DNA from: Candidatus Desulfosporosinus infrequens
GTDB taxonomy: Bacteria; Bacillota; Desulfitobacteriia; Desulfitobacteriales; Desulfitobacteriaceae
NCBI GenBank assembly: GCA_900290375.1
Contig: OMOF01000779.1
Span: 27,549-85,587, forward strand
Length of the DNA stretch: 58,039 nt
Reading direction: 5' to 3'
This document shows positions 1 to 58,039 of the stretch, piece by piece. Each line of letters begins with the position of its first letter. Positions within the stretch are counted from its first letter, which is position 1. Below the pieces are notes generated by a model that worked only from the letters and a program-made list of their open reading frames with translations, searched no databases and was not told the origin of the DNA. The translations under genes were made by a program, and so were the position numbers.

Positions 1-151
1 CAGAGCGTACTCGGTCGCGAGCCTCTCGAACTGCCGTATTTGGCAATCCGACAATCTCGAAACTTGGCAAACCGTTCGATACATCAACTTCAACACAAAT
101 TAAGTGAGCTTGTAACCCAATCACTGTCATTCCATAAACCGCAGCGAACAT
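1..151 (-). CDS. YifB/ComM-family Mg-chelatase-like AAA+ ATPase, N-terminal part (runs off the window)
   Basis: Only the first 50 codons lie in the window. The ATG at 151 follows a GGGAGGGG ribosome site at suitable spacing. The peptide starts MFAAVYGMTVIGLQ and continues with VEVDVSNGLPSFEIVGLP, then AVREARDRVRS. This is the recognisable N-terminus of YifB/ComM proteins, a ring-forming ATPase family with an N-terminal Lon-S16-like fold; the proteobacterial members (ComM) assist branch migration during transformation. In many clostridia yifB follows yraN, and here yraN lies just upstream with a two-component pair between them. The Walker motifs fall outside the window, so completeness cannot be judged. 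Confidence 0.85.
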   Translation of the reverse strand, partial: MFAAVYGMTVIGLQAHLICVEVDVSNGLPSFEIVGLPNTAVREARDRVRS

Positions 152-245
152 TCCATCCCCTCCCTTAACATAAAATGTTCGCTGCAATTCCCTATATTCC
201 TTCCATATTAATCAAAATATAGTCCGTTTTTTCTAGTTAGGCATA

Positions 246-2066
246 TTAGGACGGGTTACGCGGAAGAGCAATCCAAAAGGTCGTCCCTTTTCCCATATCA
301 CTTTCAACCTTAATAGTTCCTCCATGAGCTTCGACAATCTGTCGAACAATAGCTAGCCCTAAACCCATTCCTCCATCCTTACGACACCGTGCTTTATTCA
401 CCCTGAAGAAACTGTCAAAGATATAGAATAAAGCCTCTTTTGGGATCCCTTCGCCTTCATCTTGGACAGCAAACTGAACCTGATCTAGTTCTTCCACCTG
501 AACCAAAAATACCCGGACTGACTTTCCACTTGGAGTGTGGCTCATCGCATTATCTAAAAGATTAATAAAGACTTGCAGGAGCCGATCTGGATCCGCAAAT
601 AATTCTCCCGACCCTGTCGAAACTTCCAGTTTCAAACCTAACTCCTGTGCTCGACCCTGAAAACGTTGATCTATATCACTCATGAAGTTCTCTAAGTTAA
701 TAGAAACTCGTTGCAAACTTTGTCCCCGTTCTAACCAATTAATATCTTGTAAGTCCTTAACTAAACGGGCTAATCGTTTGGCTTCTTCTATGACCAATTC
801 AATGTGTTCACCTTGCTGATGCTCCGGTATCACATTGTCCTGGATTGCTTCCAGGTACCCTTGAATAAGATGAAGTGGGGTCCTCAGTTCATGTGTGACA
901 CTAGCCAAAAATTCACGTCGTGCCTTTTCTGCCCTCAAAGACGCTGTGACATCATGCAAAACTGCGACATGCCCACGAATTCCCTCAGTCTCCGCCATTG
1001 GCGCCATAACAACCTGTAGGATCTGAGTTCCAAGAGCGAAAGTTTTATTACTTTCACTCTGCTCATCGTTGTGTGTCATTGTTTGTAAGAAGTTCACAAT
1101 TTGGGTCTTTCGTTCCTGAAGCTCAACTTCATTTTCTTGCCATAAGGCTTTGGCCGAATCATTGGCATAGAGAATTAAGCCATCAGAACTCAACATAACG
1201 ACCGCATCACTAATACTTTCCACTATTCCTTGAAGTAAATTTTTCTCCTGTGAAAGCCACTCCATATAGTTTTTCAAACTCTCGCCCATAGAGTTCAAAG
1301 ACTCGGCCAATGCCCCTATCTCATCGTTACTAGTCACGCCTTGAATAGGCAGAAAGTCCCCTTTAGCCATTCGTTTTGCTCCCCGCTGCATTAAAGCGAG
1401 TGGCCGCGTGACCTGCCGAGCGAAAATAAGGCTTACCATCGTAGCCAATAAAATTGCAATTAATGAAGCATAGAAAATTAACCAACGAAAAGTTGCAATA
1501 CTCTCTTGAATTGGAATTGGAGAACTCTCCAGTAGTACAACACCTTGTACCGGATTTGTTCCAACAGGCGTGGCAGCAAGGAGCATTGTTTGTCCTCCAC
1601 TATTAACCTGTAAAGCCTCAATCGAGATGGTTTGACCGGACAAAACTCGCGCTAAATAATCCTCGGTGAAAAAGTCCGCTAAGCGTGGATTCCGAGACCA
1701 GCCTCCAAAAACTCCCCCTAAAGGCAAGCTTAACCCGCCGTGCGGACCTTGAGGCGTAATAGAAATCGAACCCGCTTTCACTAAAATATTTCCTCGCGGG
1801 TCGAGTAAAACCAGTTGCGTCCCAGAAGTTAATTTTAAAGTTTCTAGCAGGCTCAAACGTTCACTCCAACTTGGAATACTCGCCAATTGCGTTGAAATTT
1901 CCGTTGCTTCTGTTCGAAGCGAAACTAACTTTTGTTGCAGATAGAAATCCCCAAACAGCCAAGTAATCGTGAGTCCTAACCCCCCAAGAACAGCAAGAAT
2001 TAGGAGTGTCATAGCTAACCATAGTTTAATCGAAATACTCCATGAATGACGTAGCTTGTTAGCCAT
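246..2066 (-). CDS. membrane sensor histidine kinase (HAMP-PAS-HisKA-HATPase)
   Basis: A 606-residue sensor kinase that should phosphorylate the response regulator encoded just upstream. Domains in order: a membrane segment at about 15-38, an extracytoplasmic region of about 155 residues, a second membrane segment at about 194-216, HAMP to about 270, a PAS-like segment at about 275-375, and HisKA with the phospho-acceptor His392 in SVTHELRTPL. The ATPase domain has an N box (NLLDNAMSH), G1 (DEGEGIP) and G2 (GMGLGLAIV). The start ATG overlaps the regulator stop (TGATG), so the two genes are translationally coupled. The layout matches PhoR/ResE/WalK-type kinases; the signal is unknown. Confidence 0.93.
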   Translation of the reverse strand: MANKLRHSWSISIKLWLAMTLLILAVLGGLGLTITWLFGDFYLQQKLVSLRTEATEISTQLASIPSWSERLSLLETLKLTSGTQLVLLDPRGNILVKAGSISITPQGPHGGLSLPLGGVFGGWSRNPRLADFFTEDYLARVLSGQTISIEALQVNSGGQTMLLAATPVGTNPVQGVVLLESSPIPIQESIATFRWLIFYASLIAILLATMVSLIFARQVTRPLALMQRGAKRMAKGDFLPIQGVTSNDEIGALAESLNSMGESLKNYMEWLSQEKNLLQGIVESISDAVVMLSSDGLILYANDSAKALWQENEVELQERKTQIVNFLQTMTHNDEQSESNKTFALGTQILQVVMAPMAETEGIRGHVAVLHDVTASLRAEKARREFLASVTHELRTPLHLIQGYLEAIQDNVIPEHQQGEHIELVIEEAKRLARLVKDLQDINWLERGQSLQRVSINLENFMSDIDQRFQGRAQELGLKLEVSTGSGELFADPDRLLQVFINLLDNAMSHTPSGKSVRVFLVQVEELDQVQFAVQDEGEGIPKEALFYIFDSFFRVNKARCRKDGGMGLGLAIVRQIVEAHGGTIKVESDMGKGTTFWIALPRNPS

Positions 2067-2752
2067 CAGCGCACTAGATCGGGATCGAATTTATATCCCA
2101 CGCCCCAAACGGTAACTAACATCCCCCTGACCTCTGGGGTCAGTTTTTCCCGTAACTTTTTGACATGGGTATCAACTGTACGGGCGTCTCCATAAAAATC
2201 ATACCCCCAAACGGTCTCCATAAGCTGCTCCCGTGTGAAAACCCGTCCCCGATTCTTGGCTAAGAAAAATAGTAGATCGAATTCCAGAGGGGTTAAGTTA
2301 ATTACTTCTCCTTCGATGCTAACCCGATGCCTTTCTTTGTCGATACAGAGTGACCCTGCAGTTATTTCTGAAGAAACAGGGTGAAGTTGCCCTGTAGAGC
2401 GACGAAAAAGAGCTTTAACCCGTGCAACTAATTCCTTCGTACTAAATGGTTTCACCAAATAATCATCAGCGCCTAATTCGAGACCTAAGACACGATCAAA
2501 CTCTTCCCCTCTTGCGGTTAGCATAATGATAGGAAGCGCTGAACTCTCACGAATATCGCGGCAGACGCGCCAGCCATCGATATCAGGCATCATCAGATCT
2601 ACAATTACTAGGGAAAATCGTCCAGCTCTGAACTTTTCCAAAGCAACACGGCCATCTTCCGCCTCCTCAACTTCGAACCCTTCCTTCTCAAGGTATAAAC
2701 GGACTAATTTTCTGATTTTCTCTTCATCGTCAACAATTAAAATTGGATTCAA
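2066..2752 (-). CDS. OmpR/PhoB-family response regulator
   Basis: A 228-residue DNA-binding regulator paired with the kinase that follows. The receiver domain (about 1-120) has the acidic pair in VDDEE, the phospho-acceptor Asp52 in VDLMMPD, a conserved Thr79 and Lys101 in LVKPFS. The C-terminal half is a winged helix, with LTPLEFDLLFFLAKN and the recognition region RTVDTHVKKLREKL. The start is TTG at 2752, preceded by AAGGAGG about 9 bases upstream; no better in-frame start is visible. Target genes cannot be told from the sequence. Confidence 0.93.
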   Translation of the reverse strand: MNPILIVDDEEKIRKLVRLYLEKEGFEVEEAEDGRVALEKFRAGRFSLVIVDLMMPDIDGWRVCRDIRESSALPIIMLTARGEEFDRVLGLELGADDYLVKPFSTKELVARVKALFRRSTGQLHPVSSEITAGSLCIDKERHRVSIEGEVINLTPLEFDLLFFLAKNRGRVFTREQLMETVWGYDFYGDARTVDTHVKKLREKLTPEVRGMLVTVWGVGYKFDPDLVR

Positions 2753-2865
2753 TATCCTATGCCTCCTTAGACATTGCTAATTCGTTTTCGATAAACCTGT
2801 CAACCTTATACTTACATAGTTTACTACACAATCGTGACTATTTTGTGAACAAGAACTCAAGATTC

Positions 2866-3219
2866 TTACAGTGCCGCTTGAATCCACCTGACCTCAGGCT
2901 CTTTTCCGCTCCAACGTATCGCTACAACATCAAATCTTAGGTTCGGCCAGCTTATATACCCTTGTTGCAAGACATAGTATGATGCAATGGCTTGCAAACG
3001 ATGCGCCTTTTGACGTGTTATACTCTCCTCGCCCCATCCTCTATAGGACGACTGTCGTGTGCGCACCTCAATAAATACCAGTGTTTGACCATCACGCGCG
3101 ATAATGTCCATTTCCCCTTTTGGGCAACGATAGTTCTGACAAATGATACATAACCCAGACTCTGTAACCAAACGTGCCGCGAATTCTTCTCCGGATTTTC
3201 CTAGTGATTGCTTATCCAC
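2866..3219 (-). CDS. yraN: YraN/UPF0102 family nuclease-fold protein
   Basis: A 117-residue protein of the UPF0102 family, a small Holliday-junction-resolvase-like (PD-(D/E)xK) fold. Visible signatures are GKSGEEFAARLV near the N-terminus, then GEMDIIARDG, FIEVRTRQS and a C-terminal LRFDVVAI. The family's precise role is not established. The start is GTG; its ribosome site is weak. In many Firmicutes yraN sits beside rnhB and yifB; here both are in the window (yifB at 1-151, rnhB at 13348-14112), but the nuo operon and the kinase pair separate them. About 110 bases separate it from the response regulator downstream. Confidence 0.9.
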   Translation of the reverse strand: MDKQSLGKSGEEFAARLVTESGLCIICQNYRCPKGEMDIIARDGQTLVFIEVRTRQSSYRGWGEESITRQKAHRLQAIASYYVLQQGYISWPNLRFDVVAIRWSGKEPEVRWIQAAL

Positions 3220-3344
3220 GGAAATTCGGACAACTCCTTTACCAGCATCTTAAACTCTATTTCTTGATCCATGGAGCTAAAATCTATAGATATCATTGAC
3301 TATTTCCACTATATCACTCGTCCGATCATTTTTCTAATAGTTAT

Positions 3345-3386
3345 ACAAAAAGAGGTTCTCAGTAATGACTGAGAACCTCTTTTTGT
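3345..3386. terminator. bidirectional intrinsic terminator after nuoN
   Basis: A long perfect stem (ACAAAAAGAGGTTCTCAGT and its complement) encloses a short loop and has T-runs on both strands. It sits 40 bases beyond the nuoN stop and should end the complex I transcript. It could also stop any readthrough on the plus strand. Confidence 0.92.
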
Positions 3387-3426
3387 AAGTCTAAGACTTT
3401 TGTTCTATGAAAGGTCTTAATCTAGC

Positions 3427-4872
3427 TTATTTGATTAAGCTCTGAGCAGCAGCAAACGCCATCTGAGCCAGGGGTGTCGGATAAATACCGATTGCTAACG
3501 TTATTAACATGGTAAATACCATCGTGAACTTCACCGCTCCATGTATAGGAACATCCGGCAATCCTTCACCCTCTCCAAGGAACATCACCTTAACAACCGA
3601 AAGATAATAGTATACGGACACCATACTCATCACGAAACCGATATAAGCGATAGCCGTATACCCTTGATCCATGACAGCAGAGAAGAGATAAAACTTCCCT
3701 ACAAATCCAGCCAAGGGTGGAATTCCAGCTAAAGATAATAAGGATGACGTCATCACAATGGCTGCTAAGGGCGAACGACGCGCCAACCCAGCAAAGTCCT
3801 TAATCTCGTCACTACCTTGCTTTTCAGATATGTGGGTAGCCACAGCAAATGCTCCCATATTAGCGAAGACGTAAATCATCGCATAGAAGAGAACACCTTT
3901 GACTCCCGCCACAGATTCAGCAATGATACCCACCATCAAATAACCGGCTTGAGCAATGCTCGAATACGCCAATAAACGTTTGATGTTGGTTTGCGGGATC
4001 GCGATTAAGTTACCTAAAATCATCGTTAGTGCCGCCAAAACAACCAACAGGGTTTGTCCAGTACCTGAGAAGGCTTGACTGTTCATCATCAAGAGGTATA
4101 CCCGAATCAACACTGCAAAAGCTGCTGCTTTAGAAGCAACGGCCAAGAAGGCTGTGACAGGGGTAGGAGCCCCCTCATAAATGTCCGGGGCCCAAAGATG
4201 AAACGGTACCAGGGAAATCTTAAAGCCCAATCCAGCAAGCAGAAAAACTGTCGCCAAGAAAGACGCCGGCGTTAAGTTTGCCCCCAATCTACTGGCAATT
4301 TCCGTATACTGCGTCGAGCCAGTCAACCCGTAAACAAGACTGATTCCGTAGAGTAAAATGGCCGATGATGTGGCGCCAAGCACGAGATACTTGATTCCAG
4401 CTTCCGAGGAACGTGCATCATCGGACAAATAAGCGACAAGTATATAGAAGGAAATCGTCATCAGTTCAAGACCGACATACATTGTGATTAACTCTCCGGC
4501 ACCCGCCATGATCATCATTCCCAAAGTCGCAGTCATTATCAAAGAATAAAATTCGCCCCGGTGTTCGGCTAATTTCTGGATATATCCCCCTGAAGAGAGC
4601 ACAACCAGAATTGCCGCCGCTAAGAACAGTATTTTGAAATAAACTGCGAATTGGTCGTGTAAATACAGACCACCCAAGAACGATGCTTTTTGACCCTGGA
4701 AAAAGTCCAAGAGTGTATAACTGAGAACACCCAATAACGAGAACACAGTGAGCGGCATCATGCCTTTGCGTGCGCCAGGTGGAATCAGTAGTCCAATGGC
4801 CAACAGAATCAAGGCTAAAGCGGCCATCGCGATTTCAGGCGTGAGCACTGTAGCAATATTAAAATCTACCAT
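3427..4872 (-). CDS. nuoN: NADH-quinone oxidoreductase subunit N
   Basis: A 481-residue polytopic membrane subunit of complex I and one of three antiporter-like proton channels. About 14 hydrophobic helices are visible. Family features include YVGLELMTISFYILV (the conserved helix-5 Glu) and a lysine-bearing stretch at LGFKISLVPFHLWAPDIYEG, which gives the HLWAPD(I/V)YEGAPTPVT signature. It is the last gene of the operon and is followed by a strong terminator. Its ATG overlaps the nuoM stop by one base (TAATG), indicating coupled translation. Confidence 0.96.
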   Translation of the reverse strand: MVDFNIATVLTPEIAMAALALILLAIGLLIPPGARKGMMPLTVFSLLGVLSYTLLDFFQGQKASFLGGLYLHDQFAVYFKILFLAAAILVVLSSGGYIQKLAEHRGEFYSLIMTATLGMMIMAGAGELITMYVGLELMTISFYILVAYLSDDARSSEAGIKYLVLGATSSAILLYGISLVYGLTGSTQYTEIASRLGANLTPASFLATVFLLAGLGFKISLVPFHLWAPDIYEGAPTPVTAFLAVASKAAAFAVLIRVYLLMMNSQAFSGTGQTLLVVLAALTMILGNLIAIPQTNIKRLLAYSSIAQAGYLMVGIIAESVAGVKGVLFYAMIYVFANMGAFAVATHISEKQGSDEIKDFAGLARRSPLAAIVMTSSLLSLAGIPPLAGFVGKFYLFSAVMDQGYTAIAYIGFVMSMVSVYYYLSVVKVMFLGEGEGLPDVPIHGAVKFTMVFTMLITLAIGIYPTPLAQMAFAAAQSLIK

Positions 4873-6416
4873 TAGAACAACCCTCCCATCTTCGCTTGAC
4901 TCACTGTTTCAAGGACCTTGGCAAGACCTGAGGAGTGGACCCCACTATCGATCATACCAAATAAAATGTTCGGGAATATCCCTGCCAGAAAGATTACGAA
5001 CACGCACAAGACCATAGGAACCAATTCTGGCCCACGAATATCAACCAGATGGTCCCATTCGGGACGACGAGGTCCAAACAGAACGTTAGCAATCATCCGC
5101 AAGATGTAGACTGCCGTGAAGATAATCCCGAAAATCCCCAGCATAGCAAATACTGGATAGACATGGATTGTGCCCATAAAGATGGTGAACTCGGAAATAA
5201 AATTGACCGTACTCGGCAAGCCCAGAGAGGCCATACCCGCCAGTAAAAGACCAGTCGCTAAGCGCGGCATTTGATGGGCGAGCCCTCCCAAATCCGCGAT
5301 ATTGCGCGTATGAGTCTTTTCATAGATAAAGCCGATCATCGAGAAGATGAGGGCGGACATAACTCCGTGCGCAAACATCATCGCTATGGCACCATCCATT
5401 GCGGTTGGATTCAGGGCAGCCAGCGCAATGAGTACGTATCCCATGTGGCTAACCGATGAATATCCGACGACGTATTTGAGGTCCTTTTGTGCCAAGGCAA
5501 TGAAGGCCGCATACAATACGTTACAAATGGCCAAGAACGCGATGATAGGTGCCCAATACCTTGCTCCCAGTGGGAGAACGAAAATTCCTAAGCGGATTAA
5601 TCCATAGCCCCCAATTTTCTTTAGAACCCCAGCGTGAATCATACTTACTGCAGTCGGAGCTCCGGCATAACCATCGGGAGACCAAGAATGGAAGGGGAAC
5701 ATAGAAATTAACGATCCAAAACCAAAGAGCATTAAGCCAAAGGCGACCTTCTGGAAAGCCGGACTGTAGAGGTCTTGCCTCCTTGCTAACTGGTCAAACA
5801 TAAAGGTTGGATGACCATTTTTAGCTGCGGCCAAGTAGAGAGCGATCATTCCTACCAGCAGGAAAGCTGATCCAATCAGTAGGTAGATTGTTAACTTCAT
5901 ACCAGCGTATTCCTTGGCAACCCGCTTCGTACTACCCCAGATGATAACCATGATATAGATTGGTATAACCACGATTTCATAGAAGAGGAAGAAGATAAAC
6001 AAGTCACGAGCGATAAAGGTTCCCATTACACCCGTGATCAGAATAAGCAGTAAGGCGAAAAATTCTTTGACACGCTTATCCATATTCCATGATGCATAGA
6101 CCGAAGAAAAACCAATTAGGTTCGTCAGAAGCAGCATCGGCAAGCTGATTCCGTCAACTCCTAAGGCTAAGTTGACTCCGAGATCAGGAATCCAAGGGAT
6201 AGTTAAGTTAAACTGCATCCCACCCAGCACACGGTCATAAGCAAAGAAAGCATAAAGTGAGAGGATCAACGAGACACCCGTACCAATGGCTGCTACAATT
6301 TTAATCGTCTTGCTCTCTTCTTTAGGTAAGAAAACAATCATTAGCATTGCCAATACAGGTGCTAAGAGAATGCCGGGCAAAAGTAGGGATGGACCCGCTG
6401 TTGGTAGTACCGACAT
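4872..6416 (-). CDS. nuoM: NADH-quinone oxidoreductase subunit M
   Basis: A 514-residue antiporter-like membrane subunit that carries protons within the complex I arm. The conserved FYEIVVIPIYIMV segment (helix-5 Glu) and MFPFHSWSPDGYAGAPT are present, along with the YSSVSHMGY signature. Length and helix count are normal. It starts one base into the nuoL stop (TAATG), and nuoN follows in the same manner, so nuoL-M-N are tightly coupled. Confidence 0.96.
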   Translation of the reverse strand: MSVLPTAGPSLLLPGILLAPVLAMLMIVFLPKEESKTIKIVAAIGTGVSLILSLYAFFAYDRVLGGMQFNLTIPWIPDLGVNLALGVDGISLPMLLLTNLIGFSSVYASWNMDKRVKEFFALLLILITGVMGTFIARDLFIFFLFYEIVVIPIYIMVIIWGSTKRVAKEYAGMKLTIYLLIGSAFLLVGMIALYLAAAKNGHPTFMFDQLARRQDLYSPAFQKVAFGLMLFGFGSLISMFPFHSWSPDGYAGAPTAVSMIHAGVLKKIGGYGLIRLGIFVLPLGARYWAPIIAFLAICNVLYAAFIALAQKDLKYVVGYSSVSHMGYVLIALAALNPTAMDGAIAMMFAHGVMSALIFSMIGFIYEKTHTRNIADLGGLAHQMPRLATGLLLAGMASLGLPSTVNFISEFTIFMGTIHVYPVFAMLGIFGIIFTAVYILRMIANVLFGPRRPEWDHLVDIRGPELVPMVLCVFVIFLAGIFPNILFGMIDSGVHSSGLAKVLETVSQAKMGGLF

Positions 6417-8374
6417 TATTTCACACCTCCCAGCATCGCTAAGGGGTTAAGAGATGTCAGTTGACCTTCCCCAAATGCGAAGACCATGAATATGATGACA
6501 ACTGCGAAAAAGAACACCATAGCGTACGTTTGTAGTTGTCCTGTACTTGTTCGACGCAGTCCATTAGCACTACCGCGCGTGATGAAGGCAATTCCATTAA
6601 TGATCCCGTCAACGACATAGATGTCAAACCAGTACAGAACATTGGCTAGACCGCCCATGACGTGTTTGATAATCCATAGATATAACTCGTCAACGTAATA
6701 TTTGTTTTGGAGTACTTTGTAGGCCGTTGGGAAGCGGGCAACAATACTCTCTGCAGCAATGGCCTTCTTAATGTAAATAATATAAGCAAGCCCAATGCCA
6801 AGAAGTCCTGCCAGAACGGAAATTCCGGCCATACCCCAATCGATAGCTTCTCTTTCGAATTCGTGTCCTAGCGGGAGATAATGGACATAGAAAGCGAAGT
6901 TATGTTCCGGTAAGGCCACCCAACCACCAACCACACTGAAAAAGGCGAGAATCATCAGGGGAATCGTCATACTCCATGGTGATTCCTTAGTATGGTTCTC
7001 TGGTTTGGCAGGTCCACAAAAGGTTACAAAGAACAAGCGACTCATATAGAACGCTGTCAAGAAGGCTGTAAACAGACCCACTCCATAAATAATTGGATGA
7101 CCGTTGTGTAAGGCGTTGGCTAGAATCTCGTCTTTAGAGAAGAATCCAGCAAACGGTGGAACTCCCGAGATGGCCAGAATCCCGACGAAAAAGGTGGTAC
7201 CAGTGATCGGCATTGTTTTCCAAAGCCCACCCATTTCCCAGATATCTTGTTTATGATGCATGGCATAAATCACAGAACCAGCGCCTAAGAACATCAATGC
7301 CTTAAAGAAGGCATGCGTCATGAGGTGAAACATAGATCCTGAGTATGCACCCACACCGAGGCCAAACATCATATAGCCAAGTTGGCTTAAGGTAGAATAC
7401 GCTAGAATCCGTTTAATATCGTCCTGCGCGATCGCGATGGACGCCGCAAAAATGGCCGTGAAGGCGCCTATGTCGGCGATAAACTGAAGTGCAGACGGGT
7501 CTGCATGATCAAAGAGGAAATACATCCGGGCTACTAAGTAAACCCCGGCCACAACCATGGTAGCTGCGTGAATCAGCGCACTGACTGGCGTAGGGCCTTC
7601 CATAGCATCCGGCAACCAAACGTGCAGAGGAAACTGTCCGGACTTGCCCACTGGTCCCATAAAAAGCAGGAACGCCATGACGGTCACATAGGATGCAGTG
7701 CCAATGAGGGCAACATTTTGCATGTTCGTGTTGAGTATCGCGGAGAGCGCAACAAAGTCGAGCGTTCCGAACTTGGTATAGAGGAAAAGTATCGCGAGAA
7801 GTAAGCCAAAGTCTCCGACACGAGTTGTCATAAAAGCTTTCTTAGCAGCCTCCCGCGCAGATACTTTAAAGTACCAAAAACCAATCAGTAAGTAGGAACA
7901 CAATCCCACCAATTCCCAGAAAATAAAGAGTTGTAGTAAATTGGTGGCCAGTACCATGCCCAGCATGGAGAAAGCAAACAGTGACTGGTACGTATAGTAA
8001 CGCGACCAACCCTTGTCACCTTTCATGTATCCCAAAGAATAGATTTGTACCATTGAGGCTACTAGGGTAACAACAAACAACATCATAGCATTTAGAGGAT
8101 CAACCATCGTTCCAAAATTGATCTTTAACCCCTCAATATTTAGCCAATTCATGTTGACAATCACAGGATGTTCCACAATTTCCGCACCAGACTGAATAAC
8201 GCCTATAGCAATAGCGATAGCCAAGCCCAACGCGGTAAGAATCGCGAGGATTGAGACTGTGGAAGACAGTCCTTTGGATCGTTTCGTGACAAAGGCGATG
8301 AGTAGAAACGACAGGAAGGGCAAAGCAGGAATTAACCCTGCCCACTGAAAAAGATCATGCATTTCCTTGAACAC
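6416..8374 (-). CDS. nuoL: NADH-quinone oxidoreductase subunit L
   Basis: A 652-residue protein, the distal antiporter-like subunit with the C-terminal lateral helix. Motifs seen are FWELVGLCSYLLIGFWY (conserved Glu in helix 5), FPLHVWLPDAMEGPTPVSAL and YSTLSQLGYMMFGLG, followed by a long C-terminal extension with several helices. The start used is GTG at 8374, preceded by GGAGAAGG. An ATG four codons later is also possible, since AGGTG lies in front of it. The length is typical of NuoL. Confidence 0.95.
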   Translation of the reverse strand: MFKEMHDLFQWAGLIPALPFLSFLLIAFVTKRSKGLSSTVSILAILTALGLAIAIAIGVIQSGAEIVEHPVIVNMNWLNIEGLKINFGTMVDPLNAMMLFVVTLVASMVQIYSLGYMKGDKGWSRYYTYQSLFAFSMLGMVLATNLLQLFIFWELVGLCSYLLIGFWYFKVSAREAAKKAFMTTRVGDFGLLLAILFLYTKFGTLDFVALSAILNTNMQNVALIGTASYVTVMAFLLFMGPVGKSGQFPLHVWLPDAMEGPTPVSALIHAATMVVAGVYLVARMYFLFDHADPSALQFIADIGAFTAIFAASIAIAQDDIKRILAYSTLSQLGYMMFGLGVGAYSGSMFHLMTHAFFKALMFLGAGSVIYAMHHKQDIWEMGGLWKTMPITGTTFFVGILAISGVPPFAGFFSKDEILANALHNGHPIIYGVGLFTAFLTAFYMSRLFFVTFCGPAKPENHTKESPWSMTIPLMILAFFSVVGGWVALPEHNFAFYVHYLPLGHEFEREAIDWGMAGISVLAGLLGIGLAYIIYIKKAIAAESIVARFPTAYKVLQNKYYVDELYLWIIKHVMGGLANVLYWFDIYVVDGIINGIAFITRGSANGLRRTSTGQLQTYAMVFFFAVVIIFMVFAFGEGQLTSLNPLAMLGGVK

Positions 8375-8395
8375 CTACCTTCTCCATAGTCTCTC

Positions 8396-8740
8396 TTACC
8401 ACTTCAACCAATTGAATTCATCCACGTTGGTCGACTGACGGTTACGATAAATCGTAATAACCAAAGCAAGACCAACTGCTACTTCAGCAGCGGCAACAAC
8501 AATTACGAAAAGTGCTGCAACGTGCCCAGTCAGAATATAGTGAACATCAATCTTTTGGTTCCAGATAAATCGATTAAACGCCACAAAATTAATATTGACG
8601 GCATTGAGCATCAGCTCAATAGACATAAGTATGGCAATAATATTTCTCTTGGCAAATACCCCATACAGACCTAAACAAAAGAGCATCGCTCCAACCAAGA
8701 GATACGTAGAAAGCCCAACACTTAAATTGCTTAAATTCAT
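8396..8740 (-). CDS. nuoK: NADH-quinone oxidoreductase subunit K
   Basis: A 114-residue membrane subunit with three helices. It carries the conserved buried glutamates in [15 protein letters not shown] and [13 protein letters not shown], which belong to the axis of charged residues that couples quinone reduction to proton movement. It is about 14 residues longer than the usual 100, mainly through its N- and C-terminal ends. It starts in an ATGA overlap with nuoJ. Confidence 0.95.
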
Positions 8741-9240
8741 TTGCTTTCTTTCACTCCCTTCGCCAAGACAACGGCTCCGGCCAAGGCTATGGTCAGTAAT
8801 ACCGCAGCAACTTCAAACGGGATCATAAATTTAGTAAGTAAGAGTAGGGACAAATCTTCTGCCGAGCCCCCGCTCGTCCACGGTGTAGCTAGTATACGCC
8901 AGTCCGGATTGGCGAGGATTACCAAAGCCATCATGATAAAGACCAAAACTGCTACCAGCGCTCCCCAGCCCCAATGATGGTTTTCGGGATTACTCTCGCT
9001 AATTTCACCGCGCAAGGTCAACATGACCGCAAAGATGATCATAATGGCTACTGCTCCCGTGTAAATCAGAATCTGAACTGCTGCCAAGAAATCTGCGTTC
9101 ATCAGAACATAGAGTACGGCTACTCCTGAAAAGGAAAGGACAAGAAAGAGCGCACTATGCACAATGTTCTTCGAGGTGACAACACCCCAAGCAGCTGCAA
9201 TCGCCATGATCGCGAAAATAAAGAATACGACAGTGCCCAC
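8737..9240 (-). CDS. nuoJ: NADH-quinone oxidoreductase subunit J
   Basis: A 167-residue, five-helix membrane subunit. The [17 protein letters not shown] segment is the family signature and contains the pi-bulge helix involved in coupling. The start is GTG at 9240, two bases after the nuoI stop codon. The stop overlaps the nuoK start (ATGA). Confidence 0.95.
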
Positions 9241-9242
9241 GC

Positions 9243-9647
9243 TTACCCCACCTTCCCTTTTCGCTCAGCGCGTTTAATCATATCCCACTGCATATCTCCT
9301 GGTTCAAAGACAGAGTTCTCGTATTCCTGAGTCACTGTCAAAGCCTTGGTCGGACAAACTTCAGCGCACATTCCACAAAACAAACACCGACCAACGTCCA
9401 TCTGATAGCTCTTGAGAACTTTCTTGTTTGTGGTTTCATCTTTCTCGCTAGTTAACTTGATGACCCCATTCGGACAGGCCATCGCACACATGTTGCAAGA
9501 AATACACTTTTCTCGTTCTAACCCCATAGAACTACGCACCCTGATCGGCAGGTTCGGTTTCTGCTCGGGGTAAAACTCAGTGATATTGGGACCGACCATG
9601 CGTTTGAACGTGATGCCTAAACCTGTAAGTAGACCTTTACCAAACAC
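9243..9647 (-). CDS. nuoI: NADH-quinone oxidoreductase subunit I (two 4Fe-4S clusters)
   Basis: A 134-residue ferredoxin-like subunit that passes electrons towards cluster N2. There are two CxxCxxCxxxCP motifs, at residues 48-59 and 88-99, with the spacing expected for clusters N6a and N6b. The start is GTG at 9647, behind GGGAGGG. Because the window has no NuoEFG input module, this subunit is a plausible docking site for an alternative electron donor such as ferredoxin (inference). Confidence 0.95.
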   Translation of the reverse strand: MFGKGLLTGLGITFKRMVGPNITEFYPEQKPNLPIRVRSSMGLEREKCISCNMCAMACPNGVIKLTSEKDETTNKKVLKSYQMDVGRCLFCGMCAEVCPTKALTVTQEYENSVFEPGDMQWDMIKRAERKGKVG

Positions 9648-9651
9648 TGTG

Positions 9652-10719
9652 TCACCCTCCCATCACGAGTCGGTAAATGTATATCCCCAGACCCGTTAAA
9701 AAAATGTTTAGAATTGAAAGCGGTAACAAGACCTTCCAAGCTAAGTGCATTAAATGATCAATACGAATTCTTGGAAAAGTCCAACGAGCCCACATGATAA
9801 AGAAGATAATAATCCCGACTTTCAACCAGAACCAGACGAAACCCGGCAATATTGCCGGTCCCTGCCAACCACCAAGGAAAACAGTTGCAGCAAGTGCAGA
9901 GACTGCAGTCATGTTCCCATACTCACCAAGAAAAAATAGTCCCCAGCGGAGTCCAGAGTACTCTGTAAATGGTCCGGCAACGACTTCCTGATCCGCTTCA
10001 ACCAGGTCAAACGGCGCACGGTTAAGTTCCGCCATACCCGCAATGATGTAGATCACAAACGCCAGCGGTTGAAGGAGAATGAAAGGGATATTTTTTTGGG
10101 CTTCAACGATGACTCCTAAATTAAACGATTGAGTGATCATAACCACCCCAAGCAAAGAAAAGAGCAAGGGGATTTCATAGCTGATCATTTGGGCAACCGC
10201 CCGCATGCCTCCCAATAACGAGTATTTATTATTTGATCCCCACCCGGCCATTATAAAAGCCACAGTAGAAATTGCTGAGATGGCAAGAAAATAAAAAATA
10301 CCTAAATCGAGATTAATCGGTGCCAAACCGTTCCCGTAAGGGATGACAGCTAAGGTCATCATCGGGAGAGCGAAGATAATCATCGGTGCGACTTTGAAAA
10401 TGAATTTATCAGCGCCTGCCGGAGTGATGTCTTCTTTGCCCATAAGTTTTAAGGCATCTGCTATAGTCTGGAACCATCCGCGCGGACCGAGACGATTGGG
10501 CCCTGGCCTTTGTGATGTCCAACCCGCTACTTTGCGTTCAAGTAAAATCAAAATCAAAGCAGCCAAGACAACAATCACAACCACGATTATAAAATTAATA
10601 ATACTCATGGTTAAATTTGCCCAAACTGATTGGGGATCCGCAAAAAGTCCACGGATGAAGTGCGCAATAATCAAAAACAGATTATCGAAAGTCTCCATCG
10701 GCTTACTTAAAGTCTCCAT
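9652..10719 (-). CDS. nuoH: NADH-quinone oxidoreductase subunit H
   Basis: A 355-residue membrane subunit forming part of the quinone chamber. Family signatures are [19 protein letters not shown] near residue 60, [16 protein letters not shown](L/V)V, and the acidic loop [12 protein letters not shown]. About nine helices are visible. The ATG at 10719 has GGGGAG six bases before it; an in-frame ATG seven codons in repeats the METL/METF sense and is less well placed. Confidence 0.95.
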
Positions 10720-10744
10720 CTTATTCTCCCCTCATTGCAATTTA

Positions 10745-11845
10745 CTACTTGTCGACTTCACCCAACACAGCATCTAACGTTGCAAAAATCGCAACAACGT
10801 CTTGGATTTTCCATCCCAAAGACACGATCGGGAGCATCTGTAAGTTAATGAATGTGGCCGGTCGAATCCGAACCCGTGCTGGTTTGGTCGTGCCATCACT
10901 GACGATATAGAAGCCCAATTCTCCTTTGGGGTTCTCCACGCGGTGGTAGACTTCACCTACCGGAGGTTTAATGACCTTCGGAACCTTAGCCATAACTGGG
11001 CCTTCTGGAATATCACGGACGGCTTGCTTGATGATCTTAATACTTTCTACAATCTCATCCATCCGGATTATCGTACGGTCATAACTGTCACACCCATATC
11101 GAACAGGTACGTTAAAGTCAAAGCGATCATAGATACTATAAGGCTCCGCTTTACGCACATCATAATTGACACCAGACGCCCGTAAAACTGGACCTGTAAT
11201 CGACAGATTTTCTGCGAGTTCCTTCGTTAAGATACCAACACTCTTCAATCGACCTTGGGCAATCTCATTCCCGAAAAAAATGCCGTTGTATTCATCAAGC
11301 ATCTCTGGAGTATCATCGAGGAACGATTTTAGGGCAGGCCAAAATTCTGCTGGTGGCTCTATTATGCCTCCGATGCGCATGATGTTTACCGTTAAGCGGC
11401 TTCCTGCCGTCATCTCATACATATCACAGATCCGTTCGCGATCACGAAAAGCATAAGACCAAGCCGACCACCCTGCCATATCAAGGGCCGTACTGGCAAT
11501 ACAAACCTGGTGGCTGGCAATCCGAGCAAGTTCGCCAAAAATAACCCGAAGGTATTCTGCCCGTTCGGGAATTTCAACACCCATCAGTTTTTCTACCGTT
11601 TGGACATAAGCCCAGTTGTTATGTGGGGAGGCGAGGTAATCTAACCGATCCGTATAAGGAATAAATTGTGCATACGTTCGGCTTTCCGCCAGTTTTTCCA
11701 TCCCGCGATGGAGATATCCTATTTTAGGCTCAATTTTTGTAACAGTTTCACCCTCTAAATTGACCACCATGCGAAACAAGCCGTGCATACTCGGGTGCTG
11801 GGGGCCCATGTTCAAGAGGAGTTCTTCTGTATTTTCAATAGTCAT
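10745..11845 (-). CDS. nuoD: NADH-quinone oxidoreductase subunit D
   Basis: A 366-residue peripheral-arm subunit related to the large subunit of NiFe hydrogenases; it forms the quinone site together with NuoB and NuoH. The N-terminal GPQHPSMHGLFRMV loop carries the quinone-site histidine, and LDYLASPHNNWAY is also conserved. The hydrogenase cysteine pairs are absent, as usual in complex I. GGGGGAAT lies upstream of the ATG. NuoC and NuoD are separate proteins here. Confidence 0.95.
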   Translation of the reverse strand: MTIENTEELLLNMGPQHPSMHGLFRMVVNLEGETVTKIEPKIGYLHRGMEKLAESRTYAQFIPYTDRLDYLASPHNNWAYVQTVEKLMGVEIPERAEYLRVIFGELARIASHQVCIASTALDMAGWSAWSYAFRDRERICDMYEMTAGSRLTVNIMRIGGIIEPPAEFWPALKSFLDDTPEMLDEYNGIFFGNEIAQGRLKSVGILTKELAENLSITGPVLRASGVNYDVRKAEPYSIYDRFDFNVPVRYGCDSYDRTIIRMDEIVESIKIIKQAVRDIPEGPVMAKVPKVIKPPVGEVYHRVENPKGELGFYIVSDGTTKPARVRIRPATFINLQMLPIVSLGWKIQDVVAIFATLDAVLGEVDK

Positions 11846-11857
11846 GGTTTATTCCCC

Positions 11858-12346
11858 CTATTCCCCTTCTATACGTGTGCGCACGATATTGCGAACCTCA
11901 ATGGGCTCGGTCACATAGTCCTTGCGCAACGGATAACCTTCAAAATCATCCCACATGTAAATTCGTTTAAGATTGGGATGTCCTTTAAATTTAATCCCGA
12001 ACATATCATAGGCCTCACGCTCTAAGAAGTTTGAGCCCTGCCAGATACTAGTCACGGAATCAATCACCGGATTTTCACGGTCAATGATTGCCTTCACACG
12101 TAAACGCTGTGGTCCACGCAGACTTGACAACTGATAGACTGTTTCCAAATGATCTACAAGGTCCATCCCACACAGATCGTGCAAAAAGTCACATGGAAAA
12201 TTGGGGAAGCTTTTAGCTCCCTTTAGAGTTTCAATAATATTGGAAGCTTGAACTTTTAAGACAAGTTCCCCTAAGATCTCTTCAACTTCACCGTTAACTG
12301 AAGTAGCAAGTTTCTCCACCTGTTCTTTTAATACTTTATTTTCCAT
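11858..12346 (-). CDS. nuoC: NADH-quinone oxidoreductase subunit C
   Basis: A 162-residue peripheral-arm structural subunit. The family signature lies near the C-terminus: [19 protein letters not shown] followed by [19 protein letters not shown]. Its ATG at 12346 lies inside the end of nuoB, an 11-base overlap, with GAGG in front. Confidence 0.94.
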
Positions 12347-12857
12347 GTTTCATTAACCTCACCTTAGCGGGATTTGAAACTTTGTATTGAAGTTGCAATA
12401 ACCCATATAACAAGGATTCTGGCCGTGGGGGGCAACCGGGAATATAAACGTCCACTGGGACAACTTTATCAACACCAGCCAGCATGGAATAGGAATCTAC
12501 AAAGGGTCCCCCTGCATTGGCACAACTACCCATAGCAATAACCCATTTCGGCTCAGGCATTTGGTCATAAATACGACGCAACAAGGGTGCCATCTTCCGG
12601 GTACAAGTCCCTGCCACAATCATGACATCAGCTTGACGCGGGGAAGCACGAAAAACCTCCCAGCCAAATCTAGAAATGTCATAACGAGGGCCGCCCGTAG
12701 CCATCATTTCAATTGCACAGCAAGCTAGACCTAGCGTAACTGGCCAGAAAGAATGCCCCCGTGCCCAATTTAGGAGGTTGTCTAAGTTCGTAACCAAAAA
12801 GTTTTTTTCCATCAATGATTCATCTTCGCGCAGCTGTCTTTCTAAGGCTACATCCAC
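12336..12857 (-). CDS. nuoB: NADH-quinone oxidoreductase subunit B (cluster N2)
   Basis: A 173-residue subunit that holds the last iron-sulfur cluster, N2. The ligands are visible: adjacent Cys46-Cys47 ([10 protein letters not shown]), Cys112 (GSCANAGG) and Cys142 (PGCPPRPE). The open frame extends further upstream, but the start is set at GTG 12857: GGAGGG precedes it by about 10 bases and the next residues (VDVALERQ) give a normal length. That start lies 10 bases inside the end of nuoA. Confidence 0.94.
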
Positions 12858-13207
12858 TCTAGAGCACCCTCCTTCCAAGCATACCAGAATCCGACCAAGA
12901 GAATGACAATAAAGACAAACATCTCCACGAAAGCAAATGTACCTAGTTTTTGGAATGTGAGCGCCCAAGGATACAAGAAAACTGTCTCAACATCAAAGGC
13001 GGTAAATACTAAAGCATACATAAAATAATTGCTCTTAAATCCGAGCCATGTCCGTCCAATTGTCTCGTTCCCACACTCATATGTCGTCAACTTCTCTTTG
13101 TGTGGTTTATTCGGCGCTAAAAGTTTTGGCACAATCATCATAATGATCGATACAGCTATAGCACCGACGAGAAACACACCTACTCCAGCAAAATTATTAT
13201 CACCCAT
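12848..13207 (-). CDS. nuoA: NADH-quinone oxidoreductase subunit A (first gene of the operon)
   Basis: A 119-residue, three-helix membrane subunit with the signature [12 protein letters not shown] (the cysteine loop by the quinone site) and the segment [12 protein letters not shown] with its conserved acidic residues. AGGAGGTTAAGAGG precedes the ATG. It opens the order A-B-C-D-H-I-J-K-L-M-N. About 140 bases separate it from rnhB, and no convincing promoter was identified there. Confidence 0.94.
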
Positions 13208-13347
13208 CCTCTTAACCTCCTTTCAGATAAATTTCGATGCCCTGCTTCTTTGAGCTAAGCTTACCTTGCCACAACTATCAGCTATGGTCAATAAATTTAG
13301 CACTCCGCTGCATCACCTACCTTCCTAATATAACTAACCGACGTTCC

Positions 13348-14112
13348 TTATTTCACTGGAGCAAAACTCCTGCGGTGAAGGGGACATGGTCCTAAACGCC
13401 GTAAAACTTGCATGTGTTCACTCGTACCATACCCTTTGTTTTTAATGAATTTATATTCCGGATAAAGGGCATGGAGTTCAACCATCAAGCGATCCCTTGT
13501 CACTTTTGCCAAGATCGAGGCCGCTGCGATTGTAGCGCTTATTCGGTCTCCTCCCACTAATGGAAGCTGGGGAAGATGAACCCCTGGCAGTCTTAGCGCA
13601 TCGATCAATAAGTAATGTGGACGTGAAGTCAAGCCTTCAACCGCCCGTTTCATAGCTAACTTAGTCGCTTGTAAAATATTTAAGGCATCAATCTCGGCCG
13701 GTTCAGCACTTCCCAGCGCAAAATCAACCGCTTGGGCTTGAATTTGCGTATAAAGTTTTTCTCGTTTACTCTCAGTTAGCATTTTTGAATCATTAAGACC
13801 AGCTAAATTAAACTGGGCCGGGAGAATACAGGCCGCCGCAACAACTGGCCCTGCCAGCGGTCCACGCCCTGCCTCATCAATTCCCGCCAGTAGTAGAAAC
13901 CCTTGCTCCCATAATTTTTTCTCTTCCAAAAGTAGTTTCTGAATACGGATCTCTTCTATAGCTTGTGCTTGCTGAAATTTGACTAGACGCACTGCAAGCT
14001 GCCGAACTCCTTGACGTGGGTCATTCTGGCATGCGCACAGCATTCGAGGGGAAGGATTTTTATACAGTGCTTCTTCAACTTCCCGTATATTCATTTGGGA
14101 TAACGGTTCCAC
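13348..14112 (-). CDS. rnhB: ribonuclease HII
   Basis: A 254-residue enzyme that cuts RNA in RNA-DNA hybrids and removes single ribonucleotides from DNA. The catalytic Asp79-Glu80 lie in GIDEAGRGPLAGPV; NDSKML and LLIDALRLPG carry further conserved acidic positions. An N-terminal helical extension of about 75 residues precedes the catalytic domain, as in the Bacillus enzyme. The start is GTG at 14112, with GAGGAG seven bases upstream. It lies next to rbgA in a conserved Firmicute neighbourhood. Confidence 0.95.
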   Translation of the reverse strand: MEPLSQMNIREVEEALYKNPSPRMLCACQNDPRQGVRQLAVRLVKFQQAQAIEEIRIQKLLLEEKKLWEQGFLLLAGIDEAGRGPLAGPVVAAACILPAQFNLAGLNDSKMLTESKREKLYTQIQAQAVDFALGSAEPAEIDALNILQATKLAMKRAVEGLTSRPHYLLIDALRLPGVHLPQLPLVGGDRISATIAAASILAKVTRDRLMVELHALYPEYKFIKNKGYGTSEHMQVLRRLGPCPLHRRSFAPVK

Positions 14113-14229
14113 ACTTTTCTCCTCTTCTCTCCCTAATTCTCACTTCGACATATAAAGTCAATTTCCTTTAATTAGTGTATAATATTCACTGATGCCAAAT
14201 TATAGATGCACAAGCTAAAATTTTTTTAT

Positions 14230-15054
14230 TCAGACATAATCCATCGTTATGGGACCAAGTTGTCCCATCCGAAGTTCACGCAGAAAAATCTGAGCGGCTT
14301 TGAGCGTATCCACACGCCCACCATGAATCAAGCAGCCTCGTTTTCGTCCTAAACTTTCCAAGGTAACCTCTGTGTCCAGAATTTGATACCGGAGTAAGGC
14401 GTCCGGTGAATGCTCCTTTAGCCAATCGATGATCCAAATAGATAATTCTTCAATATCAAAAACATCGTCTTTTATGGCTCCGAGTGCAGCTAGCTTTCGC
14501 CCAACGTCAGGCTCTTCAAATTTTGGCCACAACATTCCAGGGGTATCCAAAAGTTCAACTCGTTCATGAATCCGCACCCACTGATTTCCACGGGTCACAC
14601 CTGGCTTGTTACCGACTTTAGCTTGGGCTCCGCCGGTCAATTGGTTAATCAGGGATGATTTACCAATGTTAGGAATTCCGACGATCATAACTTTAATCAT
14701 TTGAGGACGTATGCCCTTTTCAGCTTGTCTTGCTTGTTTAGCCAGAACCATGCGTTCCAATTCTGGTACAATCTGTTTAACCCCAACTCCTGTAGTAGCA
14801 CTCAATGCAAATGCAGGGCTTGATGTTCTTAGGTGTGTCAGCCATTTTGACGTCCAATTAGAATCCGCCAAATCCACTTTATTCAGTAGTAATAACCTCG
14901 GTTTATTTCCTAGTAGTTTATGAAGCATTGGGTTACGACTACTAACCGGTATTCGAGCATCAGCAAGTTCTAGAACAACATCTACCCATTGGAGTTGTTC
15001 AATTAAAAGGCGCCTCGCCTTCGCCATATGCCCCGGAAACCATTGAATAATCAT
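14230..15054 (-). CDS. rbgA: ribosome biogenesis GTPase RbgA (YlqF)
   Basis: A 274-residue circularly permuted GTPase needed for late assembly of the 50S subunit. The G motifs run in permuted order: NKVDLAD (G4) near 58, GIPNIGKSSLIN (G1) near 127, then DTPGMLWP (G3). The N-terminal QWFPGHMAKARR is diagnostic of the family. The ATG at 15054 sits six bases after GAGGG; a TTG directly before it is also in frame. It is transcribed with rnhB and lepB. Confidence 0.95.
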   Translation of the reverse strand: MIIQWFPGHMAKARRLLIEQLQWVDVVLELADARIPVSSRNPMLHKLLGNKPRLLLLNKVDLADSNWTSKWLTHLRTSSPAFALSATTGVGVKQIVPELERMVLAKQARQAEKGIRPQMIKVMIVGIPNIGKSSLINQLTGGAQAKVGNKPGVTRGNQWVRIHERVELLDTPGMLWPKFEEPDVGRKLAALGAIKDDVFDIEELSIWIIDWLKEHSPDALLRYQILDTEVTLESLGRKRGCLIHGGRVDTLKAAQIFLRELRMGQLGPITMDYV

Positions 15055-15074
15055 CAAAATCCCTCATTATCTTT

Positions 15075-15587
15075 TTAAAAGAACCTAAAACGCTGAAAAG
15101 GATAATATACCACCCAAGCTTTTCCCAAAAGGTAGTTTTTAGGCAGCAACCCCCATTCTCGCGAGTCTTCACTCTCACGACGGTTATCCCCTAGGACAAA
15201 CACCTTCCCAACAGGAACGATTTCTGGACCGAAGGGCGGAAAATCACCGGGTTTAACATAAGGTTCCTGAATAACATTCCCATTGATAAAAACTTTATTA
15301 TCACGAAGTTCTACCCTCTCACCCTCGACAGCAATAACTCGTTTGATGAAAGTTCGTTTTGTGTCCATCGGAAAGGCGAACACGATAACGTCTCCTCGGT
15401 CAGGAGCCCACCAGCGATACGCTAGGCGATTGACCAGAATGCGGTCTCCCGGTATCATACCAGGTTCCATAGAAGGCGACGGAATCAGATAAGGTTGCCA
15501 TACTCCCCAACGCAAAAGTCCACCTAATAGCAGAACTGCGACGATAATACCCAAAACCCATTTTTTTTTTGATTTCGTATGTCCCAT
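15075..15587 (-). CDS. lepB: type I signal peptidase
   Basis: A 170-residue membrane-anchored peptidase that removes signal peptides on the outer face of the membrane. One N-terminal membrane segment lies at about 10-28. The catalytic dyad is Ser39 (PSPSMEPGM) and Lys82 (IKRVIAVEGE), and the box GDNRRESEDSREWG is present near the C-terminus. The frame is open further upstream, but the ATG at 15587 is preceded by GAGGGGAG at good spacing and gives the normal cytoplasmic tail (MGHTKSKKK). Confidence 0.95.
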   Translation of the reverse strand: MGHTKSKKKWVLGIIVAVLLLGGLLRWGVWQPYLIPSPSMEPGMIPGDRILVNRLAYRWWAPDRGDVIVFAFPMDTKRTFIKRVIAVEGERVELRDNKVFINGNVIQEPYVKPGDFPPFGPEIVPVGKVFVLGDNRRESEDSREWGLLPKNYLLGKAWVVYYPFQRFRFF

Positions 15588-15729
15588 CGTTATGCTCCCC
15601 TCTTGCACTACTCTTTTAGTATGAACAAGATTCACCAGAGCATACACCAAAAGTCTAAATAAATAACAAGCTCGATCAAATCGATAATAGATTGCTTATT
15701 CTATCCGAAGGTTATACTTTCAGAGTAGT

Positions 15730-15754
15730 AAAAAAAAAGAGCTAGATTGCTCCA
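15730..15754 (-). terminator. probable terminator after rplS
   Basis: On the minus strand a short stem (GAGC...GCTC) is followed by a run of eight or nine T. It begins about 15 bases beyond the rplS stop. The stem is short, so strength is uncertain. Confidence 0.6.
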
Positions 15755-15768
15755 GCCCATTTTTAACC

Positions 15769-16116
15769 TTAGACGATGCGACGATCGCGAATCCGTGCTG
15801 CTTTACCTGAAAGTGCACGTAAATAGTAAAGCTTAGCCCGGCGTACAACGCCTCGACGAGCCACCTCAATTTTATCCAAGCGAGGCGAATGTAAAGGGAA
15901 AGTACGTTCTACTCCGACGCCAGCGAAGACACGACGAACGGTAAATGTCTCTCTAATGCCGCCACCTTTCCTAGCGATGACAAGCCCTTCAAAAAGCTGA
16001 ATACGTTCACGAGTTCCCTCAACAATGCGAACATGTACACGTACAGTATCACCTGGACGGAAGTTAGGAAGATCCTTTTTCATTTGTTCTTCTTCAATCA
16101 TACGAATATAATCCAT
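15769..16116 (-). CDS. rplS: 50S ribosomal protein L19
   Basis: A 115-residue large-subunit protein at the 30S-50S interface. Clear family sequence: [33 protein letters not shown] and [17 protein letters not shown]. The ATG at 16116 has AAGGGGGG upstream. In Firmicutes rplS commonly follows trmD; here a methylase gene lies between them. Confidence 0.97.
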
Positions 16117-16284
16117 TATAAAATCCCCCCTTCCTTGCCTAGATGTTCATGCACTGATTTTCAGCCAGCGGACCATCTATTATCAGACCGTATTTATTTT
16201 ATCATAACCCATTTAGTTATGCAACAACCTTAAATTCAAATGGACCTCACGCTCTTACGAACAGAAACTGTCTTCCTTCAACTT

Positions 16285-16842
16285 TCAGTGTCCTCGTAGG
16301 CGGTCTAAAATAATAGCTACTGCTGATCGAACCGACAAATGATTATAATCCGTCGGTCCATAAATTGGTTCAAGAATACGATCCATGTTCTCCACGTCTT
16401 CCTTGAGCAGTCCCCAACCTGTCCCAAACAAGAGCAGAATTGGAGTTTCAGTAGTTTCTATGTCCTCACGGAGCTGTACATAAGTGACTGTATTGGCATA
16501 TTTCCGAGCATCAGTTGCCACTTTGACTGGGGCTACCCCGTGTTCTGCTTCAATCTCTGCATATACTTCAGCTAAATTCTCAGCAATTTTTACCCGCGCG
16601 AACGCTTCTTGCCGATCTGGATTATAGTCTGCTCCGTAGCCCTCCTGCCAAAACCCCATAATACGACCAGCCAACTTGCGCTGTGCTTCAGCAGGATGTA
16701 CCACGTAATAGCGTTTTATACCATAGGTTGTTGAACAACGAGCAATATCATGGAGGTCTAGATTCGTGATCGAAGTCGCAACGATCTCCATATTTTTATT
16801 ATAGACAGGGGCATGGATCAAAGCCAGATAAATGTCTGCCAT
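16285..16842 (-). CDS. SPOUT-type RNA methyltransferase (COG4752-like)
   Basis: A 185-residue protein resembling the small SAM-dependent RNA methylases often found between trmD and rplS in clostridia. It opens MADIYLALIHAPVYNK and has ATSITNLDLHDIARC, then LLFGTGWGLLKEDVE and GPTDYNHLSVRSAVAII; the late Gly- and Asn-containing loops fit a SPOUT knot. The start is the ATG at 16842, 10 bases after GGAGG; this overlaps no gene, whereas the longer open frame would run into trmD. The RNA target is not known to me. Confidence 0.82.
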   Translation of the reverse strand: MADIYLALIHAPVYNKNMEIVATSITNLDLHDIARCSTTYGIKRYYVVHPAEAQRKLAGRIMGFWQEGYGADYNPDRQEAFARVKIAENLAEVYAEIEAEHGVAPVKVATDARKYANTVTYVQLREDIETTETPILLLFGTGWGLLKEDVENMDRILEPIYGPTDYNHLSVRSAVAIILDRLRGH

Positions 16843-16858
16843 GGAGATGATTCCTCCT

Positions 16859-17680
16859 TCATACACTCGAACCTCGTGCTTCGAACTTCGTAGCTCTATT
16901 TTTCGGTTTCGGTAAGAGATGTTCCCACAACGCTTTCCAGTGCGCAATTTCCACGTGTTCTAGGGCGAGTTCTTCCAAGAGCGGATAATCATCTGTTCCA
17001 AAAGTAACTGCTTTAATTAAATCTGGGCGCCTCAAAAAAGTGCGCCTTAGAGATTCTTTTCTCCGCCAGCGCTTTATAAGAGCGTGATGCCCGGATAATA
17101 AAACATCTGGTACCTGCCGTCCTTCAAAATCAGCCGGGCGTGTATACTGTGGGTATTCCAAGAGTGAAGTAGTGTGCGAATCCTCCTGAGCTGAAGTATC
17201 CTCGCCAAGCACTCCAGGAATAAGTCGCGCCACTGCATCAATCATAACCATCGCAGCCAGCTCTCCGCCCGTCAATACATAATCCCCAAGGGAAGCTTCT
17301 TCATCGACCAACTCACGGATTCGCTCATCAAATCCCTCGTAATGCCCACATATAAAAACCAGTTCCTCTTGTTCCGACCAAAGTACGGCTTTCTCTTGGC
17401 GAAAGACCTGCCCTTGCGGCGACATGAGGATGATCCTTCGCTTATGACAAGGTTTAGGTAAAGCTCGTATTGCAGCAAAGATCGGTTCCGGCTTTAAGAG
17501 CATCCCAGCCCCCCCGCCATAGGGGACATCGTCAACATTTTTATGTTTGCTGGTTGCATAATCTCGAAAATTGATTAGGTTAATCTGCAGCAAGCCAGCT
17601 GCTTGAGCTCGTTTTAAAATGCTTTCTTGCAACGGCGCAAACATCTCTGGAAATAACGTTAAAACAGTGAATTGCATCAT
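16859..17680 (-). CDS. trmD: tRNA (guanine-N1-)-methyltransferase
   Basis: A 273-residue enzyme that makes m1G37 in tRNAs and so prevents frameshifts. Motifs: DVPYGGGAGMLLKPEP, GHYEGFDERI and LGDYVLTGGELAAMV, the last forming the trefoil-knot SAM site. The protein is some 20-30 residues longer than usual. Its last residues (FEARGSSV) are encoded by a TTCGA-type repeat tract that recurs elsewhere in the window, so the tail appears to be captured repeat sequence. The start is ATG at 17680; a second ATG follows immediately. Confidence 0.95.
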   Translation of the reverse strand: MMQFTVLTLFPEMFAPLQESILKRAQAAGLLQINLINFRDYATSKHKNVDDVPYGGGAGMLLKPEPIFAAIRALPKPCHKRRIILMSPQGQVFRQEKAVLWSEQEELVFICGHYEGFDERIRELVDEEASLGDYVLTGGELAAMVMIDAVARLIPGVLGEDTSAQEDSHTTSLLEYPQYTRPADFEGRQVPDVLLSGHHALIKRWRRKESLRRTFLRRPDLIKAVTFGTDDYPLLEELALEHVEIAHWKALWEHLLPKPKNRATKFEARGSSV

Positions 17681-17683
17681 CGG

Positions 17684-18150
17684 TTATCTAACCCCTCCAG
17701 CCAATTCGTCGTTCGATATCAGTAATTCATGGCTCGAACATCGAATGTCGAATCCTAAAATCCCGCATTTTTTATACCTACAAGGAAAAACACTGTAAAT
17801 ACGCCTTGGGGAATTCTGAACGGGGAACCACAGATTGCACATGAAAAGAACGATAAAAGAAACCACAGATTAACACAGATTTCACAGATTAAGAAGGATT
17901 AAGTACAGAAAAATGGCGAAGATGAGAGTCGTTGAAGAAGTGATAATTATCAATTATCTCAAAGCTACAGGATTAAATCGGCCTTTTATCAGCTTTGGCG
18001 AATATCAATTGGTTACAAGCGATTTATATTTTAGAGCTAAAAATATATTTTTTAAATCTGTGTTAATCTGTGTAATCTGTGGTTAAAATCAGGGTTTATT
18101 AATGTAGGTATAATTTTTCACGGGAATCAAGGTCGAATATCTCATATCGA
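17684..18150. other. trmD-rimM intergenic region with a facing-repeat element
   Basis: In most Firmicutes rimM and trmD are adjacent; here 467 bases separate them. The stretch starts with a TTCGA tract (about 17731-17752), then a single ACCACAGATT copy near 17827. Next come two facing arrays of CACAGATT units (17861-17890 and 18054-18084) around an AT-rich core. An open frame of 57 codons on the plus strand (17913-18086) has a poor ribosome site and no recognised similarity. Confidence 0.7.
17861..18084. repeat. inverted arrays of CACAGATT units around a 163-bp core
   Basis: The left arm holds three CACAGATT units spaced by one or two bases and begins AACCACAGATTAACACAG. The right arm is the same array in the opposite orientation. 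The arms can pair over about 30 bases. The layout resembles a small non-autonomous element or a decayed insertion, but no target duplication was found. Confidence 0.75.
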
Positions 18151-18642
18151 TTATAGTCCCGGGGGAAGTATAACATCCATACGCCGACCTAAGACATCGA
18201 CACGCTGGACAACACTTTTAAGCGCCGGAACACATATTTCGCCTTTGATTCCCTTGACCACATAGACATCATTCGCTCCAGTTTCCAAGACTTGAGACAA
18301 TGTACCTAACAATTTATCTCCTTCATAGACTTGCATTCCTTCAAGTTCGAAATAGTACCACCCTTCTGTCAGAGGCGGGACTTCTGAACGATCAATACGC
18401 ACTTTCGCCCCCCGATACTTTTCCGCCTTGTCTATGGAATCTATCCCCTCAAAAGTGATAAAGACAAAATCCATCTGCACGCGGGCCGCAATAATCTTGA
18501 GGTATTGATCGATCTCACCCTGCCGCAAGAAAACTCCCTGCAATTTAAGAAACCGCTCAGGGTCAGCTGTTAACGGGTAAATCCTCAGTTCTCCGCTTAG
18601 CCCGTGCGGACGCAACACTTCTCCAATTAACACTTTATCCAT
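18151..18642 (-). CDS. rimM: 16S rRNA processing factor RimM
   Basis: A 163-residue 30S assembly factor that binds ribosomal protein S19. The N-terminal RimM domain begins VLIGEVLRPHGLSGELRIYPLT, and the C-terminal PRC-barrel contains WYYFELEGMQVY, GANDVYVVKG and ICVPALKSVVQRVD. The open frame extends upstream, but ATG 18642 follows AAGGGG and gives the family's normal start. Upstream lies khpA, with a strong hairpin between the two. Confidence 0.94.
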   Translation of the reverse strand: MDKVLIGEVLRPHGLSGELRIYPLTADPERFLKLQGVFLRQGEIDQYLKIIAARVQMDFVFITFEGIDSIDKAEKYRGAKVRIDRSEVPPLTEGWYYFELEGMQVYEGDKLLGTLSQVLETGANDVYVVKGIKGEICVPALKSVVQRVDVLGRRMDVILPPGL

Positions 18643-18683
18643 TCCCCTTGCCCCTTCCTTGCAGATAGACTTAGGCATATTGA

Positions 18684-18718
18684 AACGTTAAGAAGGGCAC
18701 TAAGCCCTTCTTAACGTT
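18684..18718. other. 15-bp perfect intercistronic hairpin between khpA and rimM
   Basis: AACGTTAAGAAGGGC and its exact complement enclose a five-base loop. The upstream arm touches the khpA stop codon. No T-run follows on the minus strand, so a simple terminator is unlikely; mRNA stability or processing is a possible role. Confidence 0.75.
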
Positions 18719-18947
18719 ATTGATCAATGTCCATATGAACCCGGCGACCGTCTTTGACAGCAGCCGCTTTAACCAGCGTACGAATAGCGTTGGCGATCTT
18801 GCCCTGTTTCCCAATAACTTTCCCCATATCTTCAGGTGCGACAGTCAGCTGTAAGTGCACGCTCTTATCTGTCTCAGTTTTGGCAACTAGAACTTGGTCA
18901 GTACGATCGACTAACGCTTTCGCGAGGATTTCTACAAGTTCCTTCAC
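18717..18947 (-). CDS. khpA: KH-domain RNA-binding protein KhpA (YlqC)
   Basis: A 76-residue single-KH-domain RNA-binding protein; in other Firmicutes KhpA works with KhpB in RNA binding and affects cell elongation. The KH signature DMGKVIGKQGKIANAIRTLV carries the GxxG loop (GKQG). The start is GTG at 18947 (VKELVEILAKALV), which gives the usual 75-76 residues. It sits between rpsP and rimM, the standard place. Confidence 0.93.
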   Translation of the reverse strand: MKELVEILAKALVDRTDQVLVAKTETDKSVHLQLTVAPEDMGKVIGKQGKIANAIRTLVKAAAVKDGRRVHMDIDQ

Positions 18948-18966
18948 AGGAACCACCCCCCACACA

Positions 18967-19239
18967 CTACACTTTGTTCTTGGACTCGTGGAATTTTGTT
19001 AAGATACCTGATTGACTCAGCAGAGACTTGGCAGTATTTGAAGGCTGTGCACCTGTTGAGAGCCATTTTAGAGCCTTTTCCTCATCAATGTTTAAAACTA
19101 TAGGACTCTTGGTTGGATCATAATATCCAATCTGTTCAATAAATTTTCCATCCCGAGGAGCCTTAGCGTCAGCAATAACCATACGATAGAAAGGATTTTT
19201 TTTCGCACCGATGCGGCATAAGCGAATTTTCGTAGCCAT
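18967..19239 (-). CDS. rpsP: 30S ribosomal protein S16
   Basis: A 90-residue small-subunit protein: [20 protein letters not shown], then [22 protein letters not shown]. The ATG at 19239 has AAGGAGGTG close upstream. A TTCGA-rich repeat tract (19261-19297) lies immediately before the ribosome site, in the mRNA leader. Confidence 0.96.
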
Positions 19240-19260
19240 GTTTTTCACCTCCTTATGATA

Positions 19261-19297
19261 CTTTCGAGGTTCGAAGTTCGAGGTCCGAGGTTCGAAT
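19261..19297. repeat. TTCGA-type repeat tract upstream of rpsP
   Basis: Five near-copies of a seven-base motif of the form (A/G)(G/A)TTCGA occur in a row (TTCGAGG, TTCGAAG, TTCGAGG, TCCGAGG, TTCGAAT). Related tracts lie at 16861-16890, 17731-17752, 25579-25607, 32949-33013, 42580-42590 and 44075-44110. Confidence 0.75.
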
Positions 19298-19357
19298 GTT
19301 TTACATTCAATGCCGTACACCGCACATTTAGCCTCTAAATCAGTTTAACTAAGCTTC

Positions 19358-19380
19358 AAGCTGGAGTTAAAACTCCGCTT
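19358..19380. other. short hairpin between rpsP and ffh
   Basis: AAGC-GGAGTT pairs with AACTCC-GCTT around a two-base loop, and another small stem (CGCTA...TAGCG) lies nearby at about 19400-19415. Both are in the leader between ffh and rpsP. Neither has a proper T-run; any role is unknown. Confidence 0.45.
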
Positions 19381-19445
19381 AAAGTAAGTTTATTATATAA
19401 ACAACGCTATATAATAGCGTGTGTTCATCTATTAAGTCCCTCATC

Positions 19446-20807
19446 CTAAGGCAGGGGGAAACGCATGCCCGGTTTCTTGCCCTTTTTGCCTTTTTTACCG
19501 CCCCCGAGCATTCCCATTGCACCGGGACTGGCAAATTGCTTCATCATTTTTTGCATTTGTTCAAACTGTTTTAAAAGACGTCCAACGTCTTGAACCGATG
19601 TCCCGCTTCCTTTAGCAATTCTTTTTTTACGTGAATCTTTAATGACAATCGGTTTTCGACGTTCTTCTATCGTCATCGAGCGAATGATGGCCTCAAGATG
19701 GGCCGTATCCTTTTCGTCAATTTGCACATCTTTTAACTGCTTACCCACGCCTGGAATCATCTCCAGTATTGAGGATAGTGGACCCATTTTCTTCATCTGC
19801 TGCATCTGGTCCAAGAAATCTTCAAGGGTAAATTCCTGCTTACGCAGCTTTTGTTCCATTTCTTTGGCTTTTTTTTCATCGAACGACTCTTGTGCTTTCT
19901 CGATCAAAGTTAGGACATCACCCATTCCTAAAATCCGAGAAGCCATACGGTCCGGGTGGAACGATTCTAAGGCATCCATTTTTTCGCCCGTTCCGGCAAA
20001 CTTAACAGTACACCCCGTCACTGCTTTAATAGAAAGTGCAGCCCCACCGCGTGTATCCCCATCCAGCTTTGTGAGAATGACCCCATCAAGACCCAACTCT
20101 CTATGAAAAGATTCCGCAACATTAACTGCATCCTGCCCCGTCATTGCGTCTACCACTAATAAAATTTCATGGGGTTTCACAGCGGCTTTAATGTCCCGAA
20201 GTTCAGTCATCAACTCTTCATTGATATGCAAACGTCCTGCCGTATCGATGATGACCACATCTTGCCCATTCGAATTGGCATGCTTAATGCTTGCTTTGGC
20301 AATTTCCACTGGATTTTCTTGCCCCATAGAGAACACTGGCACCTTCAACTGTTCGCCTAAAACCTGCAGTTGCTTAATCGCCGCAGGACGGTAAATATCA
20401 CAGGCAACTAACAGCGGATGTTTTCCTTGCTTTTTAAGCATATTGGCCAATTTCGCCGCATGGGTTGTCTTCCCTGCTCCTTGAAGACCTATTAGTAAAA
20501 TCACGGTTGGCGGCTTCGAAGCAATTAGAATTTTGCCTGTAGCCCCACCCATAAGTTCAATCATTTCTTCATGCACAATCTTAATGACATATTGTGCAGG
20601 AGAAAGAGATTCTAAAACTTCCTGTCCGATCGAACGTTCCTTAACTTTAGCTACAAAGTCCTTAACCACTTTAAAGTTAACATCTGCCTCCAATAATGCA
20701 ACGCGAACCTCGCGCATAGCCTCATTGACGTCCGCTTCCTTTAACTTGCCTTTGCCTTTGAGCCGTTTAAATGTTTCTTGGAGTTTATCGCTTAGCCCTT
20801 GAAACAT
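19446..20807 (-). CDS. ffh: signal recognition particle protein Ffh
   Basis: A 453-residue SRP GTPase that delivers nascent membrane proteins to FtsY. The order is an N domain (from MFQGLSDKLQETFKRL), the G domain with GLQGAGKTTHAAKLA, DTAGRLHINEE and TKLDGDTRGG, and a methionine-rich M domain ending in a Gly/Lys tail. The ATG at 20807 is chosen over an upstream in-frame codon because FQGLSDKLQ is the usual start. ylxM lies just upstream. Confidence 0.96.
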   Translation of the reverse strand: MFQGLSDKLQETFKRLKGKGKLKEADVNEAMREVRVALLEADVNFKVVKDFVAKVKERSIGQEVLESLSPAQYVIKIVHEEMIELMGGATGKILIASKPPTVILLIGLQGAGKTTHAAKLANMLKKQGKHPLLVACDIYRPAAIKQLQVLGEQLKVPVFSMGQENPVEIAKASIKHANSNGQDVVIIDTAGRLHINEELMTELRDIKAAVKPHEILLVVDAMTGQDAVNVAESFHRELGLDGVILTKLDGDTRGGAALSIKAVTGCTVKFAGTGEKMDALESFHPDRMASRILGMGDVLTLIEKAQESFDEKKAKEMEQKLRKQEFTLEDFLDQMQQMKKMGPLSSILEMIPGVGKQLKDVQIDEKDTAHLEAIIRSMTIEERRKPIVIKDSRKKRIAKGSGTSVQDVGRLLKQFEQMQKMMKQFASPGAMGMLGGGKKGKKGKKPGMRFPLP

Positions 20808-20891
20808 ACCTGTCACCGCTTTCGATTTGATCCACACTCAGGACTTCCACTTCTGTAAGTGAGAGTTCAATGCACAGTTATCAGTGTATGT

Positions 20892-21260
20892 TCACATAGC
20901 CGACACGATAACATAAACATCGTCGATCATAGTGTGTATTTGTTGATGACATTCCCAAGCAGCCTGACTGCTAAAATCTTGTTCATTTAATTCCATTAGT
21001 AAAGCTCGCACTTCTGTCAATTTCTGGCGTTCCGCCCAGAACCTCTGCACAAGCCCTAATTTATCTTCATATTCTGCAAGGATCCGTTCTGTACGCCTAA
21101 GCAAGTCATGAATAGCCTGGCGGCTTATATGTTCCACCTCAGCAATTTCAGCCAAGGAGAGATCCTGTTGATAATGAAGGTCCCAGACATTCCTCTGCTT
21201 ATCCGTAAGAAGTGGTCCATAAAAATCTGCTAAGAGAACCATCTCGGCGAGCTTTTCCAT
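20892..21260 (-). CDS. ylxM: YlxM-family HTH protein
   Basis: A 122-residue sigma-factor-region-4-like helix-turn-helix protein (UPF0122) that commonly precedes ffh and in streptococci tunes SRP activity. The signature is LLTDKQRNVWDLHYQQDLSL, followed by AEIAEVEHISRQAIHDLLRR. The ATG at 21260 has AGGAGG upstream. The gap to ffh is 84 bases. Confidence 0.93.
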   Translation of the reverse strand: MEKLAEMVLLADFYGPLLTDKQRNVWDLHYQQDLSLAEIAEVEHISRQAIHDLLRRTERILAEYEDKLGLVQRFWAERQKLTEVRALLMELNEQDFSSQAAWECHQQIHTMIDDVYVIVSAM

Positions 21261-21376
21261 GCCAATCCTCCTGTAAAGTATTTTTACTTTACAACGGAAT
21301 ATTAGACTAAATCGTCGAGTTTGTCAAGTAGGGGTAATTCATAAATTTCCTCTACAAATTCCTGAATCCACGATGA

Positions 21377-22678
21377 TTACCCGTTTAACTCCATCCAAAT
21401 TCTCTTCGCTCGAGTTTCAGCTTCTTGGCAAACCCTCTTAACATCCATCGTCAACACTTTACGTTCTGCCATGAGAATTTTGCCATCGACTATCACTGAA
21501 CGCACGTCCCCAGCATGGGCAACGTAGACCAAGTGTGCTGGAACGGAAAAGCGGGGATAGAAATGAGGTTGATCCATGTCAATTGTAATAAGATCTGCCT
21601 TAAAACCTGGGGCGAGCATCCCGACATCTTTTAGACCGAGCGTTTGAGCTCCAACAACCGTTGCCATTTCCAACACTTTATAAGCGGGTAGCACAGTTGA
21701 ATCCACCCGAAGCTTTTGCTGGAATGCAGCCGATCTCATCTCCCCGAAGAGGTCGAGATTATTATTGCTTGACGCGCCGTCCGTTCCGAGACCTACGACG
21801 ACGCCTTTAGCGAGTAACTCAGTAATTGGGGCAGTTCCGCTACTTAGCTTCATGTTGCTTTCCGCATTATGGGCAACACCGACGTGCCTATTTGCCAGGA
21901 TTTCCATATCTTTCGGCGTCAAATGTACACAGTGCGCTGCCACAACATGCCCTCCGAAAAGCCCTAGCTCGTCCAGCCATTGTACAGGAGTTTTTCCATA
22001 CAGCTCTTTAATAATATTAATTTCGTCTCGCGTCTCTGCCACATGAATATGAATCCCCACACCTAGTCTGTCCGCCTCGGCTTTCACTTTCTGAAGGTAC
22101 TCCCCCGAGCAAGTATAAGGGGCATGAGGGCCAAACATAACGTTCACTCGCCCATTACCGGCTCCGTGATAGCACCTGACTAAATCAATGTTTTCTTGTA
22201 AAGCCCGTTCACCGTTTGGACCATTACCTATCAGCCCTCGGGAAAGAACAGCACGTGTTCCGGCTTTGAGTACCGCTTTTGCCACTTGTTCCATTGAGAC
22301 ATACATATCAAGCATCGTGGTCGTACCAGAGCGAATCATTTCGCAAAGCGCTAAAGCCGTCCCCCAATAAATATCCTCTGCAGTCAATTTCTCTTCGAAA
22401 GGCCATACTTTCTCATTTAGCCAAGGCATGAGTGGCAGATCATCAGCATAACTCCTTAGCAAGGTCATAGCTGCATGGGTATGAGTGTTTATTAAGCCAG
22501 GCATGACCACATCATTCGGCAAATCCAGAATACGGTCGGGCGCAAACCCAGCTGGAGCAGAGCCCAGTCCCCCTACCGAAAGAATTCGGTCATCCTCTAT
22601 AGTAATTTCTCCTTGGGGATAAAACATATCCGGTCCGGTCATGGGTAAAACCATGGCCCGAATTAAAATCTTGGACAT
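21377..22678 (-). CDS. mtaD: MTA/SAH (5'-deoxyadenosine) deaminase
   Basis: A 433-residue metal-dependent amidohydrolase that deaminates 5'-methylthioadenosine, S-adenosylhomocysteine or related nucleosides. Metal ligands are visible: HxH in NTHTHAAM, the histidines in HIHVAETRDE and AAHCVHL, and the aspartate in LGTDGASSNNNLDLFGEM. DDLPLMPWLNEKVWPFE is also typical. It follows mtnP and mtnA, so it acts on the same nucleoside by-products of SAM use. Exact substrate preference cannot be read from sequence. Confidence 0.9.
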   Translation of the reverse strand: MSKILIRAMVLPMTGPDMFYPQGEITIEDDRILSVGGLGSAPAGFAPDRILDLPNDVVMPGLINTHTHAAMTLLRSYADDLPLMPWLNEKVWPFEEKLTAEDIYWGTALALCEMIRSGTTTMLDMYVSMEQVAKAVLKAGTRAVLSRGLIGNGPNGERALQENIDLVRCYHGAGNGRVNVMFGPHAPYTCSGEYLQKVKAEADRLGVGIHIHVAETRDEINIIKELYGKTPVQWLDELGLFGGHVVAAHCVHLTPKDMEILANRHVGVAHNAESNMKLSSGTAPITELLAKGVVVGLGTDGASSNNNLDLFGEMRSAAFQQKLRVDSTVLPAYKVLEMATVVGAQTLGLKDVGMLAPGFKADLITIDMDQPHFYPRFSVPAHLVYVAHAGDVRSVIVDGKILMAERKVLTMDVKRVCQEAETRAKRIWMELNG

Positions 22679-22759
22679 ACCCTCGAAGTACCTCCTTACT
22701 TTATCAGAGATTATTGATTAGTCACATTCCAACATCTCATTCCAATCTCCCGCGAAGCT

Positions 22760-23797
22760 TTAGGACCGCACCATCAATTTCAAGAGGTTAACTGAATAAG
22801 GTGGGGCTACAATCCCTTTTTCTGTAATAATCCCAGTGATATATTTCGCTGGCGTGACATCAAAAGCTGGATTATAGACATTGACCTCCGGCGATGCGAC
22901 TGGTACCCCAAAGCACTCTCGAATTTCCTTGGCTGGCCGTTCTTCGATCGGTATTTCTTGACCAGTGGCTACTTTTAGATCGATGGTGGAGGTCGGAGCA
23001 GCTACATAAAAAGGGATGCCATGTGCTTGCGCTAAGACCGCGACGGAATAAGTCCCGATTTTGTTAGCTGTATCTCCGTTAGCCGCTATTCGATCCGCTC
23101 CCACAATCACGAGGTCGACCTTACCTTGTTGCATTAAGTACCCGGCCATATTGTCAGCAATCAGTGTCACTGGAATTTTGTCTTGCAGGAGCTCCAAGGC
23201 TGTGAGGCGTGCCCCCTGTAATAAAGGTCGAGTTTCATCCGCATAAACATGAATACTTTTACCCGCTTCATGGGCTGCTCGTATCACACCCAGCGCAGTT
23301 CCGTACTCCACGGTGGCTAAGGCACCCGCATTACAATGGGTCAAAATATTGGCCTTTTCTGGGACGATCTCATTGCCATACTTCCCAATCAGGCGATTCA
23401 TGCGGCGATCATCCTCCGCGATACGACCCGCTTCCTCAATTAAAATCTGTCGCACCTCATCTAAATCCTCGACGTCCCAGCATTCACGTAATCGATCCTC
23501 CATACGCCGAAGCGCCCAAAACAAGTTGACTGCCGTGGGTCGGGTCTCCGCCAGTCTGTCCTGAACCTCTTCCATGTATATAGGTAGGCCTTCAATATTC
23601 CCTTGGTACTCAAGTGCGCCTAATGCGAATCCATAAGCAGCTGCTGCACCAATGGCAGGCGCACCGCGTACTTCCATATGTTCAATAGCCTCTGCCACAT
23701 CCTTATAGGACATAGCGTTCCGATATACAGTTTCTACTGGCAACTTGCTCTGATCTAATATTCGCAAGGAATTTCCTAGCCATTCAATCGATTTCAT
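22760..23797 (-). CDS. mtnA: S-methyl-5-thioribose-1-phosphate isomerase
   Basis: A 345-residue isomerase converting methylthioribose-1-phosphate to methylthioribulose-1-phosphate. Motifs: MEVRGAPAIGAAAAYG, the catalytic-cysteine loop HCNAGALAT, and GADRIAANGDTANKIGTY with the catalytic aspartate. The longer open frame starts inside mtnP, but ATG 23797 (MKSIEWLGNSLRILDQ) is the family's normal start and lies 19 bases after the mtnP stop. It uses the product of MtnP. Confidence 0.95.
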   Translation of the reverse strand: MKSIEWLGNSLRILDQSKLPVETVYRNAMSYKDVAEAIEHMEVRGAPAIGAAAAYGFALGALEYQGNIEGLPIYMEEVQDRLAETRPTAVNLFWALRRMEDRLRECWDVEDLDEVRQILIEEAGRIAEDDRRMNRLIGKYGNEIVPEKANILTHCNAGALATVEYGTALGVIRAAHEAGKSIHVYADETRPLLQGARLTALELLQDKIPVTLIADNMAGYLMQQGKVDLVIVGADRIAANGDTANKIGTYSVAVLAQAHGIPFYVAAPTSTIDLKVATGQEIPIEERPAKEIRECFGVPVASPEVNVYNPAFDVTPAKYITGIITEKGIVAPPYSVNLLKLMVRS

Positions 23798-23816
23798 TGT
23801 CCCACCGACCGCCTTT

Positions 23817-24602
23817 CTAAAACTTTCCGGCTTCGCCGTTCCCTGAAGCACATAGACAATTCTGATCGGGAGTCCATAACTCAAAGGTCGCTTGAATGAG
23901 CTCAGCGACCTTTAACCCTAGTTCCTTCATGCTCTCCATTACTTCTGCATGGGTTAAGGGGTGCTTTGCAATCCCGGCCGCTTCATTTGTAACCATCCCT
24001 ATTGAGGCGTAGCACATCCCCAGTTCCCTCGCCAGAACAACTTCTGGGACGCTTGTCATTCCGACAAGGTCAGCCCCCAGGCGCTGAAACATCCGAATCT
24101 CTGCAGGCGTTTCGAAACGCGGACCTTCTGTACAGACATAACATGCCCCATTCTTAACCTGAAGCCCAACGTGCGCTGAGGCTTCCATGATCACCTGCCG
24201 TGCAGCTGCACAATAGGGCTCGGTCATGTCCACGTGAAGTACTCCCTTTTGCCCTCCTTCGTAAAACGTCTGAGGACGGTTTTTGGTAAAATCAAGAAAT
24301 TGATCAGGAAGCACCAACTCACCTAATTGAAAAGTCGAGGACAAGGAACCAACAGCCGCAGTAGCAAGGACCTTGCGTACTCCTAGGTCACGAATTGCCC
24401 AAATATTAGCCCTGTAATTCACGAGATGGGGAGGTGTAGCGTGATTCCGTCCATGTCGGTTCATAAAAACAATTTCACGATTCGCGAGTTTGCCAACGAT
24501 GGGTTCTACCAAGCCATAGGGAGTTTCCACCGTGATAACACGCTGCTCTGTCAGCGTACAGTGCTCAACTCCGGTTCCTCCGATAAGTGCATAGTGTATC
24601 AG
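23817..24602 (-). CDS. mtnP: S-methyl-5'-thioadenosine phosphorylase (CTG start)
   Basis: A 261-residue phosphorylase splitting methylthioadenosine into adenine and methylthioribose-1-phosphate. The conserved phosphate loop IGGTG and residues up to VETPYG are encoded upstream of the first in-frame GTG, so the gene must begin earlier. The only sensible start is CTG at 24602, in a CTGA overlap with the ftsY stop and preceded by repeated GGAGG. Further motifs: RHGRNHATPPHLVNYRANIW and GMTSVPEVVLARE. Two TGA codons bar any longer frame. Confidence 0.87.
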   Translation of the reverse strand: MIHYALIGGTGVEHCTLTEQRVITVETPYGLVEPIVGKLANREIVFMNRHGRNHATPPHLVNYRANIWAIRDLGVRKVLATAAVGSLSSTFQLGELVLPDQFLDFTKNRPQTFYEGGQKGVLHVDMTEPYCAAARQVIMEASAHVGLQVKNGACYVCTEGPRFETPAEIRMFQRLGADLVGMTSVPEVVLARELGMCYASIGMVTNEAAGIAKHPLTHAEVMESMKELGLKVAELIQATFELWTPDQNCLCASGNGEAGKF

Positions 24603-25534
24603 AAATCCTCCTCCTCATCAGCCCTGCCAAAGAGCGCTGCTGCAAAATCCTCGGGAACAAACGGTCTCAGGTCTTCCATGGCTTCTCCAATCCCAATCCA
24701 TTTCACAGGAATCTGAGTTTCCCCTTGTATTCCCAACACAACGCCGCCTTTTGCGGTTCCATCTAGTTTCGTCAAGACAATTCCTGTTACTCCGGCCACT
24801 TCCTGAAAAAGCTTTGCTTGTTGCAGAGCGTTCTGTCCCGTAGTGGCATCCAGCACGAGTAACACCTCATGTGGTGCCCCTGGAATTTCACGTTCAATCA
24901 CTCGTTTTACCTTACGTAATTCTTCCATTAAATTCACTTTATTGTGAAGACGGCCGGCGGTGTCCACAATTACTACGTCAATATTTCGGGACTTAGCAGC
25001 TTGAACCGCATCGTAGGCGACAGCTGCTGGGTCCGCACCTTCACGTTGTTTAATAACCTCAACTCCGGATCGTTCTCCCCAAACCTCCAGCTGATCAATA
25101 GCTGCTGCCCGAAAGGTATCCCCCGCAGCCATGATAACCCGTTTCCCGTCCTTTTTGAACCAATTCGCAAGCTTACCAATCGTGGTCGTCTTACCAACCC
25201 CATTCACCCCGACCACGAGAATAACGCTTGGACCCTGTTTTGCTAAGGTAAGCTTTTCTTCTTTCCCTAATAACTCCACGATCAACTCTTGTAGGATCAG
25301 AGTGAGCTCACTTGGATCAGATATCTTGCGTTGTCTAACTTCTTTACGTAAACGTTCTACCAAATCAAAAGATGTAGTGACTCCAACGTCCGAACGAATC
25401 AACACCTCTTCCAATTCCTCATATAATTCTTCATCGATTTTCTTGCGACCAGTAAAAACTTGCTCAATCTTTTCTACAAAATTTTCCCGGGTTTTTGTTA
25501 GACCAGCTTTAAGCTTCGCGAAAAATCCTGCCAC
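24599..25534 (-). CDS. ftsY: SRP receptor GTPase FtsY
   Basis: A 311-residue membrane-associated receptor for Ffh. The acidic A domain is short, as in most Firmicutes; the NG domain has GVNGVGKTTTIGKLA, DTAGRLHNKVN and TKLDGTAKGG. The start is GTG at 25534. Normally it follows smc closely; here 743 bases of repeats separate them. The stop codon is shared with the mtnP start (CTGA). Confidence 0.96.
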   Translation of the reverse strand: MAGFFAKLKAGLTKTRENFVEKIEQVFTGRKKIDEELYEELEEVLIRSDVGVTTSFDLVERLRKEVRQRKISDPSELTLILQELIVELLGKEEKLTLAKQGPSVILVVGVNGVGKTTTIGKLANWFKKDGKRVIMAAGDTFRAAAIDQLEVWGERSGVEVIKQREGADPAAVAYDAVQAAKSRNIDVVIVDTAGRLHNKVNLMEELRKVKRVIEREIPGAPHEVLLVLDATTGQNALQQAKLFQEVAGVTGIVLTKLDGTAKGGVVLGIQGETQIPVKWIGIGEAMEDLRPFVPEDFAAALFGRADEEEDF

Positions 25535-26277
25535 TATTTTAACATCCTCTCATAGTCATTGTTATAATCAAGGGTATAGTCGAAATTCAAAGTTCGAGAT
25601 TAGAATATCATAATGCATCGAGCAATGCACATTTTTCCTTTCAAGCCGAGCGCGGTTTGACGCATAAACTACGTCCCTACACAAGCAAAACAGCAAACTC
25701 CATGAAAGCCGACCTCAAATACTAAAACAGTGTAAGTAAGAATCGTCCCAGACCTGCATTCCTAACTAAATTCACATCCTCGATATCGACCCATGATTTA
25801 AGACGGTGCACATGGAATGTGTCGTCCTCGACGTGCCAAAGATGCAATCAAGAACCGTCCCCTTTCCCGTCCGTCCTTATCCCGGACGGTGCACATGAAA
25901 TGTGCCGTCCTCCAACGTGCCAGAGATTCAATCAAGAACCGTCCCTTTTCCCGTCCGTCCTTATCCCGGACGGCGCACATGAAATGTGCCGTCCTCGACG
26001 TGTCAGGGATGCAATCAAGAACCGTCCCCTTTCCCGTATTTTCCGTATCCGTTCCCCGACCCAAGACCGGGACGCAGCGTGACACGAGCGCGACGTCTTT
26101 ACGTAAGCGGCCCAGCAAACTTCCGTTCAAGCGACCGACCCCAGACACGCGGCAGTGCACAAGGATGTGCACTGCCGCCAACGCGCCAAGGATGGCGCTT
26201 TGGCGGGCACCCCGCTCCCCAAAGCCAGGAGCTTGAACGGTTAGTTTGCTCCGCGTCGTAAGCACCGAGCGCTTGTG
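25535..26277. other. 743-bp smc-ftsY spacer filled with repeats
   Basis: No gene is supported here. From right to left on the map it holds a 207-bp self-complementary element, an 83-84-bp tandem repeat in three copies, a small GTGCATTGCTCGATGCA stem near 25610-25630, and a TTCGA tract at 25579-25607. Open frames of 60-155 codons cross it in several phases, but they simply translate the repeats and are not counted as genes. Confidence 0.8.
25802..26038. repeat. three tandem 83-84-bp repeats with AAGAACCGTCCC core
   Basis: Units begin at 25802, 25885 and 25969 with GACGG(T/C)GCACATG. Each contains the palindrome GCACATGAAATGTGC (one copy diverged), then CAATCAAGAACCGTCCC and TTTCCCGT; in the first two the junction CCGTCCTTATCCCGGACGG forms another stem. 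The third copy is cut short. The reverse complement GGGACGGTTCTTGATTG resembles REP-like sequences linked to IS200-type (RAYT) transposases in clostridia (recollection, not searched). Confidence 0.85.
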
Positions 26278-26283
26278 TCACGC
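26077..26283. repeat. 207-bp GC-rich self-complementary element ending inside smc
   Basis: The outer arms GCGTGACACGAGCGC (26077) and GCGCTTGTGTCACGC (26269) pair at 14 of 15 positions. Further in, AGCAAAC...CCGTTCAAG pairs with CTTGAACGG...GTTTGCT. The apex carries two more stems: a perfect 10-bp one at 26151-26176 and GCGCC/GGCGC at 26183-26198. The right arm includes the smc stop codon. Confidence 0.8.
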
Positions 26284-29200
26284 AAGTCCTCGCTCATCCA
26301 GCCTAACGGAAAGCAACTTAGAAACCCCACATTCCTCCATTGTGATACCATACAAGACATCGGCTGATTCCATGGTACCTTTACGGTGAGAAATAACAAC
26401 GAATTGAATAGCGTCCGATAAACGGTGAATATATTGAGCAAAGCGCTGAACGTTAGAATCGTCTAGCGAAGCTTCAATCTCATCCAAAATACAAAACGGA
26501 CTTGGTTTAACTCGCAGGAGGGCAAATAAAATTGCGATCGCCGTTAAGGCTCGTTCTCCCCCAGACAAAAGGGAAAGAAGCTGTGGTTTTTTACCAGGTG
26601 GCTGAACAATAATCTCCACGCCTGTTTCCAACAAATTATTAGGGTCTACTAAATGGAGTTCTGCTTTTCCGCCCTCAAAGAGCTCTTTGAACACCTCTTG
26701 GAAAGCCATATTCACGGCCTTAAAACTTTCTACAAATCGGTCACTCATAGTCTCATCCAGTTCGGAAATCAATAGACGCAAGGTCTGTTCAGCTTCAATC
26801 AAGTCATCCTGCTGAGCCAGCAGGAATTTCTGCCTTCCCAACAATTTAGGGTATTCTTCAATAGCTGCTTGGTTGATTGGGCCTAACACCTTTATTTGAT
26901 GTTTTAAGTCTTGAACCCTGCGCCCCAAGACAGCCTGATCTTCCTCAGTCTTATAGAGCATCGCCTCTTCCCAAGTAAGAGAAAATTCCTCAGCTAAACG
27001 AGTCATTCCAGCTTGGCACTCCGTTTCCCAACGGACTACTCGAATTTCATTGGCATGAAGGCGTTGTTCAAGCACGTGCGCTCCCTGGCGTTTGGACTGT
27101 ATCTCCTGTTCTTGGTCAAGGACACGGGTTGATAACCCCTCCCTGTCCTGTCTATGTTGCATTAAGGCATATTGCTGTGCTTCTTGAGCAAGTAAATGGT
27201 TCTCCATCTGCCGAATCAACTTGTCTTGCTCAGCTTCAACCACAAGACGTTTTTTTTGCACATCAACCCTATTTTGTTTTTTATGATTTAGATTTAATAC
27301 ATTTTCTCGGTAGACTGTATGTTCTTGGCTAAGTTGCTCCGCACATTGGGTCAACTCTTGCTCCCACTTGGCTAAACAAACTTTCTCATGGGTCAGTTGC
27401 TCGCCGTGTATTTCAATCACACCCGCAGTGGTTTTGACTTCTTGCTCTCTTTGTTTAAGCTCCTCACGCAATCCAAGCGATATCTTTTCTGAGATTTCCA
27501 AACGTTCCGTTAAGCTACTTAAACGAGAGTAAAGTTCGTTTTTTTGCCCTATGTTTCTCTTCTGTCGAAGAGCTAACCCCACCAACTCTCCCTCTAACCG
27601 CTGGAATTGACTCAGTGCATTTTCATACGTTGCCTTCAGTCTGATCTGAGTTTCCTTATCTACCTGTTGTTTTAAACCTACTTCATCAATATTTTCCTGA
27701 ATTCCCTGCAAGCGTTTCTCAAGCGTTAGGATTTCCAGTTCTTCTCCGGCTAAGTCTTTTTCCAGCTGTACCGATGCAACAATCAGGGTATCTATTTCAC
27801 GGGAGCGAGCTAGTAAATTTCCACCTCTGCGTGAAATACTCCCTCCGCTCAGAGATCCTCCTGGGTGAACTTGATCTCCCTCTAGGGTAACAATTCTCAA
27901 TTTATATCCAGATGCTCGGGCACTCCGTGTCGCTGCCTCCATATCTGTAACTACTACAATGCGCCCAAGGAGAAACTCAAGCGCCGTTCGATATAATTCA
28001 TCATACTTTACAAGATCAACTGCGATCCCGATATATCCGGTGTCTTTCTCCACTGCCCTACTCACTGACATCCGATTTCCCTGAATCACGTCGAGCGGGA
28101 GGAAGGTTACTCGTCCAAGTTGATGGGCCTTCAAATAAGCGATCGCAATTTTAGCCGCCTGTTCATTCTCTGCCACAACATTTTGCATTCCTGCACCAAG
28201 TGCGGTTTCTATGGCCAACTCATATTTTTCATTCACCGTGATTAGATCAGCAACCGTCCCACAGATACCTAGGCAAGCCGTTCTACCTTTTTTCTTAGCG
28301 AGCATCACCTCACGCACTCCACGCTGATACCCTTCGAAGGAATCCTCTAACGACTGCAAAGCCTGCAACCGTGCTTTAGATTGATTAATTAGAGTTTTAT
28401 GTTTCTGCATTTCTAAATTTTTTTCTAGGCAAAGCTCTTTTAGCTTATCCCACGCTGCCCGTAGCCTCAAGCGTTCGTTTTCTGAAACTTGGGCTTGTTT
28501 TTCCATCAGAATTAATTCTTTTTGCTGCTCGCCACAAGTTTCACTCAAGGTTTGACGCTCATTTTCTTTGTCATCTTGTTCTTGCTCAATTTGCAAAATT
28601 TGTTGTTCAAGCGCAGCCAGGGTATGACGTATCCCGGTCAATTCATTAGAACAATTGGCTTGCTCTGTTAGCGCTTGAAACAAATTATCTTTTATTAGTT
28701 CTATCTCTTTAGCTAGGTTATTCTCCCGGACAACAGTAAGTTCTTGCTCTTGCTCTGTGACCTTGCGCTGTGATTCTTCAACCGTATACTTTAAAACCGT
28801 TTGTTTGGCCGTCAGAGTTTTAAGCCGTTCCTGCAAAAGGTTAAGCTTGTCCTCATCCTCGAGGATCTCCTGAGTCAGCCTGGCGGTTTGCTCATCGAAA
28901 TACCGGAAACGCTCAGTACGAATGCTCAGGTCATTTTTTAAGCCATTGAGAACTTGCTCCGCCTGAAAAGCCTCCCCTTGCTTTATATGTATCTCATCAT
29001 CTAACTTTTTAAGTTCTATTTTATCTTCTAGATTTTTACTTTCTTCGAGTCCTAATTTAGCTTGCGCCTCTACTACGCTGGAGTAGAGGATTTCTGAATC
29101 CTGGGCAGCGCTTGATAATTTTTGCTTCACTTCAGTAATGTCTAGAACAACCCCCTGGATTTCCAGGCATTTTTGCTCAAGCGAGAGAGCAAGACTTTGT

Positions 29201-29865
29201 TCGGCCATTTGGGCTTGGGCAGCCAGAGGAGTCAGTTGTCCCTCAATTTCTCGCACAATATCTTCAAGACGTTGAAGGTTAAGTAGCGTAGCATCAAGCC
29301 GCTTCAAGGCTTCGCGCTTTCTGTAACGAAACTTGGTGATCCCAGCCGCCTCTTCGATCAGCGATCGACGTTCTTCCGATTTCAGGTTTAAGATTTCCTC
29401 AACCCGCCCCTGCCCAATGATCGAAAATCCTTCTTTTCCAGATCCCGTATCCATAAATAGTTCTTGAATATCTCTAAGCCGGCAGAGTGCTTTATTAATA
29501 AAATATTGCCCCTCGCCGTTACGATAGACCCGTCGTGTAATGGTGACTTCTCTAAAATCCAATGGGAAAATCCCAGTTGCGTTATCGAAAATAAGGGAAA
29601 CTTCTGCCATCCCAACAGGGCGCCGCTGTGCACTCCCTGCAAAAATCACATCTTCCATTTTTGCTCCACGCAGACTCTTAGCACTTTGTTCCCCCAGAAC
29701 CCAGCGAACCGCATCGGCAACGTTGCTTTTTCCGCTCCCATTCGGACCAACAATTACGCTTAATCCCTGGCCTAATTCCAATTTAACACGATCAGCGAAC
29801 GACTTAAATCCCTGAATATGAATTCCCTTCAAAAAAACCGGGAAATTCTCAGGTTTAGCCATCAT
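26278..29865 (-). CDS. smc: chromosome segregation ATPase SMC
   Basis: A 1195-residue condensin subunit that organises and segregates the chromosome with ScpA/ScpB. The head contains GPNGSGKSNVADAVRWVLG (Walker A). Long coiled coils flank a hinge at roughly 500-660 (GYQRGVREVML onward to the GG-rich SGGSISRRGG), and the C-terminal head has the signature LLSGGERALTAIAILFAL and Walker B CILDEIEASLDD. The ATG overlaps the end of rnc. The final codons and stop lie in an inverted-repeat element, so the tail may be element-derived. Confidence 0.96.
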   Translation of the reverse strand: MMAKPENFPVFLKGIHIQGFKSFADRVKLELGQGLSVIVGPNGSGKSNVADAVRWVLGEQSAKSLRGAKMEDVIFAGSAQRRPVGMAEVSLIFDNATGIFPLDFREVTITRRVYRNGEGQYFINKALCRLRDIQELFMDTGSGKEGFSIIGQGRVEEILNLKSEERRSLIEEAAGITKFRYRKREALKRLDATLLNLQRLEDIVREIEGQLTPLAAQAQMAEQSLALSLEQKCLEIQGVVLDITEVKQKLSSAAQDSEILYSSVVEAQAKLGLEESKNLEDKIELKKLDDEIHIKQGEAFQAEQVLNGLKNDLSIRTERFRYFDEQTARLTQEILEDEDKLNLLQERLKTLTAKQTVLKYTVEESQRKVTEQEQELTVVRENNLAKEIELIKDNLFQALTEQANCSNELTGIRHTLAALEQQILQIEQEQDDKENERQTLSETCGEQQKELILMEKQAQVSENERLRLRAAWDKLKELCLEKNLEMQKHKTLINQSKARLQALQSLEDSFEGYQRGVREVMLAKKKGRTACLGICGTVADLITVNEKYELAIETALGAGMQNVVAENEQAAKIAIAYLKAHQLGRVTFLPLDVIQGNRMSVSRAVEKDTGYIGIAVDLVKYDELYRTALEFLLGRIVVVTDMEAATRSARASGYKLRIVTLEGDQVHPGGSLSGGSISRRGGNLLARSREIDTLIVASVQLEKDLAGEELEILTLEKRLQGIQENIDEVGLKQQVDKETQIRLKATYENALSQFQRLEGELVGLALRQKRNIGQKNELYSRLSSLTERLEISEKISLGLREELKQREQEVKTTAGVIEIHGEQLTHEKVCLAKWEQELTQCAEQLSQEHTVYRENVLNLNHKKQNRVDVQKKRLVVEAEQDKLIRQMENHLLAQEAQQYALMQHRQDREGLSTRVLDQEQEIQSKRQGAHVLEQRLHANEIRVVRWETECQAGMTRLAEEFSLTWEEAMLYKTEEDQAVLGRRVQDLKHQIKVLGPINQAAIEEYPKLLGRQKFLLAQQDDLIEAEQTLRLLISELDETMSDRFVESFKAVNMAFQEVFKELFEGGKAELHLVDPNNLLETGVEIIVQPPGKKPQLLSLLSGGERALTAIAILFALLRVKPSPFCILDEIEASLDDSNVQRFAQYIHRLSDAIQFVVISHRKGTMESADVLYGITMEECGVSKLLSVRLDERGLA

Positions 29866-30640
29866 CCTTCCTCCCCCAGCGTTCTAGAACTTGTTGGGCT
29901 GCTTGTTGCTCTGCCTCTTTTTTAGTTCGACCCACACCCTTACCCATTAAATCCCCTTGCAAGAAAACGCCTGCCGTAAAGCATTTATTATGATCAGGTC
30001 CTTCCTCCACCAGAATCTGATAGTTCACCTCTTTCTCTTCCCGTTGTGCTTTTTCCTGTAACGCAGTTTTATAGTCCCCATAATTCCCTTCGGCGACTTC
30101 GTTAATAGACGGTTTGAGCAACTCTAATATAACTCGGCGTGCTTCTTGCAATCCATATTGCAAGTAAATCGCTCCAATCACTGCCTCCCAGGCATCTGCC
30201 AAGATGGAGGGCCGCTCCCTTCCACCAGATACCTGTTCCCCTTTGCCTAATAAAAGCTCTTGTCCCAACTCAATTTCATGGGCTTTCTGTGCTAGGGTCG
30301 TTTCATTTACGACAGCAGCCCGCATTTTTGTGAGTTCTCCTTCTGGACGATCCGGATAACTGAGATACAGGTACTCCGCAATCACAAAATCCAAAATCGC
30401 ATCGCCCAAAAACTCAAGGCGCTGGTTCGTTTCTTTGCCGAACTGCGGATTTTCGAAGACATACGAAGGATGGGTCAAAGCCGTGCTAAACAAGCGATTT
30501 GGCGGGGTCTGAAGTCCCAATCGCTTTGCTAATTTAAGTCCTGGTTCTTGTTTCAGAGAAGTCATGACATATTTCTTACGCCCTGACCTTCCCTCTGTCT
30601 TTAGATAGTTCGTAGTTGAGTTACGACTTTTTTCGATCAT
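29855..30640 (-). CDS. rnc: ribonuclease III
   Basis: A 261-residue double-strand-specific RNase that processes rRNA precursors. The catalytic signature is NQRLEFLGDAILDFVIAEYL; later GDYKTALQEKAQRE opens the dsRNA-binding domain, which ends in KKEAEQQAAQQVLE. The ATG at 30640 has AAGGAGAT eight bases upstream, so the longer form is preferred; an internal ATG 25 codons in has only a weak site. The order fabF-rnc-smc is common in Firmicutes. Confidence 0.95.
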   Translation of the reverse strand: MIEKSRNSTTNYLKTEGRSGRKKYVMTSLKQEPGLKLAKRLGLQTPPNRLFSTALTHPSYVFENPQFGKETNQRLEFLGDAILDFVIAEYLYLSYPDRPEGELTKMRAAVVNETTLAQKAHEIELGQELLLGKGEQVSGGRERPSILADAWEAVIGAIYLQYGLQEARRVILELLKPSINEVAEGNYGDYKTALQEKAQREEKEVNYQILVEEGPDHNKCFTAGVFLQGDLMGKGVGRTKKEAEQQAAQQVLERWGRKDDG

Positions 30641-30658
30641 CGATTTAGATCTCCTTAA

Positions 30659-31897
30659 TTAGGCAAATTTTTTTAAGACGATGGTAGCATTATGCCCACC
30701 AAAACCTAAGGAATTCGACATTGCCACATTAACTTCTTGTTGGCGCGCTAAATTTGGAACATAATCTAGATCACACTCCGGATCTGGCTCTCCATAATTC
30801 ATCGTCGGCGGGATGACCCCCCGTTTAATACTTAGCGCACAGATAATCGCTTCAATGGCTCCTGCTGCCCCCATCAAATGCCCGGTCATTGATTTGGTCG
30901 AACTGACCGCTAACTTTGAGGCATAACTGCCAAACACAGTTTTGATAGCGGCGGTTTCCGTGGCATCGTTGGGCCCTGTGCTGGTCCCATGCGCATTAAT
31001 ATAATCAACATTCTCGAAACTTACTCCTGCATCCTTTAAAGCAAGTCGCATGGCACGAACAGCACCATCACCACCAGGGATCGGAGTCGTAATATGATAG
31101 GCATCGGATGTGCTTCCATAGCCCGCCAATTCAGCATAAACCTGTGCGCCCCGAGCCTCTGCATGTTCTAAGGATTCTAGAACCAAAACCCCTGCTCCTT
31201 CGCCCATGACAAAGCCGCTCCGCCGTTTATCAAAGGGTCGACACGCCTGTTCCGGATTTTCCTTTTCAGTTGACATCGTCTTTGCTGCGCAAAAACCAGC
31301 AAAAGCCAACCTCGTAATCGGTGCCTCGGTCCCCCCACAAAGCACGACATCTGCTTCTCCGCGTTGAATAATCCGTAACGCTTCCCCAATGGCGTTGGTT
31401 GCCGAAGCACAGGCCGTTGCAATCGTCATACTTGATCCCTGTAAGCCAAACTCAATGGATAAATGTCCAGCCGCCATGTTGCTAATCAGCATCGGAACAA
31501 AAAACGGGGTGATCCGACCGCTCCCCTTAGTCATGAGCACTTCTTTTTGTTCTTCAAACGTTATCACGCCACCGATCCCACAGCCCATCACAGCTCCGGC
31601 TCGTTCTTTGTCCACTTTCTCTAGATCCAGCCCAGAATCTTGCAACGCCATCTTGGCGGCTGCTATGGCAAATTGAGCAAAGCGGTCCATGTGCCTACTT
31701 TCTTTTTTGTTAATCCATTCGGTTGGCTCGAAATTTTTGACCTCGCCTGCCACCTTAGTCGGCAAATCAGTAGTATCGAAACGCGTCAATAGTCCGATTC
31801 CAGACTTTCCTTCGATTACATTATTCCAGAATTCATCCAGATGGTTTCCTACGGGAGAGACTACACCCATTCCCGTAATCACTGCGCGGTGTTTCAA
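30659..31897 (-). CDS. fabF: beta-ketoacyl-ACP synthase II
   Basis: A 412-residue elongating condensing enzyme of type II fatty acid synthesis. The catalytic Cys is in TACASATNAIG, with the two histidines in NAHGTSTGPND and KSMTGHLMGAAG. The start is most likely TTG at 31897, in a TTGA overlap with the preceding gene and seven bases after GGAGG; a GTG one codon earlier is possible but sits too close to the ribosome site. Confidence 0.95.
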   Translation of the reverse strand: MKHRAVITGMGVVSPVGNHLDEFWNNVIEGKSGIGLLTRFDTTDLPTKVAGEVKNFEPTEWINKKESRHMDRFAQFAIAAAKMALQDSGLDLEKVDKERAGAVMGCGIGGVITFEEQKEVLMTKGSGRITPFFVPMLISNMAAGHLSIEFGLQGSSMTIATACASATNAIGEALRIIQRGEADVVLCGGTEAPITRLAFAGFCAAKTMSTEKENPEQACRPFDKRRSGFVMGEGAGVLVLESLEHAEARGAQVYAELAGYGSTSDAYHITTPIPGGDGAVRAMRLALKDAGVSFENVDYINAHGTSTGPNDATETAAIKTVFGSYASKLAVSSTKSMTGHLMGAAGAIEAIICALSIKRGVIPPTMNYGEPDPECDLDYVPNLARQQEVNVAMSNSLGFGGHNATIVLKKFA

Positions 31898-32853
31898 CAC
31901 TCTTCCTCCTTTAAGCTGAGTATTCCGTTTTTGATTTCCTCGAAAATTTCATGCACTGATAAGATTTCTTTAATTTTATGGACGCTAGCCCCCGAAAATA
32001 TAAGACCTCCTCGAATATCTCCCTGTTGAGCCATGTTCAAGCGACTAATAATGCAAAAGTTCCCCTCACACTGTTTAAGACAACCCATACATTTCGTCGA
32101 CTTGAGGTCCGCTTTTTCATCGAGCAATCGGGTGAAAGGATTTCTTATTCCCCGTGCCGGCATCCCAACAGGACTATGAATAATCACGATGTCTTCTTCG
32201 GTAGCTTTTAACATTTCCTCTTTCCAAGCAAGAGCTGCACTACTCTCTTCGCTTAGCGCAAACCGAGTTCCCATTTGCACCCCATCGGCACCGAGTTTCA
32301 GGGTCTTGGCAACATCATGTCCATCAATGAAGCCACCCGCACCGATTACCGGAATACTGACCGCTGCTATGACTTCCGGGAGAATATCGTGAATGGAACG
32401 ATCTGTCCCTAAATGCCCGCCAGCCTCCACACCTTCAACAATCACTGCGGCCGCCCCAAGCTTTTCAGATAATCTCGCAAGTTTAGCAGAGGAAACAATA
32501 GGTACGACCGGAACCCCTTTTTCCTTCCCCCAGGCAAACATGTCCCTGGAAAAGCCCGCTCCCGAAACCAAAAGATCAATTTTTTCATCTAACGCTGCGT
32601 GAACCAACTGCGCAAATTCACGGACCGCAAACATAATGTTGACCCCAATAATTCCTTTAGTGCGCCGGCGTGCTTCGCGAATTTCTGCTATCAGTTCCTC
32701 CACAGGTAAACCACTGCCTGCAATTATTCCGATTCCTCCCTCTTCAGCGACAGCTGCTGCAAGAGGGGCCATAGATATCCTTACGGCCATTCCTCCCTGT
32801 ATCACAGGAATTTTAGCCACTAAATTGCCAATACGAAGTTCGGGTATTTTCAC
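31894..32853 (-). CDS. FabK/nitronate monooxygenase-like flavoenzyme with C-terminal Cys cluster
   Basis: A 319-residue FMN TIM-barrel protein related to FabK and 2-nitropropane dioxygenase. Shared features: PVIQGGMAVRIS, GGIGIIAGSG, VEGVEAGGHLG, GAGGFIDG and GADGVQMGTRF. Unlike the fabK paralogue at 35041, it ends with a cysteine-rich stretch (CMGCLKQCEGNFC) reminiscent of redox or iron-sulfur sites. It starts at GTG 32853 behind GGGAGG. It could be a second enoyl reductase or an unrelated oxidoreductase that travels with the operon; the function is not settled. Confidence 0.75.
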   Translation of the reverse strand: MKIPELRIGNLVAKIPVIQGGMAVRISMAPLAAAVAEEGGIGIIAGSGLPVEELIAEIREARRRTKGIIGVNIMFAVREFAQLVHAALDEKIDLLVSGAGFSRDMFAWGKEKGVPVVPIVSSAKLARLSEKLGAAAVIVEGVEAGGHLGTDRSIHDILPEVIAAVSIPVIGAGGFIDGHDVAKTLKLGADGVQMGTRFALSEESSAALAWKEEMLKATEEDIVIIHSPVGMPARGIRNPFTRLLDEKADLKSTKCMGCLKQCEGNFCIISRLNMAQQGDIRGGLIFSGASVHKIKEILSVHEIFEEIKNGILSLKEEEC

Positions 32854-32943
32854 AATCTTTCCTCCCTGTCAGAGTTCTACCTGAGCTATCGTCAGGTATG
32901 AGTAGCAAATCCTCTAAACATCTATCTGAACTTTCTCCCGGCT

Positions 32944-33018
32944 AAAATCGATGTTCGATGTTCGTGCTTTGTGGTTCGATTATGGAACTTCGAATATCAA
33001 ACATCGAACATCAATTTT
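32944..33018. repeat. TTCGA-type inverted repeat in the acpP-fabK-like gap
   Basis: AAAATCGATGTTCGATGTT pairs with AACATCGAACATCAATTTT (one mismatch, 75 bases end to end), with more TTCGA copies inside. It lies in a 238-base gap that breaks an otherwise tight fab operon, and belongs to the TTCGA family seen at other sites. Confidence 0.8.
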
Positions 33019-33091
33019 GCATACGGGTATTCAGGAGAAAGATTGTTCTCTTAAAAGAAGCCCCGCATCTGAGTACGGGACCTGTTCGTGG

Positions 33092-33319
33092 CTATTTGTT
33101 ATCTTTGATAAAGCTCACTGCATTTCCAACTGTCCGAATCTTTTCTGCTTCCTCATCCGGAATATCCAAGTCGAATGCCTCTTCAAGAGCCATAATCAAT
33201 TCAACGATATCCAAAGAATCCGCATTTAACTCTTCAAATGAGGTCTCCGGGGTAACATTAACTTCGTCTACCCCAAGTTGTTCGACGACGATGGCTTTTA
33301 CTTTTTCGAAAACTCCCAT
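33092..33319 (-). CDS. acpP: acyl carrier protein
   Basis: A 75-residue acidic carrier that holds growing acyl chains. The phosphopantetheine site is Ser35 in [25 protein letters not shown] precedes the ATG. It lies between fabG and the fabK-like gene, the usual Firmicute arrangement. Confidence 0.97.
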
Positions 33320-33357
33320 TTCGTTTCTTCACCTCCTCTCACAGATCAGCTAGTTCA

Positions 33358-34101
33358 CTATATATCCATACCCCCATCAACACAAAAGGTCTGTCCGGTT
33401 ATGTAAGATGCCTCTGGGGACACAAGAAACCGAACCATTTTAGCAACGTCTTCAGGCCTTCCTAGTCGCCCGAGCGGGATTGCGCGCAAGATCTCACTTT
33501 GAACCCCTTCCGGTAAGGTTTCCGTCATATCGGTAATAATATACCCTGGAGCAACCACGTTGACACGGACTCCGCGCGGCGCGAATTCTTTGGCAATCGA
33601 CTTTGAAAATCCGACGACCCCGGCTTTGGCTGCTGCATAATTGGCTTGTCCGGCGTTTCCGGAAAGGCCCACTACTGATGAAATATTAACAATCACACCG
33701 GACCGTTGTTTGAGCATGCTCTTGCTTACCGCTTTGGTACAGAGAAAAACTCCTTTGAGATTTGTTGCTAAAACCGCATCCCAATCCGCTTCCTTCATGC
33801 GGAGCAAAAGCGAATCCCGCGTGATTCCCGCATTATTAACCAGAATGTCAATCTTTCCGAAACGCTCTAACGTGGTTTGGATTAAGCGATCGACATCCTC
33901 CGCTTGACTGACATCCGCTTGACTGATCAAACTTTCTCCGCCTGCTTCACGGATCAATTTGACTGTTTCCTCCGCCTTATCGGAGCGACCCGCATAATTA
34001 ACAACAACCTTCGCACCCGCTGCTGCCAATTCCAGAGCTATGGCGCGCCCAATCCCTCGCCCACTCCCCGTAACAATGGCAACGCTCTCATTCAGCATCA
34101 T
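33358..34101 (-). CDS. fabG: 3-oxoacyl-ACP reductase
   Basis: A 247-residue short-chain dehydrogenase reducing 3-ketoacyl-ACP with NADPH. The cofactor loop is GSGRGIGRA near residue 12. [14 protein letters not shown] is typical of FabG, and the catalytic Ser-Tyr-Lys lie in NISSVVG and YAAAKAG. Two ATGs in a row begin the gene; the first follows GGAGAG. It starts two bases after the fabD stop. Confidence 0.96.
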
Positions 34102-34102
34102 T

Positions 34103-35038
34103 TTAACGACTCTCCTTCAAATATGCAAGTGACTTTTTCAGGGACGCTATATCCTCAATGTGGAGGAGATTGACACCAGGGCCGATTTTTTTCACCAAAC
34201 CCGTCAGGACTTTACCTGGGCCACACTCTACAAATGTATCGACCCCTAATTCGAGAAGATGACGAACCGATTGCTCCCAACGGACAGCACCACTTACTTG
34301 CTCCACCAACGTACTCACAATACGTTCCGCAGAGATGACTGGATTAGCGTCGATGTTGGCAATCACTGGGCAACGCGGGGTATGCCACGCCACACCCTCT
34401 AAAACCGTTAGTAGTTCGTCCCCCACTTTTTCCATTAGACGTGAGTGAAAAGGGCCACTTACAACGAGCGGTATCGCACGTTTGGCGCCTAACTCTTTAG
34501 CAACCTCTATAGCATAGGCTACAGCTACTACATCTCCTGATATAACTACCTGTCCTGGACAATTATAATTCGCCGGCGCGACCACGCCGCGCTCTGCTGC
34601 TCGAAGGCAAGCTTCTTCCACCTGATCAACTGAGAGCCCCAAAATGGCAGCCATTCCACCACCCTTTGGAACGGCTTCTTGCATCAGTTCTCCGCGTCTC
34701 TTAACCACGCGTAAAGCCTCGGCCAATTCTAGACTACCTGCGGCTACATGAGCCGAATACTCGCCAAGGCTATGCCCTGCCACATAATCCGGTTCAATCC
34801 CCGCCTCACGAAGGTTCAGCCAAGCCGCCACACTGACCAGTAAGATCGCCGGTTGGGTGTTAGCCGTCTGTTGAAGCTTGTCCTCCGGCCCCTCCTCCAG
34901 TAACGCAACAAATTCACTTCCCAGGATCTCTCGTGCAGTTTCCCGCGCACCCCTTCCGCTTGGAGTCTGAAATAATTCCTTTCCCATACCGACATACTGA
35001 GATCCTTGTCCTGGGAAAACAAAGGCCAGTTTACCCAT
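34103..35038 (-). CDS. fabD: malonyl-CoA:ACP transacylase
   Basis: A 311-residue enzyme loading malonate onto [18 protein letters not shown] opens the protein; the catalytic Ser is in GHSLGEYSA, the active-site His in GPFHSRLM, and [17 protein letters not shown] is conserved. ATG 35038 has GGAGAG eight bases before it. It sits between fabK and fabG in the operon. Confidence 0.96.
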
Positions 35039-35040
35039 GG

Positions 35041-36009
35041 TCAGACTCTCCTTTCTCCAAACCGTGCAGAAAGACGCTCATATTCTCGTTCTGCGGATTG
35101 CATGATGTCCTGAATAATACGTGCTGCAGGTTCAATTCGTTTAACCGCTCCAGCGATTTGACCAGCCATTATCGAGCCCTTCTCAATATCCCCATCCACC
35201 ATGGCTAGACGCAATCTACCGACACCTAATTGCGCTATCTCTTCGGGCGCCATCCCTTCCCGTTCATATTGATCAATTTCGCGGGTAAAGTGATTGTCCA
35301 AACAGCGAACCGGATGACCAGTTGACCGACCTGTAATTACAGTAGCCCGGTCTTTAGCTTTAATAATCTTATCTTTAATAAGGTGAGAAATAGTACATTC
35401 TTCTGCGCACATAAAGCGCGTCCCCACTTGTACCCCTTCAGCTCCTAAGGCTAAAGCTGCCACTAAACCTCGGCCGTCCACGATCCCGCCCGCAGCAATA
35501 ACTGGGATTTTAACGGCATCGACCACTTGGGGGACCAAGGGAAAGGTGCCAATTTCTCCGATATGTCCGCCAGACTCCATTCCTTCAGCAATTAGGGCAT
35601 CTACCCCGGCCTTTTCTAACCGTTTGGCCAAGGCAACAGAGGCCACCACTGGAATCACTTTCGTGCCTACCTCTTTCAGCATGGGAACGTATTTGCCAGG
35701 GTTTCCTGCCCCTGTCGTAATTACCGGGACACGTTCCTCTAAAATGACCTGCATGACTTCATCGACAAATGGAGACATCAGCATGACATTAACTCCGTAA
35801 GGCTTTTTGGTGATGGCTTTCACCTTATGAATCTCCTGACGCAACCAGTCCGCGGGAGCCTGTCCTGAACCAATGATCCCTAACCCGCCACTTTCCGATA
35901 CCGCCGCAGCCAATTCTCCAGTAGCAACCCAAGCCATCCCCCCTTGGAAAATCGGGTACTCTATCCCAATAAGTTCACACACCTTTGTTTTAATCATTGT
36001 TTTAATCAT
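35041..36009 (-). CDS. fabK: enoyl-ACP reductase II (FMN-dependent)
   Basis: A 322-residue flavin enzyme that performs the last reduction of each elongation cycle in species without FabI. Motifs: YPIFQGGMAWVATGELAAAV, GGLGIIGSG, AEGMESGGHIGE, PVIAAGGIVDG and GAEGVQVGTRFM. The start at ATG 36009 forms an ATGA overlap with the fabH stop, which decides it over the longer frame and over the ATG four codons later. It acts within the same pathway as all neighbours. Confidence 0.94.
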   Translation of the reverse strand: MIKTMIKTKVCELIGIEYPIFQGGMAWVATGELAAAVSESGGLGIIGSGQAPADWLRQEIHKVKAITKKPYGVNVMLMSPFVDEVMQVILEERVPVITTGAGNPGKYVPMLKEVGTKVIPVVASVALAKRLEKAGVDALIAEGMESGGHIGEIGTFPLVPQVVDAVKIPVIAAGGIVDGRGLVAALALGAEGVQVGTRFMCAEECTISHLIKDKIIKAKDRATVITGRSTGHPVRCLDNHFTREIDQYEREGMAPEEIAQLGVGRLRLAMVDGDIEKGSIMAGQIAGAVKRIEPAARIIQDIMQSAEREYERLSARFGERRV

Positions 36010-37007
36010 GCTTCTAGCCCTACTTTCGTCCATTTCAAAACACAAGCTCCCCAAGTGAGGCCTGCACCAAATCCAACCATAACGACGGTATCTCCCTCGG
36101 TAAGGCGTCCTGCTTTAACCGCTTCATCCAAGGCCACTGGAATGGCCGCTGCCGACATATTACCATACTTGTCCAAGTTAATAACCACTTTATCAGGAGA
36201 AATCCCCAGCCGTTTAACTGCGGCATCTATAATCCGAGTATTGGCTTGATGCGGAACAAATAAATCCACATCCTCTTTCCTCAAACCCGCCTTCTCCAAG
36301 ACCTTCACCGCAACATCTCCCATAATACGGACGGCGAACTTATAAACTTCTCTACCCTCCATCTGAAGGGTATGTAGCTTTTTCTCCACTGTTTCCAGAC
36401 TCGCAGGGCATTTGGACCCCCCGGCTGGTTGGCTGAGCAACATACCGCCAGAACCGTCCGAACCCAAATCGAAGCTCAAAAAACCGAATCCCTTCTGAAC
36501 TGCTTGTAAAACCGCTGCCCCCGCACCGTCCCCAAAGAGAATACACGTGGAACGATCTTCCCAGTTGAGAATTTTGCTCATCGTTTCCCCGCCAATGACG
36601 AGCACAGTCTTATACATTCCCGTGGCAACAAACTGGCTGGCCGTCGCCACAGCATAGATAAATCCAGTACATGCCGCTTCAAGATCAAAGGCAGCGGCAT
36701 TTTTAGTCCCTAACCGATCCGCCACGAGACAGGCGGTCGCCGGAAATGCATAGTCAGGGGTCATCGTCGCAACGATTATGAGGTCAACCTCTTCAGGTGC
36801 TACCCGAGCGTCCTCTAAAGCCCTCAGTCCCGCTTGGTAACACAGCTCCGAGACAGGCATCTCTGGCGGGGCAATATGACGTTCTCTAATCCCTGTTCGT
36901 GAAGTGATCCAATCATCCTTCGTATCTACAATGGTTTCTAACTCAGCATTGGTTAAAACGTTTTCAGGAAGATATGATCCCGTCCCCGTAATTCCCACAC
37001 TCTGCAT
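36006..37007 (-). CDS. fabH: beta-ketoacyl-ACP synthase III
   Basis: A 333-residue initiating condensing enzyme joining acetyl-CoA (or branched primers) to malonyl-ACP. The catalytic Cys lies in FDLEAACTGFIYAVATA, His in VPHQANTRIID, and the Asn-loop counterpart near INLDKYGNMSAAAIP. It begins VGITGTGSYLPENVLTN. ATG 37007 follows AGAGGA, 28 bases after plsX. Confidence 0.95.
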   Translation of the reverse strand: MQSVGITGTGSYLPENVLTNAELETIVDTKDDWITSRTGIRERHIAPPEMPVSELCYQAGLRALEDARVAPEEVDLIIVATMTPDYAFPATACLVADRLGTKNAAAFDLEAACTGFIYAVATASQFVATGMYKTVLVIGGETMSKILNWEDRSTCILFGDGAGAAVLQAVQKGFGFLSFDLGSDGSGGMLLSQPAGGSKCPASLETVEKKLHTLQMEGREVYKFAVRIMGDVAVKVLEKAGLRKEDVDLFVPHQANTRIIDAAVKRLGISPDKVVINLDKYGNMSAAAIPVALDEAVKAGRLTEGDTVVMVGFGAGLTWGACVLKWTKVGLEA

Positions 37008-37034
37008 AAGTGCATTCCTCTTTTCTTTAAAACA

Positions 37035-38018
37035 TCACTTAGGGAGCTCTTCCCGAATCTGTTCAATAAACCGCGTTTGCACGCATTCTCGGGCCACCCG
37101 GATCGCGTTAAAGATCGCTTTCGCTTTCGAACTCCCATGACAGATAATGCTAATCCCATTAACGCCCAGCAAAGGGGCCCCACCATACTCGGCGTAGTCC
37201 ATCATCTGGGCGAACTCTTTCAACCCCGGTTTCACCGCCAGAGCGCCTAGCTTACGGATCATATTTGACGTGATTTTCTCCTTAATCACCTGCACAAATA
37301 CCCCTGCCAGCCCTTCACCCCATTTAAGCAGTACATTCCCGACAAAGCCTTCGCAAACAACGACATCAGCACGTCCATAGGGTATATCTCGTCCCTCAAT
37401 ATTGCCAATGAAATTGATTGCCGCTTCTTTTAGCAACAGAAAGGTTTTCTGGGTCAGTTCATTTCCCTTTCCTTCTTCACTGCCTACATTGAGCAACCCA
37501 ACGCGCGGATTTGGAATCCCGAGGATTCTTTCTGCATAAATGCTGCCCATCAGCGCATATTGACAAAGTTGCTCTGGGGTCGCGTCCAGATTAGCTCCTA
37601 CATCGAGAATAAGCTTGCCGCCCTCCACGGTCGGCAAAACCGTGGCAATCGCAGGTCGTTCAATTCCCTTTATGCGCCCTAAGCCCAAAAGCGCAGCAGC
37701 CATTTGTGCTCCGGTGCTTCCTGCACTCACGATCGCATCGGCTTCTCCTTCCTTTACTAAGCGGGTCGCGACCACTATCGTAGCATCCTTTTTCTTGCGG
37801 ACCGCATTGGCCGGGTGTTCGTCCATCTCGATGACCTCGGTGGCTTCAATAAGCGATATATTTTCAGGCCTCTTGCCTGTTAGAAAGGGAAGCATCCGCT
37901 CTTTTTGCCCCACCAAAATGAGATCTACATCTGGATTTTTTTCTGCGGCCATCAGTGTCCCTTTTATTATTTCCTCCGGGGCATAATCGCCACCCATCGC
38001 ATCCACAGCAATTCTCAT
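37035..38018 (-). CDS. plsX: phosphate acyltransferase PlsX
   Basis: A 327-residue enzyme converting acyl-ACP to acyl-phosphate, the first step into phosphatidic acid in most bacteria. Family sequence: MRIAVDAMGGDYAPEEIIKG, VSAGSTGAQMAAALLGLGRI, LLNVGSEEGKGNEL and CEGFVGNVLLK. Its ATG directly abuts the fapR stop. It is under FapR control in Firmicutes that have been studied. Confidence 0.96.
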   Translation of the reverse strand: MRIAVDAMGGDYAPEEIIKGTLMAAEKNPDVDLILVGQKERMLPFLTGKRPENISLIEATEVIEMDEHPANAVRKKKDATIVVATRLVKEGEADAIVSAGSTGAQMAAALLGLGRIKGIERPAIATVLPTVEGGKLILDVGANLDATPEQLCQYALMGSIYAERILGIPNPRVGLLNVGSEEGKGNELTQKTFLLLKEAAINFIGNIEGRDIPYGRADVVVCEGFVGNVLLKWGEGLAGVFVQVIKEKITSNMIRKLGALAVKPGLKEFAQMMDYAEYGGAPLLGVNGISIICHGSSKAKAIFNAIRVARECVQTRFIEQIREELPK

Positions 38019-38606
38019 CTATTCCATCTCCGTTTCCCGTCCATCCTCTGGTTCGCCGATCGCAAAAAGGACCCAATTTCCACGGAGCACTTCCTCCGCC
38101 TCAACCTTTACAGATACTTGAACCCAATATTTACTCTGCTTACGTTTAAGTACTCTACCTTCAGCTACAACAATCTCACCCAACTGAACAGGCCGTAGGA
38201 ATTTCAGTTCGACACTCCCCGTCAAGGCCATCGGCGCATCCACTAAAGCAATAGCTAGGGAATTGGCTTGGGCAAATAAATAATGTCCACGTGCAACTCT
38301 TGCCTTGGCCAAAACCATGCTCTCATCAATCATCAACTCAGAACGAGCTTTCTTTCCGATAATAAGTTCTAGTAATTTCCCGATCAGTTCCTTATTATCT
38401 AAAGACTTTAAGCTTAAATAAGCTTCTTGGGCTACCGCCCGGGTTCGTTCTCGGAGTTCAGGAATCCCTAGTTCTCCTCGATCTAAACGAATGGTTGAGA
38501 CACTCACCTTAAATCTTTCAGCAAGCTCTTCATCAGTAAAGAATGGATCCTTAAAAAGTACTTCCCCTAATACTCTACGTCGATCTGCTTTACTATTACG
38601 AGCCAT
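38019..38606 (-). CDS. fapR: fatty acid biosynthesis repressor FapR
   Basis: A 195-residue repressor that senses malonyl-CoA. The N-terminal HTH (DRRRVLGEVLFKDPFFTDEE, then LAERFKVSVSTIRLDRGELG) is joined to a hotdog-fold effector domain containing KARVARGHYLFAQANSLAIA. It leads the lipid operon and probably controls it. The ATG at 38606 has no strong ribosome site. A likely promoter lies 90-115 bases upstream. Confidence 0.94.
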   Translation of the reverse strand: MARNSKADRRRVLGEVLFKDPFFTDEELAERFKVSVSTIRLDRGELGIPELRERTRAVAQEAYLSLKSLDNKELIGKLLELIIGKKARSELMIDESMVLAKARVARGHYLFAQANSLAIALVDAPMALTGSVELKFLRPVQLGEIVVAEGRVLKRKQSKYWVQVSVKVEAEEVLRGNWVLFAIGEPEDGRETEME

Positions 38607-38694
38607 CTATAATCACCATGTTTCACTCTACTTGCAATCTCCTAAATGTTCTATTCAGGTTCGCGCATAGTGTATCATTTTATACCAGTCAGAA

Positions 38695-38723
38695 AGTATA
38701 AGTTTCGGGTGGCATAAGTGCAA
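38695..38723 (-). promoter_or_regulatory. candidate sigma-A promoter of the fapR-plsX-fab operon
   Basis: On the minus strand TTGCAC and TATACT are separated by exactly 17 bases, placing transcription start about 95 bases before fapR. The -10 overlaps a TTATAC-N10-GTATAA palindrome (38680-38701), a possible operator. It does not match the Bacillus FapR consensus as I remember it. Confidence 0.5.
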
Positions 38724-39000
38724 CTAAGGCAGCCGCTTTCGCAAGGATCCCTTCTCGCCATCCTTGGCTACAGGAACACTCGGCCATCACGACACCCAGC
38801 CATCCATGGCGGTGTTCTAACCTCGAACATCCTTGTTTGAGTCATGACCAGCGCTTGGCGACAGCCAAGTTTTCTTTATGACCTGGTCACAATTATAAAC
38901 CATCGTTCCACACTTATCAATAAATAACCCTGTCGAAGGTGGCTAGAATCTCGTAGAGCATGATGCATTATAGGACGCCTAGAGGCTCATACCTCTAGCA

Positions 39001-39040
39001 AAAGACAAAGAGCCCCGCGTTAAGGGGGCTCTTTGTCTTT
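39001..39040. terminator. terminator after rpmF
   Basis: AAAGACAAAGAGCCCC pairs with GGGGCTCTTTGTCTTT, with T-rich flanks on both strands. It lies 13 bases beyond the rpmF stop and separates yceD-rpmF from the fapR operon. Confidence 0.9.
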
Positions 39041-39052
39041 GCACGCTAAACC

Positions 39053-39232
39053 TTATGATTCGACAGCAATAACTACCTTAGAATTATAATACCCACAGCT
39101 AGGGCAGATATAATGAGGCATTTTTGGTTTATGGCATTGGGGGCATTCGATGTGGTTTGGTGCAGTTAGTTTCCACATAGCCCGACGTTTACGTACTCTT
39201 GCTTTCGATTGGCGATGTTGCGGAACACCCAT
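39053..39232 (-). CDS. rpmF: 50S ribosomal protein L32 (zinc-ribbon form)
   Basis: A 59-residue ribosomal protein: MGVPQHRQSKARVRKRRAMW, later CPQCHKPKMPHYICPSCGYY. The two CxxC pairs show the zinc-binding version. The start ATG is at 39232 and the stop at 39053; yceD lies 32 bases upstream. The yceD-rpmF pairing is standard, but fapR-plsX is cut off from it here by a terminator. Confidence 0.95.
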   Translation of the reverse strand: MGVPQHRQSKARVRKRRAMWKLTAPNHIECPQCHKPKMPHYICPSCGYYNSKVVIAVES

Positions 39233-39264
39233 AATTACACCCCCTTTAGGTTCTCTAAAATTAT

Positions 39265-39774
39265 TCAGTCATTGGCTTGCCACTTGGCAAGTGCTGCTAA
39301 GCGAGGGTCAACGTTGTTTTCCCCGCAATGACACGGTTTAAGATTTCGGTTCGCACCACAGGTAGGGCATAACCCCTGACACTCTGCTGAACAAATAAAC
39401 TTCATCGGTAAAGCTAACACAATTTGTTCAAAAATTCGTTCATTGATCTCGACCTCGTCTTTGTCCAAAAGGAGTGCAGTTTCACGCTGGTCTTCTGTTG
39501 CCTGCGCTCGAAACACCCATTCGTCTTGGAAGGAGAGACTTAATGGATAAACGAACGTTTCCAGACAGCGTCCACACATCGCTTTGAGTTCCGTATGAAT
39601 TGTCCCAGCAACCAGTAAAGCTTTACTTGTGTGGTTTACCTGAAATTGAACATGTACCGGTGCTTGAAACGAAAGGGCTTCTGTTCCCAAATCAAAGGAA
39701 GAAAAATCTTCAACTAAATCGAAACTGCCACTTCCACCTTCTCTGTTACGAACCTGAGCTACATTCACTTTCAT
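39265..39774 (-). CDS. yceD: YceD/DUF177 family protein
   Basis: A 169-residue protein of the YceD family, linked to ribosome or 23S rRNA maturation through its fixed pairing with rpmF. CGRCLETFVYPL in the middle and a Cys-rich C-terminus (CSAECQGLCPTCGANRN, then CHC) are characteristic of the Gram-positive form. ATG 39774 is preceded by GGGGTGG; the longer open frame is less likely. Confidence 0.9.
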   Translation of the reverse strand: MKVNVAQVRNREGGSGSFDLVEDFSSFDLGTEALSFQAPVHVQFQVNHTSKALLVAGTIHTELKAMCGRCLETFVYPLSLSFQDEWVFRAQATEDQRETALLLDKDEVEINERIFEQIVLALPMKFICSAECQGLCPTCGANRNLKPCHCGENNVDPRLAALAKWQAND

Positions 39775-39863
39775 ATTATCCACCCCAATACACATCCATT
39801 ATTATAGATGGCACATTTTTCTTTGTCAAGGAAAAGTCTTTACAGAAGCTAAAAATTATTGTA

Positions 39864-39901
39864 GCTAGTAGAGGGCACGATGCTTCGTGCCCTCTACTAG
39901 C
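39864..39901. repeat. 17-bp perfect hairpin with GGGCACGATGC core
   Basis: GCTAGTAGAGGGCACGA pairs perfectly with its complement around a four-base loop. It lies between ackA and yceD. A related stem with GGGGCACGATGC sits at 42631-42652. It may stop ackA transcripts, but the flanking T-run on the minus strand is weak and offset. Confidence 0.8.
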
Positions 39902-39931
39902 GTGTTAAATTGTACCCGCAGTACCCTTACA

Positions 39932-41125
39932 TTATTGAGTTAATTCAACCGTATCTAAAGCTATCATCAATTCTTCGTTGGTCGGAATTACAAGAATTCG
40001 ACAGCGTGAGTCCGCTGAGGCAATATCTATTTCTTGACCCCGAATTTTATTTTTCTCCTCGTCAAGGCTTACTCCTAGGTAATTCATCTTAGCGCAAATA
40101 GCTGCTCGTATACTTGATGAGTTTTCACCAATTCCTGCTGTGAATACGATAGCATCGACTCCATCCATTGCTGCCACATACGAACCAATGTATTTTTGAA
40201 TGTAGTACGTGAACATATTTAAAGCCAACTGCGCACGGTAATTCCCTTGTTCTGCTGCCGCCCCAAGATCTCTAAAGTCACTACTTACTCCTGAAACTCC
40301 TAAGACACCGCATTTTTTATTGAGAAAATTATCAATTTGATCCACGCCAAGATTCTCAATAGTCATAACTTTGGAAACTATCGCCGGATCTATATCTCCG
40401 CAACGGGTTCCCATTAAAAGTCCTGCCAAGGGGGTAAGGCCCATCGATGTTTCAATACATTTCCCGCCCTTGACGGCCGTAATTGAGGAACCGTTACCCA
40501 AATGGCAGATGATGACCTTGAGTTCTTCTGTTGGTCTGCCCAGCACGATCGGGGCTCGTTGGCTAATATATTTATGAGATGTTCCATGGAAGCCATATCT
40601 CCGAATGTGATGTTTTTCATAATACTCATAAGGAAGACCATAGACATAAGCATAATCCGGCATCGTTTGAGCAAATGCAGTATCAAATACCGCAACATTA
40701 GGGGTCCCAGGCATCAGTTTCTGACAGGCTTCAATCCCGGCAATATTGGCAGGATTGTGGAGCGGGCCTAGTGGGATACATTCGTAAAGGGCTTCCATAA
40801 CCGCATCGTTAACGACAACGGAAGCTGAAAATTTATGTGCTCCATGGAGAACCCGATGCCCAACCGCTGCGATCTCCTTCAATTCTTTAACAGCACCGTA
40901 TTTAGGATCGATCAAGGCCTCTAGTACGAGTCCAATGGCCGCTGTATGGTTCGGAATATCTGCTGTAATAACTTCGTCTTCGCCGGAGGTCAGACTATGA
41001 GTAAGCACAGCACCTGCCAGTCCGATACGATCTACCAACCCTTTGGCGATAAGATGCTTTGTTTCCATGTTAATCAATTGATATTTGAGTGAAGAACTCC
41101 CACAGTTAATAACAAGAATTTTCAT
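39932..41125 (-). CDS. ackA: acetate kinase
   Basis: A 397-residue kinase converting acetyl-phosphate and ADP to acetate and ATP, a main ATP source in anaerobes. Motifs: ILVINCGSSSLKYQL at the start, GFHGTSHKYI, CHLGNGSSITAV and AGIGENSS. An AGGAGG site precedes the ATG. No pta lies beside it. Upstream are a probable promoter and a long palindrome. Confidence 0.96.
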   Translation of the reverse strand: MKILVINCGSSSLKYQLINMETKHLIAKGLVDRIGLAGAVLTHSLTSGEDEVITADIPNHTAAIGLVLEALIDPKYGAVKELKEIAAVGHRVLHGAHKFSASVVVNDAVMEALYECIPLGPLHNPANIAGIEACQKLMPGTPNVAVFDTAFAQTMPDYAYVYGLPYEYYEKHHIRRYGFHGTSHKYISQRAPIVLGRPTEELKVIICHLGNGSSITAVKGGKCIETSMGLTPLAGLLMGTRCGDIDPAIVSKVMTIENLGVDQIDNFLNKKCGVLGVSGVSSDFRDLGAAAEQGNYRAQLALNMFTYYIQKYIGSYVAAMDGVDAIVFTAGIGENSSSIRAAICAKMNYLGVSLDEEKNKIRGQEIDIASADSRCRILVIPTNEELMIALDTVELTQ

Positions 41126-41202
41126 GTTTTAATGCCTCCTTGTATTTTTTCAGCAATTCCATAATTTTTTCAGCTGTCTCCTAAAGTGTAAGTAGTGAAT
41201 AT

Positions 41203-41256
41203 TGACCTAAAATTTTGTCCTACCTGAGTGTAGCACAAAATTTTAGGTCATTTCAA
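41203..41256 (-). promoter_or_regulatory. ackA promoter with overlapping 16-bp palindrome
   Basis: On the minus strand TTGAAA (41251-41256) and TACACT (41227-41232) are 18 bases apart. A perfect inverted repeat TGACCTAAAATTTTGT (arms 41203-41218 and 41235-41250) brackets the -10 element, one arm lying between -35 and -10. That is a classic operator position. The leader below also holds two ATTTTTTCAGC direct repeats 20 bases apart (41144, 41164). Confidence 0.55.
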
Positions 41257-41413
41257 CCCCTACTTAGCATAATATTGGCTTATTTCAGAAAATTTAGGCA
41301 ATAACATCTTTTGTGCAGGCTGAATTATCCTCAAGGATAGATCAGCTTGCAAAATCCGACTTCTAGGACCCGGGATTCTTCCATATAAATTATGGAGGAA
41401 GGTGATATTTTTC

Positions 41414-42565
41414 ATGTCCACAGTCGCCCGTGTCTTTGCCTTAAGTCTCCTTGCCCTCGGCATGTTTATCTATCCCCAGGAAGTACTTAGTTCTGCGAGC
41501 GGAGGATTAGCCTTATGGTGGCGTTTTGTTCTCCCTGCCTTACTCCCCTTTTTCATCCTTTCTGAGCTCCTAATGGCCGCAGGCTTTGTCCATTTTCTCG
41601 GTATTCTTCTGGAATCGTTCATGCGTCCGTTGTTTCGCCTTCCTGGCAAAGCCGCCTTTGTTGTGGCCATGGGGTACACGTCAGGCTTTCCTATGGGGGC
41701 GGTACTAACTGCGCGACTTCGTCAAGCTGGAGAAATCACCCGCGAAGAAGGGGAACGTCTCTTAGCCTTTACTAATAACCCTAGCCCTGGATTTATGTTT
41801 GGTGCTGTTGCTTCTGGGATGCTAGGCAAACCCACGCTTGGTATAATACTTTCTAGTTCTGTCTATCTGGCCAACTTAATGGTTGGACTCCTCTTTCGCT
41901 TTTACCGTGTTACACCGGACTCTCGCCAACCCATACGTTTGCCTTCCTTCAAACGTGCTTGGCAAGAAATGAAAACAGCCCAGACCAGAGATAACCGAGC
42001 TTTCGGACAAATTCTCGGCGATGCCATCAGACAAAGCACAACTACCGTGCTTATGGTAGCAGGTTTTATGGCCTTCTTTGCAGTGATTCTTCGTCTCTTA
42101 AACATCTGGCACATCACATTATTTTTAGCAGTCCTTAGCCATCGTGTTATCCGAATCGTTCAGGTTCCCGTTTTTCAAGCCTTTTTTAATGGTCTTTTTG
42201 AAATGACATTGGGCTGCCAGGAAACAATCCAAGCTCTTTCCTTCCTCCATCAGCAAGTTGCACTTCTAGCCCTACTTATGGGCTGGGGTGGTCTTTCAGT
42301 GTTCGCACAGGTCGCGGGATTAATCAGCGGAACCGATTTACGCTTTTCCTCATTTGTGGTAGCCAGAGCACTGCAAGCGATTTTCGCACTAGGACTAAGC
42401 CAACTCTTCCTCCTCTTTACCAAGGTACCCGCATCGTCTTTTTTTCCTCAAGCTCCAAACATGACCGCTCTCTGGTGGAATACTTGGCACTTAAGTTCCC
42501 TAGTCTTTATCGGAATCATGGCCATTCTCCTAGCATTCGCCTTGATCCGACACCCACTTCGCTGA
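41414..42565 (+). CDS. ylbJ: sporulation integral membrane protein YlbJ
   Basis: A 383-residue polytopic membrane protein of the nucleoside-recognition/Gate-domain family. YlbJ is needed for spore cortex formation and is made under sigma-E in Bacillus. It shows GYTSGFPMGAVLTARLRQ, TNNPSPGFMFGAVA and GMLGKPTLGII with about nine helices. ATG 41414 is preceded by AAGGTGA at good spacing; a GTG four codons earlier sits too close to GGAGG. It is the only plus-strand gene in this stretch. Confidence 0.92.
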   Translation: MSTVARVFALSLLALGMFIYPQEVLSSASGGLALWWRFVLPALLPFFILSELLMAAGFVHFLGILLESFMRPLFRLPGKAAFVVAMGYTSGFPMGAVLTARLRQAGEITREEGERLLAFTNNPSPGFMFGAVASGMLGKPTLGIILSSSVYLANLMVGLLFRFYRVTPDSRQPIRLPSFKRAWQEMKTAQTRDNRAFGQILGDAIRQSTTTVLMVAGFMAFFAVILRLLNIWHITLFLAVLSHRVIRIVQVPVFQAFFNGLFEMTLGCQETIQALSFLHQQVALLALLMGWGGLSVFAQVAGLISGTDLRFSSFVVARALQAIFALGLSQLFLLFTKVPASSFFPQAPNMTALWWNTWHLSSLVFIGIMAILLAFALIRHPLR

Positions 42566-42810
42566 GTTCAAGGTTTGTGATTCGAATATCCAACAACAAT
42601 ATTCGCTCAGCCGTGGATATCATATTCGTAGGGGCACGATGCATCATGCCCCACTAATCATATAACGAAAATATTTGTCTTTCATGCTTCTACAAGTGCA
42701 ATTTCGCAAGTATAGGGATACCCTGAAAACTTATACTTTCTGCCCTGAAATAAGATTCATTTCAGTCATCAGTGGTGCCGCACAGCGGCATGGGGGTCTG
42801 ATATATTCAC
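42566..42810. other. ylbJ downstream spacer with small hairpins
   Basis: It contains a TTCGAATATCC tract just after the ylbJ stop, the GGGGCACGATGC stem (42631-42652) and a small TGCCG-CACAG-CGGCA stem (42776-42790). No open frame looks real. Confidence 0.6.
42631..42652. repeat. hairpin with GGGGCACGATGC core
   Basis: GGGGCACGATG pairs with CATCATGCCCC at 10 of 11 positions. Its core matches the hairpin at 39864-39901, though the outer stem differs. This points to a dispersed hairpin family. Confidence 0.7.
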
Positions 42811-42849
42811 AAAGAAAAGGGTGAGTAAAAATTACTCACCCTTTTCTTT
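42811..42849. terminator. convergent terminator overlapping a coding end
   Basis: AAAGAAAAGGGTGAGTAA and its exact complement form an 18-bp stem with a three-base loop. One arm is the last six codons (including the stop) of the minus-strand coiled-coil gene. T-rich ends on both strands suit two-way termination between ylbJ and that gene. Confidence 0.9.
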
Positions 42850-43332
42850 ATCATGGTTAGACGATTGATCGAGTTCTTCTTTAGCTAATCCTTTTAATTG
42901 CTCGCGATTTTTGCGCAACGATTGAAGCGTTTCGCCCAAACTCTTTTCAAGATGCTGAAGCATTTCGTCAGCGTATTGGACCGCTCCGATTTTTACGTCA
43001 CGAGCAAAAGTTTGCGCTTGTCTAACGATATCTGCTCCATAGCTCTGAGCCTGCTTAACCACTTCATTTTCTACTGCCATCTTATCAACGTAAATTTTAC
43101 CTCGCTCCATAAGTCTCTGGGCTTCCGCTTGCGCTTCATTCAATATCCGTTCCCGTTCTTTTAAAACCCATTTGGCATTAGTTATCTCTTCTGGCAAGGC
43201 TGCACGAATTCGATCTAGTAATTCAAAGATCAACGTATCATCAACCAAAACTTTACCCGTCATTGGGATCTTTGGCCCATGATCCACAATTTCTTCTACT
43301 TCACTAAGTATACTCAAGATATCATTTTCCAC
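42832..43332 (-). CDS. coiled-coil protein of unknown function (ATPase-subunit-like helix)
   Basis: A 166-residue, highly charged and largely helical protein. An N-terminal segment (VENDILSILSEVEEIVD, VLVDDTLIFELLDRIRAALP) is followed by a long coiled coil (residues about 60-160) with a V/F-type ATPase stalk flavour (ERERILNEAQAEAQRLME). No membrane segment or catalytic motif is seen. The best start is GTG 43332 behind GGAGGGAGAGG; a TTG overlapping the rsmD stop is possible. It is cotranscribed with rsmD. Its role is unknown; similar genes near rsmD in clostridia are annotated only vaguely. Confidence 0.75.
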   Translation of the reverse strand: MENDILSILSEVEEIVDHGPKIPMTGKVLVDDTLIFELLDRIRAALPEEITNAKWVLKERERILNEAQAEAQRLMERGKIYVDKMAVENEVVKQAQSYGADIVRQAQTFARDVKIGAVQYADEMLQHLEKSLGETLQSLRKNREQLKGLAKEELDQSSNHDKEKGE

Positions 43333-43349
43333 GTATATCCTCTCCCTCC

Positions 43350-43907
43350 TCAATTAGCAGTTCTTTGCAAATACCATACCAAAGTGTCTCCATAGACGCC
43401 TGTCTTACGAATCTCAAATGGATAAATATCACTGTTTAATAATTCTTCGTCTTTAGCTGTTTCAGCGACGATAACGCCCGAAGGTGCTAAATAAGCAGGA
43501 TGTTCCTTTAAAGTCAAAATAACCTTGGCAACAAGCTCCTTATGGTAAGGAGGATCTAGAAAAATTAGGTTGAAAACTTCCTCAGGGTATCTATTTAAAT
43601 ACCTAAAGGCGTCCATCAAGAGAAGATTGGCCTTATCGCCAACCCCAATTCGTTCGATATTTTCCCGTATGACCCGGTGCGCGTCAAAATTTTTCTCTAC
43701 TAATACCGCTTCACGAGAGCCACGGGAAATTGCTTCGATCGCCAAGTTTCCCGTTCCGGCAAATAGGTCTAATACTCGTGCATCCAAAACCCGATCCCCT
43801 AGAACATTAAAAATAGCACCCTTTACTTTATCCGAGGTCGGGCGCGTTTGCATACCTTCGACCGCTTTAAGTAGTCGGCCACGCATCTCACCCGCAATAA
43901 TCCGCAT
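43350..43907 (-). CDS. rsmD: 16S rRNA (guanine966-N2)-methyltransferase
   Basis: A 185-residue SAM-dependent methylase acting on 16S rRNA in the 30S subunit. Motifs: MRIIAGEMRGRLL, RPTSDKVKGAIFN, the SAM loop LDLFAGTGNLAIEA and the catalytic FLDPPYHKE. In Firmicutes it commonly stands before coaD; here a coiled-coil gene follows. Confidence 0.94.
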   Translation of the reverse strand: MRIIAGEMRGRLLKAVEGMQTRPTSDKVKGAIFNVLGDRVLDARVLDLFAGTGNLAIEAISRGSREAVLVEKNFDAHRVIRENIERIGVGDKANLLLMDAFRYLNRYPEEVFNLIFLDPPYHKELVAKVILTLKEHPAYLAPSGVIVAETAKDEELLNSDIYPFEIRKTGVYGDTLVWYLQRTAN

Positions 43908-44248
43908 AACCCCTCCAGCTTACTTATTAAGCTTCACATCCATAATTATAGGTTTTATTGAACATCTTTTGCTTATCAGTATACCACAGCCAATATATTT
44001 TTCCCTAAATTTTTCCGAGGATCTTTCCCGGAATTCTACGTATATCATTTTGATTTTTGCACATACTAAATTTAACATTCGATGATTCATCAACGAGGAT
44101 TATCGAATGTGTAATGCCTCTTCCCCCATTAATCATTTCTTTCATTTTTCCTCTATATCACTGGAGCTTTTAAGCCTCAGTGACTTTTTTCACAACCAAG
44201 GAATGTTACTTACGCTGTTTCTAATACATTTAAAGGAGTATAGAAACC
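43908..44248. other. rsmD-gpr divergent spacer with an orphan terminator
   Basis: 341 bases without a gene. It has an ACATTCGAT...ATCGAATGT inverted repeat (44075-44110, TTCGA family) and a terminator-like stem with a T-run on the plus strand (44158-44190). No plus-strand gene lies just upstream to be stopped. No clear sporulation promoter was found. Confidence 0.6.
44158..44190 (+). terminator. terminator-like stem upstream of gpr
   Basis: TCACTGGAGCTT pairs with AAGCCTCAGTGA (10 of 12) and is followed by CTTTTTT. It lies 59 bases before gpr. It may be an attenuator in a long leader, or the remnant terminator of a lost gene. Confidence 0.65.
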
Positions 44249-45235
44249 ATGAAAAAATCCGAACTCTATCAACACCTTAACGTACAGCTAGATTTAGCAG
44301 TTGAAGCCCACCAGCTCCTTCGTGGGGAAAGCGGGGAAGAAATTCCCGGTGTCTTAATGGATGAACAAGAACTTGAACATGCCAAGGTCACAATCATTAC
44401 TGTTCAGACTGACGAAGGGGTTAAAGCGATTGGTAAACCAATAGGACAATACATCACCATTGATGCTCCCGAAATCCGTCAGAATAATTATATCATCCAT
44501 GAAAACATCACCCACATTCTAGCAGACAAATTAATTGAACTAATGAACCTTAAAGAAGATGCCAGTATTTTATTAATTGGGTTAGGTAACTGGAATGCAA
44601 CACCCGACGCCTTAGGCCCCCAAGTTATTAGCAAGACAATGGTTACCCGCCATCTTTTCCACCTCTCACCGGATGAATTACATGGCCAAATGCGAAAAAT
44701 AAGTGCTTTATCCCCTGGCGTACTGGGGATTACTGGAATTGAAACTGCTGAAATTATCCGTGGTATCGTGGAACATGTCAAGCCGGATCTTGTCATAGCC
44801 ATCGATGCCCTTGCCGCCGGCTCCCTAGAACGCGTTGGCACAAGTATTCAACTTGCTGATACCGGTATTCATCCTGGTTCTGGTGTAGGTAACCCACGAT
44901 CTGGCATTAACGAGGAAACAGTGGGCTGTAAAGTAATAGCCATTGGGCTCCCCACAGTAGTCAATGCTGCCGTAATTGCTCATGATGTAGTTGAAGGGGT
45001 TTTCAAACAATTCGTAACTAGCCCAACCTTGTATAAACTTTATAAGGGTATAAAACCTGAAATATTTAGTCAAATTATTGACGATGTTCTTTCTCCTTTC
45101 CAAGGAAACTTAATGGTAACACCAAAAGAAATCGATGATCTGATCAAGACCTCCGCTAAAATTATTGCTGGGGCCTTGGCGATCAGCCTACACCCTGGAA
45201 TTGACCGTGAAGACTATGAGCGTTACTTACAATAG
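44249..45235 (+). CDS. gpr: germination protease GPR
   Basis: A 328-residue protease that degrades the DNA-protecting small acid-soluble proteins when spores germinate; it is made as a zymogen. Recognisable sequence: LAVEAHQLLRGESGEEIPGV (near the pro-region junction), GLGNWNATPDALGPQV, IETAEIIRGIVEHVKPD and IDALAAGSLERVGTSIQLADTG. GGAGTAT precedes the ATG. It is followed by a terminator and a convergent SASP-like small gene. Confidence 0.95.
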   Translation: MKKSELYQHLNVQLDLAVEAHQLLRGESGEEIPGVLMDEQELEHAKVTIITVQTDEGVKAIGKPIGQYITIDAPEIRQNNYIIHENITHILADKLIELMNLKEDASILLIGLGNWNATPDALGPQVISKTMVTRHLFHLSPDELHGQMRKISALSPGVLGITGIETAEIIRGIVEHVKPDLVIAIDALAAGSLERVGTSIQLADTGIHPGSGVGNPRSGINEETVGCKVIAIGLPTVVNAAVIAHDVVEGVFKQFVTSPTLYKLYKGIKPEIFSQIIDDVLSPFQGNLMVTPKEIDDLIKTSAKIIAGALAISLHPGIDREDYERYLQ

Positions 45236-45255
45236 AATGAAGGCAAATGAAACAT

Positions 45256-45307
45256 AAAAAAGAGAAGTGGGGCAAGTTGGTACATTACCGACTTGACCCA
45301 CTTTTTA
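45256..45307. terminator. terminator between gpr and the SASP-like gene
   Basis: A long imperfect stem (AAGTGGGGCAAGTTGGTA... against its near complement ...GACTTGACCCACTT) is flanked by A-runs and T-runs. It serves two converging genes. Confidence 0.85.
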
Positions 45308-45317
45308 CTTACTAAGC

Positions 45318-45446
45318 CTATTGTTGAGGCGAGTTGGGGAAAGTTTTGTGTTTACGACTAGCAATCCCAATCTCTTGAGCTACTTCATACTTGAATTTTT
45401 CTAATTCCGGTGTGAGTTGGACCATTGGTTTTGTTGTTTTAGCCAA
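45318..45446 (-). CDS. very short alpha/beta-type SASP-like protein
   Basis: A 42-residue gene found by reading the sequence directly. It starts at TTG 45446, six bases after GGAGGTG, and ends just before the shared terminator. The peptide runs MAKTTKPMVQLTPELEKFKY then EVAQEIGIASRKHKTF. The part LEKFKYEVAQEIGI matches the first conserved block of alpha/beta-type small acid-soluble spore proteins (typically ALDQFKYEIAxEFGV), including the Glu-(Ile/Phe)-Ala core cut by GPR. The second block (the Gly-rich DLTxRxxGxxGG) is missing. It may be a new short spore protein, a truncated one, or a GPR substrate or decoy; location beside gpr supports a spore link. Confidence 0.72.
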   Translation of the reverse strand: MAKTTKPMVQLTPELEKFKYEVAQEIGIASRKHKTFPNSPQQ

Positions 45447-45946
45447 AGCTTACACCTCCATAAATTTGTTAAGGCAGCAGACCTGCTTCGCTGCTGCCTA
45501 ATTAAGTTTTTACGCTTCAATGTGATATTATTATTCAACCGTTTGAACAAGATCATACTCGGCAATTCCTGCCAGAAATTCTAAATCTCATTTACTTTTC
45601 ATCGTTCGCAGAACTCACAAAAAAGATAGTTTGAAATCTGATCCTATTAAATCAGAATGAATACGTTGGGATACATGAGGAGAATGTCGCAATTGAATAT
45701 AAGGCATATGAAAGAAAATAGACTGGCCTACTGACTGGTTATTTTCTTGAATGTGCCTAAATTAAATCCAAAAAAACGACTGAAAACCTATGATTTTGTA
45801 TTTGTTTTAGCAGGGAATCAGTAACTGGTTAAAGAATTATTCATAGTAGAGATAATGATCGCGCTTAATCTGTTACAATGTTAAGATTTATTATATGGTT
45901 TTAATCTGTATCGTTGCATAAAAATATTTTAAAAGAGGAACATGTC
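45447..45946. other. spacer between the SASP-like gene and the amidohydrolase
   Basis: About 500 AT-rich bases. It holds an AGGCAGCAG...CTGCTGCCT stem (45472-45499) just upstream of the SASP-like gene. A weak sigma-G-like pair on the minus strand (TGAATA at 45532-45537, CGTAAAA at 45508-45514, 17 bases apart) is also present. A 55-bp terminal-repeat element lies at 45703-45757. No further gene is supported. Confidence 0.55.
45703..45757. repeat. 55-bp palindromic element sharing ends with 50819-51020
   Basis: GGCATATGAAAGAAAATA at the left faces GGCACATTCAAGAAAATAAC read inward from the right. GACTGG and its partner lie at the centre. The same two end sequences bound the larger element upstream of sdaAB. 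Confidence 0.8.
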
Positions 45947-46741
45947 ATGCATAATTACAAATATATCGTTGACATCCACAACCATATTTATCCAGATGGG
46001 ATTGCCGAAAAAGCAATTAATGCAATTGGATCATTTTACGAAGACTCTCCAATGAAAGGGAAGGGGACTATGAATGATCTTTTACTTTCTGGAAAAGAGG
46101 CTTGTATCGAAAATTTTGTTGTTTCATCTGCAGCAACCACGCCGAACCAGGTTGAAGTTATTAACAATTTCATGGCATCATTATCAGCTCCAAATACTAA
46201 ATTGATTAGGTTTGGTACGATACATCCGGAGATTAAGTCTGTAGACAGAGAACTTGAAAGGATAAAATCATTAAGCCTACAGGGAATAAAGCTCCATCCT
46301 GATTTTCAAAGATTCAATATTGATGACCCTTCAATGTTTCCAATCTATAAGTCTTTGGAGGGAAATTTGCCTATACTCTTTCACATAGGGGATCGTCGTC
46401 TGGATTACTCAAATCCTGAGAGATTAGCTAGAATAATCGATATGTTTCCTGGACTTACGGTTATTGCAGCTCATCTAGGTGGTTACAGGGTTTGGGATAA
46501 ATTGGGAAGTATACTCATCGGCAAAAATGTTTATATTGATACCTCTAGTGCGCTTATGTTTATGGAGCCGGAGCAGGCAGTGAAAATTATCAGAGCACAT
46601 GGGGTAGATAAAGTACTTTACGGGACCGATTATCCCATGTGGTCACATAACATAGAATTAAAGCGTTTTCTTTCCCTTGGGCTTAGCTATGAGGAAAATA
46701 TGCGTATTCTATCAACGAATGCTCTGGAACTTTTTTGCTAA
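45947..46741 (+). CDS. TIM-barrel metal-dependent hydrolase (amidohydrolase-2 family)
   Basis: A 264-residue putative hydrolase or decarboxylase. Metal-site features are HxH in VDIHNHIYPDG near the start, GIKLHPDFQ, a His in LFHIGDRR, IAAHLGG and the late Asp in YGTDYPMW. The ATG at 45947 follows AGAGGA at eight bases; an in-frame TTG 11 codons earlier is weaker. The gene is visibly richer in A+T than its neighbours and stands alone on the plus strand, which may mean acquisition by transfer. The substrate is unknown. Confidence 0.82.
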   Translation: MHNYKYIVDIHNHIYPDGIAEKAINAIGSFYEDSPMKGKGTMNDLLLSGKEACIENFVVSSAATTPNQVEVINNFMASLSAPNTKLIRFGTIHPEIKSVDRELERIKSLSLQGIKLHPDFQRFNIDDPSMFPIYKSLEGNLPILFHIGDRRLDYSNPERLARIIDMFPGLTVIAAHLGGYRVWDKLGSILIGKNVYIDTSSALMFMEPEQAVKIIRAHGVDKVLYGTDYPMWSHNIELKRFLSLGLSYEENMRILSTNALELFC

Positions 46742-46761
46742 ACTAATACAACCCAAGCACT

Positions 46762-49257
46762 TTAATGCACTCCAATTTTCTCCGTTGGAAACCTCCTCTG
46801 AACCTCTTGGAAAAGCGACCCATACTTTTCCGGATTCTGTAATACTTTTTGAGCCATCTGATAAGCCTTCTCGACAAGATGGCCGTCCCGAGAGAAATCT
46901 GTAAGGTGCAATTGGGCTAAGCCATGCTGCCTTGTTCCTAAGAGTTCCCCCGTTCCGCGCAGGCGCATATCCTCCTCGGCGATTTTAAACCCATCTTCCG
47001 TATGGCAGAGAATGTCTAAACGACGACTGTCCGTACTCCCTGGCAATAAAAAGCAGTAAGACTGTTCACTTCCTCGGCCAACCCGTCCTCTGAGTTGATG
47101 CAACTGCGCAAGACCAAACCGCTCTGCCGATTCAATCACCATAACCGAAGCATTGGGGACATTTACCCCCACTTCCACCACAGTCGTCGCCACCAATATA
47201 TCAATCTCTGCGGCGTGAAAGGCTGTCATGATTGCTTCTTTTTCCGCACCCTTCATTTTGCCGTGCAGGAGGACGACGCGACACCTCGGGAACCTAACTT
47301 GGAGGTCTGTGGCACGTTGAGTCGCTGAAATAAGATCAAGCGTCTCGGATTCTTCCACTAACGGACAAACGACATAAATTTGCCTTCCTTGATTGATTTG
47401 CTCTTCCATGAATCCTTCCAACTTCGGGCGGACACGATCCGTCAATTTGCGAGTAACGATCGGCTTTCGTCCTACAGGCATCTCATCAAGCACCGAGAGT
47501 TGCAGATCGCCGTAGAGTGTCAAGGCCAACGTCCGTGGAATAGGTGTCGCTGTGAGAACCAAAACGTGAGGATTTTCGCCTTTGCCCTGGAGCAGCGAAC
47601 GTTGCCGTACTCCAAAGCGATGTTGTTCATCGGTAATAGCAAGGCCCAAAGCCTTAAACACCACTTTTTCTTGAATAAGAGCATGGGTTCCTACGATAAC
47701 TTGGGCCTGACCGTCCGCGATCATAGCCAAGGTTTCTTGGCGCGCACTTTTGCCCTGACTTCCTAATAAACAAACAATTGTAATGCCTAAAGGGGTGAAC
47801 ACTTTCTCTAACGATTGGAAATGCTGTAACGCTAAGATCTCCGTAGGAGCCATCATTGCCCCCTGGTATCCTGATCCTACCGCTCGTAGCAACGCCGCCA
47901 TAGCAACCGCCGTCTTACCTGAGCCGACATCCCCTTGCACCAATCGAGCCATCCCTTGAGGTCTAGCGAGATCTTCAAATATCTCTCGAATCACACGTTG
48001 TTGAGCTGTGGTCAGCCGAAAGGGCAAAGCCTTATAAAAGTTCTGGATCTGTTCCTCTCCCCCTAATAGTACAGGACTACCGAACTTTACCATTCCCTGA
48101 CGTAGCCCAGCGACCGCCAATTGTAAAAAGAGTACCTCTTCCCAGACTAGGCGATCCCTCGCTTGGGACAAACTGGTATAATCGGCCGGAAAGTGAATTT
48201 CCCGATGGGCTTGAGTTCGCCCCATCCATTCTCGTACCTCTTCAGGAGGGATAATCTCTTGAAAATACACCTCAACTTGATCCATAACATTTTGGATAAA
48301 GCTGCGTATTACTTTGGAGGATAAGCGTGCAGTTTCTGAATAAACTGGTGAGATAGTTTGCGAACCAAGCTCAGGGACATCTGCCGGACTTGTGCTCACC
48401 TTTTCAATATCCGTAGCCAGAACTTCCGGCGCCTGTTGCTGCCAACGCACTTTTCCCGTGACAACAACTTGAGTTCCGACCGGATAGTGTTTGAGAATAT
48501 GGGTTTGGTTAAACCAAGTTGCCTGAAACAAGCGTCCTTGTTGCTCAATGCTCAATTTAACCACTTTCAGTTTGCCATTCGTTACTTTCCCTGCCACCAC
48601 TTCACCGGCAATTGTGGCCATTTCTCCGTCTTTCAACTCCGCAATCATCCGCAGTCGACGATCTTCATATCTGCGGGGGTAATACAACAGCAACTCTAGG
48701 ACATTATGAATTCCTAGCTTTTCAAGTTGCTTGGCTCTTTCCGGACCAACTCCCTTTAGGTATTGTAAGGACCTCGATCGCCAGGCATCACTACTTGATC
48801 CCTTCAGGACTCCCTCAAGAGGAGTTGCTTGGCTTCTTATTTCATTCTCTGAGAGCTGAATTGTAGGTATTTCGCCATCTTTTGCAGCTAACTCTTTTCC
48901 GTCTCCGTCCTGTTTACTTGATATTACCTGTTTCTCCGCTGATCTCAAATCCTCTATCTGAACTACACTTTGAGATAAGATATCTTGAGCTTCAGCGATC
49001 ACTTCCTGTAAAAACCGCCGAAGTTCTGAAAAGGCTTCTCTGCGTCGAAGTGGGCTCCAAGTCAAATAATTCTGCGCCAATTGTCTTAGCACATCTAGGT
49101 CCTGACTAGGGAATAGCTGTTCCAACCGTGGTAAGATCCCGCGCAAAAAAACGTTAAAGCCTCCCAGTGCCCCTGTATTTGTAAAACCCTGTTTTTCTTC
49201 TGCCAGGAGGGCTCTCTGAAAATTATTTAAAACAATTTGCATCTGAGAAAGCTTCAT
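46762..49257 (-). CDS. recG: ATP-dependent DNA helicase RecG with long N-terminal extension
   Basis: An 831-residue branch-migration helicase that rescues stalled forks. The wedge/OB region has LQYLKGVGPERAKQLEKLGI and YYPRRYEDR. The helicase motifs are GDVGSGKTAVA, ITDEQHRFGVRQR (DEQH box), TATPIPRTLALT and QLRGRVGRG. The usual length is about 680-700, so roughly 140 extra residues stand at the N-terminus, partly helical (PRLEQLFPSQDLDVLRQLAQ). Similar extensions occur in some other RecG proteins. The ATG overlaps the sdaAA stop (ATGA). Confidence 0.95.
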   Translation of the reverse strand: MKLSQMQIVLNNFQRALLAEEKQGFTNTGALGGFNVFLRGILPRLEQLFPSQDLDVLRQLAQNYLTWSPLRRREAFSELRRFLQEVIAEAQDILSQSVVQIEDLRSAEKQVISSKQDGDGKELAAKDGEIPTIQLSENEIRSQATPLEGVLKGSSSDAWRSRSLQYLKGVGPERAKQLEKLGIHNVLELLLYYPRRYEDRRLRMIAELKDGEMATIAGEVVAGKVTNGKLKVVKLSIEQQGRLFQATWFNQTHILKHYPVGTQVVVTGKVRWQQQAPEVLATDIEKVSTSPADVPELGSQTISPVYSETARLSSKVIRSFIQNVMDQVEVYFQEIIPPEEVREWMGRTQAHREIHFPADYTSLSQARDRLVWEEVLFLQLAVAGLRQGMVKFGSPVLLGGEEQIQNFYKALPFRLTTAQQRVIREIFEDLARPQGMARLVQGDVGSGKTAVAMAALLRAVGSGYQGAMMAPTEILALQHFQSLEKVFTPLGITIVCLLGSQGKSARQETLAMIADGQAQVIVGTHALIQEKVVFKALGLAITDEQHRFGVRQRSLLQGKGENPHVLVLTATPIPRTLALTLYGDLQLSVLDEMPVGRKPIVTRKLTDRVRPKLEGFMEEQINQGRQIYVVCPLVEESETLDLISATQRATDLQVRFPRCRVVLLHGKMKGAEKEAIMTAFHAAEIDILVATTVVEVGVNVPNASVMVIESAERFGLAQLHQLRGRVGRGSEQSYCFLLPGSTDSRRLDILCHTEDGFKIAEEDMRLRGTGELLGTRQHGLAQLHLTDFSRDGHLVEKAYQMAQKVLQNPEKYGSLFQEVQRRFPTEKIGVH

Positions 49258-50117
49258 ATAAAATCAGCCTGAATTCGTCGACCCGTTGGCGTCATAGCCA
49301 AACCACCTTGCGCTGTTTCCTTCAAAGCACACGGCATTTGTTTACCTATCTCACCCATCGCATCAATAACCTCATCAATCGGAATCACGCTCCTCACACC
49401 CGCCAGCGCCATCTCTGCCGCTACCAAGGCAATAGATGCTCCCGTCGCATTTCGTTTGACGCAAGGAACCTCCACCAGCCCTGCCACGGGATCACAAACT
49501 AAACCCAACATTGACTTCATAGCTATTGCCGCTGCGTCCGCCGTCTGTCTCGGCGAGCCTCCGGCCAATTCCACTGCCGCAGCGGCGGCCATAGCCGCTG
49601 CAGATCCTATTTCGGCCTGACAGCCACCTTCAGCACCAGAAACGTTCGCTCGTTCCGCAATCACCATCCCCAATCCTGCAGCTGTAAAAAAGGCCAGTAA
49701 CAGCTCATGTTCCGACACATTCCGAGCCTCCTCAATCGTCAAAAGAACAGCCGGAAGTACCCCACAGGAACCAGCGGTCGGTGCAGCAACAATTTTCCCC
49801 ATACAAGCATTGACTTCTAGCACAGCCAGAGCTCTGGCAATCACACCGCTCATTAGCTCACCGACCAAGCTCTCCCCTTTTTTCCGCCTTGCCTCTACTT
49901 TGGCAGCATCTCCTCCTACCAAACCGGATAACGAACGACGTTCGCCGCTAAGACCAATTGCTACGGATTCTCGCATCACCTTTAAGTTCTTACTCATTCG
50001 ATTAAAAAGTACTTGCTCCGCTTGTTCCAATTCTTCCACCTGGTTTTGGAGTACGACTTCACTAATTTTAAGCCCTTTGGTTTCAGCCTCAATCACCCAG
50101 TCTTCGTAGGCACGCAT
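49254..50117 (-). CDS. sdaAA: L-serine dehydratase, alpha subunit
   Basis: A 287-residue catalytic subunit of the iron-sulfur serine dehydratase, which turns L-serine into pyruvate and ammonia. Conserved parts: AAPTAGSCGVLPAVLL (first Cys), NVSGAEGGCQAEIGSAAAMA, and LVCDPVAGLVEVPCVKRNA, with Cys residues that bind the oxygen-sensitive 4Fe-4S cluster. AGGAGGG precedes the ATG. It is paired with sdaAB and coupled to recG. Confidence 0.95.
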   Translation of the reverse strand: MRAYEDWVIEAETKGLKISEVVLQNQVEELEQAEQVLFNRMSKNLKVMRESVAIGLSGERRSLSGLVGGDAAKVEARRKKGESLVGELMSGVIARALAVLEVNACMGKIVAAPTAGSCGVLPAVLLTIEEARNVSEHELLLAFFTAAGLGMVIAERANVSGAEGGCQAEIGSAAAMAAAAAVELAGGSPRQTADAAAIAMKSMLGLVCDPVAGLVEVPCVKRNATGASIALVAAEMALAGVRSVIPIDEVIDAMGEIGKQMPCALKETAQGGLAMTPTGRRIQADFI

Positions 50118-50128
50118 GACAATCCCTC

Positions 50129-50800
50129 CTATTCCAACGGCTCGATAGCCAATACCTGATAGATCTTTGGTAGTTTCCGCATTAAACCAAGGACTGCTTC
50201 GTCAGTTTTTTGGTCTGTCTCTAAAATCATTAAAGCTTGCGCCCCCTTCTTTTCACGAGATACGCGCATACTCGCAATGTTGATCTGGGCAGTTGCCAGA
50301 AGGAGCGTCACTTGCGCCACAACTCCTGAGAAATCCCGATGTAAGATAACTAATGTAGGATAGTCTCCTCTAATTTCGACCTGAAAACCATTGATCTCCT
50401 TTATGACAATAGATCCTCCCCCGATGGATGATCCCAGGACCTGAACATGCTGTCCATTCCGACTTAACATATCAAACTTCACGCTATTAGGGTGAATATC
50501 TCCTAGGTCCGCTGTTTCAAAAGTGAAGTTTAGACCGCGTTCCTTTGCAATTTCAAGAGCCTGTGGAATACGTTCGTCATCCGGGTCCATGCCCAAAAGT
50601 CCTGCAGACAAAGCCAAGTTTGTTCCATGCCCCTTCCCTGTCGTTGCAAACGAGCCGTGTAAAACAATTATTCCTCTGACAGGTTCTTCCCCCAATATCT
50701 TTCTAGCCATCCCACCCAAACGAACCGCGCCAGCCGTGTGTGAACTAGACGGACCAACCATAATCGGTCCCAGGAGATCGAAAACATTACTATTGCTCAC
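50129..50800 (-). CDS. sdaAB: L-serine dehydratase, beta subunit
   Basis: A 223-residue subunit: FDLLGPIMVGPSSSHTAGAV begins the SDH-beta domain and a C-terminal ACT domain (VILHRDFSGVVAQVTLLLA, then INIASMRVSREKKG) probably senses serine. The start is GTG 50800 behind GGAGGTGG. An inverted-repeat element ends 18 bases upstream, so any promoter lies inside or beyond that element. Confidence 0.95.
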   Translation of the reverse strand: MSNSNVFDLLGPIMVGPSSSHTAGAVRLGGMARKILGEEPVRGIIVLHGSFATTGKGHGTNLALSAGLLGMDPDDERIPQALEIAKERGLNFTFETADLGDIHPNSVKFDMLSRNGQHVQVLGSSIGGGSIVIKEINGFQVEIRGDYPTLVILHRDFSGVVAQVTLLLATAQINIASMRVSREKKGAQALMILETDQKTDEAVLGLMRKLPKIYQVLAIEPLE

Positions 50801-50818
50801 AGGCCACCTCCTATATAT

Positions 50819-51020
50819 GGCACATTCAAAAAAATAACAAGTCAGTCTGCCAGTCTATTTACTCAGAAATCAGAAATCAGATGTCAGAAGCCAGAAATAT
50901 CAGACCGGGGTAGTCCCGTTCTGATCTCTGGCTTCTGTTATCCGACCTCTGGCGACATCCCTGCTTGTCTGACGCAAAATATCCTTGGCATTTTTGACCT
51001 GTTATTTTCTTTCATATGCC
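50819..51020. repeat. 202-bp element with inverted ends and a central hairpin
   Basis: The ends are GGCACATTCAAAAAAATAAC and, inverted, GGCATATGAAAGAAAATAAC, the same pair as at 45703-45757. Inside, CAGAAGCCAGAAATATCAG pairs with CTGATCTCTGGCTTCTG across GGTAG (50886-50939), next to a string of TCAGAAATCAGA copies. There is no coding frame. Confidence 0.82.
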
Positions 51021-51142
51021 TAAAACCCCCGGAAAAATTCCGGAGGATAACCCATTCCATTTTTCCCAACGTTGCCTACGCAACTTCAAGCTTCTACCCA
51101 ACCTCAAATATCTCCATCTGAACTATGTAAAGACCTTTTGCG

Positions 51143-51499
51143 CTACTCTAAAACGCGAACTCCTTGAACATTCACATTTACTTGAGACACGTTTAAACCT
51201 GTAAGTTTCTCCGTAGTATAACGGACGCGCTCCATAACATTGGCGGCAACTTCGGAAATCCTCACACCATAACCGACAACAATATGAAGATCAATAACGA
51301 CTTCGTTATCTTTAATAGATACCACAACACCACGGCCTAAATTTTCTCGCCCCAGTAAATCTACAAATCCGTCTGTAATTTTACGCGAAGCCATGCCTAC
51401 TAACCCGTAACATTCAACTGCCGTAGCACCCGCAATCGTAGCTATGACTTCTTCAGAAATATCAATTTTTCCTAAGCTATTTATAATTTCTTTTCCCAT
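51143..51499 (-). CDS. Asp23/Gls24-family envelope-associated protein
   Basis: A 118-residue protein of the Asp23 family (related to YloU/AmaP-type proteins of Firmicutes). It has ISEEVIATIAGATAVECYGL, ASRKITDGFVDLLGRENLG, VIDLHIVVGYGVRISEVA and a final NVSQVNVNVQGVRV. ATG 51499 is nine bases after GGGGAGG. In Firmicutes the gene often lies close to rpmB and the thiN/dak genes, as here. A clear promoter stands upstream. Confidence 0.93.
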   Translation of the reverse strand: MGKEIINSLGKIDISEEVIATIAGATAVECYGLVGMASRKITDGFVDLLGRENLGRGVVVSIKDNEVVIDLHIVVGYGVRISEVAANVMERVRYTTEKLTGLNVSQVNVNVQGVRVLE

Positions 51500-51538
51500 A
51501 AAAAGGAACCTCCCCTTCGGTGTCGTCAAGCTGATCCT

Positions 51539-51567
51539 ATTCTACCAAGAAAATGAAATAATATCAA
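51539..51567 (-). promoter_or_regulatory. sigma-A promoter of the Asp23-family gene
   Basis: On the minus strand TTGATA (51562-51567) and TAGAAT (51539-51544) stand 17 bases apart, predicting a start near 51532 and a leader of about 33 bases containing the ribosome site. Confidence 0.75.
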
Positions 51568-51909
51568 AGAAAACGCCCTATCCCTGCTGAGTGATCGTAT
51601 CCCTGAGGCTCCGAAAGTCACCTTTTCCATCAGTTACATCACACGGCTTATTTTGCAGTTTATCATCTTTTTGCGAATAACAAAAGTTTTCGGTAAATCC
51701 TGTCTTCGTTAACTTCTTCCCTCTCACTGTTAATGGTTTCTCAACCTCCCACGAATTCATCTTTATAAACTTTCCATATCTTTCTTCAATTTCATCATCA
51801 TATGCAATCTAATCCGCTAAATCAAGCCAAACCGTCCAAAACAATCTGGCAAAACATTAGTCCGAGCAACCAATAAATGCCATTTAGGTATTCATGATGA
51901 TGAAAGTCC
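51568..51909. other. spacer between the chemoreceptor and Asp23-family gene
   Basis: About 340 bases. A 60-codon frame on the minus strand (51578-51760, MNSWEVEKPLTVRGKKLTKT...) has no good ribosome site or recognised similarity. The stretch did not match any riboswitch class I know. Nothing is assigned here. Confidence 0.5.
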
Positions 51910-53286
51910 TCAGTCTTGACATCTCCGTTGCAACTCCTCTAAAATCACCACAACTTCTCTAGATGCCTGACCCATCCTCTCCAAAATCTGCTCCGCCTTA
52001 GCGATATTGCCCTGTTCATAAGCCACAGTTGCCTCTCGGGCCAACTCATGCACCATTTTATGCGGTGATTCCAGTTCTCTAAATGCAGGTAATGACCGAC
52101 ATTTTTCCGAATTATGCTCTTCATACCAATGCCCCAAACGGCATTCGTGATGGTTCCCAACTTCACTGGATTTTATACGTTCGAAGCCTAAAATCATATT
52201 GTAAATCCGCCAAGTCCAGAGCATATGATCTGTTTTGTAAAGTTCTAGGGATTGGTGTGTACCCAAATATGGCACTCGCGCAACTTGCTCTGTCCTAATG
52301 TTCTGTAAGGCTTGACTAATATTATAGATTCCTTGTCCTGTCACATTGGCAAATTGTTCGATCTCTTCAGCCGCCATCGCAATCGTAGCGACGCTGCTCG
52401 CTGATTCTTGGACTGCGGCACTTTGTTCTTGACTGCCTGCGGCAATGTTCTGTATGTCTTCCGTGATCTCCCCAAAGTTATGGACAATTCCTTGCAGGGA
52501 TTCTGCGGCTTCTTGCATGATCCCCTTCCCTGTTTGCATGGTATTAGATAGCGAAGCAATGCTTTTCGTTGTTTCTTGCGAATTCTGACTCAAGCCCACC
52601 ATTTTTAGACGAATATCCGTCACGGATGCCTTGGTATGTTCCGCCAGTTTGCGTACCTCGTCGGCAACCACCGCGAACCCTCGACCCTGTTCACCCGCTC
52701 GGGCTGCTTCGATGGCCGCATTGAGAGCGAGAAGGTTGGTTTGATCAGCAACCCCTGCGATTACCCCCACAATTTGCTCAATCTCCTGCATTGAATTTAG
52801 CACTTCTTGAACCTGCAGACTGACCTTGGCGAATTCGTCAAAAGAATGTTCCACGAATTGAATCGCTTGTCGGATTTTCTCGCCCCCGGAAGACGCTGAA
52901 GATGCCGCTTGCTCCACAAACGTAGCGGAGTTAGTGGCGGAATTGGCGACCTGATTGGCAGCGGCACCTAATTGTTCAGCCTGAGCCGCCATGTTAGCCA
53001 GCTGAGTCGACTGTTCACCAGCCTTTACGAGCATCTGACGAATGGAAGTCAAGCTGGTCAGATCTTGTACCGTCTTGTCTAATTCCGCTAAGCTGGTGGA
53101 AGCCGAAGTCTGCCGTTCAGCAATTATACGATTTAGAATTTCCACGACAGGATAGATGCGACTTGTAGGTTGTATGTCTACGTCAATTTGCTTGGAAAAA
53201 TCACATTGAAGCAAGCATTGATAGACCTTGTTGTAATCTGCTTCATCACTGACTGCCGTGGCTTGCTCTCGTTTAAAAAATGCCAT
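51910..53286 (-). CDS. soluble methyl-accepting chemotaxis protein with C-terminal CZB domain
   Basis: A 458-residue receptor without membrane segments. The hairpin tip [20 protein letters not shown] (and [21 protein letters not shown]) is the CheA/CheW-binding signaling domain. After residue about 355 comes a chemoreceptor zinc-binding domain: [23 protein letters not shown] and [10 protein letters not shown] give the His-Cys-His zinc ligands. CZB receptors respond to zinc or oxidants in the systems studied. The N-terminal 60 residues are unassigned. It stands alone, beside a decayed response-regulator fragment. Confidence 0.93.
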
Positions 53287-53595
53287 CTAAAATCCATCCT
53301 TCTTTAATTAAATTAAATAGTATTATCTTCATCGGGGTAATTAGGCAACCCATTTTACACTGTAAATCTTGACACCATCTTAATCGGATTATCGGAGCTT
53401 TCCTTTTGATTCACCAGTTCTTCTATTTTTATCTTATTCCCATTATTGGCATGAACATAGTGCCTTAGGTCATTGCCTCGAGTGCCAAAAGCATAATATC
53501 TCTGGGAATTTTTTCGATTTACAAAAAATCGACAGTAACAAAGTTACTGTTGAGGGCATCGACGTAATTATTACAGATAGAGAAGTAGGTATTCT
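53287..53595. other. spacer upstream of the chemoreceptor gene
   Basis: About 310 bases. A minus-strand frame without a start reads ...RYYAFGTRGNDLRHYVHANN and ends IKMVSRFTV then stop at about 53355. It could be further debris of the same lost chemotaxis locus, but I do not recognise it. No intact gene is supported. Confidence 0.4.
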
Positions 53596-53754
53596 TCAAG
53601 TATCCTCTAGCTCTCTTACGAAAAAGCCGTTTAAGACACCCTTGAGAGCCTCAATACCTGTCATTTCCGGCATAGTAATATCCATTGTCAGAAGGGGTTC
53701 TGATTCCTCGCTAAAATTTAAGTGGAACACCTTGCCAACTCGTAAGACTTTTGA
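53596..53754 (-). pseudogene. remnant of a CheY-type response regulator
   Basis: In one minus-strand frame the sequence reads LLTMDITMPEMTGIEALKGVL, the phosphorylation-site region of CheY/receiver domains (usual form DLVTMDITMPEMDGIEAL), but the flanks are not receiver-like: KVLRVGKVFHLNFSEESEP before it and NGFFVRELEDT then a stop after it. The N-terminal acidic pair and the C-terminal Lys are missing. It lies upstream of the chemoreceptor gene and overlaps the rpmB promoter, so it looks like a decayed partner gene. Confidence 0.7.
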
Positions 53755-53760
53755 TAGAAT
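53732..53760 (+). promoter_or_regulatory. sigma-A promoter of rpmB
   Basis: TTGCCA (53732-53737) and TAGAAT (53755-53760) lie 17 bases apart, predicting a start near 53767 and a short leader with AAAGGAGG before the rpmB ATG. Confidence 0.75.
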
Positions 53761-53799
53761 ATATAAGTGTCATTTCGGTTGCAAAGGAGGATTTAGAGC

Positions 53800-53991
53800 A
53801 TGGCTAATGTTTGTGCGATATGCGCCAAAGGAGTAGTCACTGGGTTTCAAGTCAGCCACTCTCACATACGGACAAAACGAACTTGGAAACCAAACTTGCA
53901 ACGCGTTCATGCAATTGTGAACGGTACTCCCGCCCGGATCAAAGTTTGCACCAGATGCTTACGTTCCGGCAAAGTTCAGCGCGCTAGCTAA
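53800..53991 (+). CDS. rpmB: 50S ribosomal protein L28 (zinc form)
   Basis: A 63-residue ribosomal protein: MANVCAICAKGVVTGFQVSH, TKRTWKPNLQRV and VCTRCLRSGKV. Paired CxxC motifs show the zinc-binding variant. AAAGGAGG stands at good distance from the ATG. It is monocistronic, with its own promoter and terminator. Confidence 0.97.
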   Translation: MANVCAICAKGVVTGFQVSHSHIRTKRTWKPNLQRVHAIVNGTPARIKVCTRCLRSGKVQRAS

Positions 53992-53997
53992 TGAATC

Positions 53998-54025
53998 AAA
54001 AGCTCGACAAATGTCGGGCTTTTTT
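53998..54025 (+). terminator. rpmB terminator
   Basis: AAAGCTCGACA pairs with TGTCGGGCTTT across two bases, followed by a T-run; it begins seven bases after the rpmB stop. On the minus strand it may also serve hslO, which ends at 54031. Confidence 0.9.
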
Positions 54026-54030
54026 CATTT

Positions 54031-54912
54031 TCATACCACCACTTGCTCCCAAATCTCTTGAAGCTCCTTTTGATTAAATGAATAATGTTCATTACAAAAA
54101 TGGCAAATCATCTCGGCTTTCCCATCTGAGATTAGGTTTGCTAATTCCTTTTTACCTAAAGAAACTAGGGTATCAGTCAGACGGGCCTTTGAACATGTGC
54201 AAGAAAATCCTACCTTCCGACGCTCCAAGACATGATAAGGAAGTTGTCCCAGAAGATAGTTCAGCAATTCGTCCATACTTTGACTCTGAGCAACTAATTC
54301 ACTTATTCCCACTCGTATCTGCCCGAGCTGACTTTCAATGGCTTGGATATCCCCCTCAGTCGCTCCAGGCAATGGTTGGATCAAAAACCCCGCTGCCCCA
54401 TCAACATGACAATCTTTTTCCACTCGCACCCCAAGCAGCATAGCTGAAGGAATCTGTTCAGAAGTCAACAAATAATGTACCAGATCCTCAGCAATTTCGC
54501 CGCTAACCATCGGGACCATTCCTGTATAGACTTCACCATTTTGCAAACTCCGACTCACCGCCAACTCACCAAGTCCAACCGCCGAACCTACATCAAGTTT
54601 GCCAGTCTCCTTTAACGGCAACTCCACCAACGGCTCCTGAACATAACCCCGAACCTCTCCCTGCGCATTCCCCACGGCAACAACCCCTTCTAACGGGCCA
54701 TCTCCCAATAAGCGCAAGGTGATACTCTCTTCTCCCTTAAGTGAACTAGCCAAAATAAGCGTCCCAGTCATCAACCGGCCCAATGCCGCTGTAGCAACCG
54801 GTGACATCCCGTGTCGCCTACGCGCCTCCTCAACCGTATCCGTCGTCCTAACCGCGACCCATCGCGCCTTCCCCTCCAACATCGTCCCAATCCAAAGTTC
54901 ATCGTGTTGCAT
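54031..54912 (-). CDS. hslO: redox-regulated chaperone Hsp33
   Basis: A 293-residue holdase chaperone activated when oxidants release zinc from its C-terminal switch. The switch is present: CxC in FSCTCSKARL and CxxC in MICHFCNEHY, about 30 residues apart. The N-terminal domain has MTGTLILASSLKGEE, then LLGDGPLEGVVAVGNAQGEV and VRGYVQEP. It starts 14 bases inside the end of thiN. Confidence 0.95.
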   Translation of the reverse strand: MQHDELWIGTMLEGKARWVAVRTTDTVEEARRRHGMSPVATAALGRLMTGTLILASSLKGEESITLRLLGDGPLEGVVAVGNAQGEVRGYVQEPLVELPLKETGKLDVGSAVGLGELAVSRSLQNGEVYTGMVPMVSGEIAEDLVHYLLTSEQIPSAMLLGVRVEKDCHVDGAAGFLIQPLPGATEGDIQAIESQLGQIRVGISELVAQSQSMDELLNYLLGQLPYHVLERRKVGFSCTCSKARLTDTLVSLGKKELANLISDGKAEMICHFCNEHYSFNQKELQEIWEQVVV

Positions 54913-55579
54913 AATCGTCTTCCTTTTCTACTAATTTGGGCAAAACCACGAGCACCCACCCTTCGTGAACCTGAATCACAACTTCCTCGCTAAGAAAGAC
55001 ATTGCTCACCCCGCGCGGAGATTCCTGAAAGAGAACACCCTTTTGGAGCGGGTAACGCAACCCCTCAGTCGTGACGATCCCTTTCTCCGACAAGGCGATC
55101 AAGGAAAGTTCTTGCCCCAGTGACCTCTTGATTTCTTCACGACCTTGCAAAATCCACATCTCATGTTCGGGATCGACTATACGAATCCTGTACCCTTTCC
55201 TAGCGTAGGCGAGCATAAGCGCTAGATTACCCAAGAAATGATCGATTCGTTTTCCGGTCGCTCCATACAACCAAATATCTGTTTGACCAACAAAACGGGC
55301 CTGTTCCTCAGCACGGAAAAGCGCCAATTCGAGATCCGTTTCATCCTTTGCGCAGGGATAACGTTCAATCACACACTCCACATTTGCACATCGCTTTAAG
55401 TTTTCCGGTAGAATAGAATCTAAATCTCCGATGAGTAAGTTAGGTAAACGTCCTGATCGGATAGCACTATTCGCTCCCCCATCTGCACATATCAAAAAAT
55501 CGACCTCTTTGAGGGCTTGTTTTCCCCACTCTAAATCCCAAGCACCATTGGCTAAGATTGCAATTTTCATTTTATTCAC
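54899..55579 (-). CDS. thiN: thiamine pyrophosphokinase
   Basis: A 226-residue enzyme transferring pyrophosphate from ATP to thiamine. Motifs: FLICADGGANSAI, LIGDLDSI, CAKDETDLELAL and YGATGKRIDHFLGNLAL. The start is GTG 55579 directly after the rpe stop, or ATG 55570 three codons later; neither has a strong ribosome site. It is the usual partner of rsgA-rpe in Firmicutes. Confidence 0.95.
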   Translation of the reverse strand: MNKMKIAILANGAWDLEWGKQALKEVDFLICADGGANSAIRSGRLPNLLIGDLDSILPENLKRCANVECVIERYPCAKDETDLELALFRAEEQARFVGQTDIWLYGATGKRIDHFLGNLALMLAYARKGYRIRIVDPEHEMWILQGREEIKRSLGQELSLIALSEKGIVTTEGLRYPLQKGVLFQESPRGVSNVFLSEEVVIQVHEGWVLVVLPKLVEKEDDYATR

Positions 55580-56233
55580 TTAGCCCGCCGCATGACGAAG
55601 TCTGTCCACTGCTTGTTTGGGATCAGACTGAGCAAAAACAGCCGCTCCGGCCACCAAAATATGAGCGCCAGCTTTGACAGCCACAGGTGCCGTTTCCAAA
55701 TTAATTCCTCCGTCCACCTCAATCTGGCAATCGGATTGCAATTGTTCCAGATGACGGTGGAGAACCTGAATTTTGGGAATAACGTTAGGTATAAATTTTT
55801 GTCCCCCGAATCCGGGATTGACAGTCATCAACAGCACCATATCTAAATCTTCTAAAATATACTTAATACCATCGAGCGGAGTCGCGGGATTGAGGGCGAT
55901 TCCAGCTGTCATTCCCTGTTCTTTGATCTGTTGAATCACGCGATGCACATGGAGGGTCGTCTCTAAATGAAAGGTGATATGATCGGCACCAGCAGCAGCA
56001 AAATCTGCAATGAACCGCTCCGGTTCTTGAACCATTAGATGGACATCAAACCGCATGCGTGAATGAGCCCGTAAAGATTTAACCAAAGCCGGCCCGAACG
56101 TAAGATTTGGGACAAAGTGCCCATCCATAACATCAATATGCAAGACTTCCGCACCGGCATCCTCAACCAAACGCACTTGTTCCCCTAGTCTGGAAAAATC
56201 GGCGGACAAAATAGAAGGGGCAATCTGAATCAC
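55580..56233 (-). CDS. rpe: ribulose-phosphate 3-epimerase
   Basis: A 217-residue TIM-barrel metalloenzyme interconverting ribulose- and xylulose-5-phosphate. Signatures: APSILSADFSRL, LHIDVMDGHFVPNLTFG, TVNPGFGGQKF and EVDGGIN. The start is GTG 56233, eight bases after AGGAG, which lies in the last codons of rsgA; the longer open frame begins inside rsgA and is not favoured. Confidence 0.96.
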   Translation of the reverse strand: MIQIAPSILSADFSRLGEQVRLVEDAGAEVLHIDVMDGHFVPNLTFGPALVKSLRAHSRMRFDVHLMVQEPERFIADFAAAGADHITFHLETTLHVHRVIQQIKEQGMTAGIALNPATPLDGIKYILEDLDMVLLMTVNPGFGGQKFIPNVIPKIQVLHRHLEQLQSDCQIEVDGGINLETAPVAVKAGAHILVAGAAVFAQSDPKQAVDRLRHAAG

Positions 56234-56234
56234 T

Positions 56235-57122
56235 TTAATATCTCCTCTCAGCTTCAATTACTTCTTGTAGAAAAATTAGGTAATGTTCATAACGAACAGC
56301 CGAAATTTCTCCGCTTGCCAGGGCTTCTTTAATCGCACAATTCGGTTCTTTATCATGTAGGCAACTGTTGAAACGACATTGGCGGCGACGCTGGGCAAAT
56401 TCAGGAAAACAGTCTGCTAACTCCGCGCGTTTCATAGTTGGTAAAAAAAGAGCAGAAAATCCTGGTGTATCTGCCACCAGCCCCCCTGAACAGACCATCA
56501 ATTCCACATGACGGGTGGTGTGGCGGCCTCGCTTGGACTTTAGGCTAATTTCCCCTGTTTTTAGTTTTTTTCCAGGTGATAAGGCATTAAAGAGGCTAGA
56601 TTTTCCAGAACCGGAAGGCCCCGCTAGCACACTCACCCGTTCCACCAACTGAGCTCTGACTTCCTCAATTCCCTGACCCGTTTCATTGGAAACTTCAAAC
56701 ACATTATAACCTATCTGGCGGTACACATCTGTAATTGTAGGTTCCACCGCGTCAATAGTCAACACGGCTTCATATTTATCTAATTTAGTGAACACTAAGA
56801 CAGGTTCAATTTCTGCATACGTCACCTGGACCAACAAACGATCCAGAAGATTAAGATCCGGTTTAGGAGACGTCATGGCGAAAACCAGAAGGGCTTGGTC
56901 CACATTGGCTATCGCAGGACGGCTTAAAGAATTACGCCGTGGCTCTACAGACTCAATCGTCGCCTTACTCCCTTCTTCAGTTAAAATTTTCACCCGGTCT
57001 CCAGGCAAAAAGTCTTGTTCTTGAACACGAAAGCGACCGCGCAGGGAACATTCCCATACTCGGTCCTCCGCAAAAACATAATAAAATCCACCATATCCTT
57101 TAAGTAAGACTCCTGCGATCAT
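56235..57122 (-). CDS. rsgA: ribosome small-subunit GTPase RsgA
   Basis: A 295-residue circularly permuted GTPase that checks late 30S maturation. The order is an OB fold (AGVLLKGYGGFYYVF), then VFTKLDKYE (G4), GPSGSGKSSLFNAL (G1), RGRHTTRHVEL (switch) and DTPGFSAL (G3). A C-terminal zinc knuckle follows (FNSCLHDKEPNCAIKEAL). It comes directly after the PrkC kinase gene, the standard Firmicute order. Confidence 0.96.
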   Translation of the reverse strand: MIAGVLLKGYGGFYYVFAEDRVWECSLRGRFRVQEQDFLPGDRVKILTEEGSKATIESVEPRRNSLSRPAIANVDQALLVFAMTSPKPDLNLLDRLLVQVTYAEIEPVLVFTKLDKYEAVLTIDAVEPTITDVYRQIGYNVFEVSNETGQGIEEVRAQLVERVSVLAGPSGSGKSSLFNALSPGKKLKTGEISLKSKRGRHTTRHVELMVCSGGLVADTPGFSALFLPTMKRAELADCFPEFAQRRRQCRFNSCLHDKEPNCAIKEALASGEISAVRYEHYLIFLQEVIEAERRY

Positions 57123-57165
57123 ATTTACTCCTCACTAATCATCTTGTTAAAAATAACTACTTAGT

Positions 57166-58039
57166 CTAACGATTCCGGCTGAACTTGACATTTACATTTC
57201 CTGTTACGACACCAAGTGTCTGAGTTAGAATTGCCTTGGCATCAATTCCACTGGCGACGGGCCCAGGCCCACGGGATACGACCATCGTCACTTGATCACC
57301 CTGCTGAATGGTTTCCCCAGGGTTTGGATTCGTGCTCATCACCACGTCTACCGGGGAAGTCGTAGAATCTTGGGTTTCTACAAGAACAACGAGCTTATTA
57401 TCCACCGCAAGTATTTTTTGGGCATCAGCGGACGTCTTGCCAATCACATTTGGCATATTGATCGTAATCAGTTGAGGTCCAGAACTTAAGGTTAAATGAA
57501 TAGGTCCATTTTTCGGCCAAGAAGCGTTTACCGCAGGATCCTGTTCGGAAACATCATCACTAGGTACCTTTGCGCTGGGCTTGGTGTCATAGGTTATTGT
57601 TCCAGTAAATCCGGCATTTTGAATAAGGTTCTCTGCATCTGCCTTAGTCATCTGCCCAGTCGTCACATCCGGAAATTTCCCCATATCTGGGCCTTTGCTG
57701 ACCACGACATCAATTTCTCTGCCGACCTTAACAGTTGTCTCCGCCTTAGGGTCCTGATCAACAATAAGATCTTTCTCCACCTTATCGCTGAACTCATACG
57801 TAACATTTGGGCTAAGCTTCAATTTGTCCTGTTTAATAAAGTCTCCAGCTACAGGTACTGTCTTGCCCACTACATCGGGGACCTTCGTTGTTTCTACCAT
57901 AAAATACTTCCACGTCATCCATACGCCAAGCAAGAAAAATAAGAGCACGATGCTACCGATAATCCAAATCCAACGTTTCTTATTTTTAGGCTTCCTAGGC
58001 GATGAATTTTTCTCAATGGAATTTTTCTCAATGGAATCT
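57166..58039 (-). CDS. prkC: PrkC-type Ser/Thr kinase, C-terminal part with PASTA repeats (runs off the window)
   Basis: The frame stays open to the window edge, giving the last 290 residues or so. A basic juxtamembrane stretch (PRKPKNKKRW) leads to a single membrane helix (IIGSIVLLFFLLGVWM) and then about three extracellular PASTA domains, each around 65 residues (for example KVPDVVGKTVPVAGD and INMPNVIGKTSADAQK). PASTA domains bind muropeptides or lipid II. The kinase domain is beyond the window, so assignment rests on this architecture and on rsgA being next. A duplicated SIEKN pentapeptide lies just before the basic stretch. Confidence 0.88.
   Translation of the reverse strand, partial: DSIEKNSIEKNSSPRKPKNKKRWIWIIGSIVLLFFLLGVWMTWKYFMVETTKVPDVVGKTVPVAGDFIKQDKLKLSPNVTYEFSDKVEKDLIVDQDPKAETTVKVGREIDVVVSKGPDMGKFPDVTTGQMTKADAENLIQNAGFTGTITYDTKPSAKVPSDDVSEQDPAVNASWPKNGPIHLTLSSGPQLITINMPNVIGKTSADAQKILAVDNKLVVLVETQDSTTSPVDVVMSTNPNPGETIQQGDQVTMVVSRGPGPVASGIDAKAILTQTLGVVTGNVNVKFSRNR

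Follow-up and report, generated by a model that had tools for sequence, protein, structure and literature searches.

A short SASP-type gene facing gpr in Candidatus Desulfosporosinus infrequens, its relatives across Bacillota and a candidate RNA hairpin in its leader

The mini-SASP gene and its locus

The window analysed here is a stretch of 58,039 nucleotides from Candidatus Desulfosporosinus infrequens (contig OMOF01000779.1, positions 27,549 to 85,587). Within it, a gene for a 42-residue protein, hereafter the mini-SASP, converges on gpr, the gene of the germination (spore) protease (Table 1). An amidohydrolase gene (PF04909; 45914-46741, plus strand) sits between recG and the mini-SASP gene. 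A first-pass annotation, made from the DNA letters, had described a clean small gene that shares a terminator with gpr, and we found both descriptions to be accurate. Between the stop codons of the two genes lies the terminator-like hairpin, whose fold is strong whichever strand is read (-28 and -20.6 kcal/mol; z -8.0 and -4.9 against shuffles); it escaped a simple terminator scan.

The mini-SASP matches the Pfam SASP profile (PF00269) at 25.9 bits, against a curated cut-off of 22. The match covers only positions 8-28 of the 59 in the profile and residues 11-32 of the protein, and PF00269 also matches 17 of 17 aligned members of the mini-SASP family. NCBIfam gave no match, nor did a search of PDB by sequence, in which a full SASP query returned 2z3x. 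AlphaFold2 predicts a single helix (pLDDT about 85; mean for the protein 73), flanked by weakly ordered ends. As the first-pass annotation had read it, only the first SASP block is present: the Gly-rich second block (GG..[TV]KR..) was absent from the ORF, from any frame before gpr and from all mini-SASP homologues. Because this block was looked for and is absent, the protein is, on its sequence, best called an SASP-derived variant and not a canonical alpha/beta SASP.

Table 1. Features of the mini-SASP locus (positions in the window)
Feature	Position	Strand	Details
gpr, germination (spore) protease, convergent neighbour	44249..45235	+	TIGR01441, 391 bits; Pfam Peptidase_A25, 2.9e-95
Terminator-like hairpin common to gpr and the mini-SASP gene	45262..45306	.	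between both stop codons
Mini-SASP gene	45318..45446	-	42 aa; TTG start at 45446, stop at 45318; protein MAKTTKPMVQLTPELEKFKYEVAQEIGIASRKHKTFPNSPQQ
Basic tail replacing block 2	45321..45362	-	ASRKHKTFPNSPQQ; family consensus ANRKHKxFPN[ST]
SASP block 1	45363..45416	-	residues 11-28, LTPELEKFKYEVAQEIGI; AlphaFold2 helix 13-26
Glu21-Val22, equivalent of the GPR cleavage site	45381..45386	-	in the mini-SASP gene
Shine-Dalgarno GGAGGTG	45453..45459	-	6 nt 5′ of TTG
Leader hairpin	45473..45498	-	loop 45481-45490; GGCAGCAG-CGAAGCAGGT-CTGCTGCC; between promoter and Shine-Dalgarno
-10-like AATAATA, sigma-G-like promoter	45529..45535	-	18 nt from -35-like
-35-like GTATG, sigma-G-like promoter	45554..45558	-	18 nt from -10-like

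Conservation, the GPR site and distribution

A protein search (E≤1e-10) found homologues in 43 of the 46 genomes of Desulfitobacteriaceae, the family of Desulfosporosinus and its relatives; in one further family genome (G032) the gene is cut by the contig end. For many of the genomes with homologues, a scan of the genome collection named the genera Desulfosporosinus, Desulfitobacterium, Acididesulfobacillus and Paradesulfitobacterium. Over 27 members of the genus, pN/pS was 0.086 (pS 0.53, pN 0.046; 0.25 for the N-terminus, 0.024 for block 1, residues 12-28, and 0.055 for the tail), these being raw, uncorrected proportions over rows related by descent. Judged by its homologues and this substitution pattern, the mini-SASP ORF is a real gene under purifying selection.

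The first-pass annotation had equated the Tyr-Glu-Val-Ala core with the site at which GPR cuts SASPs, and had set its Val apart from the usual Ile or Phe. The equivalence stands: the site reads YE|VAQE, which fits the GPR recognition sequence E|[IVF]A.E in block 1, and in C. difficile EIA is the conserved sequence where GPR cuts SASPs (PMC8452069). Val at P1′, however, is not unusual, as a Glu-Val site occurs in 23 of the 45 full SASPs of the fetched loci, and the full SASPs of the D. infrequens genome itself read KYEVANE. Among 58 distinct mini-SASP sequences (one of which, L176, is a misfiled full SASP), P1 Glu, P2′ Ala and P4′ Glu are kept in all 58, and P3′ is Gln in 53, compared with 15 of 45 full SASPs. 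These sequences follow the pattern [LMI]E.[FL]KYE[VI]AQE[IM]G, then mostly 11-35 residues with no Gly-rich block, and the tails carry a net positive charge in all copies. At three loci (L079, L158 and L160), mini-SASP-like ORFs beside gpr have a different type of tail, with a common ADAL.KTD.GN-like motif.

We read gpr neighbourhoods across the phylum, and then ran a profile built from 27 mini-SASPs against 398 phylum genomes, considering matches of at least 34 bits. All 31 matches that were checked as mini-SASPs with gpr on the contig lie less than 2 kb from gpr and on the opposite strand. Outside these 31, the match in G331 is a full SASP and that in G382 was left out. The G331 protein (L285, 2079-2414, minus strand) has two tandem copies of block 1, each with the GPR site, and after them a repeated GGRIGGRIGG block. 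Clear mini-SASPs fall into 13 families (f1, f2, f3, f4, f9, f18, f32, f34, f35, f38, f66, f70 and f113) and weaker cases into f7 and f62. A protein consisting of block 1 and a basic tail occurs in at least 13, and probably 15, families of Bacillota. The comparison of the peptide with SASP families and related genomes proposed in the first-pass annotation thus returned both a PF00269 match and conservation at the side of gpr.

In several families the gene order is mini-SASP, one to three full SASPs, gpr, and the mini-SASP likely arose within such an SASP array beside gpr. In f1-f4 (f1 being Desulfitobacteriaceae), the mini-SASP is kept, with no full SASP seen to separate it from gpr. It is single copy in nearly all genomes. 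In G042 it lies 12 kb from gpr, and G022 has a second copy 8 kb off (L106, 4380-4511 and 12362-12493, minus strand), the leader hairpin described below being duplicated with the gene; the G022 copy closer to gpr has an altered leader without the usual promoter match.

Jointly absent from G044 and from five g19 genomes (G064-G068), several of them incomplete, are gpr, all SASPs and the mini-SASP, as would be expected if sporulation had been lost; neither gpr nor the mini-SASP was found in G027. The Desulfosporosinus MAG G026 has lost the mini-SASP at the locus despite having gpr and SASPs, and the gene is therefore not essential there. In G026 (L118, 1700-2080) the recG and gpr flanks remain, recG directly adjoining the gpr locus, together with a promoter-like remnant, GTATAATAATAA.

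The closest known relatives, the alpha/beta-type SASPs (PF00269; SspA-SspD, SspF/Ssp4), share with the mini-SASP the first block with its GPR site and a gene position beside gpr, and elsewhere the mini-SASP lies next to full SASP genes. The mini-SASP differs from them in having no Gly-rich block, only 42 residues, a basic tail, a single copy, near-constant Gln at P3′ and Glu at the helix start. The minor SASPs of Bacillus (SspG-SspP, Tlp) are likewise very small spore proteins, but are unrelated to it in sequence. In the passages of a sporulation-gene survey that we consulted (PMC3533761), most Bacillus minor SASPs are described as confined to Bacilli and the clostridial SASP types are given as alpha/beta, SspH, SspI and Tlp, with no mention of a block-1-only type; we found no mention of one in the openly accessible literature either. 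A protein of fewer than 50 residues is easily missed by annotation. In Moorella thermoacetica the SspA gene moth_0925 adjoins gpr (moth_0926), and its product was detected in spores (PMC8745062); that study counts it among the ordinary alpha/beta SASPs, and we liken it to the mini-SASP by gene position alone, as an SASP-type gene directly beside gpr.

The promoter-like site and the leader hairpin

Two features upstream of the gene, a sigma-G-like promoter and a covarying leader hairpin, go beyond the first-pass annotation. A GHAT(R)-N18-20-NATANTA-like site lies 5′ of the hairpin in 36 of 40 leaders, compared with 0.7 expected from simple letter shuffles, the related leaders not being independent in this count. 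Its GHATR-N18-NATANTA form resembles what we take to be the sigma-G consensus, and we infer that the mini-SASP would be expressed in the forespore together with the SASPs.

The hairpin has an 8-bp stem and a near-invariant loop of 10 nt, CGAWGNAGGY. Over 24 distinct sequences, 8 of 8 stem pairs are changed on both sides and 93% of cells pair; no shuffled or slid version approaches this covariation on these measures. Because stability alone gives z -0.6, it is the covariation that carries the case for the hairpin. A covariance model run on 83 genomes of the class gave 41 matches of at least 29.7 bits in 40 genomes, all of them directly 5′ of the mini-SASP gene, which places the hairpin there in 40 of the 46 family genomes. 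The next-best matches, with 29.2 and 28.8 bits, lie elsewhere, in G079. These moderate matches (C9:15163-15197 and C32:263-295) occur in a genome in which no mini-SASP was found. Rfam gave no match to the hairpin at E≤1, no tRNA was found in the mini-SASP leader, and no hairpin common with full SASP genes was found in the 83 class genomes. The hairpin would add a new candidate to the structured RNAs of spore formers. We disfavour a DNA operator because the stem shows compensatory changes around a constant loop, as fits RNA. Pairing of the loop with the Shine-Dalgarno and start region is unsupported (-6.2, compared with -5.3, sd 1.75, in shuffles).

Six family genomes are without the hairpin (G026, G027, G044, G037, G038 and G041). 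In the last three the mini-SASP is present and its tail diverges from the RKHK type, as do the tails of f2-f4, and mini-SASPs outside Desulfitobacteriaceae have no leader hairpin. The GPR tree allows either a basal or a nested position for G037, G038 and G041, so shared descent alone may account for the link between the hairpin and the RKHK tail.

Possible roles of the mini-SASP

Our leading, if tentative, reading, to which we give somewhat less than even weight, is that the mini-SASP is an exposed substrate or ligand of GPR, made in the forespore, that times or tunes the attack of GPR on DNA-bound SASPs. The protein would be one SASP-type helix with an intact GPR site and a short basic tail, produced alongside the SASPs. 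Full SASPs are locked onto DNA; without block 2 the mini-SASP would escape this and keep its GPR site exposed. It could then act as a preferred or first ligand or substrate of GPR, thereby setting the timing or strength of the attack on DNA-bound SASPs; it would probably be cleaved by GPR and degraded when the spore germinates. Its basic tail may keep it near nucleic acid.

We prefer this GPR-linked role because the mini-SASP stays at gpr where full SASPs no longer adjoin (f1-f4). Also consistent with it are the position of all 31 inspected genes, the presence of the site in all distinct mini-SASPs with its bias to Gln at P3′, the low pN/pS over the helix, the absence of the gene from genomes that have neither gpr nor any SASP, and the frequency of the sigma-G-like site in the leaders. 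However, proximity to gpr may in part be inherited from SASP arrays that lie beside gpr in many lineages, G026 dispenses with the mini-SASP, the G042 copy is distant from gpr, and contact with DNA would explain the conserved helix residues equally well. To our knowledge, zymogen processing and core dehydration are the only explanations given for the restraint of GPR until germination, and a conserved protein encoded next to gpr, as a third factor, is a direct candidate for part of GPR control. The wider claim, that the mini-SASP is an ancient and previously undescribed regulator acting on the germination protease, one that has stayed next to gpr in at least 13 Bacillota families and in Desulfitobacteriaceae also doses itself through a new leader hairpin, seems to us rather unlikely.

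We rate a role on DNA almost as high as a GPR-linked one. Helix 1 and the basic tail might bind DNA or dock on the SASP coat, as a cap, nucleator or spacer, with GPR merely clearing the protein. The first half of SspC, a protein solved on DNA (2z3x), is the counterpart of block 1, all tails are positively charged and the gene sits in arrays with full SASPs, but every mini-SASP is missing the Gly-rich block and nearly every genome has one copy, so that we hold such an accessory possible, if on the unlikely side. In Desulfitobacteriaceae, the tail (IANRKHKxFPN) might instead read the loop of the hairpin in its own mRNA and so set its own output. The 8 covarying pairs, the near-invariant loop and the position directly 5′ of the gene would suit such an autoregulator, as would the divergent tails of the hairpin-less G037, G038 and G041 and of f2-f4; yet with the GPR tree as it is these may amount to one event, mini-SASPs of other families do without the hairpin, and loop pairing with the start region is not above shuffles. 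We consider autoregulation distinctly unlikely.

A small forespore protein made for digestion at germination, as an amino-acid store, would account for the SASP-like size and the kept GPR site. We think this very improbable because the gene is single copy and the sequence constraint (pN/pS 0.02-0.06 in helix and tail) far exceeds what a store needs. The first-pass annotation had also allowed for a truncated relic of a full SASP, which an origin in the SASP array beside gpr would suit. We reject it, as scarcely credible, because the tail is under purifying selection; moreover, we found no frameshift, none of the frames before gpr encodes a second block, and the same domain make-up with an intact frame recurs across at least 13 families. 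Neither a lack of homologues nor a frameshift joining the frame to a full SASP was seen in the related genomes. The decoy or timing substrate for GPR that the first-pass annotation had proposed may apply: every copy has an intact site, and the proximity to gpr is strong. The interpretation given in the first-pass annotation is thus partly supported, and its suggestion of a new mini spore protein gains from the conservation, the purifying selection, the sigma-G-like promoter and the joint absence with gpr and SASPs.
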